NCBI GenBank assembly: GCA_902554325.1
Contig: CACDOH010000007.1
Location: 1-58,988 of the forward strand
DNA length: 58,988 nt
Direction of reading: 5' to 3'
From: an uncultured Pelagibacteraceae bacterium
Lineage (GTDB): Bacteria; Pseudomonadota; Alphaproteobacteria; Pelagibacterales; AG-422-B15
Of this stretch, positions 1-58,988 are shown one piece after another. A model generated the notes under the pieces. That model searched no databases and had not been told where the DNA came from. It worked only from the letters and a program-made list of their open reading frames with translations. A program made the translations under genes and the position numbers. Every line of letters starts with the position of its first letter. Position 1 is the stretch's first letter.

Positions 1-1
1 T

Positions 2-1276
2 ATTAATAAGTTTTGCGTTGAGCAAGCTGTGCGGTCAGGGATTGGATTAAATGCTCAAATTAATAAAAAATCTATTTTTGATCGTAAAAATTATTTTTAC
101 CAAGATTTACCTCAAGGATATCAAATATCCCAATTTAAGGATCCTATTGTAGGTAATGGATTTATTGAAATTGAGACAGATGGTCAGTCAAAAAAAGTTG
201 GTATTGAACGGCTGCACCTTGAACAAGATGCAGGAAAGAGTTTGCATGATCAAGATCCAAACCTAACTTTTGTAGATTTAAATCGCTCTGGTATCGCTCT
301 AATGGAAATTGTTTCTATGCCTGATATGAAGTCACCTGAAGAAGCTGTGGAATATGTAAAGAAGGTGCGTTCTATATTGCGTTACCTAGATACTTGTGAT
401 GGCAATATGGAACAAGGTTCATTGAGAGCTGATGTGAATGTATCTGTGAATAAACCAGGGGATGATTTAGGTACAAGGTGTGAGATCAAAAATTTGAATT
501 CGTTTAAATATATTCATTCAGCAATTATTTATGAAGCAAAAAGACAAATTAAATTAATCGAGTCAGGTGAAAATATTATTCAAGAAACTAGGTTGTATAA
601 TATTGACTCTGGAGAAACAAGATCAATGCGATCAAAAGAGGACGCGCATGATTATAGATATTTTCCTGACCCAGATTTATTACCCCTTATTCTTGAGGAT
701 GATTGGATTAAAAAAATAAAAAGTTCCATTCCAGAATTGCCTGATCAGAAAAAAGAAAGATTTATTAGAGAATATAGTCTTAGTGAATATGATTCGAGTG
801 TCATTGTATCTGACAAATCAACAAGTGATTATTATGAAAAGGTTGTTAAAGATCGAAATCCCAAACTTGTTACAACATGGGTAACTAGTGAACTATTTTC
901 TGTTTTAAATAAAAAAAACCTATCTATTGATGAGAGTCCTATATCACCTAATCATTTAGGTGAATTAATTGACAATATTGATAGTGGTAAAATTTCGAGT
1001 CGTCAGGCAAAAGACATATTTGAGGAAATGTGCGAGACAGGAGAAAGTGCTAATAATATTATAAATGAAAAAGGATTGTCTCAGATAAGTGATGAAGGCG
1101 AACTAGAAAAATTAGTTGATAATGTTATATCTTCAAATCCAGAAAATGTTGAAAAGTACAAGAATGGAAAAGATAAACTGTTTGGTTTTTTTGTAGGTGA
1201 GGCTATGAAGCTGTCAAAAGGAAAAGCAAATCCAAAAGTTTTAAATGAGCTTTTAAAAAGTAAATTAAATACTTAG
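2..1276 (+). CDS. gatB: Aspartyl/glutamyl-tRNA amidotransferase subunit B, 5' end missing
   Basis: GatB is the kinase/transferase subunit of GatCAB, which converts misacylated Glu-tRNA(Gln) and/or Asp-tRNA(Asn) to Gln-tRNA or Asn-tRNA in the cytoplasm. The reading frame is open from base 2, and the residues upstream of the GTG at 29 (NKFCVEQAVRSG) continue family homology, so the gene enters the window from the left. The family signatures RKNYFYQDLPQGYQISQ, LHLEQDAGKSLHD and CEIKNLNSFKYI are visible, followed by the helical tail (YqeY-like domain) over roughly the last 140 residues. About 424 codons are present of the roughly 475 usual in the family. It ends 36 bases before tRNA-Ser. gatC and gatA probably lie outside the window. 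The GTG at 29 should not be taken as the true start. Confidence 0.96.
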   Translation: MNKFCVEQAVRSGIGLNAQINKKSIFDRKNYFYQDLPQGYQISQFKDPIVGNGFIEIETDGQSKKVGIERLHLEQDAGKSLHDQDPNLTFVDLNRSGIALMEIVSMPDMKSPEEAVEYVKKVRSILRYLDTCDGNMEQGSLRADVNVSVNKPGDDLGTRCEIKNLNSFKYIHSAIIYEAKRQIKLIESGENIIQETRLYNIDSGETRSMRSKEDAHDYRYFPDPDLLPLILEDDWIKKIKSSIPELPDQKKERFIREYSLSEYDSSVIVSDKSTSDYYEKVVKDRNPKLVTTWVTSELFSVLNKKNLSIDESPISPNHLGELIDNIDSGKISSRQAKDIFEEMCETGESANNIINEKGLSQISDEGELEKLVDNVISSNPENVEKYKNGKDKLFGFFVGEAMKLSKGKANPKVLNELLKSKLNT

Positions 1277-1312
1277 ATTATTTAGAATATTTATAGTACT
1301 AATCTATTTATC

Positions 1313-1406
1313 GGAGAGATGGGTGAGTGGTTGAAACCGGCTCCCTGCTAAGGAGTTGTGCGGGCTTATACCCGTACCGAGGGTTCGAATCCCTCTCTCT
1401 CCGCCA
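1313..1406 (+). tRNA. tRNA-Ser (anticodon GCT)
   Basis: A class II cloverleaf with a long variable arm, as expected for serine. The 7-base acceptor stem GGAGAGA pairs with TCTCTCC; the T arm is GAGGG-TTCGAAT-CCCTC. The anticodon loop carries GCT, which reads AGC/AGU. The discriminator is G and the 3' CCA is encoded in the DNA. It lies between gatB and the convergent lytic transglycosylase gene, whose stop codon starts 10 bases further on. Confidence 0.96.
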
Positions 1407-1415
1407 TATTTTAAC

Positions 1416-3530
1416 TTATATTTGTTTTTTTGTTGGCTTGATAACTGTTTTACCACCTGTGTAGGCTCTATTTAAATTTAAGCTAAGAGTATACTCAACA
1501 GGTAAAAGATCATTCTCAATAAATTCATACACTTGAATATTTTCCATAACTCTTTGCACATAATTTCTTGTTTCTTTAAATGGAATTAATTCTATCCAGT
1601 CTTCGCTTGTAATGTCGTCTTTTCTTGGGTCGCCGTATTTTTTAATCCATCGCGAAACACGAGACTCCCCTGCATTATATGCAGCAAGCGATAATATGTA
1701 TGAACCATTATAATTAGATAGTAGTTTGTCTAAGTAAGCACTTCCTAAAATTACATTATATTTTGGGTCTTCAGTAAGTTTACTTTTTGTATACTCCAAC
1801 TTAAGTCCTTTAGATACTCTCTTTGCAGTGTATGGCATTAATTGCATCAAGCCCTTAGCACCTGCATAACTGCCTGCCTGGGGATCGAATTGACTTTCTT
1901 GCCTGGTGACAGAGTGTATTAAACTTTGAGGTGGAAATATAATTTTATCAAATTTAGGTCTTTCAACTTCAGGAAAACTTAATGGGTCAAGAAGAACATG
2001 ATTATAATATAAAATCTTACCAGCTTGCACTGCAAAATCTTTTCTACCTAACTCGTTTGCAATTCTAACAGACTTAGTCGCAGTATTTAAATCTTCTCGA
2101 TCAGCTAGATCCCATATAAATTTTTTTACGAGTTTCGATTTATCAAATTCATTTAGCAATGAAATAGCAAGGTAGACACTATTAGATATTTCTTGCTTTT
2201 CAGATGAAATATTCTCTTTACTGGTCAGTTTGGGAGAAAATAAAATCTTTTTATTCAGTTTTGATGCTGCAAGCTGGCCATAAAAAGTTAAGCTATATTT
2301 CGAAGCTTTTAAATATTCTTTTTGAGCGTCATCAGTTTTACCCAATGCATCGAGAGATTTCCCCATCCAATAAGCAGCTCTTGCTTTTGAAATTGGTCTC
2401 GAAGATACATCCCAAATTTCTTTGAAATGTAGATATGCAGATTCGGGGTTATCTAAAAAAGTTAGACTTATCCAGCCCGCCATCCATTCTGCTTCAGCTA
2501 TATCTTTATTTTCTTTTAGATCATGGTTTATGGATAATTTGTAAGCTGTATTATACTCATGCCTATCGATGAGTTTTCTTATCAAGAAGTTTTTCTTTGC
2601 CCAAAATTTATCCGGCCTGACTAATTTACTTGAGTCAGTATTGTTAATTTCTAATAAGAGATTCAATGCACTATCATATTTTCTTTTTTTAATTCTCCAA
2701 TGTATCCTGTCATAAACAAGTCCTGGATCAGATTTTAATTGATCTGGAACTTTTTTGATCAAATCATCTACTCCTCCAGCAAAAGAAATTAAACCAATTC
2801 GTGCCTCAAATAATTTTTGATAATCTATATTTACATACTTAACAAGTCTTGATGCAGTTCTATATTTGCCATTCCAAAGAAGCTGCTCGATTCTTTTTTT
2901 ATGATGATTTTCTTCTAAAATCGTTTTAAAGTTTTTTAATATTTGAGATTGTTCTTTTCTTGAGAAGCTCCCATCAGTATAACCTTGAATAATATATTTT
3001 TTCCCTTTTTCAATTTCTCCGTTATTCAAGAGAGCGTTTCCATAATAAATATTGCCCCAACCAGTCTTAGGTTCATTTTTTTTAAAATGGTTTATTATTA
3101 ATTGATGATTTTCTTTGAATGATATTTTTGACTCGCTTTTAATCTTTATTTTTTCAATTTCGGGCCAATCATTATTTTGATCTATGTAATCTAGATAATT
3201 AGTAAAAGTAAGATTATTAGCTCCGTTATAGTATTTTAGCCATTCAAGTGTATCCCTAGCTGTTTCATTTTTAATATTACTTTGTATTCCTATAACTCGA
3301 TCCCACTTATTAGCACCAGCTTTATCAAGTGCCAACTTAAATAATTCAACATCTTTATTGCTAAGAAGTTGAGATAACTCAGGCTGAGTAGGTCTTTTAG
3401 TGGGATAGGAAAAGTTGACTGACTGATAATTAATAAAGCCTATCTCTCTTTTTTGTGGAAAGATTTCAGCATTGGCAAATGAAAGGCTAAAAAAAAAGAA
3501 TGATAATAGTAAAATAAGTTTTTTTTTCAC
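1416..3530 (-). CDS. slt: Soluble lytic murein transglycosylase (Slt70-like)
   Basis: This periplasmic enzyme cleaves the glycan strand of peptidoglycan, releasing 1,6-anhydro-muropeptides. The N terminus is a clear signal peptide (KKK, a hydrophobic run, then SFANA as cleavage site). Residues of about 30-500 form the helical superhelix typical of Slt70, and the catalytic SLT domain occupies about 536-680. It contains SVTRQESQFDP with the likely catalytic Glu near 545, GAKGLMQLMP, and SLAAYNAGESRV. At 704 residues it has normal family length. It is transcribed away from dapA across an 80-base AT-rich gap that must hold both promoters. Confidence 0.93.
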   Translation of the reverse strand: MKKKLILLLSFFFFSLSFANAEIFPQKREIGFINYQSVNFSYPTKRPTQPELSQLLSNKDVELFKLALDKAGANKWDRVIGIQSNIKNETARDTLEWLKYYNGANNLTFTNYLDYIDQNNDWPEIEKIKIKSESKISFKENHQLIINHFKKNEPKTGWGNIYYGNALLNNGEIEKGKKYIIQGYTDGSFSRKEQSQILKNFKTILEENHHKKRIEQLLWNGKYRTASRLVKYVNIDYQKLFEARIGLISFAGGVDDLIKKVPDQLKSDPGLVYDRIHWRIKKRKYDSALNLLLEINNTDSSKLVRPDKFWAKKNFLIRKLIDRHEYNTAYKLSINHDLKENKDIAEAEWMAGWISLTFLDNPESAYLHFKEIWDVSSRPISKARAAYWMGKSLDALGKTDDAQKEYLKASKYSLTFYGQLAASKLNKKILFSPKLTSKENISSEKQEISNSVYLAISLLNEFDKSKLVKKFIWDLADREDLNTATKSVRIANELGRKDFAVQAGKILYYNHVLLDPLSFPEVERPKFDKIIFPPQSLIHSVTRQESQFDPQAGSYAGAKGLMQLMPYTAKRVSKGLKLEYTKSKLTEDPKYNVILGSAYLDKLLSNYNGSYILSLAAYNAGESRVSRWIKKYGDPRKDDITSEDWIELIPFKETRNYVQRVMENIQVYEFIENDLLPVEYTLSLNLNRAYTGGKTVIKPTKKQI

Positions 3531-3610
3531 AAGAATAAGATTGTTGTTTTGAAGGCGAGTATATTTATGATTTATGTTTTTTTAAATAATTAAAAGTGTT
3601 AAAGTAAAGT

Positions 3611-4483
3611 ATGCTTAAAGGTGCCCATACTGCATTAATTACTCCTTTTAAAGGAGGTCAAATAGACGAAGAGTCATTTAGATCATTTATTGACTTTCAA
3701 ATTTCTGAGGGAATACATGGACTTGTTCCTGTTGGTACGACGGGTGAATCACCTACGCTCAGTCATGAAGAGCATAAACTCGCTGTTGAGCTGTGTGTGC
3801 AACAAGCAGATAAAAGAGTTCCAATAATTGCTGGAACAGGATCAAATAATACAGAAGAAGCAATTGATTTAACACGACATGCGGAAAGTGCGGGAGCGGA
3901 TGCCGCTCTGGTTGTAACACCTTATTACAATAAGCCGACTCAAAAAGGCTTATACAGTCATTTTGAGGCTATTAGCAAAAGCACAAAGTTACCTATTATA
4001 ATTTATAATATTCCAGGTAGATCAATTGTTGATATGTCTACTGAAACAATGAAGAGTTTATTTAAGATTGAAAATATAGTTGGAGTTAAAGATGCTACTT
4101 CTAATATACCTAGAGTGTATGAATCTAAAACTGTTATAGGTGAAAACTTCAATCAACTTACTGGAGATGATGCCACAACGCTTGCTTTTATGACTTATGG
4201 TGGACATGGATCAATATCGGTCACATCAAATATTGCACCTAAATTATGTTCCCAATTTATGCAACTTTGTCTGAGTAAAGACTTTGCAGAAGCGGCAAAG
4301 ATAAATGATAAATTGATGCCTCTTCATCATGCTCTTTTTGTTGAGTCGAGCCCTGGACCAGTAAAATATGCGGCATCTAAATTAGGTCTTTGTGGTGAAG
4401 AGATACGGTTGCCCCTTACTTTAATTTCTGATGAGACAAAAGTCTTAGTTGATAAAGCATTAAAACACGCTTCGTTGATATAA
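3611..4483 (+). CDS. dapA: 4-hydroxy-tetrahydrodipicolinate synthase
   Basis: DapA condenses pyruvate with aspartate semialdehyde, the first committed step to diaminopimelate and lysine. The aldolase TIM barrel shows [15 protein letters not shown] with Thr43/Thr44, [14 protein letters not shown], Tyr132 in IIYNIPGR and the Schiff-base lysine near 160 in VGVKDAT. The length of 290 residues is normal. The gene starts a tight run with smpB (2-base gap) and folK. Lysine synthesis beside tmRNA-binding and folate genes seems to reflect genome packing more than shared function, though dapA-smpB adjacency is common in alphaproteobacteria. Confidence 0.97.
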
Positions 4484-4485
4484 TC

Positions 4486-4920
4486 TTGCAAATAGCAGTC
4501 CAAAATAGAAAAGCTAGATACAATTACTCTTTTATTGAATTATTTGAGGCTGGCATTCAATTGCAAGGAAGTGAAATTAAATCACTTCGCAATGGCCGAG
4601 TTGAAATCGCTGAATCATACGCGCGTGAAGAGGATAACGAAATATTTTTAATTAACTCTCATTTTTCAAAGTATTCAAATGCATCATACTTAAATCATAT
4701 AGAGAATCGTCCTAGAAAATTATTATTAAATAGAAAAGAAATTCAAAAAATAATTGGCAAGTTAAATAAAGAATCTCTAACTTTAGTGCCTCTTAAAATT
4801 TATTTTAACAAAAAGGGTATCGCAAAACTTGAAATTGCTTTAGCAAAAGGAAAAAAAATATATGATAAAAGGGATGCTAAGAAAAGAAAAGATTGGGTCA
4901 GAGAAAGAAAAAAATTATAA
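4486..4920 (+). CDS. smpB: SsrA (tmRNA)-binding protein
   Basis: SmpB escorts tmRNA to stalled ribosomes for trans-translation. Family blocks are present in order: [52 protein letters not shown] and [13 protein letters not shown], ending in the basic tail that follows the tmRNA on the ribosome. There is no ATG in this reading frame near the N terminus. The best start is TTG at 4486, only 2 bases after the dapA stop and without a convincing Shine-Dalgarno, so translation probably depends on coupling. The 144 residues are slightly shorter than usual at the N terminus. The tmRNA gene itself is not in this window. Confidence 0.94.
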
Positions 4921-5438
4921 TGATTTATATAATTGGTTTAGGTTCTAATATTCCATCAAAGTATGGGGATAAACTTCAGACATTAAAGTTTGCAATGTTA
5001 GAACTAGAAAAAAATAATATAAAAATATTAAAAAAATCATATTTATATTCATCTGCGCCTCAGAATTTCATATCTGCTGCAGACAATTTTATTAATGCGG
5101 CTATCATGGTTGAAACCATTCAGAAGCCATTGATTTTACTAAATTGTCTAAAGAAGATTGAGCGTATGACAGGCCGAAATGCTTACAAGCAAAATACATC
5201 AAGAACATGTGACTTAGATATATTAATGGCAAAACCATTTATCAATTTCTTTATTAAAGACCATATAAATTATTTAGAAATCCCGCATCCTAAATTAATA
5301 GAGAGAGATTTTGTATTAAGGCCAATGAGCGATATATGTCCTAACTGGGTACATCTAAAAAAAAATAGTACAATTATGAGACTTGCAAAAAGCTTAAGAT
5401 CTAGCAGTAAGCTATATAAGCTTAAGGAATTTCTTTAA
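4920..5438 (+). CDS. folK: 2-amino-4-hydroxy-6-hydroxymethyldihydropteridine pyrophosphokinase
   Basis: FolK transfers pyrophosphate from ATP to hydroxymethyl-dihydropterin in folate synthesis. The N terminus has YIIGLGSNIPSK, the middle has NFINAAIMVET, and the catalytic signature is present as SRTCDLDILMA followed by IPHPKLIERDFVLRPM. I place the start at the ATG of a TAATG overlap with the smpB stop (172 residues). An upstream in-frame TTG at 4893 lies inside smpB and adds non-homologous residues. The rest of the folate pathway is not nearby. Confidence 0.92.
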   Translation: MIYIIGLGSNIPSKYGDKLQTLKFAMLELEKNNIKILKKSYLYSSAPQNFISAADNFINAAIMVETIQKPLILLNCLKKIERMTGRNAYKQNTSRTCDLDILMAKPFINFFIKDHINYLEIPHPKLIERDFVLRPMSDICPNWVHLKKNSTIMRLAKSLRSSSKLYKLKEFL

Positions 5439-5493
5439 TCGGGGAATTATTTAATACTTCACTTCATGAATAATGTATGATTAAAAGTGCATT

Positions 5494-7623
5494 ATGAGCA
5501 AAATCGAACTACTAGATAGATCTGAAAAAAGTAGTTTTGGCCTTAATTCAAAGCTAATTGAGAAGGCTTATCAATTTGCTCTTGAATCTCATAAAAGCCA
5601 AAAAAGATATTCAGGCGATCCATATATTTCTCACCCGGTAGCAGTAGCCGATATTTTACTAAATTTAAAATTAGACACATCAACTATAATCACAGGCTTA
5701 TTGCATGATACGTTAGAAGATACACTCGCAACTGAACATGAAATTAAAGAAAAGTTTGGAGATGAAATAGCTGTTTTAGTAAATGGTGTTACAAAGCTAT
5801 CAAAAATTGAAACTTATACTGAAAATAAATTTCAGGCTGAAAACTTTCGAAAACTTATTCTAGCAATGTCAAAAGATATAAGAGTATTGCTCGTAAAGTT
5901 AGCAGATCGTTTGCACAACATGAGAACTATCCAATTTATTCCTCAAGAAAAAAGAAGACACAGAATAGCATCTGAAACACTTGAAATCTATGCTCCATTA
6001 GCTGGAAGATTAGGTATGCACGAATTTAAGGATGAGTTGGAAGATTTATCATTTCAAATTTTAAATCCATCTGCTTATTCATCTTTATCAACTCGTATAG
6101 AATATTTAAAGAAAGATAAATCCAATCTTACCGACAAGATCAAATCACGAATTGGAGAGTTACTAAGCAAAAACCAAATTGACTATGAAATAATTGGACG
6201 CGAAAAAAAGTTATACTCTGTCTGGAATAAAATGCAAAATAAGCAAGTTGCCTTTAGGCAACTTTCAGATATTTTTGCCTTTAGAATTATAACCAAAAGT
6301 ATTGATGATTGCTATCGAATTTTGGGAATAATACATAATCGCTGGTCTGCAGTCCCCGGTTCCTTTAAAGACTATATTTCCACACCTAAAATAAATAATT
6401 ACCAGTCAATTCATTCAACAATTGTAGGACCAGAAAGACAACGTGTTGAGTTACAAATTAGAACTACAGAAATGGAGGTTGTAGCCGATAAAGGCATCGC
6501 TGCCCATTGGAGTTATAAAGAAAATTATAACCTAATTGATAATTCCTCTTCAGACCCCGTAAATGTGACTTGGCTGAGAGATCTTGTTGAAATACTCGAC
6601 AGCGGTGGGTCATCTGAGGAGTTAATGGAAGCAACTAAATTAGAAATGTTTCAAGATCAGGTATTTTGTTTCACACCAAAAGGAGATTTAATTCATCTTC
6701 CTTCAAATTCAAATTCAATTGATTTTGCATATGCATTACATTCAGAAATTGGGAATAGGTGTGTGGGATCTAAGATTAATGGTAAACCCAAACCATTATA
6801 TACGAAATTACAAAATGGTGATGAAATTGAAATTTTAACTTCTAAAAATCCATCTCCATCAGAAACCTGGGAAAATATTGTCACGACTGCAAAAGCTCAA
6901 TCATCAATAAAAAGATTCTTTAAAAAACAGGAAAAAGATGAGTTTGTAACTTTAGGATTGAAAATCTTACAAAAAATTTTAAAAAAAGATGCAGATATAT
7001 CCACTGCAGAGCTGGAGCGCTATTCAAAGAAATTCAATAGGAAAAACCCTGACGATTTTTTAATATCCATTGGTAAGGGCAATATTAGACCCAGAGAACT
7101 TGAAAAGATAAAATCAAAATCACGATTATCATTTTTCTCTCGATATAGAAAAACGAATCCACTGGGTAAAACTCCTCTCGAAATAAGTGATTTTCAACCA
7201 GGTGTAGCAATTCATTTTGCTGAGTGTTGTTTCCCCCTACCACATGAAAATATTATAGGAATTACATCAGAAGACTCAGGTATCTTCATTCATTCAAATC
7301 AATGTAATGCAATTGATAAAGAATATAAAAAAGAAGATTGGATTTCAGCATCATGGAAAGACGTTGATCCAGAGCAATTTTTTTCTTCTAGAATTAAAGT
7401 TTCTGTGAAAAACGAACCAGGATCACTTGGAACTCTTGCAACTATTGTCGGAACTGAAAAAGGAAATATTACACATTTAAATATATCCGAAAAGGGCGAA
7501 GATTATTTTGATATGATTATTGTAATTGACGTACATGATTTAGCGCATCTTGATAAAATAATTAATGTACTTGTGGAAGTAGAGAATGTGAGTTCAGTAA
7601 ATAGATTATTGCTAGACCTATGA
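5494..7623 (+). CDS. rsh: Bifunctional (p)ppGpp synthetase/hydrolase (RSH)
   Basis: The single long RelA/SpoT homolog typical of alphaproteobacteria makes and degrades the alarmone (p)ppGpp. The hydrolase HD domain is intact, with YISHPVAVA, LLHDTLEDT (HD at residues 71-72) and LADRLHNMRTI. The synthetase domain has LSDIFAFRIITKS, FKDYISTPKINNYQSIHS and VELQIRTTEMEVVADKGIAAHW. A TGS domain (VFCFTPKGDLIHLPSNSNS) and a C-terminal ACT domain (VKNEPGSLGTLATIVGTEKG) follow. The 709 residues are normal length, and both activities look intact. A TATGAT box lies about 13 bases before the ATG, so the leader may be very short. The pyrE start overlaps its stop (ATGA). Confidence 0.96.
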   Translation: MSKIELLDRSEKSSFGLNSKLIEKAYQFALESHKSQKRYSGDPYISHPVAVADILLNLKLDTSTIITGLLHDTLEDTLATEHEIKEKFGDEIAVLVNGVTKLSKIETYTENKFQAENFRKLILAMSKDIRVLLVKLADRLHNMRTIQFIPQEKRRHRIASETLEIYAPLAGRLGMHEFKDELEDLSFQILNPSAYSSLSTRIEYLKKDKSNLTDKIKSRIGELLSKNQIDYEIIGREKKLYSVWNKMQNKQVAFRQLSDIFAFRIITKSIDDCYRILGIIHNRWSAVPGSFKDYISTPKINNYQSIHSTIVGPERQRVELQIRTTEMEVVADKGIAAHWSYKENYNLIDNSSSDPVNVTWLRDLVEILDSGGSSEELMEATKLEMFQDQVFCFTPKGDLIHLPSNSNSIDFAYALHSEIGNRCVGSKINGKPKPLYTKLQNGDEIEILTSKNPSPSETWENIVTTAKAQSSIKRFFKKQEKDEFVTLGLKILQKILKKDADISTAELERYSKKFNRKNPDDFLISIGKGNIRPRELEKIKSKSRLSFFSRYRKTNPLGKTPLEISDFQPGVAIHFAECCFPLPHENIIGITSEDSGIFIHSNQCNAIDKEYKKEDWISASWKDVDPEQFFSSRIKVSVKNEPGSLGTLATIVGTEKGNITHLNISEKGEDYFDMIIVIDVHDLAHLDKIINVLVEVENVSSVNRLLLDL

Positions 7624-8204
7624 AAAATGAAAAAGAAATAATTAGTTTTTTTGAAAATTCTGGAGCTCTACAGCATGGACACTTTATTCTTTCCTCAGGA
7701 AAAAGGTCTAAAATGTATTTTCAATGTTCAAAGCTTTTTGTTAGCCCTAACGATGGTAGAGCTGTTTGTGAAGAACTTAAAATTAAAATACTCAAAACAA
7801 TAGACACTAAAATTGATTGTATAGTTTCACCTGCTTTAGGAGGGGTTTTAGTCGGATATCAACTTGCTCAAACTTTAGGGTGTGATTTCATATTCTATGA
7901 GCGGTCAGAAAATGAATTTGAATTAAGAAGGGGTTTTGATTTAAAAAAAGGAAGCAATATCTTATTCGTTGAAGATGTAATAACTACTGGCAAATCAACG
8001 AAAGAGTGTCTAGATAAAATAAATTTACTGGAAGTAAACTTAAAAGGAATAGCATCAATAGTTGACAGGACTACAGAGGATGTTTTTGAAAATTTTGATA
8101 TTATATCATTGTTAAAGCTTGATATTCCAATATTCGATCCCGAAAACCTTCCTAAAGAATTAGCAAATATTCCAGCAATTAAACCAGGAAGCAGAAAATT
8201 TTGA
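7620..8204 (+). CDS. pyrE: Orotate phosphoribosyltransferase
   Basis: PyrE joins orotate to PRPP to give orotidine monophosphate, the fifth step of UMP synthesis. The type I phosphoribosyltransferase fold shows SGKRSKMYFQC near the N terminus, SPALGGVLVGYQLA, and the PRPP-binding loop VEDVITTGKSTKEC. The 194 residues are slightly short but within the alphaproteobacterial range. Its ATG overlaps the rsh stop by four bases and pdxJ follows after 4 bases, so it is almost certainly co-transcribed and translationally coupled with rsh. Confidence 0.95.
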   Translation: MKNEKEIISFFENSGALQHGHFILSSGKRSKMYFQCSKLFVSPNDGRAVCEELKIKILKTIDTKIDCIVSPALGGVLVGYQLAQTLGCDFIFYERSENEFELRRGFDLKKGSNILFVEDVITTGKSTKECLDKINLLEVNLKGIASIVDRTTEDVFENFDIISLLKLDIPIFDPENLPKELANIPAIKPGSRKF

Positions 8205-8208
8205 TATT

Positions 8209-8946
8209 ATGAATTTGCCAAGGTTAGGAGTAAACATCGATCATGTTGCAACTTTAAGAAATGCAAGGGGAGAGAATTATCCAAGTCCTGTTCAAGCTGC
8301 AAAACTATGTCAAGAATTTGGCGCTGATGGCATTACAGCTCATCTTCGTGAGGATAGAAGGCACATAAAAGATGAAGATATTTTCGAACTTAAAGCAAAT
8401 ATATCATTGCCATTAAACTTTGAAATGGCCCCAACACTAGAAATGCTTGACATAGCATTAAAAGTAAAGCCAAACGCATGTTGTATAGTTCCTGAGAAGC
8501 GAGAAGAAGTAACCACAGAGGGTGGTATAGATGTTAAAAAAAATCATAAGTTACTTCATTCTATTATTCCGAAACTTAAACAGAGCGGTATAAAAGTGTC
8601 ATTATTTGTTGACGCTGATGAAGAGCAAATTATTGCATCAAAAAAAATACAAGCCGATATTGTAGAAATTCACGCAGGAGGGTTTTGCAGAAAAATAGAA
8701 AATTCTCACAATTTTGAAGATGATTTAGGAAGAATAAAAAAGGCCTCTCAATTAGCTGACAATTTAGGATTAGAAGTACATATAGGTCATGGAATTACTT
8801 TTGATTCAATAGTCGAATTGGCAAAAATACCTGAAGTAAAGGAATTTAATATTGGCCATTTTATAATAGCTGAAGCTATATTTTCTGGATTAGGGGAAAC
8901 TGTTAGTAAGCTTAAAGTTCTTATAAAAGAAAATAGAGGCTCATAA
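8209..8946 (+). CDS. pdxJ: Pyridoxine 5'-phosphate synthase
   Basis: PdxJ condenses 1-deoxyxylulose 5-phosphate with 3-amino-2-oxopropyl phosphate, the closing step of the DXP-dependent vitamin B6 pathway. The TIM-barrel family motifs are present: LGVNIDHVATLRNARG at the N terminus, ADGITAHLREDRRHI, CIVPEKREEVTTEGG, SLFVDAD, EIHAGGF and GHGITFDS/FNIGHFIIAEA. The length of 245 residues is typical. The gene is followed with no gap by acpS, an order conserved well beyond alphaproteobacteria. Confidence 0.97.
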   Translation: MNLPRLGVNIDHVATLRNARGENYPSPVQAAKLCQEFGADGITAHLREDRRHIKDEDIFELKANISLPLNFEMAPTLEMLDIALKVKPNACCIVPEKREEVTTEGGIDVKKNHKLLHSIIPKLKQSGIKVSLFVDADEEQIIASKKIQADIVEIHAGGFCRKIENSHNFEDDLGRIKKASQLADNLGLEVHIGHGITFDSIVELAKIPEVKEFNIGHFIIAEAIFSGLGETVSKLKVLIKENRGS

Positions 8947-9327
8947 ATGAAAGGCATTGGCTCAGATTTAATTGATATACGCAGAATAGATAAAACTATA
9001 GCCAGATTTGGTGATCGGTTTAAGAAGAGAATATTTACAGATAATGAAATTAGAAAGTGTGAAAAAACAAAAAAAAGCGCTTCCTGTTACGCAAAGAGAT
9101 TTGCTGCAAAAGAAGCTGCTGCTAAGGCACTAGGCACTGGTTTCCGCAAAGGCGTCTATTGGCGAGATTTAGAGATTGTAAATGAACCATCGGGCAAGCC
9201 GACTCTTGAGTTTCACGGAAAATCGAAATTACATTTATTAAATTTAGTTCAAGACAATGATTATACTATCAATTTGTCAATTACTGACGAATTTCCATAT
9301 GCACAAGCAATTGTAACTATTAATTAA
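8947..9327 (+). CDS. acpS: Holo-[acyl-carrier-protein] synthase
   Basis: AcpS transfers 4'-phosphopantetheine from CoA to a serine of acyl carrier protein, switching on fatty acid synthesis. The N-terminal motif GSDLIDIRRI with the metal-binding Asp, the RFAAKEAAAKALGTGF helix with its catalytic Glu-Lys, and WRDLEIVNEPSGKP are all visible. The length of 126 residues is normal. The ATG follows the pdxJ stop directly, which points to coupled translation. lepB starts 4 bases downstream. Confidence 0.96.
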   Translation: MKGIGSDLIDIRRIDKTIARFGDRFKKRIFTDNEIRKCEKTKKSASCYAKRFAAKEAAAKALGTGFRKGVYWRDLEIVNEPSGKPTLEFHGKSKLHLLNLVQDNDYTINLSITDEFPYAQAIVTIN

Positions 9328-9331
9328 CAAA

Positions 9332-10066
9332 ATGAGTGATAAAAAAATAAATGCATCTTGGATCAAATCTAATTTGTTAACACTTTTTTATGCACTTGTA
9401 ATTGCATTGATTATTAGAACCTTTTTAATACAGCCATTTTTTATACCTTCCTCATCAATGGAACCAAATTTATTAGTTGGTGACAGACTTTTTGCTTCAA
9501 AATTTGATTACGGTTACAGTAAGCATTCATTTCCTTTTAGTTTAGGTCCTATATCCAACCGAATATTTTCAAACGTTCCAGACAGGGGTGACGTGATAAT
9601 ATTCAAGCCTCCACATACAAATTTAGATTATATTAAAAGACTGATTGGACTTCCAGGAGACCGAATTAAAGTTCGAAATGGTAATTTGATTATTAACAGT
9701 AACTCACTTGAGTATGAAAATATCCGCGAGGACTCGAAAGTTCTTAAAAATGGAAGAATAATTAAAATAAACGTATTAAAAGAAACTTTGCCAAATGGTA
9801 TCTCTTACGAAATTTATAATTATTTAGATGGATCTCCTGGTGACAATACAAAGGAATTTGTAGTGCCTGAAAACCATTATTTTTTTATGGGAGATAATAG
9901 AGACAATTCAAATGATAGCAGGTTTTGGGGCACAGTAGAATTCAGCAGGTTAGTAGGCAAAGCTCAAATAATTTTTTTTTCAACAGAAGATGGATCAACT
10001 ATTCTTGAATTTTGGAAATGGCCATTTGATATCCAATTTAATAGATTGCTGAAATTAATAAATTAG
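9332..10066 (+). CDS. lepB: Signal peptidase I
   Basis: LepB removes signal peptides from secreted preproteins at the outer face of the inner membrane. One N-terminal membrane helix (residues about 13-33) precedes box B with the nucleophile in PSSSMEPNLLVGDR. The general-base lysine is in YIKRLIGLPGDRI. Box E is MGDNRDNSNDSRFWG. The 244 residues match alphaproteobacterial LepB. Its secreted clients in this window include Slt, AapJ, ThiB, the glutathione peroxidase and the Sel1 protein. It sits in the conserved acpS-lepB-rnc-era order. Confidence 0.96.
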   Translation: MSDKKINASWIKSNLLTLFYALVIALIIRTFLIQPFFIPSSSMEPNLLVGDRLFASKFDYGYSKHSFPFSLGPISNRIFSNVPDRGDVIIFKPPHTNLDYIKRLIGLPGDRIKVRNGNLIINSNSLEYENIREDSKVLKNGRIIKINVLKETLPNGISYEIYNYLDGSPGDNTKEFVVPENHYFFMGDNRDNSNDSRFWGTVEFSRLVGKAQIIFFSTEDGSTILEFWKWPFDIQFNRLLKLIN

Positions 10067-10073
10067 TTGAGAA

Positions 10074-10748
10074 ATGGAAAAAGATTTATCATTACTTGAA
10101 AAAAAAATTAAATATAAATTTAAAGATATCAGTTTACTTAAATTAGCTTTGACTCATTCAAGCTTTGAAAAAACCCTTAATAATGAGAATCTTGAGTTTT
10201 TAGGTGATCGCGTATTGGGTTTAGCGATAGCTGAAAAACTAATTAAAGATTACCCTAGTGCCGATGAGGGTTCTTTAGATAAGATGCTTAGTAGTTTAGT
10301 TAATAGGAATACATGTTTTATGGTTGCCAATAATCTAGCATTAGGTGATTTCATACTGCTGGGAAGTACAGAAAGATCATCTTTAGGCAATAAAAAGAAG
10401 AGCATCTTGTCCAATGCTTGTGAGTCAATTCTTGGTGCTGTATATCGAGATTCAGATTTCGTCATAGTAAAGAAATTGATTCTAGAACTATGGCGTGAGC
10501 ATATTCATAATATTGATCGAAATTTAATTGATCCAAAATCTTTTTTGCAAGAATGGACATTAAAGAAATACAAAAAACTTCCTGAATATAAGACTTTATC
10601 TAAAAAAGGTCCTGATCATGAGCCAATTTTTGAAATTGAATTAAAATTTATGAATTATAAAAAGGCTTTTAGTAAAGCCAGATCGATAAAAGAAGCAGAA
10701 AAACTTGCAGCTGAGTCATTCATTCAATTAAATAAAATTATTCAATAA
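10074..10748 (+). CDS. rnc: Ribonuclease III
   Basis: RNase III cuts double-stranded RNA, notably in rRNA precursor processing. The endonuclease signature ENLEFLGDRVLGLAIAEKL carries the catalytic acidic residues. CESILGAVYRD supplies the second metal-binding group. A C-terminal double-stranded RNA-binding domain covers about residues 152-222. The length of 224 residues is normal. It runs head-to-tail with era, with no base between stop and start, the classic rnc-era pairing. Confidence 0.96.
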   Translation: MEKDLSLLEKKIKYKFKDISLLKLALTHSSFEKTLNNENLEFLGDRVLGLAIAEKLIKDYPSADEGSLDKMLSSLVNRNTCFMVANNLALGDFILLGSTERSSLGNKKKSILSNACESILGAVYRDSDFVIVKKLILELWREHIHNIDRNLIDPKSFLQEWTLKKYKKLPEYKTLSKKGPDHEPIFEIELKFMNYKKAFSKARSIKEAEKLAAESFIQLNKIIQ

Positions 10749-11597
10749 ATGAAAAGTGGGAATATAGTTTTAATAGGTCCTACGAATTCAGGAAAGTCAA
10801 CTTTAGTTAATTCGATCATGGGACGAAGAGTGACATTGGTTTCTAGAAAGAAACAATCCACTACCTTCAACCAAAAATTAACAAAAAATATATCTGAATT
10901 TGAATATATTTTACAGGACACACCTGGGACTTTTGCATCTATGAAAAAAATAAGCAACAAAGTTGTTTCATCTCCATTTGCAGAAATAGACAATGCAGTG
11001 ATTATATATTTAGTACTAGATATATCAAAAAAAACAAAAACAGAATTTAAAAGAATTCAATCATCTTTGAAAGATAAAATTATAGATCAGAAAATTTTTC
11101 TTGTACTAAATAAAATAGATAAATGTAACGATGAAGATGTTTTAAAAAGCATTAATTTTTACTCAAAGGAAAATTTAATTCAGGAAATTTTCCCTGTATC
11201 AAGCATTAATGGTGATGGAGTATCAAGATTGCTAGAAAGATCTAATAAATATCTTAAAATTAAAGAATCTAAATATCAAACTAAAGATAAGATTCAGATC
11301 AAGAAAGAACTTTTTTATTCAGAGGTGACAAGAGAGAAAATATTAGACAAATTACATAAAGAGATACCTTACCAATGTGATGTTATCACAGATAAAGTCG
11401 AAAATAGAAAGAATGAAATCAAAATATTTCAAACTATAGAAGTAAGAAGAAAATCACATAAAAGTATTGTCATTGGTAAGCGGGGATCTTTGTTGAAAGA
11501 AATAGGATCGTCATCAAGAAAAGAAATAGCTAAACATGAAAATAAAAAAATTCATTTATTTTTATTTGTAAAAGTTGTTAGCGAAAAAAAACTATGA
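10749..11597 (+). CDS. era: GTPase Era, 16S rRNA maturation factor
   Basis: Era binds the 3' end of 16S rRNA and assists 30S assembly. The G1 loop reads GPTNSGKST, a variant of the commoner GxPNVGKST; a Thr in the KKQSTTFNQ segment serves as G2; G3 is DTPG; G4 is NKID. The C-terminal KH domain has VIGKRGSLLKEIGSSSRKEI. At 282 residues it is slightly shorter than E. coli Era (301). The G1 substitutions keep the essential Gly-Lys-Ser/Thr, so activity is expected. Its stop overlaps the recO start by four bases. Confidence 0.94.
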   Translation: MKSGNIVLIGPTNSGKSTLVNSIMGRRVTLVSRKKQSTTFNQKLTKNISEFEYILQDTPGTFASMKKISNKVVSSPFAEIDNAVIIYLVLDISKKTKTEFKRIQSSLKDKIIDQKIFLVLNKIDKCNDEDVLKSINFYSKENLIQEIFPVSSINGDGVSRLLERSNKYLKIKESKYQTKDKIQIKKELFYSEVTREKILDKLHKEIPYQCDVITDKVENRKNEIKIFQTIEVRRKSHKSIVIGKRGSLLKEIGSSSRKEIAKHENKKIHLFLFVKVVSEKKL

Positions 11598-12331
11598 GGT
11601 GGTCTGGGGATGGCTTTATTTTGGGATTCAGTAAATATAATGAAAAATCGTATATACTTGAAATATTTACATATGAGCATGGAAGACACAAAGGTTTAAT
11701 AAGAGGAATTCACTCTAAGAATCTTAGAGCCACAATTGAGCCAGGAAATGAGGTGCATGTTAATTGGTCAGGTAGATTAGAAAGTCACTTGGGCAATTTT
11801 ACAATTGAGCCTATAAAGATGTGGTCTTCATATATTTTAAATCAAAGAGCGAAGCTTCTTGCAGTTACAACGATTTGTTCAATGATAATCTCAACTATGG
11901 CAGAGAAGCAGCAAAATATACTTATGTACGAAAAAACATTAAAACTTATAAAAGATATATCTCGTGGAGAAAAGGATTGGATAAAAAATTATATCTTTTG
12001 GGAATTAGATCTTTTATCAGAAATTGGTTATGGTCTTGACTTATCTGAATGTGCAGTAACAGCACGAAGAGACAAACTAAAATACGTTTCTCCTAGTAGC
12101 GGTAGAGCTGTAACAATGGAAGGCGCCGGTAGCTTTAAAGATAAATTATTTTTATTGCCAGATTTTTTTGTTGATAGCTCAATTGATCTTACCTTAGCTG
12201 ATATTAAAAATGCCTTGGTACTTACAGAATATTTTTTCTTAAAACGTTTTTATGAACCGAATAATCTAAACTTTCCTAAAAGCAGGAATCATTTAAAGAA
12301 TATACTTATAAATGAAGATAAAAAATATTAA
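11594..12331 (+). CDS. recO: DNA repair protein RecO
   Basis: RecO helps load RecA onto SSB-covered single-stranded DNA in the RecFOR pathway. The N-terminal OB fold opens with [20 protein letters not shown], followed by [11 protein letters not shown]. The helical C-terminal part has [20 protein letters not shown] and the [10 protein letters not shown] segment typical of alphaproteobacterial RecO. The length of 245 residues is normal. Its start overlaps era by 4 bases, and the last 20 bases overlap parC in another frame. Confidence 0.93.
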
Positions 12332-14516
12332 TTTTACTGAAGCCTTGGAGGAGAAATACCTCGCTTATGCTTTATCCACAATTACGCATCGAGCTCTTCC
12401 AGATATAAGGGACGGATTAAAACCAGTTCATAGAAGGCTTCTCTACGCCATGTATCAGTTGAGATTAAGTTCTAATTCAGGCTATAAAAAATCAGCAAGA
12501 ATAGTGGGAGATGTAATTGGTAAGTTTCATCCTCACGGTGATCAATCTGTATATGAAGCTCTTGTTCGTTTAGCTCAGGATTTCTCAACTCGCTATCCAT
12601 TAGTTGATGGTCAAGGCAACTTTGGAAACATTGATGGCGATAATGCAGCGGCAATGAGATACACAGAAGCAAGACTAACAGCGCTAGCTGAATTAATGAT
12701 TCAAGATATATCAGAGGAAACGATTGAATATATAAGTACTTATGATGGAGTAGATTTAGAGCCAATAGTATTACCGTCATATTTTCCTAATCTTTTAGCA
12801 AATGGAAGTTCAGGCATAGCAGTGGGCATGGCAACAAATATTCCACCACACAATATAATTGAATTATTTTCAGCTCTAACAAAATTATTAAAGAATCCAA
12901 ATTACACTAGCTCGCAATTAATAAATATTATACCAGGCCCTGATTTTCCAACAGGAGGTGAAATTGTCGATAGTAAAGCAGCTATCAGAGAAGCTTATTT
13001 AAAAGGAAGAGGGACTATACGTCTAAGAGCAAAATGGAAAAAAGAAGACCTAGGAAGAGGACAGTATCAATTAGTAATTTATGAAATTCCTTATCAAGTA
13101 AATAAGTCAAAGATTATTGAGAGAGTATCTGAATTAATTGATTTAAAAAAAATAAATTATCTTGAAGCGATACAAGATGAATCTGCTGAGGACATTAGAA
13201 TTGTTTTAGTGCCAAAGAATAGAACCTTTAAGCCAGAAGTTATTTTTGAGGATTTGTGTAAGAATTCGGATTTAGAAATTAGATTTGCTATTAATTTTAA
13301 TGCAATAAATAGCAAGTTAGAGCCTAAGCTATTCTCACTTAAAGAGAGTTTAAAAGCATTTATTGATCATCGCTTTGTTGTTTTAAAAAAAAGAACCCAG
13401 TATCGTCTCACGCAAACTGAAAATAGGTTGGAGATCTTAAAAGGCTTCCTAATAGTTTTTAGTAATATAAATAAGGTAATTAAGATTATAAGAACAGATA
13501 CTAATCCTGAAAAAAAACTAATTACTGTATTTAAAATCAATAAAAAACAAGCTGAGGCTATACTAGCAATGCGATTAAGACAGTTAAAAAAACTCGAGGA
13601 AAAGCAAATAAAGAATGAATATCAAGATTTATTAAATTATAAAAAAGAATTAAATCAGATTCTAAAGTCAAAGAGCATCCAAAGTAAAATATTAAACAAA
13701 GAATTCAATGAAAGTTTAGATGTATTTAAAAAAATAAATTCTTTTGCTGAAAGAAGAACTGTAATTAATGATGTGTATCAGGAACTTGATTATTCTCTAG
13801 AGGAATTTGACTCAAAGGAACCGGTAACAGTATTGTTATCTAAAAATGGTTGGGTAAAATCAATCAAAGGTCATCAGGATGACTACTCGTCTGTTAAGTA
13901 TAAAGAAGGAGATAGTGAAAAGTTTATTGTTAAGTGTAAGAGTAATAATAAATTGGTTGTATTTTCTACTTTAGGTAAGTTTTATACCATAAATTGCTCT
14001 AGAGTATCATCTGGTAGAGGGTTTGGTGATCCAATAAGTTTGTTAATTGACAAAAATGATAACGAAGAAGTTTTATTCTTTAAGATTTATGAGCCAGATA
14101 AAGAATTTTTAATAACCAGCTCTGCTGGTAAAGGTTTTTTTGTTAATTCAAATGACTTCATTGCATCTACAAAATCAGGTAAGAAAGTTATGAATTTAAA
14201 GGATAATGATCGAGCAGTATCATGTGCAGAGAAAAAAGGAGATTTGATTGTGTCTATTAGTGGTGAAAAAAAATCATTTAAATTATTAGCTTTCAATAGT
14301 TCAGAAATACCTAATATGCAAAAGGGACGAGGTGTTACACTTCAAAAGTTCAAGTCAGGAAAAACTCTTAACGCTTTTTGTGCAGACTCAAATGAAGGAA
14401 TAATCAATGAAAGGTCTAAAAAAGTTTTATTATCCGCTAAAGATCTAAAGAAATGGCTTGGTAAGAGGGCTCAAGCGGGTAGAATTGAGCCAAAGAATTT
14501 ACACTCTAAAATCTAA
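12312..14516 (+). CDS. parC: DNA topoisomerase IV subunit A
   Basis: ParC is the DNA breakage/rejoining subunit of topoisomerase IV, which separates daughter chromosomes. The N-terminal winged-helix region has [39 protein letters not shown] in the quinolone-resistance region, and the catalytic tyrosine in [12 protein letters not shown] coiled-coil gate follows, with [18 protein letters not shown]. The C-terminal beta-pinwheel has degenerate repeats ([13 protein letters not shown]). ParC is favoured over GyrA because a canonical GyrA box is absent, the length is 734, and it lies downstream of recO as in other alphaproteobacteria. It begins inside recO (20-base overlap). Confidence 0.93.
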
Positions 14517-14536
14517 AGTTAACTTAATTGTATTTA

Positions 14537-15826
14537 ATGTCTCAATATCCTAATAGTTATTACGCAACAAGCCTTACTCAGCAAAAAGATGCTCTTCCAA
14601 CTTTAACTGATGACCACGAATGTGACCTGTGTGTAATAGGAGGTGGTTTCTCGGGACTGTCAACTGCAATCGAAGCTGCCGAGCGAGGACTTAAAGTAAT
14701 TTTATTAGAGCAAAATATTATAGGTTGGGGAGCTTCAGGTAGAAATGGTGGCCAAATTTGGAATGATGTTGCATGGGGAATTGTTGGTATTGAAAAAAAA
14801 TATGGCCTTAAACATGCCATGCAGCTATGGAATATTTCACAGGCAGCAGTTGATCTTATCGATGAAAGAATAAAAAGCTTTAATATTGAATGTGATAAGA
14901 AGAGCGGTGGAATACATGCAGCCACCAGTTTGTCAAAATTTAAAGAGTATGAAAATGATCTAAAATATAAATTAAAAACTTATAATTATGATAAGCTTGA
15001 AGTTCTTGACAAAGCTACAGCAGATCATGAAATTGGCTCTTCACTTTACTATGGAGGAATACTAGATAGGGGAGCGGGGCATCTACATCCATTAAAATAC
15101 GCTATCGGATTAATGAATGCTGCACTTTCATTAGGTGTTAAGGTGTATGAAAATTCTCCAGCAAAAAAAATATTACAAAATCGTAATGACATTGAAGTAT
15201 TAATAGAAAATGGAAAAGTTAATGCAAAAAAAATAGCTGTATGTTGCAATGCCTATATTGATGGTTTAAACCTCGGTATCGAAAATAAAGTCATGCCTTG
15301 TGAAACATATATTGTTTGTACAGAACCTCTTAATATTGATTTGCAGCAAAATATTCTACCTAATGATTATTGTGTCAGCGATACTAACTTTGATCTTAAT
15401 TATTATAGACTTTCAGAAAGTAAGAGAATGATTTTTGGAGGAGCCGTAGGCTATTCTCTTAAAAATGTAGAGGGTTTAAAGAAAAGAACAAAAAAACAGT
15501 TAAATAGAGTATTTCCACAACTTAAAAATATAAAAGTTGATTATATTTGGGGTGGATTAATTGCTATTACGGTCAACAGAGTTCCTGATATAGGAATGAT
15601 AAATGAAAAGATATTTTATGCTCAAGGCTTTTCAGGGCATGGAGTTGCATTTACTGGTATTGCCGGTAAAATTTTGGCTGAAAACATTGTATCTGGTAAA
15701 ACTAGTGAAATGGAAGCTTTTGAGAAGATTAAGCATAGAAATTTTCCTGGGGGCAGATTATTTAGAATGCCTTTATTAGTAACAATAAGCGCTATGCAGA
15801 GGATGATGGATATTTTTAATGTATAA
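14537..15826 (+). CDS. FAD-dependent oxidoreductase, gamma-glutamylputrescine oxidase (PuuB)-like
   Basis: A D-amino-acid-oxidase-fold flavoprotein that oxidises an amine with FAD. The N terminus SYYATS, the dinucleotide fold CVIGGGFSGLSTAIEAAERG and GWGASGRNGGQIWND resemble PuuB and related glycine/sarcosine oxidases. The C-terminal FAD segment is GFSGHGVAFTGIAGKILAE. I chose the ATG at 14537 (429 residues); a TTG nine bases upstream is less likely. It lies 20 bases after parC, probably by read-through, and overlaps the next dehydrogenase gene by 8 bases, which suggests the two enzymes act together. The substrate is not readable from sequence: gamma-glutamylputrescine, sarcosine or another N-alkyl amino acid are all possible. 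Confidence 0.85.
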   Translation: MSQYPNSYYATSLTQQKDALPTLTDDHECDLCVIGGGFSGLSTAIEAAERGLKVILLEQNIIGWGASGRNGGQIWNDVAWGIVGIEKKYGLKHAMQLWNISQAAVDLIDERIKSFNIECDKKSGGIHAATSLSKFKEYENDLKYKLKTYNYDKLEVLDKATADHEIGSSLYYGGILDRGAGHLHPLKYAIGLMNAALSLGVKVYENSPAKKILQNRNDIEVLIENGKVNAKKIAVCCNAYIDGLNLGIENKVMPCETYIVCTEPLNIDLQQNILPNDYCVSDTNFDLNYYRLSESKRMIFGGAVGYSLKNVEGLKKRTKKQLNRVFPQLKNIKVDYIWGGLIAITVNRVPDIGMINEKIFYAQGFSGHGVAFTGIAGKILAENIVSGKTSEMEAFEKIKHRNFPGGRLFRMPLLVTISAMQRMMDIFNV

Positions 15827-16682
15827 AATTTTGTTTATTGGAATTGGAAAGATGGGATTTCCAATGGCTGGCTTCCTATCAGAGAAATATGAGGTTTCTG
15901 TATACAATAGATCAAAGGAAAAAATCAGCATTTGGAAAAAAAAGTATGAAGGAAATGCAGTAGATAACCTAAATCAGCTTGATGAAAAATTTGATTTCAT
16001 TATTTCATGTATCGGTAACGATGATGATCTGAGAGAGATTACTTCAAACGACACTGGATGTTTTAATATAATTAGAAAAAACACAATATTTATTGATCAT
16101 TCCACAGTTTCACCAAAAATTGTCAAAGAGCTTGAACTAAAATTTAGAGAAAAAGATGCTTTTTTTCTAGATGCACCCATCTCTGGTGGTCAGTTGGGAG
16201 CTGAAAAGGGACAACTAAGTATCATGGTAGGAGGAGATAAAAATGCGTTTGAGAAAAGCGAGAGTATTTTTGAGCTTTATGGAAAAAAAAGAAAGTACAT
16301 GGGGTCATCGGGCTCAGGACAATTGACTAAAATTGTTAATCAAATTTGTATAGCTGGTTTAGTACAGGGACTTTCAGAGTCAATTTACTTTATGAAGCAA
16401 ACTAAACTTAATCCAGAGGATGTTTTGGATGTTATTTCCACTGGAGCAGCTCAATCTTGGCAAATGGACAATAGATTTATGACAATGACTGAAAATAAAT
16501 TTGATTTTGGGTTCGCGGTTGATTTAATGAGAAAGGATTTATCAATCGCATTTGATGAAGCCAAAAAATTTGGCATTGATTTAGAAATTACAAAGATTGT
16601 TGATGAATTTTACAAAGATGTACAAAATATGGGTGGTAATAATTTTGACACATCAAGTTTAGTAAAAAGATTACTCAGTTAA
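15819..16682 (+). CDS. NAD(P)-dependent beta-hydroxyacid dehydrogenase (3-hydroxyisobutyrate dehydrogenase family)
   Basis: The Rossmann motif FIGIGKMGFPMAGFL opens the protein, followed by the substrate-binding signature DAPISGGQLGAEKGQLSIMVGG and the catalytic-lysine segment GSGQLTKIVNQICIAG. The length of 287 residues is that of 3-hydroxyisobutyrate, tartronate-semialdehyde and gamma-hydroxybutyrate reductases. The family oxidises a beta-hydroxyacid or reduces the corresponding semialdehyde. The start overlaps the FAD oxidoreductase stop by 8 bases. One reading is that the flavoenzyme forms an aldehyde or keto product handled by this enzyme (inference). Its last 12 bases overlap the convergent hemB stop end. 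Confidence 0.85.
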   Translation: MYKILFIGIGKMGFPMAGFLSEKYEVSVYNRSKEKISIWKKKYEGNAVDNLNQLDEKFDFIISCIGNDDDLREITSNDTGCFNIIRKNTIFIDHSTVSPKIVKELELKFREKDAFFLDAPISGGQLGAEKGQLSIMVGGDKNAFEKSESIFELYGKKRKYMGSSGSGQLTKIVNQICIAGLVQGLSESIYFMKQTKLNPEDVLDVISTGAAQSWQMDNRFMTMTENKFDFGFAVDLMRKDLSIAFDEAKKFGIDLEITKIVDEFYKDVQNMGGNNFDTSSLVKRLLS

Positions 16683-17681
16683 TTTAATAAACTTTGAAAC
16701 TTCAGGAGCAAAGTAAGTAATTATAGCATCAGCTCCAGCTCTTTTAAAAGAAGCAAGCTGCTCAAGAACCACCGCTTTCTCATCAACCAAACCTTTTTCT
16801 GCAGCGAGTTTAATCAAGCTATATTCACCAGATACTTGATAAGCAAAAGTTGGAAAATTAAGCTCATTCGTTATTCTATAGATAATATCTAAATAACTTA
16901 TTCCTGGCTTTACCATCAATATATCTGCGCCTTCGCTAATGTCCATTGAGGCTTCCCTGATTGCCTCGTCAGAGTTATTTATATTCATTTGGTAAGTTTT
17001 TTTATCTGATTTAAGGCTACTTGAAGAGCCTACAGCATCTCTGAATGGTGAATACATAGCAGATGCATATTTTGCAGCGTACGAAAGTATTAAGGCATCT
17101 TGAAAATCATTTTTTTCTAGTTCATTTCGTATCAGCCCTATTCTTCCGTCCATCATGTCAGATGGAGCAATAACATCAGCCCCACATTCTGCATAAAGAA
17201 GTGCTTGTTTTACAAGCAATTCATTTGTTTCATCATTAAGTATTTTTCCACTGTCATTTATTAAACCATCATGTCCATGATTAGTATAGGGATCAAGTGC
17301 CACGTCACACATCAATCCAAAATTTTTGTTTGATCTTGATAATTGATCTATAGACTTACAGACTAGGTTTTCAGGATTTAATGCCTCTTTACCATCATTA
17401 GATTTAAGTTCTTCAGGGGTATAGGGAAAAAGAGCAATTAAATTAATATTTTGACTTTCCGCAATATCTCTCACTTCATTTAGATTATCTATTGAATATC
17501 TATAGACATTAGGCATAGATTTAATCTCTTCTTTTTTATTTTTTCCTTCACATATGAATACTGGCCAAATTAGATCATTAGATGTTAATGAATGCTCTTC
17601 AACCAAATTTCTAATCCATTTAGACTGCCTATTTCTTCTGAGTCTAGTACTTGGAAATTTTAAGATACTGTCTTTCATCAT
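16671..17681 (-). CDS. hemB: Delta-aminolevulinic acid dehydratase (porphobilinogen synthase)
   Basis: HemB condenses two 5-aminolevulinates into porphobilinogen for haem synthesis. Conserved segments are RLRRNRQSKWIRNLVEE, WPVFICEG, APSDMMDGRIGLIR, the first active-site lysine in SYAAKYASAMYSPFRDA, and the Schiff-base lysine in DILMVKPGISYLD. The metal-site segment reads DVALDPYTNHGHDG, in which the cysteines of the zinc enzymes are replaced by Ala and Asp, so this is the magnesium-type enzyme. The length of 336 is normal. Two consecutive ATGs make the start ambiguous by one codon. It follows the DUF1295 gene by 1 base on the same strand. Confidence 0.96.
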   Translation of the reverse strand: MMKDSILKFPSTRLRRNRQSKWIRNLVEEHSLTSNDLIWPVFICEGKNKKEEIKSMPNVYRYSIDNLNEVRDIAESQNINLIALFPYTPEELKSNDGKEALNPENLVCKSIDQLSRSNKNFGLMCDVALDPYTNHGHDGLINDSGKILNDETNELLVKQALLYAECGADVIAPSDMMDGRIGLIRNELEKNDFQDALILSYAAKYASAMYSPFRDAVGSSSSLKSDKKTYQMNINNSDEAIREASMDISEGADILMVKPGISYLDIIYRITNELNFPTFAYQVSGEYSLIKLAAEKGLVDEKAVVLEQLASFKRAGADAIITYFAPEVSKFIKLTE

Positions 17682-17682
17682 T

Positions 17683-18450
17683 TTATTTTTTTTTTGGCAG
17701 TATTATAAAAGAACTAGTTGATTTAATATAGTTATCATAACCTTCTTTTTTATTTACAATAGTTTTTTCAAGTAAACTTACTCCAGAAACTTTTAACAAT
17801 AGGTACGTCATGATAATTGGAGATATAAATATTAATAAATTATAAGAAATGCTAAAACAAAATAAAGAGATGCCCCACCAAAATACACTATCGCCAAAAT
17901 AATTTGGATGCCTCGAATAAAACCACAGACCTTTATCCATAAGTTTATCTTTATTATTTTTTTCAGATTTAAATTTAGTTAGCTGAATATCAGATATAGT
18001 TTCAATTATTATACCAAGAAGTGCTATAATTATTGCAATTACTCCAAATACATTTAGATCTAAGTTATTTGGGGAAATGCTGAGACTTTGCATTGGGAAA
18101 GATACAATACAAATTAAAATGACTTGTATTAAATATGCTGTGTAAAAAAGACCAAAATCACCTCTGCGCTCTCTTATCTTAACGTATCTAATATCTTCAG
18201 ACTTTCTTATATTTCTTGAGAATAAATAAATACCTAATCTTAATCCCCACAGGCCAACAAGGGATAAGGCAATAATCTTTGGAAGAGAATAATCATTATC
18301 TAAGAAATAAATAATAGCTGTTGAAAAGAAGAAACTTGGGCCCCAATAAATATCAATAAAATCAGCCCGTCTTGTTTTTAATGATGATAGCCACAGAATA
18401 GTAATGACTATAAAATTGAAGCTTAATATAATAAGTAAATTTTCAATCAT
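17683..18450 (-). CDS. DUF1295 family membrane protein (steroid 5-alpha-reductase fold)
   Basis: An inner-membrane protein with about 6-7 hydrophobic helices across 255 residues. The family signature GLWFYSRHPNYFGDSVFWWG near residues 175-194 identifies DUF1295, whose fold is related to steroid reductases and isoprenylcysteine methyltransferases and which binds a nucleotide or methyl-donor cofactor near the RHPNY motif. The reaction is unknown. It is upstream of and probably co-transcribed with hemB. Its start codon is only 14 bases from that of the divergent phosphodiesterase gene. Confidence 0.85.
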   Translation of the reverse strand: MIENLLIILSFNFIVITILWLSSLKTRRADFIDIYWGPSFFFSTAIIYFLDNDYSLPKIIALSLVGLWGLRLGIYLFSRNIRKSEDIRYVKIRERRGDFGLFYTAYLIQVILICIVSFPMQSLSISPNNLDLNVFGVIAIIIALLGIIIETISDIQLTKFKSEKNNKDKLMDKGLWFYSRHPNYFGDSVFWWGISLFCFSISYNLLIFISPIIMTYLLLKVSGVSLLEKTIVNKKEGYDNYIKSTSSFIILPKKK

Positions 18451-18464
18451 AAGAAAACATATAT

Positions 18465-19217
18465 ATGTCTTTTAAGTTTTTAAACAATCATAAATTTACT
18501 CCCTTTGCTCATAGAGGAGGATCATTGGAAAATAGGGAAAATACTCTTGATGCTTTTGAAAAGTGTATTTCTATTGGATACGATTATATAGAAACTGATG
18601 TTAGAGAAACTAAGGATGGAAAGCTTGTCATTTTTCATGATGAAGATTTAAGTAGGATTTGTGGTCTACAGACAAAAATAAATCAATTAGAGTATGAAGA
18701 AATAAAAAAAATAAAAATATTTGATGATCACCATGTGCCACTTTTGGATGAAGCGTTAATTTCATGGCCACATTTGAATTTTAATATAGAACCAAAATCA
18801 ACGCTTGCCGCACATCTTTTAATAAAGTCACTTAAATCGAATAAAAAAAACTTGGATCGTTTTTGTATTGGATCATTTAGTACAAATAAAATTAATTTAT
18901 TAAGAAATTCATGTGGCAACCAACTATGTACATCAATGACAAAGCAAGAAACAATAATGTTTTATTTAGATAGTGTGTTGCCATTTTTTAAGAACAATAT
19001 TCCTTGTTTGCAAATACCAATGTTTTATTTTGGTTTTCAGATTGTATCTAAGCCTTTTGTATCTCACGTTCATAGCCTTGGGAAAAAAATACATGCCTGG
19101 ACGATTAATGATGAAAGTCAGATGAATCAACTTATTGATTATGGAGTAGATGGGATTATGACAGATCGTCCACAATTACTGAAGGACGTACTTATAAAAA
19201 GGTCATTATGGAGATAA
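18465..19217 (+). CDS. Glycerophosphodiester phosphodiesterase
   Basis: This enzyme hydrolyses glycerophosphodiesters such as deacylated phospholipids to glycerol 3-phosphate and an alcohol. The GDPD motifs are FAHRGGSLENRENTLDAF, DYIETDVRETKDGKLVIFHD and, near the C terminus, KIHAWTINDESQMNQLIDYG and GIMTDRP. There is no signal peptide, so it is probably cytoplasmic like UgpQ. The length of 250 residues is typical. No Shine-Dalgarno sequence is visible, and any promoter must lie largely inside the divergent DUF1295 gene. Confidence 0.92.
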   Translation: MSFKFLNNHKFTPFAHRGGSLENRENTLDAFEKCISIGYDYIETDVRETKDGKLVIFHDEDLSRICGLQTKINQLEYEEIKKIKIFDDHHVPLLDEALISWPHLNFNIEPKSTLAAHLLIKSLKSNKKNLDRFCIGSFSTNKINLLRNSCGNQLCTSMTKQETIMFYLDSVLPFFKNNIPCLQIPMFYFGFQIVSKPFVSHVHSLGKKIHAWTINDESQMNQLIDYGVDGIMTDRPQLLKDVLIKRSLWR

Positions 19218-19271
19218 GTCTATCAATTTCTATTTACAATATTTAGTATATTTTGTTTAATACTGATCAAC

Positions 19272-19709
19272 ATGAACGAAAATATAATAATATCTATAGC
19301 TTCAGATCACGCCGGTTATGATATGAAAAGTAAAGTAGTTAATTTTCTAAAGGCAAAAAATATTGAAGTTATCGATAGAGGGCCTGAACAAAATGAAGCC
19401 GTAGACTATCCAGATTTTGCAGAGAAAGTTGCTTCAGACATTTCCAACCAAACTGTGAATATGGGAATATTGATTTGTGGTTCTGGCCAAGGAATGTCAA
19501 TGGCAGCTAATAAAAAACCAGGAATTAGAGCGGCACTTTGCTACAATAACGAAATAACTAGACTTGCAAGGGCGCATAACGATGCAAATATTTTGACTTT
19601 AGGAGCTAGAGTGATAGATGAAAGGACAGCTATTAGTTGTGTTGACACATTTATAAATACAGAATTTGAGGGAAGTCGTCACATTAATAGGATAAAAAAA
19701 ATAGGATAA
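19272..19709 (+). CDS. rpiB: Ribose-5-phosphate isomerase B
   Basis: RpiB interconverts ribose 5-phosphate and ribulose 5-phosphate. The RpiB/LacAB fold is shown by [29 protein letters not shown], the catalytic-loop [17 protein letters not shown] and [20 protein letters not shown]. The length of 145 residues is normal. A TTACAA / TAATAC promoter-like pair (18-base spacer) sits so that transcription would start 2-3 bases before the ATG, and no Shine-Dalgarno is present. rpiB is followed by glyA after 8 bases, an order common in alphaproteobacteria. Confidence 0.96.
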
Positions 19710-19717
19710 TAAATAAT

Positions 19718-20980
19718 ATGAGCTTTTTTTCTTCACCACTTAAGGACATTGACAATGAAATTCACAAGGCAATTAATTTAGAGCTAGATCGACAGCAAAA
19801 TCAGATAGAATTGATTGCGTCTGAAAATATAGTTTCTAAAGCTGTTCTTGAAGCCCAAGGTTCTATAATGACAAATAAGTATGCGGAAGGCTATGCAAGT
19901 TCTCGATACTATGGTGGATGCGAATTCGTTGATATTGCCGAAGACCTTGCAATAAAAAGACTTCAAAAATTATACAAATGTAAATATGCAAATGTTCAAC
20001 CTCATTCGGGTGCCCAGGCAAATGGTGCGGTTATGTTAGCTCTGATTAAGCCAGGTGAAACTATTCTTGGAATGAGTCTAGATGCTGGTGGACATTTAAC
20101 GCATGGCTCTGCCCCGTCAATGTCTGGTAAGTGGTTTAATGCCGTGCAATATGGCTTAGAAGACAATGGACTAATTGACTATGATGAGGTTGAAAGGCTA
20201 GCAAATGAACACAACCCAAAAATTATTATTGCAGGAGGAAGTGCTTATTCAAGAATTATAGATTTTAAAAAATTTAGAGAGATCTGTGATCAAGTCGGTG
20301 CATTTCTTCATGTAGACATGGCTCACTTTTCAGGCCTGGTTGCTGCTGAGGAGTATCCAAATCCATTAGAATATGCCGATGTAGTAACTTCTACCACTCA
20401 TAAGACTATTCGAGGTGCAAGAGGAGGTATGATTTTATCAAATAATTTAGACCTTGGTAAAAAATTTAATTCTGCAGTATTTCCCGGTTATCAAGGTGGC
20501 CCATTAATGCATGTGATTGCTGGTAAAGCCGTAGCTTTTGGAGAAGCATTGAAACCAGAATTTAAGGAATACATAAAACAAGTAATTACAAACGCTAAGA
20601 CATTAAGTGACACTCTTGTTAGTGGGGGATTAAAGATTGTTTCTGGTGGAACTGATACACATTTAATCCTAGTAGATTTAACTCCAATGGATTTAACAGG
20701 CGACTCCGCTCAAACTAGTTTGGAAGCAGCAAATATAACATGTAATAAAAATGGAATACCTAAGGACCCGAAGCCGCCTAAAATTACATCAGGCATCAGA
20801 CTTGGAACCCCAGCTGCAACAACAAGAGGTTTTAAGGAAAATGAGTTTAAGCTTGTAGGAGAATTGATACTCGAAACACTTGTTGGCTTAAAAGGTAATC
20901 CAACTGATAATAGCAATGTAGAAAAAACTGTAAAAGAAAAAGTAATTAATTTGTGTAGCGAGTTTCCAATTTATAGTTAG
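19718..20980 (+). CDS. glyA: Serine hydroxymethyltransferase
   Basis: GlyA converts serine and tetrahydrofolate to glycine and methylene-tetrahydrofolate using PLP. Key segments are [41 protein letters not shown], the folate/PLP region [18 protein letters not shown], and the PLP lysine in [15 protein letters not shown]. The length of 420 residues is typical. It leads the tight series glyA-nrdR-ribD-ribE-ribBX-ribH-nusB with gaps of 3-14 bases, so these genes are probably transcribed together from a promoter at or before rpiB. Confidence 0.98.
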
Positions 20981-20988
20981 GTTTTTTT

Positions 20989-21447
20989 ATGAAATGTCCA
21001 TTTTGTGGAAATGAAGATACTCAAGTAAAAGACTCAAGGTCTACGGAGGACAATTCTGCCATTAGAAGAAGAAGGTTTTGTTCTGCATGCGGAGCCAGAT
21101 TTACAACATTTGAGAGAATACAGTTGCGTGAATTAACTGTTATAAAAAAATCTGGTAAAAAAGTTCCTTTTGATAGAGATAAATTAGAGAGATCAGTTCA
21201 AATTGCCTTAAGGAAAAGGCCAGTAGAGTCTGAAAGAGTTGATCGTATGATAAGTGGGATAGTTAGAAGAGTTGAGAGTCTAGGTGAAGCTGAAATAGCT
21301 TCAGATGTAGTTGGTGAAATTGTCATGGAGGGCTTACAAAGCATAGATCCTGTCGCGTATGTAAGGTTTGCATCTGTGTATAAAAATTTCAGAGAAGCTA
21401 AAGATTTTGAAGAGTTTATTGGAGTTATCTCATCAAATAACGAATAG
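20989..21447 (+). CDS. nrdR: Transcriptional repressor NrdR
   Basis: NrdR represses ribonucleotide reductase genes by sensing dATP/ATP. The N-terminal zinc ribbon is complete ([17 protein letters not shown] followed by [16 protein letters not shown]), with four cysteines in CxxC pairs. The ATP-cone domain starts with [19 protein letters not shown]. The length of 152 residues is normal. No paired NrdR boxes were recognised in this window; its targets would lie elsewhere. Position between glyA and ribD is the usual alphaproteobacterial one. Confidence 0.97.
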
Positions 21448-21455
21448 GTATTTAA

Positions 21456-22541
21456 TTGAAAATTGTCGACTATATGCAGATAGCAGAAAGAATGGCTCAT
21501 AGAGCTATTGGTTCTACCTACCCAAATCCACCTGTTGGAGCAATAATTGTAAAAGACAAAACTATTATTGCAAGAGGCTGGACACAAAAAAATGGCTCTC
21601 CACACGCCGAAGTTCATGCGATAAATCAAGTTAGAAATAAAAAGCAATTAGAAGGTGCGTCTTTATATACAACTCTAGAACCTTGTTCACACATTGGAAA
21701 AAATCCACCTTGTGTCGATAAAATAATAAAATATAAATTTTCAAAAGTATTTATTTCTGAAATCGACAAAAATGCATTAGTTAAAGGTAAATCTATAAAA
21801 AAGCTTAGGAAAAGAAAAATAAAAGTCATTGTCAAAAATTTTAGCAAACAAACAAGATATATTAATAGTGTTTTCTTTAACTCATTAAATAATAATCGAC
21901 CGCATATAACACTTAAAATCGCATCAACTGCAGATGGTAAGATTGCTACAAAATCAAAAAAAAGTAAATGGATCACAAACTCAGTTTCAAGACAACATGG
22001 TCATATGTTGCGAGCACAAAATGATTGTATGTTAGTAGGGAGAGGGACAATTGTAGAGGACAATCCTTCATTAGATTGCAGACTAAGCGGACTTGAGAGT
22101 TTTTCGCCTGATTTATTTATTCTTGATAGTACTATGAGTATACCAAATCATTATAAAATATTTTCTAATCATTCAAGAAATGTATTCGTATTTTATTCTG
22201 ATGGAAAAAAAAGATCGAATTTAAATAAAAAAAATATTAAGTACATAAAAGTAAGCAAAAAAGGCTCAGAATTATCTTTAAGAGAAATATTAAACAAAAT
22301 TACAAATCTTGGATACATGAGAATTCTTGTTGAAGGAGGCTCACATTTAAGTGGTTCGTTGTTAAAAAATAATTATGTTAACGAGATTCAATGGTTCAGA
22401 GCTAGTAAAATAATTGGTAAAGGTGGAGTTGATGCGGTGTCAGATATGGGTGTCAGCAATATGAAATCTACAAAGAACTTTGTTCGTTTAGACAGCAAAA
22501 ATTATGGAAACGATATTCTAACTATATATAGAAAGGGTTAA
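21456..22541 (+). CDS. ribD: Bifunctional riboflavin deaminase/reductase RibD
   Basis: RibD deaminates and then reduces the first pyrimidine intermediates of riboflavin synthesis. The N-terminal cytidine-deaminase-like domain has the zinc site HAEVHAINQ and LEPCSHIGKNPPC. The C-terminal reductase domain begins near residue 145 (RPHITLKIASTADGKIATKS) and contains MLVGRGTIVEDNPSLDCR and ILVEGGSHLSGSLL. I retain the TTG start at 21456 because relatives have a few residues before the YMQIAERMAHRA helix; an ATG at 21474 would trim these. The length of 361 residues is normal. It is co-transcribed with nrdR and ribE. Confidence 0.94.
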   Translation: MKIVDYMQIAERMAHRAIGSTYPNPPVGAIIVKDKTIIARGWTQKNGSPHAEVHAINQVRNKKQLEGASLYTTLEPCSHIGKNPPCVDKIIKYKFSKVFISEIDKNALVKGKSIKKLRKRKIKVIVKNFSKQTRYINSVFFNSLNNNRPHITLKIASTADGKIATKSKKSKWITNSVSRQHGHMLRAQNDCMLVGRGTIVEDNPSLDCRLSGLESFSPDLFILDSTMSIPNHYKIFSNHSRNVFVFYSDGKKRSNLNKKNIKYIKVSKKGSELSLREILNKITNLGYMRILVEGGSHLSGSLLKNNYVNEIQWFRASKIIGKGGVDAVSDMGVSNMKSTKNFVRLDSKNYGNDILTIYRKG

Positions 22542-22546
22542 TTTTA

Positions 22547-23137
22547 ATGTTTTCAGGAATTATTGAAAATAAAGGTTTTGTTCTTAATTTTGAGAAACAA
22601 AAAGACTTTAGATTAGTGTTAGATACAAATCTTAAATACAAAGATATAAAAAAAGGGAGCTCAGTATGTTGTAATGGTATTTGCCTCACTGTGATAAGTA
22701 AGAAAAAGAAAAAAAAATACACTCAGCTTTCTTTTGATGTTTCTCAAGAGACAATCAACTGTTCAAACTTCAATGCAATAAAAAAAGGTGATGAAATAAA
22801 TATTGAGAAATCTTTGCGTGTAGGTGATGAAATCAGTGGTCACTTTGTGTTTGGTCATGTTGATGATACATCAAAATTGGTCAGCATTAAAAAAGTAGGA
22901 GACTCACATGAAATAAAGTTAGAAATCTCTAAAAAGATTAAAAAATTTATTGCAAAAAAAGGATCTATTTCACTAAATGGAATTTCGTTAACTGTTAATC
23001 AAGTTAAAAATAATATTATTGTTCTCAACATTATTCCCTTCACATGGTTGAATACTAATCTAAAAGGATTGAAATTAGGTGACAGAATAAACCTTGAAGT
23101 TGATATGTTAGCAAGATATGTTACGCAAAATCAATAA
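22547..23137 (+). CDS. ribE: Riboflavin synthase alpha subunit
   Basis: This enzyme dismutates two lumazines into riboflavin. Two lumazine-binding half-repeats are visible, starting with MFSGIIENKGFVLN and with GHFVFGHVDDTSKL. Each has the family's CxxxCLTV-like strand (SSVCCNGICLTVISK, and GSISLNGISLTVNQV). The length of 196 residues is typical. It carries a run of AAAAAG lysine codons (KKKKKKY around residue 50) that could be slippery but does not break the frame. It lies 5 bases after ribD and 14 before ribBX. Confidence 0.95.
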   Translation: MFSGIIENKGFVLNFEKQKDFRLVLDTNLKYKDIKKGSSVCCNGICLTVISKKKKKKYTQLSFDVSQETINCSNFNAIKKGDEINIEKSLRVGDEISGHFVFGHVDDTSKLVSIKKVGDSHEIKLEISKKIKKFIAKKGSISLNGISLTVNQVKNNIIVLNIIPFTWLNTNLKGLKLGDRINLEVDMLARYVTQNQ

Positions 23138-23151
23138 AAATTAAGTTTAAA

Positions 23152-24267
23152 ATGAATAAGGAATTTATATCTTCCGTAGAGGAAATAATAGAAGACCAAA
23201 GAGCTGGAAAGATGGTGATTATGGTCGATGATGAAGACCGTGAGAATGAAGGTGATCTAATAATTCCTGCTCAAAAAACTGATGATAAAGCGGTAAATTT
23301 TATGGCAAAATACGGAAGGGGTCTTATATGTCTTTCTTTGACGGAAGAAAGAGTTAAGCAATTAGATTTGCCGTTAATGTCTCAAAACAATGAAATGAGA
23401 GACTCAACCGCATTTACTGTTTCGATAGAGGCAAAAGAAGGCGTTACAACTGGTATTTCCGCTCAAGACAGAGCCATGACAATTCAAGCAGCAATAAATA
23501 AAAGTATGACCAAGGATGATATTATAAGTCCAGGTCATGTATTTCCTCTAGTAGCTCGTGATGGAGGAGTGTTGGTGAGAGCAGGTCATACCGAGGCATC
23601 TGTTGATTTAGCTAGGCTAAGTGGAAATATACCAGCAGGTGTAATTTGTGAGATTATGAATGATGATGGGACAATGGCTAGAATTCCAGATTTGATTGAA
23701 TTTTCCAAAAAACATAATATTAAGATTGGGAGAATTGTTGATTTAATAGCCTACAGAAGAGATAAAGATAAGTTTGTAAAAAAGATTCACGACTCAAAAG
23801 TAAAAATTAAATCTAATTATGAATTTGACATCAAAATTTACGAGTCCTTATTTGATAATACTGAACAAATAGTTTTATCGAAGGGAAATATTTACAATGG
23901 AAAGCCAGTCATGGTTAGGGTTCATGTGACTGATTATTTTGATAATTTATTTGGTGAATACGGCAGTGATGATGCCTCATTAAATAAGAGCGTAGATGTT
24001 ATAGAAGAGCATGGACGGGGAATATTAGTTTTAATTAGAGATAGTGGTAAATCTATTATAAACAGACTTATAACTAACTCCTCATTTGTTGGCAATAAAT
24101 CTGAAAATGATAAAGATGAACTAAGAATTTATGGTATGGGTGCCCAGATACTTTCTGAGTTAGGTGTAAAAGAAATGATACTTCTTACCAATACTGAATG
24201 GAAATTCATTGGTCTAGAGGCTTATGGCATTAATATAATTGAGACAAAATTACTAAGTGAATTGTAA
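23152..24267 (+). CDS. ribB: 3,4-dihydroxy-2-butanone 4-phosphate synthase with degenerate GTP cyclohydrolase II domain (RibBX type)
   Basis: The N-terminal domain (residues about 8-205) makes the four-carbon riboflavin precursor from ribulose 5-phosphate. Its motifs are intact: VDDEDRENEGDLIIPAQ, EGVTTGISAQDRA and PGHVFPLVARDGGVLVRAGHTE. The C-terminal half aligns with GTP cyclohydrolase II, but the zinc-cysteine segment reads RVHVTDYFDNLFGEYGSDDA, with all three cysteines absent, and the HRQEGRNIGL-type motif is replaced by IRDSGKSIIN. This matches the RibBX architecture known from proteobacteria, in which the second domain lacks cyclohydrolase activity. A separate ribA or equivalent is therefore expected elsewhere. 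It is 371 residues long, in the middle of the rib operon. Confidence 0.92.
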   Translation: MNKEFISSVEEIIEDQRAGKMVIMVDDEDRENEGDLIIPAQKTDDKAVNFMAKYGRGLICLSLTEERVKQLDLPLMSQNNEMRDSTAFTVSIEAKEGVTTGISAQDRAMTIQAAINKSMTKDDIISPGHVFPLVARDGGVLVRAGHTEASVDLARLSGNIPAGVICEIMNDDGTMARIPDLIEFSKKHNIKIGRIVDLIAYRRDKDKFVKKIHDSKVKIKSNYEFDIKIYESLFDNTEQIVLSKGNIYNGKPVMVRVHVTDYFDNLFGEYGSDDASLNKSVDVIEEHGRGILVLIRDSGKSIINRLITNSSFVGNKSENDKDELRIYGMGAQILSELGVKEMILLTNTEWKFIGLEAYGINIIETKLLSEL

Positions 24268-24270
24268 ATA

Positions 24271-24681
24271 ATGAAAAAATATAATTTTCTTTTGGTTGCT
24301 TCAAACTTTTATCCTGAAATAACTCTAAACTTGCTAAAAGGAGCCCAAAAATATTTAGAAAAAAATGGACATAAGTATGATACTACTTTTACAAAGGGAT
24401 CCCTGGAAATTCCAACAAAGATATCAATGAAACTAAATAAACGTAAGTACGATGCTGTTGTGGCAATAGGTTGCATTATCAAGGGCAAAACTGACCATTA
24501 TGAGTTTATTGCTAATGCTATTACTAAATCATTGCTTGAACTTTCAATTCAAAAGAAATTGCCAATTTCTAATTCTGTTCTTACTTGCAGAAGTATAAAG
24601 CAAGCAAAGGAGAGATCCTCAAAAAAAGTTAATAGAGCAAAAGATGCAGTTGAAGCAGCCATATCAGTCCTTAAAGATTAA
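24271..24681 (+). CDS. ribH: 6,7-dimethyl-8-ribityllumazine synthase
   Basis: RibH forms lumazine, the substrate of riboflavin synthase, and usually assembles into a capsid-like or decameric shell. Motifs are ASNFYPEITLNLLKGAQKYL, the substrate loop GSLEIPTKI, AVVAIGCIIKGKTDHYEFIA with the catalytic-region His, and LPISNSVLTC. The length of 136 residues is slightly short at the N terminus. nusB starts 4 bases after its stop, the usual ribH-nusB coupling. Confidence 0.95.
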   Translation: MKKYNFLLVASNFYPEITLNLLKGAQKYLEKNGHKYDTTFTKGSLEIPTKISMKLNKRKYDAVVAIGCIIKGKTDHYEFIANAITKSLLELSIQKKLPISNSVLTCRSIKQAKERSSKKVNRAKDAVEAAISVLKD

Positions 24682-24685
24682 ACCA

Positions 24686-25114
24686 ATGTCTGATATAAAA
24701 TCAATCCAAAGACTATTAGTGGTTCAGGCTCTTTATGAGTTATCTATTAATGAAAATAGAAGTCAAACTCCTATTAATGAAATCTTTGCCAATATAGTTG
24801 AGCAAACTGATTATAAAAAAAAGATAAATAATTCGAATTTGAAATTTGCTGAAAAAATATATGAGGGTGTTATGGAAAATATAGATGAAATAAATAAAAT
24901 TCTAAAAGTATCAATGAACAAAAAAATCAAAATCAATACAATGGATAAGTTGTTAATTTCAATTTTTAGATCAGCAATTTACGAGATTTTATTCTTGGAT
25001 AATGTGACAAAGAAAATTGTAATTTCTGAATATTTATTGATTGCTAACCGTTTTTTTGGAAATAACGAAACAGCATTAATAAACGGAGTCCTTGATAATC
25101 TGCAAAATTCTTAG
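24686..25114 (+). CDS. nusB: Transcription antitermination factor NusB
   Basis: NusB binds boxA RNA with S10 (NusE) and promotes antitermination of rRNA operons. It is an all-helical protein of 142 residues with the family opening SIQRLLVVQALYEL, a central KLLISIFRSAIYEILF and the C-terminal VISEYLLIANRFFGNNETALINGVLD. An in-frame ATG at 24644 lies inside ribH and adds unrelated residues, so I start at 24686. In many alphaproteobacteria thiL follows nusB; here a 73-base gap leads straight to the pyrophosphatase gene. Confidence 0.93.
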   Translation: MSDIKSIQRLLVVQALYELSINENRSQTPINEIFANIVEQTDYKKKINNSNLKFAEKIYEGVMENIDEINKILKVSMNKKIKINTMDKLLISIFRSAIYEILFLDNVTKKIVISEYLLIANRFFGNNETALINGVLDNLQNS

Positions 25115-25148
25115 AATTAAAATAAAAGATTGCAAAACTCTGTAAATT

Positions 25149-25177
25149 TTGGCATTTTCAGCCATCTATAATTATAA
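25149..25177 (+). promoter_or_regulatory. Candidate promoter of the pyrophosphatase gene
   Basis: The 73-base gap between nusB and hppA holds TTGGCA at 25149-25154 and, 17 bases on, TTATAA at 25172-25177; a perfect TATAAT also lies at 25167-25172. Either element gives a transcript beginning about 5-10 bases before the ATG, with the AAGGG Shine-Dalgarno at 25176-25180 near its 5' end. This is a by-eye match only. Confidence 0.35.
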
Positions 25178-25187
25178 GGGATCATTT

Positions 25188-27260
25188 ATGAGTATCATGA
25201 ATTTAATAATTTTTTCTGGCATATTATCAATAATCTACGGGTTTTGGGCTGGTAACTCTGTTTTAAAATCAGATGCCGGTAATGAAAAAATGCAAGAAAT
25301 CTCCTCAGCTATTCAAGTTGGTGCTCAAGCTTATTTAAATAGACAATACACAACAATTGCTATTGTCGGTCTTGTGATATGTGTCCTCTTATATTTATTT
25401 TTTCAAGACATGTGGGTCATAGGTGGTTATTTAATTGGCGCTATTTTGTCAGGTGCTGCTGGTTATATCGGTATGATTATATCAGTTAGGGCGAATGTTA
25501 GAACTGCTCAAGCTGCAAATGAAAGCTTGGGAAAAGGCTTAAATGTAGCATTTAAGGCTGGCGCAGTAACTGGCATGTTAGTTGCAGGTTTGGCACTTCT
25601 GTCAATTTCTGTTTATTATGTAATACTAGATTCTTATTCAGTTTCAGATGAGACACTAAAACATGCGCTTGTTGCTTTAGGCTTTGGAGCTTCATTAATA
25701 TCAATCTTTGCAAGATTGGGTGGAGGTATATTTACTAAAGGAGCCGATGTTGGCGCTGATTTAGTCGGCAAGGTTGAGGCAGGTATACCCGAAGATGATC
25801 CAAGAAATCCGGCGGTTATAGCTGACAATGTTGGAGATAACGTTGGTGATTGTGCTGGCATGGCAGCGGATTTATTTGAAACATACGCAGTTACTATTGT
25901 TGCAACAATGGTTTTAGCTACAATATTTTTTTCTGGACCAATAGCCGAGATGATGACAATTTATCCTATGGCAATTGGCGGAAGTTGTCTTGTTGCATCA
26001 ATAATTGGAACATTCTTTGTAAGACTAGGGCGTTCACAAAGTATTATGGGGGCTCTTTATAAAGGTTTCATCGCCTCAGCAATATTATCACTAATTTTTA
26101 TTTACCCTGTCACACAAGTCATATTAGGTGACATGTCAAAAGAGTTTACTTTTGGCAATACTACTTTTAACGGTATGTCTCTTTATGTATGTGCTTTTGT
26201 AGGAATAATAATAACGGGATTATTAATATGGATCACAGAATACTATACTGGAACTAATTACCGACCTGTACAAAGTGTAGCAAAGGCATCTACTACCGGT
26301 CATGGAACGAACGTTATACAGGGCTTAGCAGTCTCAATGGAAGCAACTGCTTTACCAGCTATAGTCATTGTAGTGGGTATTGTATTTACATATCAGCTTG
26401 CAGGCCTTTTCGGGATTGCAATCGCAGTAACAGCAATGTTGGCTCTGGCTGGGATGGTTGTGGCCTTAGATGCTTATGGACCGGTGACTGATAACGCTGG
26501 CGGTATAGCAGAGATGGCCAATTTGGATGAAAGTGTTAGAAAAACAACTGACGCGCTAGATGCTGTTGGCAATACGACAAAAGCAGTTACTAAAGGATAT
26601 GCAATTGGGTCAGCAGGTTTAGGTGCCTTGGTATTGTTTGCAGCTTATGTTGAAGATTTAAAACTGATTCCAGAAATAACTCCTGACTTTAGTTTGGAAA
26701 ATCCATATGTTGTTGTAGGGCTTTTAATAGGTGGGTTACTTCCATATTTATTTGCTTCCATGGGAATGATGGCAGTAGGAAGAGCAGGCGGGGCTGTAGT
26801 TGAAGAAGTAAGAAAACAATTTTCAGATAACCCAGGCATTATGACTGGCGAGTCCAAGCCAGATTATTCAAGATCAGTAGACATGTTAACTAGATCAGCC
26901 ATTAAAGAAATGATAATTCCTTCAATGTTGCCAGTATTATCTCCATTAGTGCTTTATTTTATTATATCAATCGTAGCCGATCAAAATGCTGCTGTTTCTT
27001 GTGTTGGCGCCATGTTGCTAGGGGTAATTGTTACAGGAATTTTTGTTGCCATCTCAATGACGGCAGGTGGTGGAGCTTGGGATAACGCAAAAAAGTTTGT
27101 TGAAGATGGAAATTTTGGTGGCAAGGGATCAGAGGCGCACAAGGCGGCGGTTACTGGGGATACAGTAGGTGATCCTTATAAAGATACAGCTGGTCCGGCT
27201 GTAAATCCAATGATAAAAATAACAAATATAGTTGCTTTACTTTTACTGGCCGCTCTATAG
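25188..27260 (+). CDS. hppA: K+-independent H+-translocating membrane pyrophosphatase
   Basis: This pump couples hydrolysis of pyrophosphate to proton export across the inner membrane, about 16 helices. Signature segments are [20 protein letters not shown] followed by [25 protein letters not shown], and near the C terminus GGAWDNAKK and [20 protein letters not shown]. The sequence [18 protein letters not shown] has lysine where K+-dependent enzymes have alanine, marking the K+-independent class. I start at the ATG at 25188, preceded by AAGGG, rather than a TTG 39 bases upstream. The length is 690 residues. Its TAG stop is two bases from that of convergent bamE. Confidence 0.95.
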
Positions 27261-27268
27261 ATCTATAG
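27255..27268. repeat. 14-base perfect palindrome spanning two convergent stop codons
   Basis: CTATAGATCTATAG is its own reverse complement. It contains the hppA TAG (27258-27260) and, on the other strand, the TAG of bamE (27263-27265). No T-run follows on either strand, so it is not a standard terminator. It may simply result from two genes converging with the same last codons. Confidence 0.6.
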
Positions 27269-27694
27269 CCCCCTCGTAAATGACTCATATATCTGATCTA
27301 CCAAATCAAAGTTGTCGCTAATGATTTTAGTTTTGTCTTTAGTAAATGCTATTTCAGTAAAATTTTCTTCATTATAAAATTCTTTAGATATTAATTTTCT
27401 ATCATTATCAAATTCATATCTCATTATAGATTGATGTATTAAGTCATCATCCTCAAAAACATTTTCTTTTTTAATAGAAACTAAATAAATCCAGATATTG
27501 TTAACATCACTAATGATAATAGAGGGTGAGCCAAGCGTTTGTAAAATATCACTTTCTGTTGTAGTTTCTAAATTAAATTGAGATGAATCAGATGTATGTA
27601 CTAAATCTTCCAATATGTAACCATGTTGTTTATTTATCGGAGAGCAACTATATATTAAGATTAAGGTGCTTATCAAAAAGAGAATTAATTTCAT
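27263..27694 (-). CDS. bamE: Outer membrane assembly factor BamE-like lipoprotein (SmpA/OmlA domain)
   Basis: A lipoprotein of the BAM complex that inserts outer-membrane beta-barrels. The N terminus is a lipoprotein signal with a lipobox-like LIYSC (Tyr at the second position is unusual). The domain has the BamE pattern of an ESDILQTLGSPS turn, a NNIWIYLVSIK strand and a RYEFDNDRKLISKEFY strand. The length of 143 residues is normal. The gene is divergent from the ubiquinol-cytochrome-c chaperone gene, as in other alphaproteobacteria, but the two start codons are only 5 bases apart. Confidence 0.85.
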   Translation of the reverse strand: MKLILFLISTLILIYSCSPINKQHGYILEDLVHTSDSSQFNLETTTESDILQTLGSPSIIISDVNNIWIYLVSIKKENVFEDDDLIHQSIMRYEFDNDRKLISKEFYNEENFTEIAFTKDKTKIISDNFDLVDQIYESFTRGL

Positions 27695-27699
27695 AGCCT

Positions 27700-28239
27700 A
27701 TGTTTTTTAAAAGAAAAAATATTCAAGTTACGAAAATCTATCAGAATATTGTTGAAATATCGAGGTCAAAGTTTTTCTATTTAAATCTTAAATTAAAGGA
27801 TAATTTTGAAACGCGGTTTGACTTAATAATTTTTCATGCTTTTATAATATTTTTTTATTACAAAAAACTAAAAAAAGGAAAGTCTATTATTTCCCAGGAG
27901 CTCTTTGATTTTATGTTTAATGATTTTGAAAACAATTTGAGAGAAATGGGTTTTGGAGATATTGCGGTAAATAAGAAAATGAAAGTATTTATTACCGCTT
28001 TTTATGGCAGGCTTGCCCAATACAGCAAAGGAGTCGATGTTTATGAAAATGATGGCGATAAATCGTTGCTTCAACAAACAATCTTAAATAATATTTATAA
28101 GGGCAATGAAACATTAAATCATCAAATTGATTATTTTATTGAATATATGAAAGAAAATATTGAGCAATTCACTGGAAATGAAGAATCAAAGAACCTAGAA
28201 AATAACTTTTACTTTAAAGTTTTAAAATACGAGAAATAA
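27700..28239 (+). CDS. Ubiquinol-cytochrome c chaperone family protein (CBP3-like)
   Basis: The family (related to mitochondrial Cbp3/UQCC1) assists assembly of cytochrome b into complex III. Recognisable segments are the DLIIFHAFIIFFYYKKL helix, QELFDFMFNDFENNLREMGFGD, and the basic/aromatic KKMKVFITAFYGRLAQY region. It is cytoplasmic, with no signal peptide, and the length of 179 residues is typical. The assignment rests on these segments plus the conserved position between divergent bamE and plsX. There is no Shine-Dalgarno. plsX begins 3 bases after its stop; the DUF177 and rpmF genes often found between them are absent. Confidence 0.82.
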   Translation: MFFKRKNIQVTKIYQNIVEISRSKFFYLNLKLKDNFETRFDLIIFHAFIIFFYYKKLKKGKSIISQELFDFMFNDFENNLREMGFGDIAVNKKMKVFITAFYGRLAQYSKGVDVYENDGDKSLLQQTILNNIYKGNETLNHQIDYFIEYMKENIEQFTGNEESKNLENNFYFKVLKYEK

Positions 28240-28242
28240 GTA

Positions 28243-29277
28243 GTGACAAATCGTTTTACATTATCTGTCGACATGTTAGGTAGTGAGACAGAAACAAATG
28301 ATATTTTAAAAGGACTCAATCAATCACTATTACGTAACTTAAATTACAAGTTTCAATTGTATGGATCTGAGAAAGTTATAAAGAAAAAAATTGAAAAGTA
28401 TAAAAGACTTATAAACGCAGTTGAAATCATTGACTGTGATTCATTTATCACAATGGAAGATAAGCCTTCAGATATTTTAAAGTCAAAAAAGAACTCAAGT
28501 ATGTATCTTGCAATAAAATCTGTGACAGAGAATAAATCAAATGCAGTTTTGTCATTTGGCAATACTGGTGCATTGATGTCCTTATCCTTATTAAATATAA
28601 AAACATTAAAAGGCATTAAGAGACCAGCAATAGCATCAATTTGGCCTAATATGAAAGGTGAGTCGGTTGTACTTGATTTGGGAGCAAACACTAAGCTTGA
28701 CTCCCGTTACTTAGTAGAAAACTCAATACTTGGAGCAAGCCTAGCTTCTATACTGTTCAAAATTGATAATCCAAGTATTGGACTGCTTAATGTTGGAATA
28801 GAAGATAATAAAGGAAAAGAGGAAATAAAATTAGCGTCTGATCAATTAAAAGAATTATCGAATAACTTTAGGTTAAATTATTATGGTTATGTTGAAGGGA
28901 ATGATATTTCTGTTGGAAAAACAAATGTTGTAGTTACAGATGGTTTTACAGGCAACATTTCTCTAAAAACTGCGGAGGGCACTGCAAAACTTTTTCAAAG
29001 TCATCTTGAAGATGCTTTTAAGAGCTCAATTTCTTCTAAAATGGGTTACTTTTTATCATCATTAGCTATGAAATCTGTGAGAGACAGATTGGACCCAAGG
29101 GTGCATAATTGTGGTATTTTAATGGGCCTGAATTCATTAGCTGTTAAATGTCATGGACAGTCTGAGTATAAAGGCGTTTCCTATGCGGTTGATATCATAT
29201 ATTCACTATTAGAAAATAACGTAAACAAAAAAATTCGCGATTATGTATCCGAAATGCATAGTAAATTAATGAATTAG
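28243..29277 (+). CDS. plsX: Phosphate acyltransferase PlsX
   Basis: PlsX converts acyl-ACP to acyl-phosphate, feeding PlsY in phospholipid synthesis. Diagnostic segments are LSFGNTGALMSLSLLNIKTL, RPAIASIWP, VVLDLGANTKLDSRYLVE, NVGIEDNKGKE and VVTDGFTGNISLKTAEG. The usual N-terminal DAMGGD motif is altered to DMLGSE. The start is GTG, 3 bases after the preceding stop. The length of 344 residues is typical. The fabH gene that commonly follows plsX is missing here; ihfA comes next after 57 bases. Confidence 0.93.
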   Translation: MTNRFTLSVDMLGSETETNDILKGLNQSLLRNLNYKFQLYGSEKVIKKKIEKYKRLINAVEIIDCDSFITMEDKPSDILKSKKNSSMYLAIKSVTENKSNAVLSFGNTGALMSLSLLNIKTLKGIKRPAIASIWPNMKGESVVLDLGANTKLDSRYLVENSILGASLASILFKIDNPSIGLLNVGIEDNKGKEEIKLASDQLKELSNNFRLNYYGYVEGNDISVGKTNVVVTDGFTGNISLKTAEGTAKLFQSHLEDAFKSSISSKMGYFLSSLAMKSVRDRLDPRVHNCGILMGLNSLAVKCHGQSEYKGVSYAVDIIYSLLENNVNKKIRDYVSEMHSKLMN

Positions 29278-29297
29278 TAAAAAAAATAATTAAAATA

Positions 29298-29326
29298 TTG
29301 TTATAAGTAATTATTATTATTATAAT
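29298..29326 (+). promoter_or_regulatory. Near-consensus sigma-70 promoter of ihfA, predicted leaderless
   Basis: TTGTTA at 29298-29303 and a perfect TATAAT at 29321-29326 are separated by 17 bases. Transcription would start about 29332-29334, immediately before the ATG at 29335, and there is no Shine-Dalgarno. This predicts a leaderless or nearly leaderless mRNA. Confidence 0.6.
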
Positions 29327-29334
29327 TTTTGTAT

Positions 29335-29646
29335 ATGGATAAAACCACAACAAGATCAACATTAAGTGAGGCTGTTTTTAAGAATGTTGGTCTTTCTAGA
29401 AACGAGTCAGCAAACTTAGTTGACTCAGTTTTTAGTGAAATATTATCGAGTTTAATTAAAGGAGATGATGTTAAGATTTCCTCGTTCGGAACATTTATTG
29501 TTAGAGAAAAAAAAGAAAGAATAGGAAGAAACCCTAAAACAGGAGAAGAAGTACCTATTACAGCAAGAAGTGTGGTAACATTTAGAGCTTCAAATGTGCT
29601 GAAATCAAAAGTTAATGTAAAAAACAAAACAAATAATTTGGAGTAG
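29335..29646 (+). CDS. ihfA: Integration host factor alpha subunit (HU/IHF family)
   Basis: A small DNA-bending protein of the HU/IHF family. The family signature runs through [20 protein letters not shown] and [20 protein letters not shown], ending with a KSKVN helix. IHF-alpha is chosen over HU because of position next to plsX and a merR-type gene, which is the conserved alphaproteobacterial context. I use the ATG at 29335 (103 residues); an in-frame TTG 6 bases upstream lies within the predicted promoter/start region and is unlikely. Confidence 0.93.
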
Positions 29647-29653
29647 CTGTTAT

Positions 29654-30082
29654 ATGGACACAAAATCACCTGAAGCTTTTCGCACAATTAGTGAAGTTTC
29701 TAAAGATCTTTCTTTGCCACAACATGTCCTTAGGTTCTGGGAAACAAAATTTATTCAAATTAAGCCTATAAAAAGAGGAGGGGGAAGACGATATTATAGA
29801 CCTGAAGATATTAGGCTTTTAAGAGGTATAAAAAGTTTACTTTATAATGATGGGTATACGATAAGAGGAGTTCAGAAAGTAATTAAAGAAGGTGGAACAA
29901 AAAAAATATTATTAAATAAAGTTGAAAATGACTCCTTTACAGAAAATGAAATAAATACTAAACATAACAATAAAAATGATATATCTCATCATCATCATTT
30001 AGGAGACAGTAAGAGAAAAAAATTGTTGAAAGTTTTAAATGACTTGATGAATTTAAGAAAAAAAATTGATCAAGGAGAATAG
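29654..30082 (+). CDS. MerR-family transcriptional regulator
   Basis: The N-terminal winged helix-turn-helix has [20 protein letters not shown] followed by [20 protein letters not shown] and the wing/linker helix [14 protein letters not shown]. The remaining 50 residues are polar, with an Asn/Lys-rich stretch, four consecutive histidines and a short C-terminal helix, and no effector-domain cysteines. The family paralog downstream of ihfA is conserved in alphaproteobacteria, but its regulon is not known to me. The length of 142 residues is typical of this subgroup. It ends flush with rpmG. Confidence 0.9.
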
Positions 30083-30274
30083 ATGGCTAAAAAATCTACA
30101 GTAAAAGTTAGACTTGTCCCAGAAGAAAAGGTTGATAGCAAATTTTACTACTATGCTAAGAAGCCTACGTCAGGTCTTAAAGCAAAGGACAAATTAAGAA
30201 TGAAGAAATATAACCCTGCAACAAAAAAACATGAGTGGTTCATAGAAAAAAAGTTACCACCACATAGCAAATAA
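30083..30274 (+). CDS. rpmG: 50S ribosomal protein bL33
   Basis: A small ribosomal protein of the large subunit. The sequence shows STVKVRLVPEE, FYYYAKKP, LRMKKYNPATKKHEWFIEKK, matching the alphaproteobacterial L33 pattern. It lacks the zinc-ribbon cysteines (the C-minus form). The 63 residues include a few extra at the C terminus. Its ATG follows the MerR stop directly, with GGAGAA inside the preceding codons as ribosome-binding site. It ends exactly where the convergent chorismate mutase stop begins. Confidence 0.9.
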   Translation: MAKKSTVKVRLVPEEKVDSKFYYYAKKPTSGLKAKDKLRMKKYNPATKKHEWFIEKKLPPHSK

Positions 30275-30568
30275 TTATTTTTTAAATTTACTTTTTTCAA
30301 ATTTAATAAAATTATCAATTATTGCAATCCATATATTACTCAATAGCTTAGGATTGCCACCAAGTATTTTTGTTTTTTTAGAAATTTTTTTTGTAATTTC
30401 TCGAATTCTTGTTTTATCGACTATTTCTGAACGTTTTACTTTTAGTTCCAATGCTTTTTCAACTAGTTTAGATCTTTTAACCATCAGAGGAAGCAACTTA
30501 CTATCGATAATATCGATCTTATTTCTTATGACTTTCATTTGAGGAGTATTGTTTTTTTTAACTTTCAT
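30275..30568 (-). CDS. Chorismate mutase, AroQ type
   Basis: Converts chorismate to prephenate for phenylalanine/tyrosine synthesis. The AroQ pattern is visible in order: IRNKIDIIDSKLLPLMVKRS, a LVEKALELK helix, KTRIREITKKI, and the C-terminal LSNIWIAIIDNFIKFEK. The length of 97 residues fits a stand-alone single domain. The first helix keeps the active-site Arg, and a Lys is available in the LKVKRSEI region. Its start overlaps the DUF2842 stop by 4 bases (ATGA), so the two are coupled. Confidence 0.87.
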   Translation of the reverse strand: MKVKKNNTPQMKVIRNKIDIIDSKLLPLMVKRSKLVEKALELKVKRSEIVDKTRIREITKKISKKTKILGGNPKLLSNIWIAIIDNFIKFEKSKFKK

Positions 30569-30759
30569 TTTTTTTTAAATGGTTTGAGTATATACATTGA
30601 TGGAAATACCCAGAGAATTCCTAATAGAAAATATACAATAAATTCAATTAGCCAATGATTAAAGTTGATTTTAGCCAAAATAACCATAACTAATAAACAG
30701 TATATTGTGATTGCAATTATAAATATAACTACACTCATTGCTTTTTTTAATTTAGTCAT
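30565..30759 (-). CDS. DUF2842 small membrane protein
   Basis: A 64-residue protein with two hydrophobic helices separated by a short polar segment (residues about 8-29 and 36-57), a positively charged N terminus and a KPFKKK tail. The pattern LGILWVFPSMYILKPF agrees with DUF2842, a small family found in alphaproteobacteria. Function is unknown. It is encoded with chorismate mutase and is divergent from haem A synthase, with only 18 bases between start codons. Confidence 0.75.
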   Translation of the reverse strand: MTKLKKAMSVVIFIIAITIYCLLVMVILAKINFNHWLIEFIVYFLLGILWVFPSMYILKPFKKK

Positions 30760-30777
30760 GCCAAATATGTAATTAAT

Positions 30778-31812
30778 ATGAACAGTAAAATCAATATATT
30801 TTCAATTTGGTTGTTATCTTTAATGGCCTTAATTTGCGCGATAATTTTAATTGGTGGTTACACAAGAATCTCTGACTCTGGGCTTTCAATTACAGAATGG
30901 TTGCCAGTTTCTGGTATCCTCTATCCTCTATCTGAGGCTGCCTGGGAAATAGAGTTTGATAAATACAAATTAATAGATGAATTCATGTTAGTAAATAGCT
31001 CAATGACTTTACAAGAGTTTAAGGTCATTTATTTCTGGGAGTGGTTTCATAGAGCTTTTGCTAGACTTATAGGCGCTGCTTACTTAATTCCTCTTTGCTT
31101 TCTTTTACTTTATAAAAAAATTGAAAAAAAATATTACAACAATGTCATTGTTATTGGAGTTCTTTTATTTGCCCAGGCAATTATAGGTTGGTACATGGTA
31201 AAAAGTGGCTTATCAGAAAGAGTTGATGTAAGCCAATATCGTTTAGCACTTCATTTAACAATGGCATTTATTATTCTTGGTTTAACATTCTATACTTTAG
31301 TCTCGTATTTATTAGATAATAAATTAATAAATAATAATTCAATCTTCATTATTAAATACAAAAATTTATTAATTATACTTTTTATATTTATTTGCTTTCA
31401 AATATCCTATGGTGCCTTTGTTTCAGGTACTCATTCAGGGCTTCTATATAATACATGGCCACTATACAATGGGAATATACTTCCCTTTATTGAAAACACT
31501 CAAATGAGATGGATAATAAATTTCTTTGAAAATGGTGAGTACATCATTTTTATTCATAGAACTTTTGCTATGGTTATTTTGTTTTTATTATTCTATTTGA
31601 ACTATTCAATAATTATGAATAGAAAAATAAATAGTTATTACCCTGTAATTATTTTTTTTAATATTACTTTTGTCTTACAAATAGTTTTGGGCGTTTCCAT
31701 GACCTATTTAAACATTCCATGGCATCTAGCTTTATTACATCAAGGCAACTCTATACTAGTGTTCTTGCTATCTCTTTTTATGTATCAATTGAGTTTAAAG
31801 TCACCTCAGTAA
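30778..31812 (+). CDS. ctaA: Haem A synthase (COX15/CtaA)
   Basis: This inner-membrane enzyme oxidises the haem O methyl group to give haem A for aa3-type cytochrome oxidase. About eight helices are visible. The signature GGYTRISDSGLSITEWLPVS identifies the COX15 family. Candidate haem-ligand histidines fall in WEWFHRAFARLIG, ALHLTMAF, FIHRTFAM and LALLHQGNS. The length of 344 residues is typical. The gene implies that this organism has an aa3-type oxidase besides the alternative oxidase found downstream. Confidence 0.95.
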   Translation: MNSKINIFSIWLLSLMALICAIILIGGYTRISDSGLSITEWLPVSGILYPLSEAAWEIEFDKYKLIDEFMLVNSSMTLQEFKVIYFWEWFHRAFARLIGAAYLIPLCFLLLYKKIEKKYYNNVIVIGVLLFAQAIIGWYMVKSGLSERVDVSQYRLALHLTMAFIILGLTFYTLVSYLLDNKLINNNSIFIIKYKNLLIILFIFICFQISYGAFVSGTHSGLLYNTWPLYNGNILPFIENTQMRWIINFFENGEYIIFIHRTFAMVILFLLFYLNYSIIMNRKINSYYPVIIFFNITFVLQIVLGVSMTYLNIPWHLALLHQGNSILVFLLSLFMYQLSLKSPQ

Positions 31813-31828
31813 AGTGTACTAAGGTGAC
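31800..31828. terminator. Hairpin between convergent ctaA and metY
   Basis: GTCACCT (31800-31806) pairs with AGGTGAC (31822-31828), with a further AGT/ACT pair inside. It overlaps the end of ctaA and lies just before the metY stop. No strong T-run follows on either strand, so it is either a weak bidirectional terminator or only an mRNA-stabilising 3' end. Confidence 0.4.
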
Positions 31829-31838
31829 CTATGAATGA

Positions 31839-33152
31839 TTAAGCTGCGTCTAATGCATTTTTCAGATCTTCGATGATATCATCGATGTGCTCTATGCCTA
31901 TTGATAATCTAACATAACTTGGGTTAACACCAGCAGCTTCCATATCTTCGTCAGAGAGTTGTGAGTGTGTAGTTGATGCTGGATGAATCGCAAGACTTCT
32001 TGCATCACCTATATTTGCAACATGGTAAAACATATTTAAATTATTAATAAACTTCTCACCACTAGCTTTACCACCTTTAAGTTCGATTCCACAAAGTGCA
32101 CCATGACCACCTTTGAGATATTTATTTGCTCTATCTCCAGCTTCACCTTCGTCAAGCCCAGCATAAATAACTCTAGATACCTTATTATGACTTGAGAGGT
32201 ATTCAGCAACTTTAGCTGCATTAGAACAGTGTTTTTCCATTCTCAGTGAAACTGTTTCTAGACCTTGTATAATATTGAATGCACTTTGAGGACTCAAAGC
32301 TGCACCTATATCTCTTAATCCAACAAATCTTGCTCTAACTATATAGGCAATTGGACCAACAGCTTTTGCAAATTCTGTCCAAACCATGCCATGATAACTT
32401 GGGTCAGGATCATTTAAGGCAGGTTGTCTTTTAGGGTCCTTACCCCAATCAAACTTACCACTATCAACAATAATTCCCCCAATAGTCGTTCCATGTCCAC
32501 CAATAAATTTAGTTAATGAATGAACAACAATGGAAGCCCCGTGTTCTATTGGCTTACATATTACTGGCGCTGCAGTGTTATCAACGATCAATGGAATATT
32601 ATATTCGTCTCCTATATCTGCAACTTCACGAATCGGAAATACTTTTAACTTGGGATTTGGAAGGGTCTCAGCATAGTATGCCCTCGTATTATCATCAGTT
32701 AATTTCCTAAAACTCTCTGGATCTTTTGGATCAGCAAACCTAACTTCAATTCCGAGATCCTTCATTGTATTAGCGAATAAATTCCAAGTACCTCCGTATA
32801 AATCAGTAGAACTAACAATATTATCACCAGCTTTCACTAAGTTTTGGATACTAAGCATAGAAGCAGATTGTCCTGAACTCACACAGAGAGCGCCCACGCC
32901 ACCTTCCATTGCAGCAACTCTTTTTTCAAGAACATCAACAGTTGGGTTCATAATTCTTGTGTAAATGTTCCCAAAGTCTTTTGCTCCAAATAAGTTAGCA
33001 GCATGTTCAGTATTATGAAATTGATACGAAGTTGTTTGATATATAGGCACCGCTACAGATGTTGTTGATGGATCACTTCTATAGTCTCCGCCATGTAAAG
33101 CTATTGTCTCAGGATTAACTGAGTCCGCAGGTACAAATTTATTTTTAGCCAT
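31839..33152 (-). CDS. metY: O-acetylhomoserine sulfhydrylase / aminocarboxypropyltransferase
   Basis: A PLP enzyme that makes homocysteine (or methionine with methanethiol) from O-acetylhomoserine. The Cys/Met-metabolism fold shows PIYQTTSYQF, GNIYTRIMNPTVDVLEKRVA, the PLP lysine in VVHSLTKFIGGHGTTIGG and a C-terminal SLAIHPASTTHSQL. The length of 437 residues favours MetY over the shorter MetZ or MetB. Its product pathway links to hom, also in this window. The leader is unusually long for this genome and contains a hairpin. Confidence 0.94.
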   Translation of the reverse strand: MAKNKFVPADSVNPETIALHGGDYRSDPSTTSVAVPIYQTTSYQFHNTEHAANLFGAKDFGNIYTRIMNPTVDVLEKRVAAMEGGVGALCVSSGQSASMLSIQNLVKAGDNIVSSTDLYGGTWNLFANTMKDLGIEVRFADPKDPESFRKLTDDNTRAYYAETLPNPKLKVFPIREVADIGDEYNIPLIVDNTAAPVICKPIEHGASIVVHSLTKFIGGHGTTIGGIIVDSGKFDWGKDPKRQPALNDPDPSYHGMVWTEFAKAVGPIAYIVRARFVGLRDIGAALSPQSAFNIIQGLETVSLRMEKHCSNAAKVAEYLSSHNKVSRVIYAGLDEGEAGDRANKYLKGGHGALCGIELKGGKASGEKFINNLNMFYHVANIGDARSLAIHPASTTHSQLSDEDMEAAGVNPSYVRLSIGIEHIDDIIEDLKNALDAA

Positions 33153-33183
33153 TTCTTTATAATTCCCTTATTAATTTTTTTAA

Positions 33184-33228
33184 TCGATGATAATTGCTGT
33201 AAAAGTCTGCAAACTACAATTACATCGA
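33184..33228 (-). other. Structured leader hairpin upstream of metY, possible cis-regulatory RNA
   Basis: On the metY strand TCGATG-TAATTG (12 bases) pairs with CAATTA-T-CATCGA, leaving one bulged T and a 20-base loop that contains TTTGCAGAC. The stem is about 32 bases from the ATG; an AAGGG element lies between. SAM-II and SAM-V riboswitches are known before met genes in marine alphaproteobacteria and contain a TTGCA core. However, the GCTAAA-type 3' element expected for them is not visible here, so I do not assign a class. Confidence 0.4.
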
Positions 33229-33268
33229 CATAAAATTTAATACCCGTTTAAAGATTATGTAAACTTAT

Positions 33269-33297
33269 ATATAAAGTACTATAGTACCATTTGTTAA
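33269..33297 (-). promoter_or_regulatory. Candidate metY promoter with a 12-base palindrome in the spacer
   Basis: On the minus strand TTAACA (33297-33292) and TTATAT (33274-33269) are 17 bases apart. The spacer contains the perfect palindrome GTACTATAGTAC (33276-33287), a possible operator. A start near 33262 would give a leader of about 110 bases. Confidence 0.4.
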
Positions 33298-33301
33298 AAT
33301 A

Positions 33302-33358
33302 TTGATTCAATTAAGGAAATATATAATGATTGACAAATAAATGAGTTATTATTATTAA
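33302..33358 (+). promoter_or_regulatory. Promoter region of rplM-rpsI, one element predicted leaderless
   Basis: A consensus TTGACA at 33330-33335 is followed after 17 bases by TATTAA at 33353-33358. This would start transcription about 33364-33366, directly before the rplM ATG at 33367. A perfect TATAAT at 33322-33327 with TTGATT 14 bases upstream could be a second start. No Shine-Dalgarno precedes the ATG. Confidence 0.5.
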
Positions 33359-33366
33359 CTTCGCAC

Positions 33367-33831
33367 ATGACTACATCAAAAATATTAAAACAAACAAAGT
33401 CCCTAGCTAAGGAAGATCTTAATAAAAATTGGCTAATTGTTGACGCTGAAAATATTGTCTTAGGTAGATTGGCATCTGCAGTATCTAAAATCTTAAGAGG
33501 TAAACATAAGCCAAGTTATACACCTCATGCTGATTGTGGAGATAACGTAGTAATAGTTAATGCTGAAAAAGTTAAGTTAACAGGAAATAAGCTAGAAGAT
33601 AAGGTATATTATCGTCATACAGGCTATCCTGGAGGCATTAAATCTATTACAGCAAAAAAAGTTCTCGAAGGAAAGAACCCTGACAGACTAGTAAGACTTG
33701 CAGTTAAAAGAATGATACCCTCAGGTCCTTTAGGTCGTAAACAGTTATCAAATATGAAGGTGTATGTTGGGAGCAATCATCCGCATGAAGCTCAAAACCC
33801 CAAATCATTAAATATAAAAGAGTTAATATAG
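33367..33831 (+). CDS. rplM: 50S ribosomal protein uL13
   Basis: An early-assembly protein of the large subunit. Typical segments are [60 protein letters not shown] and [20 protein letters not shown]. The length of 154 residues is normal for alphaproteobacteria. It is followed 2 bases later by rpsI, the universal rplM-rpsI pair. Confidence 0.98.
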
Positions 33832-33833
33832 TA

Positions 33834-34292
33834 ATGAGTGATACTGCAAATACTGAAACTATTCTTAAAAGCGAAACTACTGAAGTTCAACCAGTTATAG
33901 ATAAGTTAGGACGATCTTATGCTACTGGTAAAAGAAAAAATGCCGTAGCAAGAGTCTGGATCAAGTCAGGATCAGGTAAAATAATTATAAACGGAAAAGA
34001 ATTGGACAAATATTTTTTAAGACCAGTTCTAAGTATGCTAGTTAATCAACCATTAGTATTAACTGATAAAAAGCTTGCAGTAGATACGACCGTAACTGTT
34101 AGTGGTGGAGGTCTGTCAGGACAAGCTGGAGCAGTTAGACATGGGATTTCAAAAGCTCTTACACTTTTTGATCCAAACTTAAGACCTGCTCTAAAGACCG
34201 AAGGTCTTCTGACACGAGACTCAAGAATCGTTGAAAGAAAAAAATACGGTAGACGAAAAGCTCGAAGAAGATTTCAGTTTTCTAAACGATAG
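33834..34292 (+). CDS. rpsI: 30S ribosomal protein uS9
   Basis: S9 places its basic C-terminal tail in the ribosomal P site. The sequence has a 25-residue acidic N-terminal extension, then [59 protein letters not shown] and the conserved SKR terminus. The length of 152 residues is typical of alphaproteobacteria. It is co-transcribed with rplM; argC begins 60 bases further on. Confidence 0.98.
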
Positions 34293-34352
34293 TTTCGAAG
34301 TCTTAAGCTGGATTTCATAAAGTCTATCAATTAATAATTTTAAATTTGTAAA

Positions 34353-35357
34353 ATGAAAAATGTAGTAATATTAGGTGCTAGTGGATTTGTTGGCTATGAA
34401 CTTTATAATATGTGTAAAGCCCATCCAAATATAAATCTATCAGCCTTGTCTGCTAATAAATCAGCTGGAGAATTGGTTGATGATAAAGAATTAGAGCAAT
34501 CACTTAGATATCAAAAAATTGAGAATATAGACTTTGAGAATATTGATTTTATTTTCAATTGTTTACCTAATATGCAGATGCATAAATTAATTCATAATCT
34601 TAATAAAAATATAAGAATTATCGACCTTTCAATTGACTTCAGGCTGGATGAAAAGGAAGAATATAAAAATTGGTATAATTTCGATCATGAAAGTTTTGAA
34701 TTAAATGAAAATTTTCAATTTGGCCTTACAGAATTTAATAGGGAGAGTATAAAAGAAAGTAAACATGTTGCTAATCCAGGGTGTTATGCAACAAGTGTAT
34801 TAGTTCCATTAGTAGAATTGGTTTCAAAGGATGCAATTGAGCAAGATGATATTATAATTGATGCAAAATCTGGATATTCTGGCGCAGGAAAAACAAAGCC
34901 CAAGCATGAGCTCATAAAGGAAGTAAGTGAAAATATTGCAACATATGGAATTGGTGACCATAAGCACATAGCTGAAATAAATCAGGAGTTATCAAAAAAT
35001 ACTAAAAATAAAGTTGAAGTTTTTTTTGCTGCAAATCTAATACCAGTTGAAAGAGGTATCTTAAGTAATATTTATGTAAACCTTAATAATAAAACATTAA
35101 ATGAACTTTATGAAATTTTAGTTGAACGATTTAAAGAAGAGAAATTTATTGAAGTACTTCCGATAGGCGATATTCCCAAAACTAAAGATGTAGTTGGTAC
35201 AAATAATTTAGTAATTGGTTTGAAAAAAGGCTATAAAGAAAATAAAATCTGTATAGTTAGTGCTTTAGATAATCTCTTAAAAGGTGCAGCAGGACAGGCG
35301 ATACAAAATTTTAACGTAATGAATGATTTTGATGAAGGCGAAGGGATATTAATGTGA
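34353..35357 (+). CDS. argC: N-acetyl-gamma-glutamyl-phosphate reductase
   Basis: ArgC reduces N-acetylglutamyl phosphate to the semialdehyde in arginine synthesis. The NADP-binding N terminus is VVILGASGFVGYELYNM. The catalytic cysteine lies in HVANPGCYATSVLVPL. The segments DAKSGYSGAGKTKPKHELIK, GIGDHKHIAEINQEL and DNLLKGAAGQAIQNFNVM are typical. The length of 334 residues is normal. No Shine-Dalgarno is visible. Its last codons overlap the small lipoprotein gene (ATGTGA junction). Confidence 0.96.
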   Translation: MKNVVILGASGFVGYELYNMCKAHPNINLSALSANKSAGELVDDKELEQSLRYQKIENIDFENIDFIFNCLPNMQMHKLIHNLNKNIRIIDLSIDFRLDEKEEYKNWYNFDHESFELNENFQFGLTEFNRESIKESKHVANPGCYATSVLVPLVELVSKDAIEQDDIIIDAKSGYSGAGKTKPKHELIKEVSENIATYGIGDHKHIAEINQELSKNTKNKVEVFFAANLIPVERGILSNIYVNLNNKTLNELYEILVERFKEEKFIEVLPIGDIPKTKDVVGTNNLVIGLKKGYKENKICIVSALDNLLKGAAGQAIQNFNVMNDFDEGEGILM

Positions 35358-35548
35358 AAAAAATTAATTTATTAGTTATATTTTTATTATCATCTTTTCT
35401 ATTTATTAGCTGTTCAAAAATTGAAAATTTTTCTTTTTATGAGTACTTCATAAATCCAGATATTTCTGACATTGATATGGGTAATGATATCTCAAGTGAT
35501 AAACCTGATATTGAGAGCGTTCCTGAAAAGGTAGTAATCAATGAGTAA
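35354..35548 (+). CDS. Small predicted lipoprotein, unknown function
   Basis: A 64-residue ORF with KK, a hydrophobic core and FISCS as lipobox-like site near residue 20, followed by a short acidic tail (DISDIDMGND, DKPDIESVPEKV). It starts with GTG inside the argC stop and ends 8 bases into hom, so it sits exactly in an operon gap and is probably translated by coupling. I do not recognise the family. The mature part of about 44 residues is too short for an enzyme; small lipoproteins sitting before biosynthetic genes such as lysA or hom are often left unannotated. Confidence 0.6.
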   Translation: MKKINLLVIFLLSSFLFISCSKIENFSFYEYFINPDISDIDMGNDISSDKPDIESVPEKVVINE

Positions 35549-36830
35549 AGTTCTGGGTATAGGCATAGCAGGATTAGGAACTGTTGGAACAGGTTTTTTG
35601 AAGCAACTAAAAGGTTTGAAAACCAAGTCAACAAGATCAGCCAATATAAAGGTTATCAAAATTGCAGTTAAAAGTCTTAAAAAGAAGAGAGATCTTCCTA
35701 TTAAACAATTACCTTTGACTTCAAATACATTGAGTCTTGCAGAAGATGACTCCATTGATGTTGTTGTTGAATTAATTGGTGGCTCTAAAGGAATTGCCTA
35801 TAATTTAGTAAAGAGATCTCTAAAAAATAAAAAGCACGTTATTACTGCTAACAAAGCACTTATGGCAATGCATGGTAATGACTTAGCTAAGATCGCAGAA
35901 AAAAATAATGTATCACTAAATTATGAGGCTGCTATTGCTGGAGGAATTCCGATTGTTAAAGCAGTAAGAGAAAATTTACGCTTCAACAAGATTAAGAAAA
36001 TATATGGAATACTTAACGGCACATGTAATTATATTTTGACTAAGATGGATAGGAATCTTGGAGATTTTAAAGATGTACTTAGCGATGCACAAAAGAAAGG
36101 GTTTGCTGAACTTGATCCTACCTTTGATATTGAAGGGATAGATGCAGCTCATAAAATTACTCTTTTATCATGTCTGGCATTTGATGTACCAATAAGTTTT
36201 AGTTCAACATATATTGAAGGTATTTCAAAAATTGATACCAAAGATTTTAAATATGCAAGCGAATTTGGTTATGTAATCAAATTACTTGCAGTCAGCTCAA
36301 AGGTTAGCAACAAAGTTGAACAAAGAGTCCATCCATGTTTTGTTAAACAAGCGTCAGATATAGCTAAAGTAGAGAATGAGATAAATGCAGTAATCGTTGA
36401 GGACAATGTTATCGGTAAAAACATGTTTCAAGGACCAGGTGCAGGCGCAGGTCCCACAGGAGCATCGGTAATGTCTGATTTAATGGAAATTGTAAGAGGT
36501 ACAATTAATTTCCCATTAGGCTCATCAATTGATGCAAAGAAAAAAATTACTTTTCAAAAAATTGAAAATCTATCATTTCCATATTACGTAAGAATCGTTG
36601 GCAAGGATCGTGCAGGCGTAATGGCAAAAATTTCAAGAGCTTTATCTAAAAAAGGCATATCTATTAAAAGCATTATCCAAAAACCATCTAATAAGACAAA
36701 ATATGCAGAAATAATTTTAATTACGCACAAAGTTAAGGAATCGTCTCTGAAAGTTGCTTTAAATCAAATTAAAAGATTACCAGAAGTTGCAGCATCTGCT
36801 AAATTCATCAGAATCGAAGATTCGTTATGA
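35541..36830 (+). CDS. hom: Homoserine dehydrogenase
   Basis: Reduces aspartate semialdehyde to homoserine, leading to threonine and methionine. The N-terminal Rossmann motif is GIGIAGLGTVGTGFLKQL. Substrate-site segments include HVITANKALMAMHG, NYEAAIAGGIPIVKAVRENL, GILNGTCNYILTKM and DPTFDIEGIDAAHKITLL. A C-terminal ACT domain (YYVRIVGKDRAGVMAKISRA) suggests threonine feedback control. The length of 429 residues is typical. The start overlaps the lipoprotein gene by 8 bases and glpX overlaps its stop by 4. Confidence 0.96.
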   Translation: MSKVLGIGIAGLGTVGTGFLKQLKGLKTKSTRSANIKVIKIAVKSLKKKRDLPIKQLPLTSNTLSLAEDDSIDVVVELIGGSKGIAYNLVKRSLKNKKHVITANKALMAMHGNDLAKIAEKNNVSLNYEAAIAGGIPIVKAVRENLRFNKIKKIYGILNGTCNYILTKMDRNLGDFKDVLSDAQKKGFAELDPTFDIEGIDAAHKITLLSCLAFDVPISFSSTYIEGISKIDTKDFKYASEFGYVIKLLAVSSKVSNKVEQRVHPCFVKQASDIAKVENEINAVIVEDNVIGKNMFQGPGAGAGPTGASVMSDLMEIVRGTINFPLGSSIDAKKKITFQKIENLSFPYYVRIVGKDRAGVMAKISRALSKKGISIKSIIQKPSNKTKYAEIILITHKVKESSLKVALNQIKRLPEVAASAKFIRIEDSL

Positions 36831-37777
36831 CCATTATATCAACACAATATGCATCAGGAATAGTTGCTGCAACTGAAAAAGCAGCGATTGCCTCGTCTAT
36901 GTTAATTGGTCTTGGAGATGAAAAAGCAGCAGATCAAAAAGCAGTGGACGCAATGAGAACTGCATTAAATCAAATTGATTTTAAGGGAAGAATAGTGATT
37001 GGTGAGGGCGAGAGAGATGAAGCGCCCATGTTATACATAGGAGAAGAAGTTGGCACAGGAAGGAATCATGAAGTTGATATAGCTTTAGATCCTCTTGAAG
37101 GGACTACAATTACTGCAAAAGGTATGCCTAATTCTTTATCCGTAATTGCAGCTGCTCAAAGGGGCGGACTTTTATATGCGCCTGATACCTATATGAATAA
37201 AATCGCGGTTGGGGGAAATCTTCCAGATGATATTATTGATTTAGACGCAACTACAAAAGAGAATATACAGAGTATTGCTGATGCCAAAAAAGTTCCAATA
37301 AATGAAGTTACAGCATGCGTTTTAGAACGATCTCGTCATGATAGTATTATCGAAGATCTTAGGTCAATTGGGGCAAAAATAGTTTTAATTCCCGATGGAG
37401 ATGTGGCTGGTATTATTATGACCACTCAGGAACATAGTTCTGTAGATATTTATATGGGTGTAGGAGGAGCTCCTGAAGGTGTACTTGCAGCTGCTGCATT
37501 GCAATGTATTGGGGGCCAAATGCAAACAAGACTTGTAATAAACAATGAAGATGAAAAAATCAGAGCTGAAAAGATAGGTATAAAAGACTTAAACAAAAAA
37601 TACTCACTTGATGAGCTGGCTCATGGGGATATTATTTTTTCAGCAACAGGTGTAACCGAAGGAACAATGGTAAGAGGAGTAAGAACAAATCAAAATAAAT
37701 ATGTAACTCATTCTTTAGTACTAAGAACGGGCGAGTCTTCGTCACAATACATAGAAACATATCACGATATTAGTTGA
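36827..37777 (+). CDS. glpX: Class II fructose-1,6-bisphosphatase
   Basis: GlpX removes the 1-phosphate from fructose 1,6-bisphosphate in gluconeogenesis. Conserved metal-site segments are VIGEGERDEAPMLYIGEEVG and VDIALDPLEGTTITAKGMPN. PDGDVAGIIMTTQ and VGGAPEGVLAAAALQCIGGQ follow. The length of 316 residues is normal. hom-glpX-recJ order is widely conserved in alphaproteobacteria. It overlaps hom by ATGA and is followed by recJ after 3 bases. Confidence 0.96.
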   Translation: MTIISTQYASGIVAATEKAAIASSMLIGLGDEKAADQKAVDAMRTALNQIDFKGRIVIGEGERDEAPMLYIGEEVGTGRNHEVDIALDPLEGTTITAKGMPNSLSVIAAAQRGGLLYAPDTYMNKIAVGGNLPDDIIDLDATTKENIQSIADAKKVPINEVTACVLERSRHDSIIEDLRSIGAKIVLIPDGDVAGIIMTTQEHSSVDIYMGVGGAPEGVLAAAALQCIGGQMQTRLVINNEDEKIRAEKIGIKDLNKKYSLDELAHGDIIFSATGVTEGTMVRGVRTNQNKYVTHSLVLRTGESSSQYIETYHDIS

Positions 37778-37780
37778 TAG

Positions 37781-39562
37781 ATGTCCGATAATGAATTAAG
37801 CGTCGATATACAATCATTAACAAATAAAAACTGGAAACTCAAAGAATATAGCGATCGTCAAATAGATTTTATTTCACAGAAATATGGATTGAGTAGATTA
37901 GTTTCAAAGTTATTAAATATAAGAAATATATCGGAACAAGACATACCAAGTTATATAAATCCATCTTTAAAAGAAAGTTTACCTGATCCATATAATTTAG
38001 TAGATATGGAAAAATCATGTGACCGACTGTACAAAGCTATTTTAGCTAATGAAAAGATAGCAGTATTTGGAGATTATGATGTAGACGGCTCAACCTCTGC
38101 GTCATTATTAATAAATTATTTTAAGAAACTATCTATAGATCTTGATTTTCATATACCCAATAGATTTACAGAAGGCTATGGGCCCAGTAAGGAGGTATTT
38201 TCTAAATTTAAAGATAAAGGGGTCAAAGTAATTTTTACAGTTGATTGTGGAACAATGTCTCACGAAGAGATTGAATTTGCCAATCAAAACAAGCTTGATA
38301 TTGTTGTGTTGGATCACCACCAGCCAGAAATTAATCTTCCCAAAGCATTTGCATTAATAAATCCAAACAGGCTTGATGATACATCAGGATTGAATTATTT
38401 AGCTGCGGTAGGAGTAACATATATGTTTATCATTGGAATAAACAGAAAGCTTAGGAAAGAAGGTTGGTTTAAAAAAAATGATATAGAAGAACCTAATCTT
38501 ATTTCATTTCTTGATGTTGCAGCATTAGGAACAGTATGTGACGCAGTTCCATTAAAAGGGTTAAATCGTATTTTAGTTAACAAAGGTTTAGAGGTGATGC
38601 AGAAGCTTAATAATCCAGGATTAAGAGCCTTAGCAGAAAAATCTAATATAAAGCAGAAGGTGTCTGTTTATGATTTAGGCTTCAAATTAGGCCCCAGAAT
38701 AAATGCCGCAGGTAGACTCGGGAGGTCAAGTTTCGGGACAGATTTATTGACAGCAAATCAGAAACTAACTGCTGATCAGATTTCAGAGGAGTTAAATAAG
38801 TTTAATTCTGAACGGCGAACAATTGAAAGTTATGTATTAGACCAGGCTATTGAGCAAGTTACCGAGGATAAACTTAAGAATAAAGTTTTAATTGTTTATG
38901 GTGAGGGATGGCATGAAGGAGTAATAGGAATTATTGCTAGTCGTTTAAAAGATAAATTTAATAAACCTACTATAGTACTTTCAATTACTGATGATGTGGC
39001 CAAGGGATCTGGCAGATCTCTAAAAGGAATTGACTTAGGAAGTTTAGTGGTTGCTGCTCAGCAAAGTCAAATAATTTTAAAGGGTGGCGGTCATGCAATG
39101 GCTGCGGGTCTAACAATGGAAAAAAATAAAATAGATAAATTAAGTCAATTCTTTGAAAAGAAATTGAATAAGGTTGATGCAATTGAGACAAACTTTACCA
39201 CGATGCTTGCTGATGATAAACTTAGTATTTCAGCAGTAAATTTAGAGGTACATGATGAGATTGAAAAAGTCGGACCATTTGGCTCAGAGAATCCTGAGCC
39301 AAATTTTATATTTGAAAATATTAAGCTAGCTTCTGTAGATCAGATTGGGGAAGATCATCTCAAATGTCTCATAAAATCAAATGAAAGCTCTTTCATTGAG
39401 GCAATTGCATTTAGAAGTTTAAACACGAAGCTTGGAGATGAATTAAAAAAGAACAAAGGTGGAAAAATTTCAATATTTGGAAAGATAAAAATAAATGAAT
39501 GGAATGGTAGAAAAACTCCTCAACTGCATATAATTGATATAGCGAATTCCCAAATAAACTAA
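37781..39562 (+). CDS. recJ: Single-stranded-DNA-specific exonuclease RecJ
   Basis: A 5'-3' single-strand exonuclease for recombination and mismatch repair. The DHH phosphoesterase motifs are AVFGDYDVDGSTSASLL, FTVDCGTMSHEEIEFA, VVLDHHQPE and DVAALGTVCDAVPL. The DHHA1 part shows GEGWHEGVIGIIASRLKDKF, GRSLKGIDLGSLV and GGGHAMAAGLTM, and a C-terminal OB domain follows. The length of 593 residues is normal. It ends the argC-lipoprotein-hom-glpX-recJ run, 45 bases before tRNA-Glu. Confidence 0.96.
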   Translation: MSDNELSVDIQSLTNKNWKLKEYSDRQIDFISQKYGLSRLVSKLLNIRNISEQDIPSYINPSLKESLPDPYNLVDMEKSCDRLYKAILANEKIAVFGDYDVDGSTSASLLINYFKKLSIDLDFHIPNRFTEGYGPSKEVFSKFKDKGVKVIFTVDCGTMSHEEIEFANQNKLDIVVLDHHQPEINLPKAFALINPNRLDDTSGLNYLAAVGVTYMFIIGINRKLRKEGWFKKNDIEEPNLISFLDVAALGTVCDAVPLKGLNRILVNKGLEVMQKLNNPGLRALAEKSNIKQKVSVYDLGFKLGPRINAAGRLGRSSFGTDLLTANQKLTADQISEELNKFNSERRTIESYVLDQAIEQVTEDKLKNKVLIVYGEGWHEGVIGIIASRLKDKFNKPTIVLSITDDVAKGSGRSLKGIDLGSLVVAAQQSQIILKGGGHAMAAGLTMEKNKIDKLSQFFEKKLNKVDAIETNFTTMLADDKLSISAVNLEVHDEIEKVGPFGSENPEPNFIFENIKLASVDQIGEDHLKCLIKSNESSFIEAIAFRSLNTKLGDELKKNKGGKISIFGKIKINEWNGRKTPQLHIIDIANSQIN

Positions 39563-39607
39563 TCAGTTATTGATTTCATATTATTATTAGATATATAAAT
39601 GGCATTA

Positions 39608-39683
39608 GGTCCCTTCGTCTAGCGGTTAGGATATCTGGTTTTCATCCAGAAGATCACGGGTTCGAATCCCGTAGGGACCGCCA
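39608..39683 (+). tRNA. tRNA-Glu (anticodon TTC)
   Basis: A complete cloverleaf. The acceptor GGTCCCT pairs with AGGGACC, the anticodon stem TCTGG/CCAGA encloses TTTTCAT with anticodon TTC, and the T arm is ACGGG-TTCGAAT-CCCGT. The discriminator is G and CCA is encoded. It lies 45 bases after recJ and 74 bases before the alternative oxidase gene. Confidence 0.97.
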
Positions 39684-39757
39684 TTTCTGTGACAATATGG
39701 CATTATAAAATCACCCATCAGCATTTACATGGCTCTTATAGGTATTATTTATAGAGT

Positions 39758-40420
39758 ATGACAAATAAGATGTTTTCGCATTATCAGCCAAGAAATTTCA
39801 GTGACAAAGTTGCACTTATATTCACTAAAATGCTAAGGCTATTTGCAGATTTTTTTTTCAAGAAAAGGTATGGTCATCGCGCAGTAATACTTGAAACTGT
39901 CGCGGCTGTACCTGGAATGGTAGCAGGTATGCTAAACCATTTAAAAAGTCTCAGAAAGATGCAGGAGGGCCGGGGTTGGATTAAAATACTATTGGATGAG
40001 GCCGAAAATGAAAGAATGCATTTAATGACCTTCATAAATATTGCAAAACCATCTGCTTTTGAAAGATTTTTAGTCATATTTGTTCAAGGAGTATTTTTTA
40101 ACTTATATTTTTTCATGTACTTAATCTCCCCGCGTACATGTCATCGGATCGTTGGTTACTTTGAAGAGCAAGCAATCATAAGCTACACTGAGTACTTAGC
40201 AGAAATTGACAGTGGCAATATTGAAAATGCCCCCGCGCCAAAAATTGCAATAGATTATTGGAACCTATCAAAGTTTGCTAAACTCAGAGATGTAATTATT
40301 GCTGTAAGAAATGATGAAATGGGCCACCGAGATGTTAACCATGAATTTGTTTCTATTATAGATAATGAGATTGCAAAAAAAGACATAATCGGCGGTAAGG
40401 AATTAAAGACTAAGAAATAG
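39758..40420 (+). CDS. aox: Alternative oxidase (cyanide-insensitive ubiquinol oxidase)
   Basis: AOX reduces oxygen to water with ubiquinol without pumping protons. The match to the plant/mitochondrial family is strong: [51 protein letters not shown] and [15 protein letters not shown]. All di-iron ligands are in place: Glu46, Glu85, His88, Glu136/137 and the second ExxH at Glu187-His190 ([12 protein letters not shown]). It is an interfacial membrane protein of 220 residues without the regulatory N-terminal cysteine extension of plant enzymes. It is followed by DUF4149 and a 61-residue ORF with short gaps. Bacterial AOX is known from marine alphaproteobacteria. Confidence 0.96.
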
Positions 40421-40448
40421 TTTAATATAGCTAATCAATAAACTTATT

Positions 40449-40862
40449 ATGTTGCAATTTGGAATCTTCTTACATTCATTAGTAGTGGGGTTTATGATAT
40501 TCTTTATGGTGGTGGTCTCACCAACAATTTTTAAAGCACTGGATGAAGCTAACTCTGGAGCATTTCTAAGACAACTCTTTCCGCGTATGTTTTTATATGG
40601 ATTGATTGCAATGTTACTTGCATTTTTAACAACTTTAAATAGTCAGTTAAATATTTATTGGATTATTTCAGCTATTTCCTCAATTTTATTTGCGATAAAT
40701 CTTTATATAATTACACCTAAAATAAACTATCATCGAGATGAAGTGAAATTAGGAAATTCTCTATCTGAAAAAAAATTTAAGCAATTTCATTTATTTTCAG
40801 TGGCACTCTTTATTTTACAGTTACTTGGATCGTTATATTTATTATTAATTTATTATTATTAG
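40449..40862 (+). CDS. DUF4149 (TMEM205-like) membrane protein
   Basis: A 137-residue inner-membrane protein with four predicted helices. The first has the family pattern GFMIFFMVVVSPTIFKALDEA, followed by FLRQLFPRMFLYGL and, in the third loop, the polar NYHRDEVKLG segment. The fold resembles DUF4149, whose eukaryotic relative is TMEM205. Function is unknown. It lies 28 bases after the alternative oxidase and 8 bases before the next ORF, so they probably share a transcript. Confidence 0.82.
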   Translation: MLQFGIFLHSLVVGFMIFFMVVVSPTIFKALDEANSGAFLRQLFPRMFLYGLIAMLLAFLTTLNSQLNIYWIISAISSILFAINLYIITPKINYHRDEVKLGNSLSEKKFKQFHLFSVALFILQLLGSLYLLLIYYY

Positions 40863-40870
40863 GAGTAGTT

Positions 40871-41056
40871 ATGAAGATTTTAAAAACATTTGATAATGCA
40901 AAACTTATTATTGTCGAACTTGAAGTTAACATGGGAGATAAAAAAAGGAGCGCACCGACACTATGTGCTTCAATTGATGATAAGATAATTCCATTAAGTT
41001 CCGCTCACGATGGCAGGCCAATACTAATGAACATAGATAATGCTCTACAGCAATAA
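40871..41056 (+). CDS. Small hypothetical protein, 61 residues
   Basis: Unrecognised. A good AGGAG ribosome-binding site sits 5 bases before the ATG, the strongest evidence that it is a real gene in a region where such sites are rare. The protein begins with a beta-strand-like MKILKTFDNAKLIIVELEV, then a charged MGDKKRS turn, and has one cysteine, no signal peptide and no membrane segment. It is the last gene of the alternative oxidase group and ends 3 bases before the stop of the convergent photolyase gene. Confidence 0.6.
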   Translation: MKILKTFDNAKLIIVELEVNMGDKKRSAPTLCASIDDKIIPLSSAHDGRPILMNIDNALQQ

Positions 41057-41059
41057 TGC

Positions 41060-42538
41060 TTAGGTTGTGAACTGAGTTATAAACGCTTCTGCTTTAGATA
41101 AGATTTTTTTCTTTCTTTCATTTTTCATTTTATCATAAACACTTACCATCATGTTCAGTCTTGGGTTGCTACTAAAAAATTTTCTATTTTTATTTATAAA
41201 TCTCCAATAAAGACCATCAACAGTCTCACACCATTCACCTTTTTTAAAATCCATCATCTTTAAGTAATAACTCGAACCGCAGATGTATGGTTTTGTCGCA
41301 AATATCCCCCCATCACTAAAAAGACCCATGCCATAAACATTTGGCACCATTACCCATTCAGAGGAGTCAACAAACATCTCCATGAACCATTTATAAACTT
41401 GTTTGGGTTCAATCTCACATAGATTCATAAGACTTGATAAAACCATCAGTCTCTCAATATGGTGCGTCCAACCATATTTCAATGCATTTTTAATTGAATG
41501 ATCCAAGGGTGGTATTCCAGTTTCGCCCGAGTACCACTCTTTTTTAAATTTTCTCTTATGATTAAAAAAATTCCCCTTTTCCATTTCTATTGAGTAATTC
41601 TGATAAATACCCCTCATAAATTCTCTCCATCCAATTACCTGTCTAATGTAGCCCTCTAAAGAGTTTAAATTAACTTTAGTTCTTAATTTTTTTAATCTAT
41701 CAACGATCTTTTCAGGTGTAATTAATCCACTATTGATTAGAGGACTAAGTGCGCTGTGAAATAGAATATTATCTCTTTGACTTACTGCATCCTCATAATC
41801 GCCAAATAGGTTTAATTTCTCTCTTAAAAAATCATCTAGCCACACTGTTGATTCTTTATGTGTTGTAGGCAGCCAAAAATTTTCAGTATTTCCCGGATGA
41901 TTTTCAAATGTTGTATTTATAAATTTCTTTAATACTTTTGTATGCTTAGTTTCAGAAGCTACTGGACGTTTTGGCGACTTAACAGTCTGCGGTAATTTTT
42001 TTCTATTATCTTTGTCAAAACTCCATTTGCCTCCAACTGGTTTTTCGTCTTTAACTAATAAGTCAAATTTAATACGACTCATTTTGTAATAATTGGCCAT
42101 TAGAGGTTTTTTTTTGTTTTCTAGATATTTTTTAAAATCATCTCTTGAATTAAGAAACATAGGGGAGGTGACGATTACTCTTTCTAATCCAATTTCTTTT
42201 ACCATTTTATTTAGCTTTTTTTCAAAAGGCTTGTCTTCAACTTCAAAAGAGAAAACTCTCTTTGATTTATTTTCTTTGATTGATTTTTTTAATTTATCTT
42301 CATATTTATTAGAAAAATTATTTTTACAATCATAATAATCAGTCTCGAAACCTTTAGATTTTAATAAATCATTGTAGCTGCGCATTGATGATAAGAAATG
42401 AAGTATTTTTAATTTATGATGCTTCTCATAAGTGCAAAGACCCAAGTCTTCAGCCATAAATATTTTACAATTTTTGTAATTTTTTAGGTATAGAGGATCA
42501 AATAACTGATTTCCTAAAATTATAAATATATCATTCAT
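41060..42538 (-). CDS. Cryptochrome/photolyase-related protein (DPRP/FeS-BCP family)
   Basis: A flavoprotein of the deoxyribodipyrimidine photolyase-related family; characterised relatives repair (6-4) photoproducts with FAD and often a 4Fe-4S cluster. The N-terminal alpha/beta domain starts IFIILGNQLFDPLYL. The FAD-binding helical domain has REFMRGIYQNY, HHIERLMVLSSLMNLCEIEP and SEWVMVPNVYGMGLFSDGG. Only three cysteines lie in the C-terminal region where relatives have the four cluster ligands, so the cluster may be absent or altered. The length of 492 residues is normal. It is the last gene of the riboswitch-led minus-strand operon, 14 bases after the glutathione peroxidase gene. Confidence 0.9.
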   Translation of the reverse strand: MNDIFIILGNQLFDPLYLKNYKNCKIFMAEDLGLCTYEKHHKLKILHFLSSMRSYNDLLKSKGFETDYYDCKNNFSNKYEDKLKKSIKENKSKRVFSFEVEDKPFEKKLNKMVKEIGLERVIVTSPMFLNSRDDFKKYLENKKKPLMANYYKMSRIKFDLLVKDEKPVGGKWSFDKDNRKKLPQTVKSPKRPVASETKHTKVLKKFINTTFENHPGNTENFWLPTTHKESTVWLDDFLREKLNLFGDYEDAVSQRDNILFHSALSPLINSGLITPEKIVDRLKKLRTKVNLNSLEGYIRQVIGWREFMRGIYQNYSIEMEKGNFFNHKRKFKKEWYSGETGIPPLDHSIKNALKYGWTHHIERLMVLSSLMNLCEIEPKQVYKWFMEMFVDSSEWVMVPNVYGMGLFSDGGIFATKPYICGSSYYLKMMDFKKGEWCETVDGLYWRFINKNRKFFSSNPRLNMMVSVYDKMKNERKKKILSKAEAFITQFTT

Positions 42539-42552
42539 ATATTTATATTATT

Positions 42553-43098
42553 TTAGAGACTTAAAGCTTTTTCAATTTCATTTATGAATTTTCGTGAACT
42601 TGGTTTAGTTAAGGCTGTAAAACCAGCAAGTGCATTTCCATTTTTATCAATAATAATTTTGTGAAAATTCCATCTGGGTACTCCTCCAATAAAACCTAAT
42701 TCTTTTTTTGACCACTGAAAAAAAGGGTGAGCATTTTTTCCTTTTACAACATTTTTCTCTGTAAGTGGAAAGGTGATATTAAATGTGCTTTCACAAAATT
42801 CTTTAACTTGTGCATTATCGCCAGATTCTTGATTTCCAAAATCATTAGAAGGAACTCCTATAATAATCAATCCCCTATCTGAATATGTATCATATAAATC
42901 TTGCAAACCTTCATATTGGTAAGTGAAGCCACACAGGCTAGCGGTATTTACAACAACAATAGTTTTCCCTTTATAGTCAGATAATTTAATTATATCTTCT
43001 TCATTAATTGATTTAAAAGAGTGGTCGTGTGCATTCTCTGTCATAGCTGTACTCATGTATAAAATAAGAGTGATTGTGATTAAAACAAAATATTTCAT
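42553..43098 (-). CDS. Secreted glutathione peroxidase family protein
   Basis: A thiol-dependent peroxidase that reduces H2O2 and lipid hydroperoxides. The active-site Cys is in VVNTASLCGFTYQYEGL; IIGVPSNDFGNQESG (Gln) and RWNFHKIIIDKNG (Trp, Asn) complete the catalytic set. Unlike the usual cytoplasmic form it starts with a signal-like hydrophobic helix (about residues 3-18), so it is probably periplasmic, and it has an extra 20-residue linker. The thiol reductant is more likely thioredoxin-like than glutathione. The length is 181. Its ATG overlaps the nhaD stop by one base. Confidence 0.9.
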   Translation of the reverse strand: MKYFVLITITLILYMSTAMTENAHDHSFKSINEEDIIKLSDYKGKTIVVVNTASLCGFTYQYEGLQDLYDTYSDRGLIIIGVPSNDFGNQESGDNAQVKEFCESTFNITFPLTEKNVVKGKNAHPFFQWSKKELGFIGGVPRWNFHKIIIDKNGNALAGFTALTKPSSRKFINEIEKALSL

Positions 43099-44390
43099 TA
43101 GAAATTTATTAAGATATGTACGTAAACGCTAGCAAAGTAACCGATTGCTATAATTGGCGTCCATTTCAAATGACCAAAAAAAGTATACATCCCTCTTGAT
43201 TGTCCCATCAAAGCAACTCCAGCAGCAGAACCTATTGAAAGCATACTTCCCCCAACACCTGCAGTTAGTGTAACTAATAGCCATTGTGAGTCAGGCATTG
43301 AAGGCTCCATAGTTAGAACGGCGAACATTACCGGGATATTGTCGACAATAGCTGACAAAATTCCAACTAGTATATTAGCATTGGTTGCCCCTAAATCTGT
43401 ATACATAAATTGAGATACATATTCCAAGTAACCTATAAAGCCAAGGCCTCCAACAGATAAAATTACACCAAAGAAAAATAATAAAGTGTCCCATTCAACA
43501 TGTGCGACATTTTCAAAAAAATCATATTTTTTTTCTTCAATGTTAGATGTGTTAATTTTTATATAAAAACTATAAAGTTGCAGGTAAGCTAATCCAGTCA
43601 TCATTCCAAATACAGGTGGTAGATGTAAAAAGTTATGAAAACTAACCGCAGTAAGTATTGTTAAAAGTCCTAAAAGAATTATAACCTTTCCTCCATACTT
43701 AATTTCAACAGTTTCTTCCGCAACATTAGGTTTATGATCTGATACAAAGAAATGCATTATTCCAGCAGGGATTATGTAGTTTACAATTGAAGGAATTACT
43801 AAAGCAAAAAATTGAAGAAAATCAAGTTGGCCTGCTTGCCATACCATTAATGTTGTAATATCACCAAATGGGCTAAATGCACCTCCAGCATTTGCTGCAA
43901 CTACGATGTTTACACACGCTATTCCAACGAACTTAGGGCTTGAAGATCCTACGGCTACTACAACAGCGCACAAAACAAGTGCAGTTGTCAAATTATCGGC
44001 TAACGGTGAGAGAAAAAAAGCGAGAACACCTGTAATCCAAAACAATTGTCTATAATTAAATTGATTTTTTATCAACCAGGCTTTTAGTGAATTAAAGACA
44101 TTTCTTTCTTCCAAAGCATTTATATAAGTCATGGCGACCAATAAGAAAAATGCTAATTCAGCATATTCAAGAAAACTGTGCCTTATCTCATGCTCAACCA
44201 TTTCATAATGAGAGGTTCCTGAGTAAGCGAATGCTACTATTCCCCAAATTAAACCGGCAGCAAGAACAACGGGCTTAGACTTTCTTAGATGTGTAAATTC
44301 TTCAGCCATAACTAGCGCGTAAGCAAAAACAAAAATTGCCAATGCGGAAAATCCAGCCCAGTGATAAGTTAAATTTAATGAATGTTCCAT
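43098..44390 (-). CDS. nhaD: Na+/H+ antiporter NhaD
   Basis: NhaD (ion transporter superfamily) exchanges cytoplasmic sodium for external protons. About 12-13 helices are seen, with the family segments FFLSPLADNLTTALVLCAV, NIVVAANAGGAFSPFGDITT, LSAIVDNIPVMFAVL and GVGGSMLSIGSAAGVALMG. The length of 430 residues is typical. It has its own ribosome-binding site (GGAG about 9 bases before the ATG) and overlaps thiP by 16 bases, so it is in the operon behind the TPP riboswitch. A sodium antiporter fits a marine cell. Confidence 0.93.
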   Translation of the reverse strand: MEHSLNLTYHWAGFSALAIFVFAYALVMAEEFTHLRKSKPVVLAAGLIWGIVAFAYSGTSHYEMVEHEIRHSFLEYAELAFFLLVAMTYINALEERNVFNSLKAWLIKNQFNYRQLFWITGVLAFFLSPLADNLTTALVLCAVVVAVGSSSPKFVGIACVNIVVAANAGGAFSPFGDITTLMVWQAGQLDFLQFFALVIPSIVNYIIPAGIMHFFVSDHKPNVAEETVEIKYGGKVIILLGLLTILTAVSFHNFLHLPPVFGMMTGLAYLQLYSFYIKINTSNIEEKKYDFFENVAHVEWDTLLFFFGVILSVGGLGFIGYLEYVSQFMYTDLGATNANILVGILSAIVDNIPVMFAVLTMEPSMPDSQWLLVTLTAGVGGSMLSIGSAAGVALMGQSRGMYTFFGHLKWTPIIAIGYFASVYVHILINF

Positions 44391-45907
44391 GTATTTTTCT
44401 CCAATATTTTATGAGCTAAAAAGAAATAAATAAAACAAAATATCAACAAGATTAATGATACTGAGTATGCTTCATTTATTCGATAACTCCCCATTAGTCT
44501 ATATATTGTTTGAGTAAGGGTTGACAAGTTATTCGTCCCAAAAAAAGAGATTACGACTAAGTCGCTTGCAGACAATATTGAGGAAACACAAAAAGCTGTT
44601 ATTAATGATTTTTTTAGCCCGGGAAAGTCAATTATTAGAAATCTACTAAATCCATATAGATTTAAACTATTTGAAATATCATCATTTTCTTTTATCACTC
44701 GAAAAAATGAAGGGGCTAAGTAATTATATGCAAATGGCAAAACAAAAAAAGAATTTAGAATAATTACAATAATAATATTTGGGAAATACAACAAATTCAA
44801 TTTAAATGATAATATGTAATATCCAACAGCCATAACGGCTGGTGAAAAAATTATTAAACTATAAATGAAAGATTCTGATGCTTTAGTCTTCTTATGCGCC
44901 AGCACTAGAAGATTGTATGCCACAAGTATAGATATAATTCCTGAGAAAAAACAAATGACCAATGTATTGTAGATTGCTTCCCAGAGATATGTGTATGTTA
45001 AAATATTAAATAACTCTCTATTCATCCCCTTTACAATTATAAATAAAATTGGTGAAAAAATAATTAATGTAATAATCAATAAAATTAGTAAACCAAGAAG
45101 ATTAAGTAGAGTGAGATCGAAATATGCTTTAATATGTCTCTTATCATCAATCAAAAAATTCTGGCTTTTAAAGTTTTTAAAAAAAATAAAATAAATGGAA
45201 AAACAAATTATAAGTTGAAAAAAAAGTAAATTTAGAGCTGCATTAAAATCGTTAGAAAATATTACTGAATAATAAATAGACACTTCTAAAGTAGAGTACT
45301 TGGGGCCTCCCCCTAAAATTAACACAGGGGTAAAACTTACAAAACAAATAAATGTTACCAAAACAAAGAGGCTAGGAATAATTTTTTTAACAATTGGCCA
45401 TTCTGATGCAAGAAAAGAAGATATCTTTCTCAAACCCATTTGCCTTGATAGCATTTTTTCATTTGGACTGATCTCACTTAATGATTGATAAATAATTCTA
45501 CCCACGAGTGGAGTATTTAAAATTACGTGACCAATGAGAATGCCTGTAAGCCCATAAATTTCAAAATAATTTCCATAAAAAGATAGAATTCCAAAAACTG
45601 TTATTATTGTTGGCAGCACAAATATTATTGACTGTGATTGCGCAATAATTTTTACAATATAAAAATTATTATATGTATTTAATAAAAAGGCTAAAAGAGA
45701 ACCAGCAATGATCGACAATAGAGCTGATAGCAATGATTGATAGATAGTAAAAAAAATAATTGAGGATGTATAATTAGAAAATTCAAAGCTTGCACTTATC
45801 TCGTAGTGAGAGAAAATACCAACTAAAGGAAGTAAAATTGCCAATGTCACGAATGTTAAACATATCCATGGAAAAAAATTTCTAGAATTAAGACGAAGCA
45901 ACTTCAA
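44375..45907 (-). CDS. thiP: Thiamine/TPP ABC transporter permease
   Basis: A fused permease with two six-helix halves (510 residues, about 12 helices) that moves thiamine or its phosphates through the inner membrane. Each half has an EAA-type cytoplasmic loop (about residues 155-175, SRQMGLRKISSFLASEWPIV, and about 420-440, SLNLYGFSRFLIIDFPG). The assignment as ThiP follows from the fusion, the ThiB gene in front and the TPP riboswitch. The start overlaps the thiB stop by 20 bases. No ATPase gene (thiQ) follows; nhaD does. Confidence 0.9.
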   Translation of the reverse strand: MKLLRLNSRNFFPWICLTFVTLAILLPLVGIFSHYEISASFEFSNYTSSIIFFTIYQSLLSALLSIIAGSLLAFLLNTYNNFYIVKIIAQSQSIIFVLPTIITVFGILSFYGNYFEIYGLTGILIGHVILNTPLVGRIIYQSLSEISPNEKMLSRQMGLRKISSFLASEWPIVKKIIPSLFVLVTFICFVSFTPVLILGGGPKYSTLEVSIYYSVIFSNDFNAALNLLFFQLIICFSIYFIFFKNFKSQNFLIDDKRHIKAYFDLTLLNLLGLLILLIITLIIFSPILFIIVKGMNRELFNILTYTYLWEAIYNTLVICFFSGIISILVAYNLLVLAHKKTKASESFIYSLIIFSPAVMAVGYYILSFKLNLLYFPNIIIVIILNSFFVLPFAYNYLAPSFFRVIKENDDISNSLNLYGFSRFLIIDFPGLKKSLITAFCVSSILSASDLVVISFFGTNNLSTLTQTIYRLMGSYRINEAYSVSLILLIFCFIYFFLAHKILEKNTWNIH

Positions 45908-46787
45908 GCCATGTTTTTATGAGAGGATCGGCCTCTAAAAAATCATCATATTGAATTTCTTTAGGTTTCTTAAGCTTTCTCATCTTATCAGGAATATTGT
46001 TAACATTCTCTATTGCAGGATACATTATATTCATCTGTGCTATTATTTTTTGAATATCATCGCGAACCATAAATTCAACAAATTCTCTCCCAAGTTTTTG
46101 CTGTTCTGAGTCAGGCCTTACATAAACTATTTCTTTTGTTACAAGATGCCCGCCTGCAAATTCAATAGCTTTATATTTATATTCATCTTCATACTCTTGA
46201 TGATAAAATGGCGAAGTACTATAGCTTAAGACTAAGTCAGCTTTGCCTTCAAGAAAAATACCATAAGCTTCAGACCATCCGGGAGTATAAGTTAAAACTT
46301 TATTATTAAATTCTTTGAGTATTGTAGGAAAGTTATTTGGGTGAGTAAGCTTCATCCATCGCAATAAACCCATTCCAACTGGACTAGTTCTTGGGTCTTG
46401 CACGACTACTTTTAGGTCTTCTTGGTTAATTAATTCCTCAAAGGAACTTGGAATTTTATTTAAAGTTTCACTATTATATATAAATGAGAAATAACCATAA
46501 TCATAGATATTCCAATTTTCAGATGAATAGTCAAATTCATGCATCTCAACTCCGAGTATTACATCCTTATCTTTTAAAAATATTTCATTGGCGAGCGTAC
46601 CTGCCTGACTTGTTGAGATATATTGAATGTCACACTCACAAATCTTTTCAAATTCAGCCTCAACTATAGGCCCAGGCCCCCATTCAGCAGAAAATGAATC
46701 ATAAGTGCCAATAACTAAAACTTCCTTTGCAGATGCTGTACTTATTGTTACTAAGATAAAAAATAATGATAATATTTTGTTTTTCAT
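45888..46787 (-). CDS. thiB: Thiamine/TPP-binding periplasmic protein
   Basis: Substrate-binding protein of the thiamine ABC importer. After a signal peptide ending ISTASA, the mature protein begins with VLVIGTYDSFSAEWGPGPIV, a close match to ThiB, followed by FEKICECDIQYIS with the paired cysteines. I chose the ATG at 46787 (299 residues), preceded by GGAGG; an upstream in-frame start lies inside the riboswitch. Translation is probably controlled by TPP through that element. Confidence 0.95.
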   Translation of the reverse strand: MKNKILSLFFILVTISTASAKEVLVIGTYDSFSAEWGPGPIVEAEFEKICECDIQYISTSQAGTLANEIFLKDKDVILGVEMHEFDYSSENWNIYDYGYFSFIYNSETLNKIPSSFEELINQEDLKVVVQDPRTSPVGMGLLRWMKLTHPNNFPTILKEFNNKVLTYTPGWSEAYGIFLEGKADLVLSYSTSPFYHQEYEDEYKYKAIEFAGGHLVTKEIVYVRPDSEQQKLGREFVEFMVRDDIQKIIAQMNIMYPAIENVNNIPDKMRKLKKPKEIQYDDFLEADPLIKTWLEVASS

Positions 46788-46792
46788 ATTTG

Positions 46793-46866
46793 CCTCCGCT
46801 AGCATTATCTAGATCAGGTTAAGGGTCGTTTCAAAAGAAACCTCTCAGCAATTGCTCCCCGTGAAT
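46793..46866 (-). promoter_or_regulatory. TPP riboswitch (thi-box) of thiB
   Basis: On the minus strand the conserved TPP aptamer parts occur in order: ACGGGGAGC, GCTGAGAGG, GACCCTTAACCTGATCT, and AGATAATGCTAGCGGAGG. The 3' end contains the GGAGG ribosome-binding site of thiB directly. Binding of TPP would therefore be expected to hide it, so the switch most likely acts on translation. There is no terminator hairpin between it and the gene. Confidence 0.95.
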
Positions 46867-46872
46867 AATTCA

Positions 46873-46902
46873 AGTATACATTGAAAACTTATTCAATTTC
46901 AA
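46873..46902 (-). promoter_or_regulatory. Promoter of the thiB operon, overlapping the divergent thioesterase promoter
   Basis: On the minus strand TTGAAA (46902-46897) and TATACT (46878-46873) are separated by 18 bases, placing the transcript start at the 5' edge of the riboswitch. On the plus strand TTGAAA (46881-46886) and TATTTT (46904-46909), 17 apart, lead into the thioesterase ATG at 46916. The -35 boxes form part of an inverted repeat, so the two promoters occupy the same DNA. Confidence 0.5.
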
Positions 46903-46915
46903 ATATTTTTTTTAA

Positions 46916-47350
46916 ATGAAGTTTAACGTTTTAAAAGATCAGTCAAATTTTATAAAAGATAAAGATCCAGGACCTTTTTCAAAAAATAATGGTTTTATAT
47001 ACAATATGGAGTTAGATGGTACTTATTTTAAGGGATTTAACGTAGAGGAAATAAACTGTAATAAAGCAGGAATAGCACATGGTGGTACTTTAATTGCGTT
47101 CGCTGATGGCATTATGGGGTACACGGCATGGAAAAAAGGTACTTTTCCATGTTTGACAGCTAAACTCAATGCAAACTACATTGGACCAGCTCCCAAAGGT
47201 TCTTGGGTATATGGTTTTGCAGAAATTACCAGGGAAACGAAATCTATTTTATTTATAAAATGCACATTATTTATTGAGGAGAATATTATATTTACTGCAG
47301 ACGGTATTTTCAAAATTATTAGAAACAGAGGAAAGAAAGATCCATCATGA
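46916..47350 (+). CDS. PaaI-family hotdog thioesterase
   Basis: A hotdog-fold acyl-CoA thioesterase. The family signature is GIAHGGTLIAFADGIMGYTAW, with the HGG motif at the active site, followed by the LTAKLNANYIGPAPKGSWV strand pair. The length of 144 residues is normal. The acyl substrate is unknown. There is no Shine-Dalgarno; the predicted transcript starts at or just before the ATG. Its last bases overlap the alpha/beta-hydrolase gene by 4. Confidence 0.87.
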   Translation: MKFNVLKDQSNFIKDKDPGPFSKNNGFIYNMELDGTYFKGFNVEEINCNKAGIAHGGTLIAFADGIMGYTAWKKGTFPCLTAKLNANYIGPAPKGSWVYGFAEITRETKSILFIKCTLFIEENIIFTADGIFKIIRNRGKKDPS

Positions 47351-48345
47351 TAAACAAAAATATTTTTAAATCAGCACGACATACTTCAAGCTATCTGTCT
47401 AGTGGTCCAGTTGATGGTCCTTTAGTGATGTTTTTTCACGGATGGCCAGAATTATCATATAGTTGGCGTCATCAACTTAAATATTTTGGTGAAAAAGGCT
47501 TTCATGTAATTGCTCCTGATATGCGAGGATATGGCGATTCCACAGTTCATGATAATAAAGCTGATTATTCTCAAAGAGAGATTGTGACAGATATGGTTGA
47601 ACTTTTTCAAAGTTTCAACAAAGATAATGTAATAATAATCGGGCATGATTGGGGATCTGAAACCGCATGGTCAATGGCAAGGCACTATCCTGGTCTTGTA
47701 AAAGCAGTTGCATCATTGTGCGTGCCCTACGCAATGCTAGAATTAGATGTAAGTGAGTCTTCTCTAGAAAAATTGATTAATAGAAATACTTACCCTAAAG
47801 ACTTATATCCCTACGGGCAATGGGATTATCAAGTTTTTTATATGAAGGATTTTGACAAAGCATGCGCAGATATGGATAGCGATCCTTATAAAATGATAAA
47901 ATTTGTTTTTAGATGTGGGGATCCAAATACTGCTGGCATGCCTTATCCAACTTCAATAATAACTAAAAATAATGGTTGGCTCCCAGAAGGTGGGGAACTT
48001 CCTGATATTCCAATTGATAACAAAATACTAAATGAGGAAGATGCTCGAAAATATGCTGGATATTTGGAAAAGAATGGATTTTTTGGACCAAACAGTTGGT
48101 ATGTTAATTACCAAGATAATAAAGCATTTGCAGAAGAAGCTGACAGCATTATTGATATGCCTTCACTGTTCATACACGCGACTTATGATTACGTATGTGA
48201 TACGACTTCAACTGGTGCTGCAGATAAAATGAGAGAAAAATGTAAAAATCTCACTGAAAAAAGAATTGATAGCGGCCATTGGATGGCACAAGAAAAGCCA
48301 GAAGAATTAAATTTAATTCTGGAAAATTGGCTTAAAGAAGTATAG
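47347..48345 (+). CDS. Alpha/beta hydrolase, epoxide-hydrolase-like
   Basis: An alpha/beta-hydrolase with the HGWP oxyanion motif (residues 31-34), DMRGYGDS, and the nucleophile elbow [10 protein letters not shown] carrying Asp101. An aspartate nucleophile is the mark of soluble epoxide hydrolases and haloalkane/haloacetate dehalogenases rather than esterases. The catalytic His is in [13 protein letters not shown] near the C terminus. The length of 332 residues fits. The substrate is not determinable. It overlaps the thioesterase gene by 4 bases and ends 13 bases before tRNA-Pro. Confidence 0.88.
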
Positions 48346-48358
48346 TGAATTCCATGTT

Positions 48359-48435
<77 letters not shown>

Positions 48436-48442
48436 AAAAAAT

Positions 48443-49480
48443 ATGAGTACACCATCTGAATCTTTATTTTATATGCCACCTGAATGGTATCCCCATGAAT
48501 GTTGTTGGATGCAATGGCCAACAGACTCTTTCCCTACGAATGCAACACCTTCATGGTCTCATTTTGATTTAGATAAGGGTCGTATTGCGTGGGCCAATGT
48601 TGCTAATTCAATTAGTAGATTTGAAAAATTAATGATGATTGTTAACCCAAGTGATATTAAAAGTGCCAAGAAATTGTTGAATAGCAATGTTGAAATCCTA
48701 GAACTACCAATTAATGATGCATGGTGCAGAGACTCAGGGGCTATATTTTTACTAAACGAAAAAAATCAGTTAGGAGGAGTTGACTCAGATTTTAATTGTT
48801 GGGGTTATAATGAAAACTATGAACTTGATGATAAAGTTGCAAAGTTCATGATTGACCATTCAAACTCTAAATATTTTAAAAATAATATGGTTTTGGAGGG
48901 CGGCTCTATACATGTTAATGGGGAAGGCACCCTAATAACTACTGAGCAATGTTTGTTGAATATAAATAGAAATCCAGATCTTTCAAAAGATCAAATTGAA
49001 AACAATTTAAAAAACTATTTCGGAATAGAGAATATTATTTGGTTAAAGAATGGTACGGATGAAGGAACAGATGGCCATGTAGATAATGTCGCTTGCTTCT
49101 CAAATAGTGATACTATTTTGACGATGACATGCAACGACAAGAACGACTCATATTATGATCTTTTATCTGAAAATTTAGACATATTAAAAACTGCAAAAGA
49201 TCAAAATGGAAAGCCGTTTAATATTATTGAATTAGAAATGTCAGATAAGAGAATTATACCTGATGATGATGAACCAAGTTCTTATATTAATTTTTATATC
49301 GCTAATGATGCAATAATATTTCCAATTTTTGGAGATAAAGAGGCTGATGAAAATGCAAAAAAGGTTATTAAATCACAGTTTCCCAACAGACAGATTGTAT
49401 GTCTTGATGGTCGTGATATATTGCTTGGTGGTGGGAATATTCATTGCATAACTCAGCAGCAACCAAGGAGCGTGAAATGA
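48443..49480 (+). CDS. aguA: Agmatine deiminase
   Basis: Hydrolyses agmatine to N-carbamoylputrescine and ammonia. The guanidino-group-modifying fold shows [33 protein letters not shown], the acidic/His segment [16 protein letters not shown] and the catalytic Cys335 in [15 protein letters not shown] start at the ATG at 48443 (345 residues); an earlier in-frame start is inside tRNA-Pro. The 5' leader left after tRNA 3' processing would be just 7 A/T bases, so translation start is Shine-Dalgarno-independent. aguB overlaps by 4 bases. Confidence 0.95.
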
Positions 49481-50349
49481 GAGAAGTAACTTTAGCAGCA
49501 ACGCAAATGACTTGTTCAAAAAACAGTTCTGAAAATATTGATAAAGCTGAAAGCATAATAAAAAAAGCAGCTGGTTTAGGAGCTCAGATTATACTAATTC
49601 AAGAGCTATTTGAATCAACTTACTTTTGCATGGATCAAAAAGATGAATTATTTGGATTATCAAAACCATTTGTAAACCACCCCACATTAAAAAGGATGTC
49701 GAAATTAGCGTCTGAACTTAAAGTAGTTCTTCCAGTTAGTTTTTTTGAAAAAGCAAATAGAGCACATTACAACGCAATTGCAGTCATTAATGCAGATGGA
49801 AATATACTTGGAAAATATAGAAAATCTCATATTCCCGATGGACCGGGATATCAGGAAAAGTTTTATTTTAATCCTGGAGATACAGGTTTCAAAGTATGGG
49901 ACACGGCTTACGCAAAAATAGGAATTGGTATTTGTTGGGATCAATGGTTTCCTGAAGCTGCCAGAATAATGGCTTTGAAGGGGGCAGAGGTCCTACTCTA
50001 TCCAACAGCTATAGGTGGTGAACCAGAAGATGATGGGTTTGATAGTTCAGATATGTGGCAAAGAGCAATGATTGGCCACTCTGCAGCAAATCAAATTCCA
50101 GTAGTTGCATCTAATAGAATTGGAACAGAGCAAGGTGAGGAAATATCGAATTACTTCTATGGAAGATCATTTATTACTAATCATGTTGGAGATAAGATTG
50201 CTGAGGCAGGCAGAGACAAAGAAGAAGTATTGATAGGCAAAGTTAATTTAGATGAAGCTGAAAATTTACGAAATGTATGGGGCGTATACAGAGACAGACG
50301 CACAGATTTGTATAACGACTTACTTAAACTAGATGGTTCAGCAAATTAA
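49477..50349 (+). CDS. aguB: N-carbamoylputrescine amidase
   Basis: Hydrolyses N-carbamoylputrescine to putrescine, carbon dioxide and ammonia, the step after AguA. It is a nitrilase-superfamily protein with the Glu-Lys-Cys triad: Glu in LIQELFESTYF, Lys in GKYRKSHIPDGPGY, Cys in GIGICWDQWFPEAAR. I use the ATG at 49477, with AAGGAG 7 bases upstream, rather than a TTG inside aguA; the protein is 290 residues. The ATGA overlap couples its translation to aguA, and together they complete the arginine-decarboxylase route to putrescine. Confidence 0.95.
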   Translation: MREVTLAATQMTCSKNSSENIDKAESIIKKAAGLGAQIILIQELFESTYFCMDQKDELFGLSKPFVNHPTLKRMSKLASELKVVLPVSFFEKANRAHYNAIAVINADGNILGKYRKSHIPDGPGYQEKFYFNPGDTGFKVWDTAYAKIGIGICWDQWFPEAARIMALKGAEVLLYPTAIGGEPEDDGFDSSDMWQRAMIGHSAANQIPVVASNRIGTEQGEEISNYFYGRSFITNHVGDKIAEAGRDKEEVLIGKVNLDEAENLRNVWGVYRDRRTDLYNDLLKLDGSAN

Positions 50350-50351
50350 TC

Positions 50352-50630
50352 ATGAAGGCAAAAATATATAAGCCCTCCAAAACTGCTATGCAGTCAGGAA
50401 GATCAAAATTTAATAAATGGGTATTAAAAATCTCTGATAATAAAAATCAAATCAGAGATACAATGATGGGTTGGAATGGTGGTAGCAATACATCATCTCA
50501 AATTCAATTAAATTTTAAATCAAAAGAAGACGCTATTCTTTACGCTAAGTCAAATAATATAGATTATGAAGTTCTTGAAACCTCTGTGAGGAGAGTTATA
50601 AGTAAATCCTACGCAGATAATTTTAAATAA
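50352..50630 (+). CDS. NADH dehydrogenase accessory subunit, NDUFS4/ETC_C1 family
   Basis: A small supernumerary subunit of complex I shared by alphaproteobacteria and mitochondria. The family pattern is clear: AKIYKPSKTAMQSGRSKFNK near the N terminus, DTMMGWNGGSNTSSQIQLNF in the middle, FKSKEDAILYAKSNNIDYEV, and the C-terminal SKSYADNFK. The length of 92 residues is typical. Its TAA stop is immediately followed by the first base of tRNA-Arg, with no gap. Confidence 0.92.
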   Translation: MKAKIYKPSKTAMQSGRSKFNKWVLKISDNKNQIRDTMMGWNGGSNTSSQIQLNFKSKEDAILYAKSNNIDYEVLETSVRRVISKSYADNFK

Positions 50631-50707
50631 GCGCCCGTAGCTCAGCTGGATAGAGCAACAGCCTTCTAAGCTGTGGGTCAGAGGTTCGAATCCTCTCGGG
50701 CGCGCCA
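50631..50707 (+). tRNA. tRNA-Arg (anticodon TCT)
   Basis: The acceptor GCGCCCG pairs with CGGGCGC; the anticodon stem ACAGC/GCTGT encloses CTTCTAA, anticodon TCT; the T arm is AGAGG-TTCGAAT-CCTCT. The discriminator is G and CCA is encoded. Its 5' base directly follows the stop codon of the complex I subunit gene, and the Sel1 protein gene starts 11 bases after the CCA. Confidence 0.97.
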
Positions 50708-50718
50708 AATTATAGAAA

Positions 50719-51375
50719 ATGAAAAAAATACTTTTATTATCTTTAATTATTTTTGCCATTTTACATTCTCAGATCAGGGCAGAGACTGTATACGATCTTC
50801 TTATTTCAGGAGAAAGAGAAAAAGGAATTGGAATTTTAAGAGATCTTGCAGAAAACGAGAACAATAAAGATGCAATGTATGTTCTGGGATTGCTGTACAA
50901 TGATGCATCAAGTATAAATTTATGCGGTGTCGATGACTTTTGTTTAGGGCAAAATTTTTCAAACTACAAAGAAGCAAAAAAAATATTTACTCAACTCTAC
51001 GAAGACTACAATGATCCACGGGCTGCATACGCGCTTGGTGAGTATTATGATGATCATTGGTATATTAGCAGCAATTATAAAAAGGCATTTAAATATTATT
51101 TATTTTCTGCTGAACAAGGCGTGCCTGAGGCTCAATTTAATATTGCCAATATGTACGAACATGGCGATGGTGTTAAAAAAGATCTTACCCAATCTGTTCG
51201 CTGGTATTTACAGTGCAATACTAGTTCTTTATGTGGAGCTGGAGTGGACGGAATAGATGATTTAATCGATCAACTTACTAGTGAACAGTTTGAGTTAGCT
51301 AAATCATTGGTTGTAAGTGACATGAAAGAAGTTGATATTAGAATTACTACTGCACGACTAGTAGTATACCCATGA
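50719..51375 (+). CDS. Secreted Sel1-repeat protein
   Basis: A 218-residue protein with a signal peptide (residues 1-21, ending QIRAET). Sel1-like (TPR-type) repeats are recognisable as DAMYVLGLLYND, DPRAAYALGEYYDDHW, and the best one VPEAQFNIANMYEHGDGVKK with the following SVRWYLQC. Three cysteines lie in loops (two in CGVDDFC). Such repeats usually mediate protein-protein contact; no enzymatic motif is present. The partner is unknown. It is at the end of the tRNA-containing run. Confidence 0.8.
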   Translation: MKKILLLSLIIFAILHSQIRAETVYDLLISGEREKGIGILRDLAENENNKDAMYVLGLLYNDASSINLCGVDDFCLGQNFSNYKEAKKIFTQLYEDYNDPRAAYALGEYYDDHWYISSNYKKAFKYYLFSAEQGVPEAQFNIANMYEHGDGVKKDLTQSVRWYLQCNTSSLCGAGVDGIDDLIDQLTSEQFELAKSLVVSDMKEVDIRITTARLVVYP

Positions 51376-51456
51376 ATATTACACACTATATGTAGAATAA
51401 ATTATTTTAAAACTTCTCATCTTTTTTTTTATTTAGATTCCTGCTTGATCTATGAT

Positions 51457-51462
51457 TATAAT
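51457..51462 (+). promoter_or_regulatory. -10 box of the aapJ promoter
   Basis: A perfect TATAAT is found in the 133-base gap before aapJ. The best -35 at 17 bases is a poor TAGATT at 51434-51439, so the promoter may need an activator. The transcript would carry a leader of about 40 bases with an AAGGA ribosome-binding site at 51493-51497. Confidence 0.4.
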
Positions 51463-51508
51463 TTATTCATAAGTTTAATTAATTAATTAAAAAAAGGATT
51501 AATCATTT

Positions 51509-52534
51509 ATGAATAATATAAAAAATGCAATTCTTGGATTACTTTTCTCAGTATTGATGGTACCAGCTGCATATGCAGGTACTCTTGACACTGTTAAAGA
51601 TCAAGGATTTTTCAACTGCGGTGTGAGCCAGGGTGTACCTGGTTTCTCAAACCCAGACGAAAATGGTAACTGGAGTGGTATTGATGTAGACGTATGTCGT
51701 GCAGTTTCAGCAGCTATTTTCGGTGATGCTGACAAAGTAAAATATGTTCCTCTAACAGCTAAAGAGAGATTTACGGCACTTCAAGCTGGTGAAATTGACG
51801 TATTATCAAGGAATACAACTTGGACTTTGTCACGGGATGCTCAAATTGGTTTAGAGTTTGCTGGTGTTAATTTCTACGATGGACAAGGTTTCATGGTTAG
51901 AAAAGACTCAGGTATTACAAGCGCTATGGAATTAGATGGTGCAAGTGTTTGCACTAACCTTGGCACAACGACTGAGTTAAACATGGCCGACTTCTTTAGA
52001 GCAAATAGTATGGCATACGAGCCAGTTGTTTTTGAAAAAGCTGACGAAGTTGTAAATGCTTATGATGAAGGCAGATGTGATACATATACTACAGATAAAT
52101 CAGGTTTAGCTGCACAAAGAACGAAGCTTGCTGATCCTGATGCACACGTTGTACTACCTGAAACAATTTCTAAAGAACCTTTAGGACCTGTTGTTAGAGA
52201 AGGTGATGGCGACTGGGCTGACGTTGTAAGATGGTCATTGAATGCGATGATTGAAGCAGAAGAGTTTGGTTTAACAAATTCTAATGTTAAGACAACTTGC
52301 GCTATGACTTCTAATCCTGTAGTTGCAAGACTATGCGGTAAAGAAGGTGGAACAGGTGCTGGCCTAAACTTAGGTGACAGTTGGTCTTATGACATTGTTT
52401 CACTAGTTGGAAACTATGGTGATGTCTATGAGAAACACGTAGGAGAGAATACTCCAGTGGGTCTTGCGAGAGCAGGTTCACCGAACGCCTCTTATAAAAA
52501 TGGTGGTGTTTTATACGCTCCTCCAGCAAGATAA
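51509..52534 (+). CDS. aapJ: General L-amino acid ABC transporter, substrate-binding protein
   Basis: Periplasmic receptor of the AapJQMP general amino acid importer. A signal peptide ends PAAYAG. The mature protein starts with GTLDTVKDQGFFNCGVSQG, then GIDVDVCRAVSAAIFGDADK and the binding-site region LQAGEIDVLSRNTTWTLSRD, characteristic of AapJ/BztA. The length of 341 residues is normal. Codons ending in C are more frequent than in neighbouring genes, as expected for very highly expressed binding proteins. A terminator-like hairpin follows, separating it from the membrane components. Confidence 0.96.
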   Translation: MNNIKNAILGLLFSVLMVPAAYAGTLDTVKDQGFFNCGVSQGVPGFSNPDENGNWSGIDVDVCRAVSAAIFGDADKVKYVPLTAKERFTALQAGEIDVLSRNTTWTLSRDAQIGLEFAGVNFYDGQGFMVRKDSGITSAMELDGASVCTNLGTTTELNMADFFRANSMAYEPVVFEKADEVVNAYDEGRCDTYTTDKSGLAAQRTKLADPDAHVVLPETISKEPLGPVVREGDGDWADVVRWSLNAMIEAEEFGLTNSNVKTTCAMTSNPVVARLCGKEGGTGAGLNLGDSWSYDIVSLVGNYGDVYEKHVGENTPVGLARAGSPNASYKNGGVLYAPPAR

Positions 52535-52576
52535 TTTGCTTTAATTTTATAAGTAAGATTACTTTAAGTTAAGAAG

Positions 52577-52607
52577 GGAAGGTCATTAATTTGGCCTTCC
52601 TTTTTTT
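52577..52607 (+). terminator. Rho-independent terminator after aapJ
   Basis: GGAAGGTCA pairs with TGGCCTTCC (one G-T wobble) with a 6-base loop, followed by seven T residues. It is the clearest intrinsic terminator in the window. Because aapQ has no obvious promoter of its own, partial read-through probably sets a high receptor-to-permease ratio. Confidence 0.85.
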
Positions 52608-52656
52608 ATGTGATTTAGGACTAAATATTGTAGTATGTAATTAAACTAAGATACTT

Positions 52657-53826
52657 ATGAGGCCTTCCAAATTTTCAAATTTCATCTTCAATAGGAATGT
52701 TCAAGGGACATTCTATCAAGCAATTACTCTTTCATTGGTAATCCTTGGTGTTTATTATATTGTTCAAAATACTGCTGAGAATATGATGGCGCGTGGTTTG
52801 GCCAGCGGTTTTCATTTCTTAGGGGTAGAGTCTCAATTTGACATTGGAATGACTCTTATAGAATATTCTCCAACCTCAACTTACTTTGATGCTTTTATTG
52901 TAGGTCTATTAAATACATTACTTGTAGCAGGTATTGGAATTTTTTTTGCAACAATTGTTGGTTTCGCATTTGGCATTATGCGGTTATCCTCAAATTGGCT
53001 TATTGCAAAGATTGCTGAGACGTATATTGAAGTAATAAGAAATATTCCTCTCTTGCTTCAAATATTCTTTTGGTATTTTGCAGTTCTCAGAGCCTTACCA
53101 AAGCCAAAACAAAGTATAGAATTTATGGATTCTATTTTTCTAAATAACAGAGGTTTATTTTTACCCGATCCAAACTTTAGTGAAGGCTCTTCAGTAATTT
53201 TTTATTTGTTCTGGATAACTATCGTTATTTCTATTTTCATTTTCGTCTGGTCAAAGCGAAGACAAAACAGAACTGGGATTACATTTCCAGCGTTCTATGT
53301 TTCGGCAGCTTTAATTGCAGGAGTATTTTTTGCAGCTCTAGCTGCAACTGGCTTTCCTGTATCTTTTGATATTCCTGAACTTAAAGGCTTCAACTACACA
53401 GGTGGCATGAAACTAATACCCGAGCTTGTAGCCTTAACTTTTGCTCTTTCAATGTACACTGCAGCATTTATTGCTGAGGTGGTGAGAGCTGGAATTATGG
53501 CTGTTTCTAAAGGTCAAACTGAAGCTGCAAAATCAGTGGGTCTAAAAGATGGGTTAGTTTTGAGGCTAATAATAATACCACAAGCTTTGAGAGTTATTGT
53601 TCCACCATTAACAAATCAGTATTTAAATCTGACTAAAAATTCTTCACTTGCGGCTGCTATTGCCTATCCAGACCTGGTTTTAGTTTTTGCAGGAACAGCA
53701 CTTATGCAAACTGGTCAAGCCATAGAAATTATTGGGATGGTTATGGGAGTATATTTATTTCTCAGTCTCTTTACTTCAATAATAATGAATCTTTTCAACC
53801 GTATCATGAAAGTAGGTGAGCGGTAG
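52657..53826 (+). CDS. aapQ: General L-amino acid ABC transporter, permease AapQ
   Basis: One of two dissimilar inner-membrane permeases of the Aap system. About eight helices; the HisMQ-type core appears after FIVGLLNTLLVAGIGIFFAT, with YIEVIRNIPLLLQIFFWYF and the cytoplasmic EAA loop GQTEAAKSVGLKDGLVLRLI. A long periplasmic insertion (about residues 150-260) is typical of AapQ. The length of 389 residues is normal. It overlaps the GTG of aapM by one base. Confidence 0.95.
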   Translation: MRPSKFSNFIFNRNVQGTFYQAITLSLVILGVYYIVQNTAENMMARGLASGFHFLGVESQFDIGMTLIEYSPTSTYFDAFIVGLLNTLLVAGIGIFFATIVGFAFGIMRLSSNWLIAKIAETYIEVIRNIPLLLQIFFWYFAVLRALPKPKQSIEFMDSIFLNNRGLFLPDPNFSEGSSVIFYLFWITIVISIFIFVWSKRRQNRTGITFPAFYVSAALIAGVFFAALAATGFPVSFDIPELKGFNYTGGMKLIPELVALTFALSMYTAAFIAEVVRAGIMAVSKGQTEAAKSVGLKDGLVLRLIIIPQALRVIVPPLTNQYLNLTKNSSLAAAIAYPDLVLVFAGTALMQTGQAIEIIGMVMGVYLFLSLFTSIIMNLFNRIMKVGER

Positions 53827-54908
53827 TGTCAGATACGAGTAAAAATATCACGCCTCCAGTTATCGAGATGGGTGTTATAGGTTGGCTGAGAAAGAATCTT
53901 TTTTCAACTTGGTACAACACCATTTTGACCTTGATTGGTTTATATTTCATTTATCTAATAATTCCTCCACTTCTTTCTTGGATATTTTTTGATGCAACGT
54001 TTTCAGGCACAACACGGGAAGACTGTACAAGCACAGGGGCATGCTGGGTATTTATTAAGCAGAATATGAAACTAATTATCTATGGATTATATCCTTCAGA
54101 TGAACTTTGGAGAGTAAACATTGCTTACTTTATGCTTACTGTGAGCATAATTTATTTACTTATACCTAACGTGAAATATAAAGGTTTAGTCGGAGCATTT
54201 CTTCTCATCATATTCCCCGTTATTTGTATTTTTCTTTTTTCAGGAGGTTTAGGTCTTGTAAATGTTGAGACTAGACTTTGGGGAGGTCTTTTTCTTACTC
54301 TTGTAATTGCAGGTGTTGGAATTGTTTTATCTTTGCCCATAGGAATTATGCTGGCTTTGGGAAGAAGATCTAAGTTGCCAGTTGTTTCCTTGCTTTCAAC
54401 AATTTTTATTGAAATATGGAGAGGAGTTCCTCTTATCACTGTATTATTTATGGCATCAAATATGTTCCCGCTTTTTATGCCTGAAGGCGTTAACTTTGAC
54501 AAACTTATAAGAGCTCTTATAGGCGTAATGTTTTTTTCAGCTGCTTATCTAGCTGAAGTTGTAAGGGGGGGGTTACAAGCAATGCCTAAAGGACAATACG
54601 AAGCTTCTCAGGCTGCAGGCCTAACGTATTGGAAAATGATGGCTTTAATTATTCTTCCGCAATCACTCAAGATTGTTATTCCAGCTATTATTGGCAGCTT
54701 TATTGCATTATTTAAGGATACAACTCTGGTATTAATCATAGGCTTGTTTGATTTTTTAGGTATTATTCAATTTGTAGGAACAAATCCTGATTGGCTTGGA
54801 TTTTCACATGAGGGATATGTTTTTGCTGCGGCTATTTTTTGGGTTTTTTGTTTTGGCATGAGCAGATATAGTCAAAGGCTTGAAAAGAAATTAGACACAG
54901 GAAATTAA
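53826..54908 (+). CDS. aapM: General L-amino acid ABC transporter, permease AapM
   Basis: Second permease of the Aap complex. It has an N-terminal cytoplasmic segment, a first helix near residues 38-55, a periplasmic loop with two cysteines (DCTSTGACW), then the HisMQ core starting [40 protein letters not shown] and the EAA loop [20 protein letters not shown] follow. The start is GTG, overlapping the aapQ stop by 1 base, so translation is coupled. The length of 360 residues is slightly below some homologs. Confidence 0.95.
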
Positions 54909-54912
54909 ACAT

Positions 54913-55650
54913 ATGACAACAGAAACAATGATAGAAATGAGCAGTGTTCATAAGTGGTTCGGAGAACTTCATGTACTTAATGATATTAATTTGAAAGTAA
55001 CCAAGGGAGAAAAAATTGTTATCTGTGGACCTTCTGGGTCAGGTAAATCTACTCTAATTAGATGCATAAACAGACTTGAAGAGCATCAAAGAGGGGAAAT
55101 TGTAGTTGAAGGAACGGAGTTAACAAATGATAATAGAAGTGTTGAAAAGATTCGCGGAGAAGTAGGAATGGTATTTCAACAATTTAATTTATTCCCTCAT
55201 CTATCGATATTAGACAATTGTTCTTTGGCACCTATATGGGTGAGGAAGTTGCCAAAGGTTGAAGCCAGAGCAAAGGCAATGGAATATTTAAAAAGAGTTC
55301 AAATTGACGATCAGGCTCATAAGTACCCTGCACAACTTTCTGGTGGTCAACAACAGAGGGCGGCAATTGCTAGAGCATTATGCATGGAGCCAAGAATTAT
55401 GTTATTTGATGAACCAACATCAGCACTGGACCCTGAGATGATCAAAGAGGTTCTCGATGTTATGGTTGGGCTTGCAGAAGGTGGAATGACGATGCTTGTT
55501 GTGACTCATGAGATGGGTTTTGCAAAAGAAGTTGCTGACAAAATTATATTTATGGATGAAGGACAGATAGTAGAGAGCAAAAATCCAACTGATTTCTTTT
55601 CCAACCCTGAGAGTGAGAGAACTAAGACATTTCTCAGTCAAATTCTTTAG
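54913..55650 (+). CDS. aapP: General L-amino acid ABC transporter, ATPase AapP
   Basis: Cytoplasmic ATPase driving the Aap importer. Walker A is [18 protein letters not shown], the Q loop [13 protein letters not shown], the signature [15 protein letters not shown], Walker [15 protein letters not shown] and the H loop VVTHEMGFA. The length of 245 residues is typical of polar amino acid ATPases. It ends two bases before the antisense tRNA-Asn. Confidence 0.97.
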
Positions 55651-55652
55651 TT

Positions 55653-55728
55653 TGGCTCCCCGGACTGGACTCGAACCAGTGACAAAGCGATTAACAGTCG
55701 CTTGCTCTACCAACTGAGCTACCGGGGA
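55653..55728 (-). tRNA. tRNA-Asn (anticodon GTT)
   Basis: Read on the minus strand: acceptor TCCCCGG pairs with CCGGGGA, the D arm is GCTC-AGTTGGTA-GAGC, the anticodon stem AGCGA/TCGCT encloses CTGTTAA with anticodon GTT, and the T arm is ACTGG-TTCGAGT-CCAGT. The discriminator is G and CCA is encoded. It is convergent with aapP, 2 bases away. Confidence 0.96.
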
Positions 55729-55804
55729 ATGACATCATCTTATATCAAATGTTATCTTGCATATCTAGTTTTACTTTATCTGGAAATATATTAAATAGTA
55801 AGAT

Positions 55805-56821
55805 GTGACTTTACAAAAAGACAATATTTATGAGTTTGGCTTTGGAAGAAGTGATGATGTTTCAAAGAACACCAACCTTCTTGACGAGGCTGTATTTAGT
55901 TTTCTCTATGGGGGTTTATTTAGGGTATTAAAATCATTGTCCCTAAGTAGCATTCTTGATCTAGAGATTGTATTCAGACTTTATGTTAATTTTTTTAAAG
56001 GTCTTTCTTTCTACGATATTCAATACTTCACTCAATCCCCTGAAAGAACTTTGTGGAGACGCCTAAAATATCTTGAGGAGAATGGAGTAATAAGAAAATC
56101 AAAAAACCAGAAAGACAAAAGAACAATAAGATTTTTACTATCTAAAAATTCTTATGATACACTTAGCAACTCCATACCAAAAGAAGATTTAGCAATAACT
56201 ATTTCTAAAATTGCAATGTCTTACGCAGATAAGCTCTGGATGTTTAATGTAAGAGATCCTAACAAAGTAAGAAAAACATTACTTAACCTCGCTAGGAGTT
56301 CAGTATCTTTAAATGAAAGCAATTATCTCTGTCAATTTGCATTTGGCTTGTCATATTATTACGGTGGAAATTTTGACTTATCTCTTAATCATTCATACAA
56401 CTCCATTAAGCTAAATAAAAATTTTGCTCATGGTAGAAGATTATTTGGTTCCTCTCTTTATCAAATTGGCGATAAAAAAAGGGCGACTAAAGAAATGGAG
56501 AAAGCACTTGAACTATATAAAGATACGTACGGACAGTGGAGAACATTTTTTGAGTTATGGCGATTTAGTTTTCTGGATGAAGAAGAAAACAAAGCAAAAA
56601 AATACGCAGAAAAATTGGTAAAACTGCAACCTGAATACCCCCAGTCATATATTAGTTACTTGGCCACATTTGAAAAAGGGAATAACATTAAATCAATGAG
56701 AGCTAAGCTTATGGAACTTATTCCAAATTTTAGTCCCGCTATGATTAGAAATTTTCATTCTTGGATCAAGGAAGATCAGGCAGATAAAATTATCAAGAGC
56801 TTGAGAAAGCATATATCATGA
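55805..56821 (+). CDS. Winged-helix / TPR protein of unknown function
   Basis: A 338-residue soluble protein starting with GTG (the only in-frame start near the 5' end). Residues about 50-120 look like a winged helix-turn-helix: a helix LDLEIVFRLYVNFF, then LSFYDIQYFTQSPERTLWRR and KYLEENGVIRKSKNQKDKRT as recognition helix and wing, similar to MarR-type domains. From about residue 160 it is helical with TPR-like pairs: FAFGLSYYYGGNFDLSLNHS, NFAHGRRLFGSSLYQIGDKK and EENKAKKYAEKLVKLQPEYP. It therefore looks like a DNA-binding regulator with a protein-interaction module, not a known family. It lies alone between antisense tRNA-Asn and tRNA-Cys. Confidence 0.75.
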   Translation: MTLQKDNIYEFGFGRSDDVSKNTNLLDEAVFSFLYGGLFRVLKSLSLSSILDLEIVFRLYVNFFKGLSFYDIQYFTQSPERTLWRRLKYLEENGVIRKSKNQKDKRTIRFLLSKNSYDTLSNSIPKEDLAITISKIAMSYADKLWMFNVRDPNKVRKTLLNLARSSVSLNESNYLCQFAFGLSYYYGGNFDLSLNHSYNSIKLNKNFAHGRRLFGSSLYQIGDKKRATKEMEKALELYKDTYGQWRTFFELWRFSFLDEEENKAKKYAEKLVKLQPEYPQSYISYLATFEKGNNIKSMRAKLMELIPNFSPAMIRNFHSWIKEDQADKIIKSLRKHIS

Positions 56822-56822
56822 A

Positions 56823-56896
56823 TGGAGGCCACGACCGGAATCGAACCGGTATACAAGGATTTGCAGTCCTCTGCGTAACCATTCCGCCACGTGGCC
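56823..56896 (-). tRNA. tRNA-Cys (anticodon GCA)
   Basis: On the minus strand the acceptor GGCCACG pairs with CGTGGCC, the anticodon stem AGGA/TCCT encloses CTGCAAA with anticodon GCA, and the T arm is ACCGG-TTCGATT-CCGGT. The discriminator is T (U73), the identity base for cysteine, and CCA is encoded. It starts 1 base after the stop of the winged-helix/TPR gene on the other strand. Confidence 0.96.
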
Positions 56897-56979
56897 AAAT
56901 ACTGAAGCTTATATCATCAATAATTAAAAACTGTGAATAATTTTAATTGATATGTATATCAAATCTAAACTGAATAAAG

Positions 56980-57636
56980 ATGCTTATGGAAATTGATGCT
57001 GACAACTCAAGAATGGTTAATGGACAAATAAAGCCAATAAATGGCATGACTAAAAAGTTGGTTTCTATATTTAATTCTTTAAATAGAGAAAGCTTTATGC
57101 CTGAAGAATTTAAAGAAAGCGCATACGTTGAAAAAAATTTCGTCCTATCTAATCAAAGGGTTATTCTAAAACCTGAAATAGTTGCAAAGATTGCAATGCA
57201 TATAGATCTAAAAGAAAATGAAAATGTACTAATTTTAGGTTCAACAACTGGTTACTTAACTGCAATATTATCATTAATAGCGGAAACTGTAATTGTTGTA
57301 GAAGAAGATAATAGCTATATAAAGTTTTCAGAGATAGCTACAAAGGAAAATAATCTTAATAACGTTATTTATATAAATAAAAGTATTTCAAATGGCTGTA
57401 TTGAGCAAAGCCCTTTTAACGCCATTATTATTGAAGGTGCCGTAGATCATGTCCCTCAAAAATTGCTTAATCAACTCGAAAATGGAGGAAGACTATTAGT
57501 AATTTTGTCTGAGAATGGCTTATGTAATGCAAAAATGTTCACAAGAAAAGAAACTATGTTCCATTCCAAACAATTGTTTCCTTGCTCACTGCCAGTATTG
57601 CCTTCTTTTAAAGAGAAAAACATCTTTAGTTTTTGA
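56980..57636 (+). CDS. pcm: Protein-L-isoaspartate O-methyltransferase family protein
   Basis: A SAM-dependent methyltransferase of the PCMT family, which repairs isoaspartyl residues in damaged proteins. The N-terminal SRMVNGQIKPINGM, RESFMPEEFKESAY and the SAM motif ENVLILGSTTGYLTAILSLI support the family; the motif reads GSTTGY where GTGSGY is usual, a weakened glycine loop. The post-motif acidic residue VVEED is present. The 218 residues are normal for the alphaproteobacterial form found beside tolC and valS. Two ATGs (56980, 56986) are possible starts. tolC, usually next, is absent. Confidence 0.85.
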   Translation: MLMEIDADNSRMVNGQIKPINGMTKKLVSIFNSLNRESFMPEEFKESAYVEKNFVLSNQRVILKPEIVAKIAMHIDLKENENVLILGSTTGYLTAILSLIAETVIVVEEDNSYIKFSEIATKENNLNNVIYINKSISNGCIEQSPFNAIIIEGAVDHVPQKLLNQLENGGRLLVILSENGLCNAKMFTRKETMFHSKQLFPCSLPVLPSFKEKNIFSF

Positions 57637-57667
57637 TGGCCAATAGATATAACATCAAGAGAAGACT

Positions 57668-58057
57668 ATGAATCAAAGCAACAAAGACACTGACGACATA
57701 TTAGATGCAATCAAATCAATGATGAGCAATGATCAACTTAATAACGAGCAGAGTCTACCAAAAGATATTATCGAATTAACAAAACCTGTAGATGAAAAAG
57801 AAATTCATGAAAATGAAACAAGTATTCTTGAATTAACAGAACTGGTTGCTGATGAAGTGTCTGATGAAAAAGTTACTTCAGAAGCCAAGGACTTTAAAAT
57901 AAGTGAAGGTCAAATTCGAAATGTGGTTAGAAACACTATTGAGTCATTACCTGAAGAGACAATCAACAATATTATAAATGAAGAACTCAAAAGAATTGTT
58001 TTAGATAGACTAAGTTCAGCAAAGATAAGTATAAGTTCAGAAAATAACAAAAAGTAA
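57668..58057 (+). CDS. PopZ-like DUF2497 protein
   Basis: A 129-residue acidic protein with the two-ended pattern of DUF2497/PopZ, the polar organiser of alphaproteobacteria: an N-terminal short helix (DTDDILDAIKSMMSNDQ), an acidic disordered middle (about residues 25-85) and C-terminal helices (QIRNVVRNTIESLPEETINN and INEELKRIVLDRL). It is shorter than the 177-residue Caulobacter PopZ, and the C-terminal tryptophan region is not obvious. Position immediately before valS matches the family context in other alphaproteobacteria. Confidence 0.75.
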   Translation: MNQSNKDTDDILDAIKSMMSNDQLNNEQSLPKDIIELTKPVDEKEIHENETSILELTELVADEVSDEKVTSEAKDFKISEGQIRNVVRNTIESLPEETINNIINEELKRIVLDRLSSAKISISSENNKK

Positions 58058-58988
58058 ATGTTAGATAAATATTATCAACCTGAATTAGTTGAAGAAAAAA
58101 TCTATAAGCAATGGGAAGAAGACGGCGACTTTAATGCTCCTGTGAATTCAATAAATAAACACTACAGCATTGTTATACCTCCCCCAAATGTAACTGGAAA
58201 TTTGCATATGGGACATGCGTTAAATAATACGCTACAGGATATTCTAGTTAGGTTTTACCGCATGAGAGGACGAGATGTATTATGGCAGCCAGGAACAGAT
58301 CACGCTGGAATAGCCACTGAAATGGTTGTCGAAAGAGAATTGAAAAAGCAAAAAATAAAAAAGACCGATCTGTCTCGAGAAGAGTTCATAGAACATGTTT
58401 GGAAATGGAAGGATTCATCAGGAAATAAGATTATAAATCAACTCAAAAGGCTTGGCTGCTCATGTGATTGGTCTAGAGAAAGATTCACTCTTGATGAAGG
58501 TCTTTCAAAATCTGTACGTCATGTTTTCGTAAAACTCTATAAGGATGGCCTAGTTTACAAAGATAAGAGGCTCAGTAACTGGGATCCAAAATTAAAAACA
58601 ACAATCTCTGACTTAGAGGTTATTCAGAAAGAGGTAACAGGTACTCTTTGGTATATTAATTATGAAATTGAAGGCGGAGATGGCCACATAACTATCGCAA
58701 CAACTAGACCAGAAACAATGCTTGGTGATACTGCTATAGCTGTTCATCCTGAAGATAAAAGATTTGCAGATATGATTGGAAAGTTTGCCATACTTCCAAT
58801 AGTCGAAAAGAAGATTCCAATTGTTGCTGATGAATATGTAAAAATGGATCAAGGGTCTGGGGCAGTAAAAATTACTCCTGCTCATGATTTTAACGACTAT
58901 GAATTAGGAAAAAGACATGCACTAGAAATAATCAATATTTTTAATGAAAATGCTGAACTTAATGAAAACTGCCCTCAGGAATATCAAG
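58058..58988 (+). CDS. valS: Valyl-tRNA synthetase, 3' end missing
   Basis: ValRS charges tRNA-Val. The gene starts at the ATG directly after the PopZ-like stop and runs off the right edge; about 310 codons of some 900 are present. The class I HIGH motif occurs as IPPPNVTGNLHMGHALNNTL, followed by WQPGTDHAGIATEMVVE and the beginning of the CP1 editing domain (ATTRPETMLGDTAIAVHPED and GSGAVKITPAHDFNDYE). It has no stop codon in the window, so automated ORF calling may miss it. Confidence 0.97.
   Translation, partial: MLDKYYQPELVEEKIYKQWEEDGDFNAPVNSINKHYSIVIPPPNVTGNLHMGHALNNTLQDILVRFYRMRGRDVLWQPGTDHAGIATEMVVERELKKQKIKKTDLSREEFIEHVWKWKDSSGNKIINQLKRLGCSCDWSRERFTLDEGLSKSVRHVFVKLYKDGLVYKDKRLSNWDPKLKTTISDLEVIQKEVTGTLWYINYEIEGGDGHITIATTRPETMLGDTAIAVHPEDKRFADMIGKFAILPIVEKKIPIVADEYVKMDQGSGAVKITPAHDFNDYELGKRHALEIINIFNENAELNENCPQEYQ

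Follow-up and report, generated by a model that had tools for sequence, protein, structure and literature searches.

The leader of metY in the window, by which we mean the whole 58,988-nucleotide stretch of DNA analyzed here from an uncultured SAR11-type Pelagibacteraceae bacterium (genome G000; 1.17 Mb in 37 contigs, 79% complete), raises the question of what a long hairpin in front of a methionine gene is for. The first-pass annotation had offered two answers, a diverged or new SAM-responsive riboswitch class or a protein-binding site. The gene is called metY here after that annotation and its family, and we take its divergent neighbor to be rplM. The features of this gene pair that bear on the hairpin are the following.

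31839..33152, minus strand: open frame taken as metY, O-acetylhomoserine sulfhydrylase, 437 aa
33165..33169, minus strand: AAGGG, probable metY ribosome-binding site, outside the hairpin (from the sequence)
33184..33228, minus strand: stem-loop of 12 bp opening the metY leader, with 33217-33228 as one arm and 33184-33196 as the other (from fold and covariation)
33234..33263, minus strand: probable metY promoter, -35 TTTACA at 33263-33258 and -10-like TAAATT at 33239-33234 (from consensus scan and conservation)
33330..33358, plus strand: probable rplM promoter, TTGACA-17-TATTAA (from the sequence and its conserved complement)
33367..33831, plus strand: open frame taken as rplM (ribosomal protein L13), divergent neighbor of metY

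The gene setting of the hairpin is ordinary, and the metY-rplM synteny matches that of P. ubique HTCC1062 metY in the table of PMC2704228. The 12-base-pair hairpin annotated before metY proved to be real and to lie at the coordinates claimed for it. Its TCGATG/TAATTG arm (33184-33196, with one bulged base at 33190) stands opposite 33217-33228 in 12 pairs. The metY-strand leader folded at -19 kcal/mol (z -2.7) and none of 200 shuffles folded equally well, while the 47-nt hairpin alone gave -13.3 kcal/mol with a z-score of -3.75 (0 of 200 shuffles) that is biased upward because the segment was chosen for its folding.

About 110 bases had been allotted to the leader between the best promoter and the ATG; the conserved promoter gives about 75 nt instead. 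TTTACW lies downstream of a palindrome described below in 38 of the 39 family intergenic regions that reach rplM, the exception being L034, where none was found. From this conserved position, and with TAAATT as the predicted -10, metY transcription should start near 33226-33229, which would make the hairpin the first element of the mRNA, right at its 5' terminus. Read from this likely start site, the metY-strand leader consists of GTCGATGTAATTG-TAGTTTGCAGACTTTTACAG-CAATTATCATCGAT, after which come an A-rich stretch, AAGGG and the ATG. TGTCAA, the complement of the rplM -35, was present in all 39 regions; the hairpin sits upstream of the rplM promoter and was rejected as an rplM element on that ground.

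Searching the site with covariance models for SAM riboswitches, as had been suggested, returned no relevant Rfam match. At gathering score the whole window gave tRNAs only, and positions 32900-33500 searched at E values up to 10 gave three irrelevant families and no SAM riboswitch. SAM-V (RF01826) had no match in G000 at E ≤ 0.01 and none in the window, so that SAM-V, like any other Rfam family, was rejected for this site. Nor did we find in the window an expression platform of the SAM-II kind, whether terminator or covered ribosome-binding site: no terminator-like site was seen at the metY leader, the metY-strand bases 3' of the stem are A-rich, and the stem leaves AAGGG uncovered.

We sought metY in 53 genomes of the family (f1), including 43 of the same genus, and obtained 41 leaders. 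An intact element precedes metY in 27 of them (L012-L031, L034, L035, L037 and L040-L043); it is decayed in the nine leaders of the window's clade, clade A (L001 and L004-L011), and absent from four (L032, L033, L036 and L038), and one leader (L039) is cut by a contig end. The intact leaders carry the motif CTTGCGGAC-N3..9-CAGCTAAG and read GTCGA(G)TTT..TRCAGCTTGCGGAC-N5-CAGCTAAGC; a few of them deviate at single bases. They correspond to a compact SAM-II-type aptamer with a 3-bp P1 (GUC/GAC), the core UUGC and CAGCUAA, which is followed by a GC-rich hairpin and a T run, giving GCGG-T(n) intrinsic terminators, and which occupies the same position in the leader as the window element. All three P1 pairs form in 17 of 17 compact sequences, and U-A has changed to C-G in five of these 17. 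Compared with the SAM-II element of metX, the compact form has the 3-bp P1 and a shorter linker to CAGCUAA, and all 27 intact leaders read GCUAAG where the metX type has GCUAAA. In view of the SAM-II contacts given in PMC11508383 (U10, U11, A20, U21, U22, U46, A47 and A49), the missing A may touch the SAM pocket. A short leader peptide, which some relatives could encode (ATG-CAG-CTT-GCG-GAC...TAA), was rejected because many leaders of clade B, which belongs to the same genus as the window, start with ATA.

Among 297 genomes of the order the compact pattern had 29 carriers, 27 in this family and two in genus g8, and in both g8 matches the next gene is again metY. Scanning of genome contigs yielded 31 stretches, all from Pelagibacteraceae, Pelagibacter or Pelagibacterales, and scanning of viral contigs yielded none. 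The standard model did not report it: f1 metY leaders from 12 sources gave no RF00521 match at E values up to 10, and metY of G052 scored 13.1 bits with RF00521, below the cut-off of 36. We also used R1, a SAM-II covariance model made from 14 long-P1 sequences located before metX, metF, metW and the metY of family f2, with all f1 metY leaders and all compact forms excluded from it. R1 was searched against 38 loci, namely 27 of the 41 f1 leaders (the others being near copies or cut) and 11 f2 loci. Compact elements scored 37.9-25.9 bits in g5/g8 and similar contigs, 29.7-19.8 bits in g6 and 26.1-20.5 bits in g3 of f1. A model trained without the compact form thus recognizes the compact metY element, weakly so in g4 (13.4 and 10.6 bits) and in clade B of g1 (15.5-10.4 bits, E 0.04-1.1), two groups whose scores would not by themselves decide the matter. 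At the window site R1 gave 2.8 bits (E 3 in 2.6 kb).

Comparison with these intact leaders delimits a further feature of the window, which overlaps the hairpin.

33196..33229, minus strand: decayed SAM-II-type aptamer, homologue of the relatives' GTCGAGTTTAATACAGCTTGCGGACTTATACAGC (from ungapped identity and R1 score)

Without gaps, this 34-mer is identical at 25 of 34 positions to L019 and to L012 and at 24 of 34 to L014, values that 0 of 5000 shuffles reached in each case. Its identity to L040, L034 and L035 of g3 and g4 is not significant (reached by 660, 642 and 4585 of 5000 shuffles); it is therefore clade B, within the same genus, that supports the homology. Judged from these alignments, the window element is homologous to the SAM-II-type aptamer kept by its relatives, and the SAM-II link suspected in the first-pass annotation was to this extent well founded, as was its remark that a GCTAAA-like 3' element is missing. 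With SAM-II (RF00521, SAM_alpha; also RF01726) the window shares descent, the position before metY, GUC/GAC and UUGC. It differs in that the GCUAA strand, the terminator and the conservation of the loop were lost and a long outer stem took over. In all nine clade A leaders GCUAA is replaced by GCAAUUA or variants and the terminator is absent. The window and its near copies carry GUC/GAC, the P1 next to GAUUU, along with UUGC, but in L006, L008, L009, L010 and L011 this P1 was not kept, and neither was the combination of UUGC and GAC. The window leader is predicted not to bind SAM; the GUC/GAC and UUGC still present there count against this.

On a 43-row metY tree, all nine decayed leaders group together as a single clade (support 100/99). 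The family must have lost SAM-II at least twice, once in g2 and once in the group made up of clade A, L032 and L146 (support 85/83). It is very probable, in our judgement, that the metY leader of the window is the relic of a SAM-II-type riboswitch that is now an ordinary 5' hairpin, and that metY is no longer switched by SAM there. In the ancestor, as in 27 of the 41 family leaders still, a compact SAM-II aptamer would begin at the transcription start and an intrinsic terminator would follow; once SAM was bound, the terminator could form and metY would be shut off. The window's clade lost both this terminator and the 3' strand that contacts SAM, and the 5' part of the old aptamer now pairs nearer the ATG, within a hairpin of 12 bp that compensatory changes maintain. 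This hairpin most likely acts as an ordinary 5'-terminal stem-loop, for instance by protecting the 5' end of the mRNA, while SAM control of the pathway would persist through an intact SAM-II before metX.

Compensatory changes in the stem 33184-33196/33217-33228, which the first-pass annotation had proposed to look for, were indeed found among close relatives, so that the absence of covariation it had named as a refutation was not observed. In the seven distinct clade A hairpins 95.2% of 84 cells are paired and three pairs changed on both sides; the covariation score was reached by 5 of 500 shuffles, the number of paired cells by 8 and the number of changes on both sides by 23. When the pairing was slid by 1-3 columns, 17-69% of pairs formed, as against 95%. 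Of the 16 pairs that differ from L001, 12 have kept their pairing and 4 are broken. The covariation is modest because it comes from seven distinct hairpins of closely related genomes only. The double compensatory changes at three pairs, the shuffled covariation scores and the slid pairings nevertheless argue against a functionless hairpin, that is, neutral debris pairing by chance in a leader that is an unstructured spacer. Such an account would suit the observation that the four family leaders without the element have no stable hairpin in its place either, so that metY manages without one, and that in three of the nine leaders of clade A (L004, L009 and L011) the fold does not surpass that of shuffled sequences. 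We regard it as possible but doubtful.

Mean pairwise differences among six clade A sequences were 0.32 in the loop, 0.18 in the stem, 0.11 in the tail, 0.05 in the promoter and 0.02 in the palindrome. The loop is thus the fastest-evolving part of the intergenic region, and the conserved unpaired pocket expected of a new aptamer class was not seen. That pairing is kept around the fastest-changing loop speaks for a plain hairpin at the 5' end and against any pocket for a ligand. A riboswitch, new or strongly diverged, that responds to SAM or another ligand and still regulates metY would fit the position at the 5' end before metY, the descent from a SAM-II-type aptamer, the covarying stem and the GUC/GAC and UUGC kept in the window. 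It is very unlikely, however, given a loop that differs by 32% within the clade (2-18% for the rest of the intergenic region), the five leaders in which UUGC and GAC were not both kept, a probable ribosome-binding site outside the stem with no terminator found, and the silence of both Rfam and R1. The window hairpin is not a new riboswitch class, and the idea of a diverged or new SAM-responsive one found no support, the SAM-contacting strand and the terminator being absent in all nine clade A leaders.

As a relic of SAM-II the hairpin most likely serves as passive protection of the mRNA 5' end, although the four leaders without a stable hairpin and the poorly folding L004, L009 and L011 count against this role too. 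Its likely origin is suggested by clade B, where in read-through mRNA the segment beyond the terminator can engage the 5' half of the aptamer (z about -3 for most rows; weak in L012, L030, L034, L035 and L037, z -1.1 to -0.4): the present stem may derive from a pairing of this kind, its loop having been shortened by the loss of the terminator. That the remnant was reused as a structure-only control element, for instance a hairpin stabilizing the 5' end or a switch that a protein reads, and also that the compact GCUAAG/3-bp-P1 metY form may represent a SAM-II subtype whose behavior toward its ligand has changed, we consider rather unlikely; if true, the reuse would show how a riboswitch becomes a simple regulatory stem.

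An intact SAM-II is present elsewhere in the same genome. RF00521 scored 38.8 bits, over its 36-bit cut-off, at G000:C6:27171-27247 (L097:1672-1748), and we take the frame after this match to be metX. The element carries its own T-run terminator, and its core, GATTTGA..CAGCTTGCG..CAGCTAAA, is the core of the metY element. R1 run on the whole of G000 (79% complete) had this as its sole match, at 72.2 bits. A metX SAM-II over the cut-off was found in lineages that have lost SAM-II at metY: G000, G004, G006, G020, G042 and G043. SAM-II-type matches were also observed in other SAR11 genera, at L105:1440-1515 and L106:724-794, before frames that look to us like metF and metW.

The other conspicuous feature of the region is the palindrome between the divergent metY and rplM promoters.

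33276..33287, no strand: palindrome GTACTATAGTAC, family consensus GGTAyTATArTACy, probable protein-binding site (from conservation)

The perfect 12-bp palindrome reported upstream of metY is present, but it does not lie in the promoter spacer as had been claimed: it lies 11 bp upstream of the conserved metY -35 and is a feature separate from the hairpin and outside the promoter core. As a bare 14-mer with up to two mismatches it is not rare (one found, 0.55 expected for the window's composition), and its significance comes from its conservation. It was conserved in all 39 family intergenic regions reaching rplM, whether SAM-II is present or not, with symmetry at 12-18 of 18 positions in 30 regions and at 10 of 18 in the other nine, and at 2% mean pairwise difference it is the most conserved block of clade A. 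It thus has the conserved dyad symmetry at a fixed place that marks a transcription-factor operator. From the palindrome to the rplM -35 there are 40-42 bp in 34 of the 39 regions and 31 bp in the five of g3, a difference of about 10 bp that would correspond to about one helical turn, whereas the spacing to the metY -35 ranges between 11 and 28 bp across 38 regions. Given the near-fixed distance on one side and the variable distance on the other, the palindrome looks like a putative protein-binding site that may serve rplM.

It is conceivable that a regulatory protein took over from the riboswitch and has its site at the hairpin or the palindrome (GGTAYTATARTACY), and the presence of the palindrome in all 39 regions, with so little change in clade A, would agree with this. 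Replacement is nonetheless improbable, since the palindrome occurs just as well where SAM-II is kept, its spacing is tied to rplM, and a search for PF01022 (ArsR-type, SahR-like regulators) found none in 11 genomes; SahR was rejected as the protein of the palindrome for the last reason. With the SahR/SamR-type operators of methionine genes in Proteobacteria the palindrome shares its place before a methionine gene; it differs from them in the missing PF01022 protein in those 11 genomes and in its position relative to rplM. Other matches of the exact symmetric 14-mer in the 11 genomes fell only inside coding frames, which we take to be groES (L110, L112 and L114) and dnaN (L111), so that no regulon is visible and this possibility was rejected. 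Of the protein-binding alternative in the first-pass annotation, then, what stands is its application to the palindrome, where it is plausible, and not to the hairpin. The hairpin we continue to read as a SAM-II relic.

The window can also be compared with Pelagibacter metY under SAM-V (RF01826): the gene, the rplM synteny and the order are the same, but the window has no SAM-V match and shows no pseudoknot over the ribosome-binding site. In the HTCC1062-type genome G058 we found four SAM-V matches at E ≤ 0.01, and G058 fits P. ubique HTCC1062 in that these fall in intergenic regions of the PMC2704228 table. As described in PMC2704228, and in agreement with PMC5069961, metY of HTCC1062 has SAM-V alone, and SAM-II is found at bhmT and metX. 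In G058 a compact SAM-II-like match (L089:1356-1403, 19.8 bits with R1) lies directly upstream of SAM-V at metY, and L086, L091 and L094, also of Pelagibacter-type metY, have such an element upstream of SAM-V as well (19.8-29.7 bits including L089). In the searched loci, none of these elements exceeded the threshold of Rfam. In one genome of the family, G049, there are two metY copies (C13 and C21) and a single over-threshold SAM-V elsewhere (C7:91669-91735). SAM_alpha is described in PMC4239095 as having metY as its core target in Rhizobiales and Rhodobacterales, and PMC6061858 and PMC9481103 treat the similarity and tandems of SAM-II and SAM-V. The portions of the literature that we searched, the founding SAM-V paper aside, make no mention of a compact SAM-II before HTCC1062 metY.

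The standard SAM-II model misses the compact 3-bp-P1 form across SAR11 metY, apparently including P. ubique upstream of SAM-V. These missed elements are of more general use than the hairpin itself and bear on studies that treat Pelagibacter metY as under SAM-V alone. SAR11 are the most abundant bacteria of the ocean. For the family of the window, the metY leaders catch the decay of a riboswitch midway, with intact, decayed and absent forms at one gene while metX keeps its switch.
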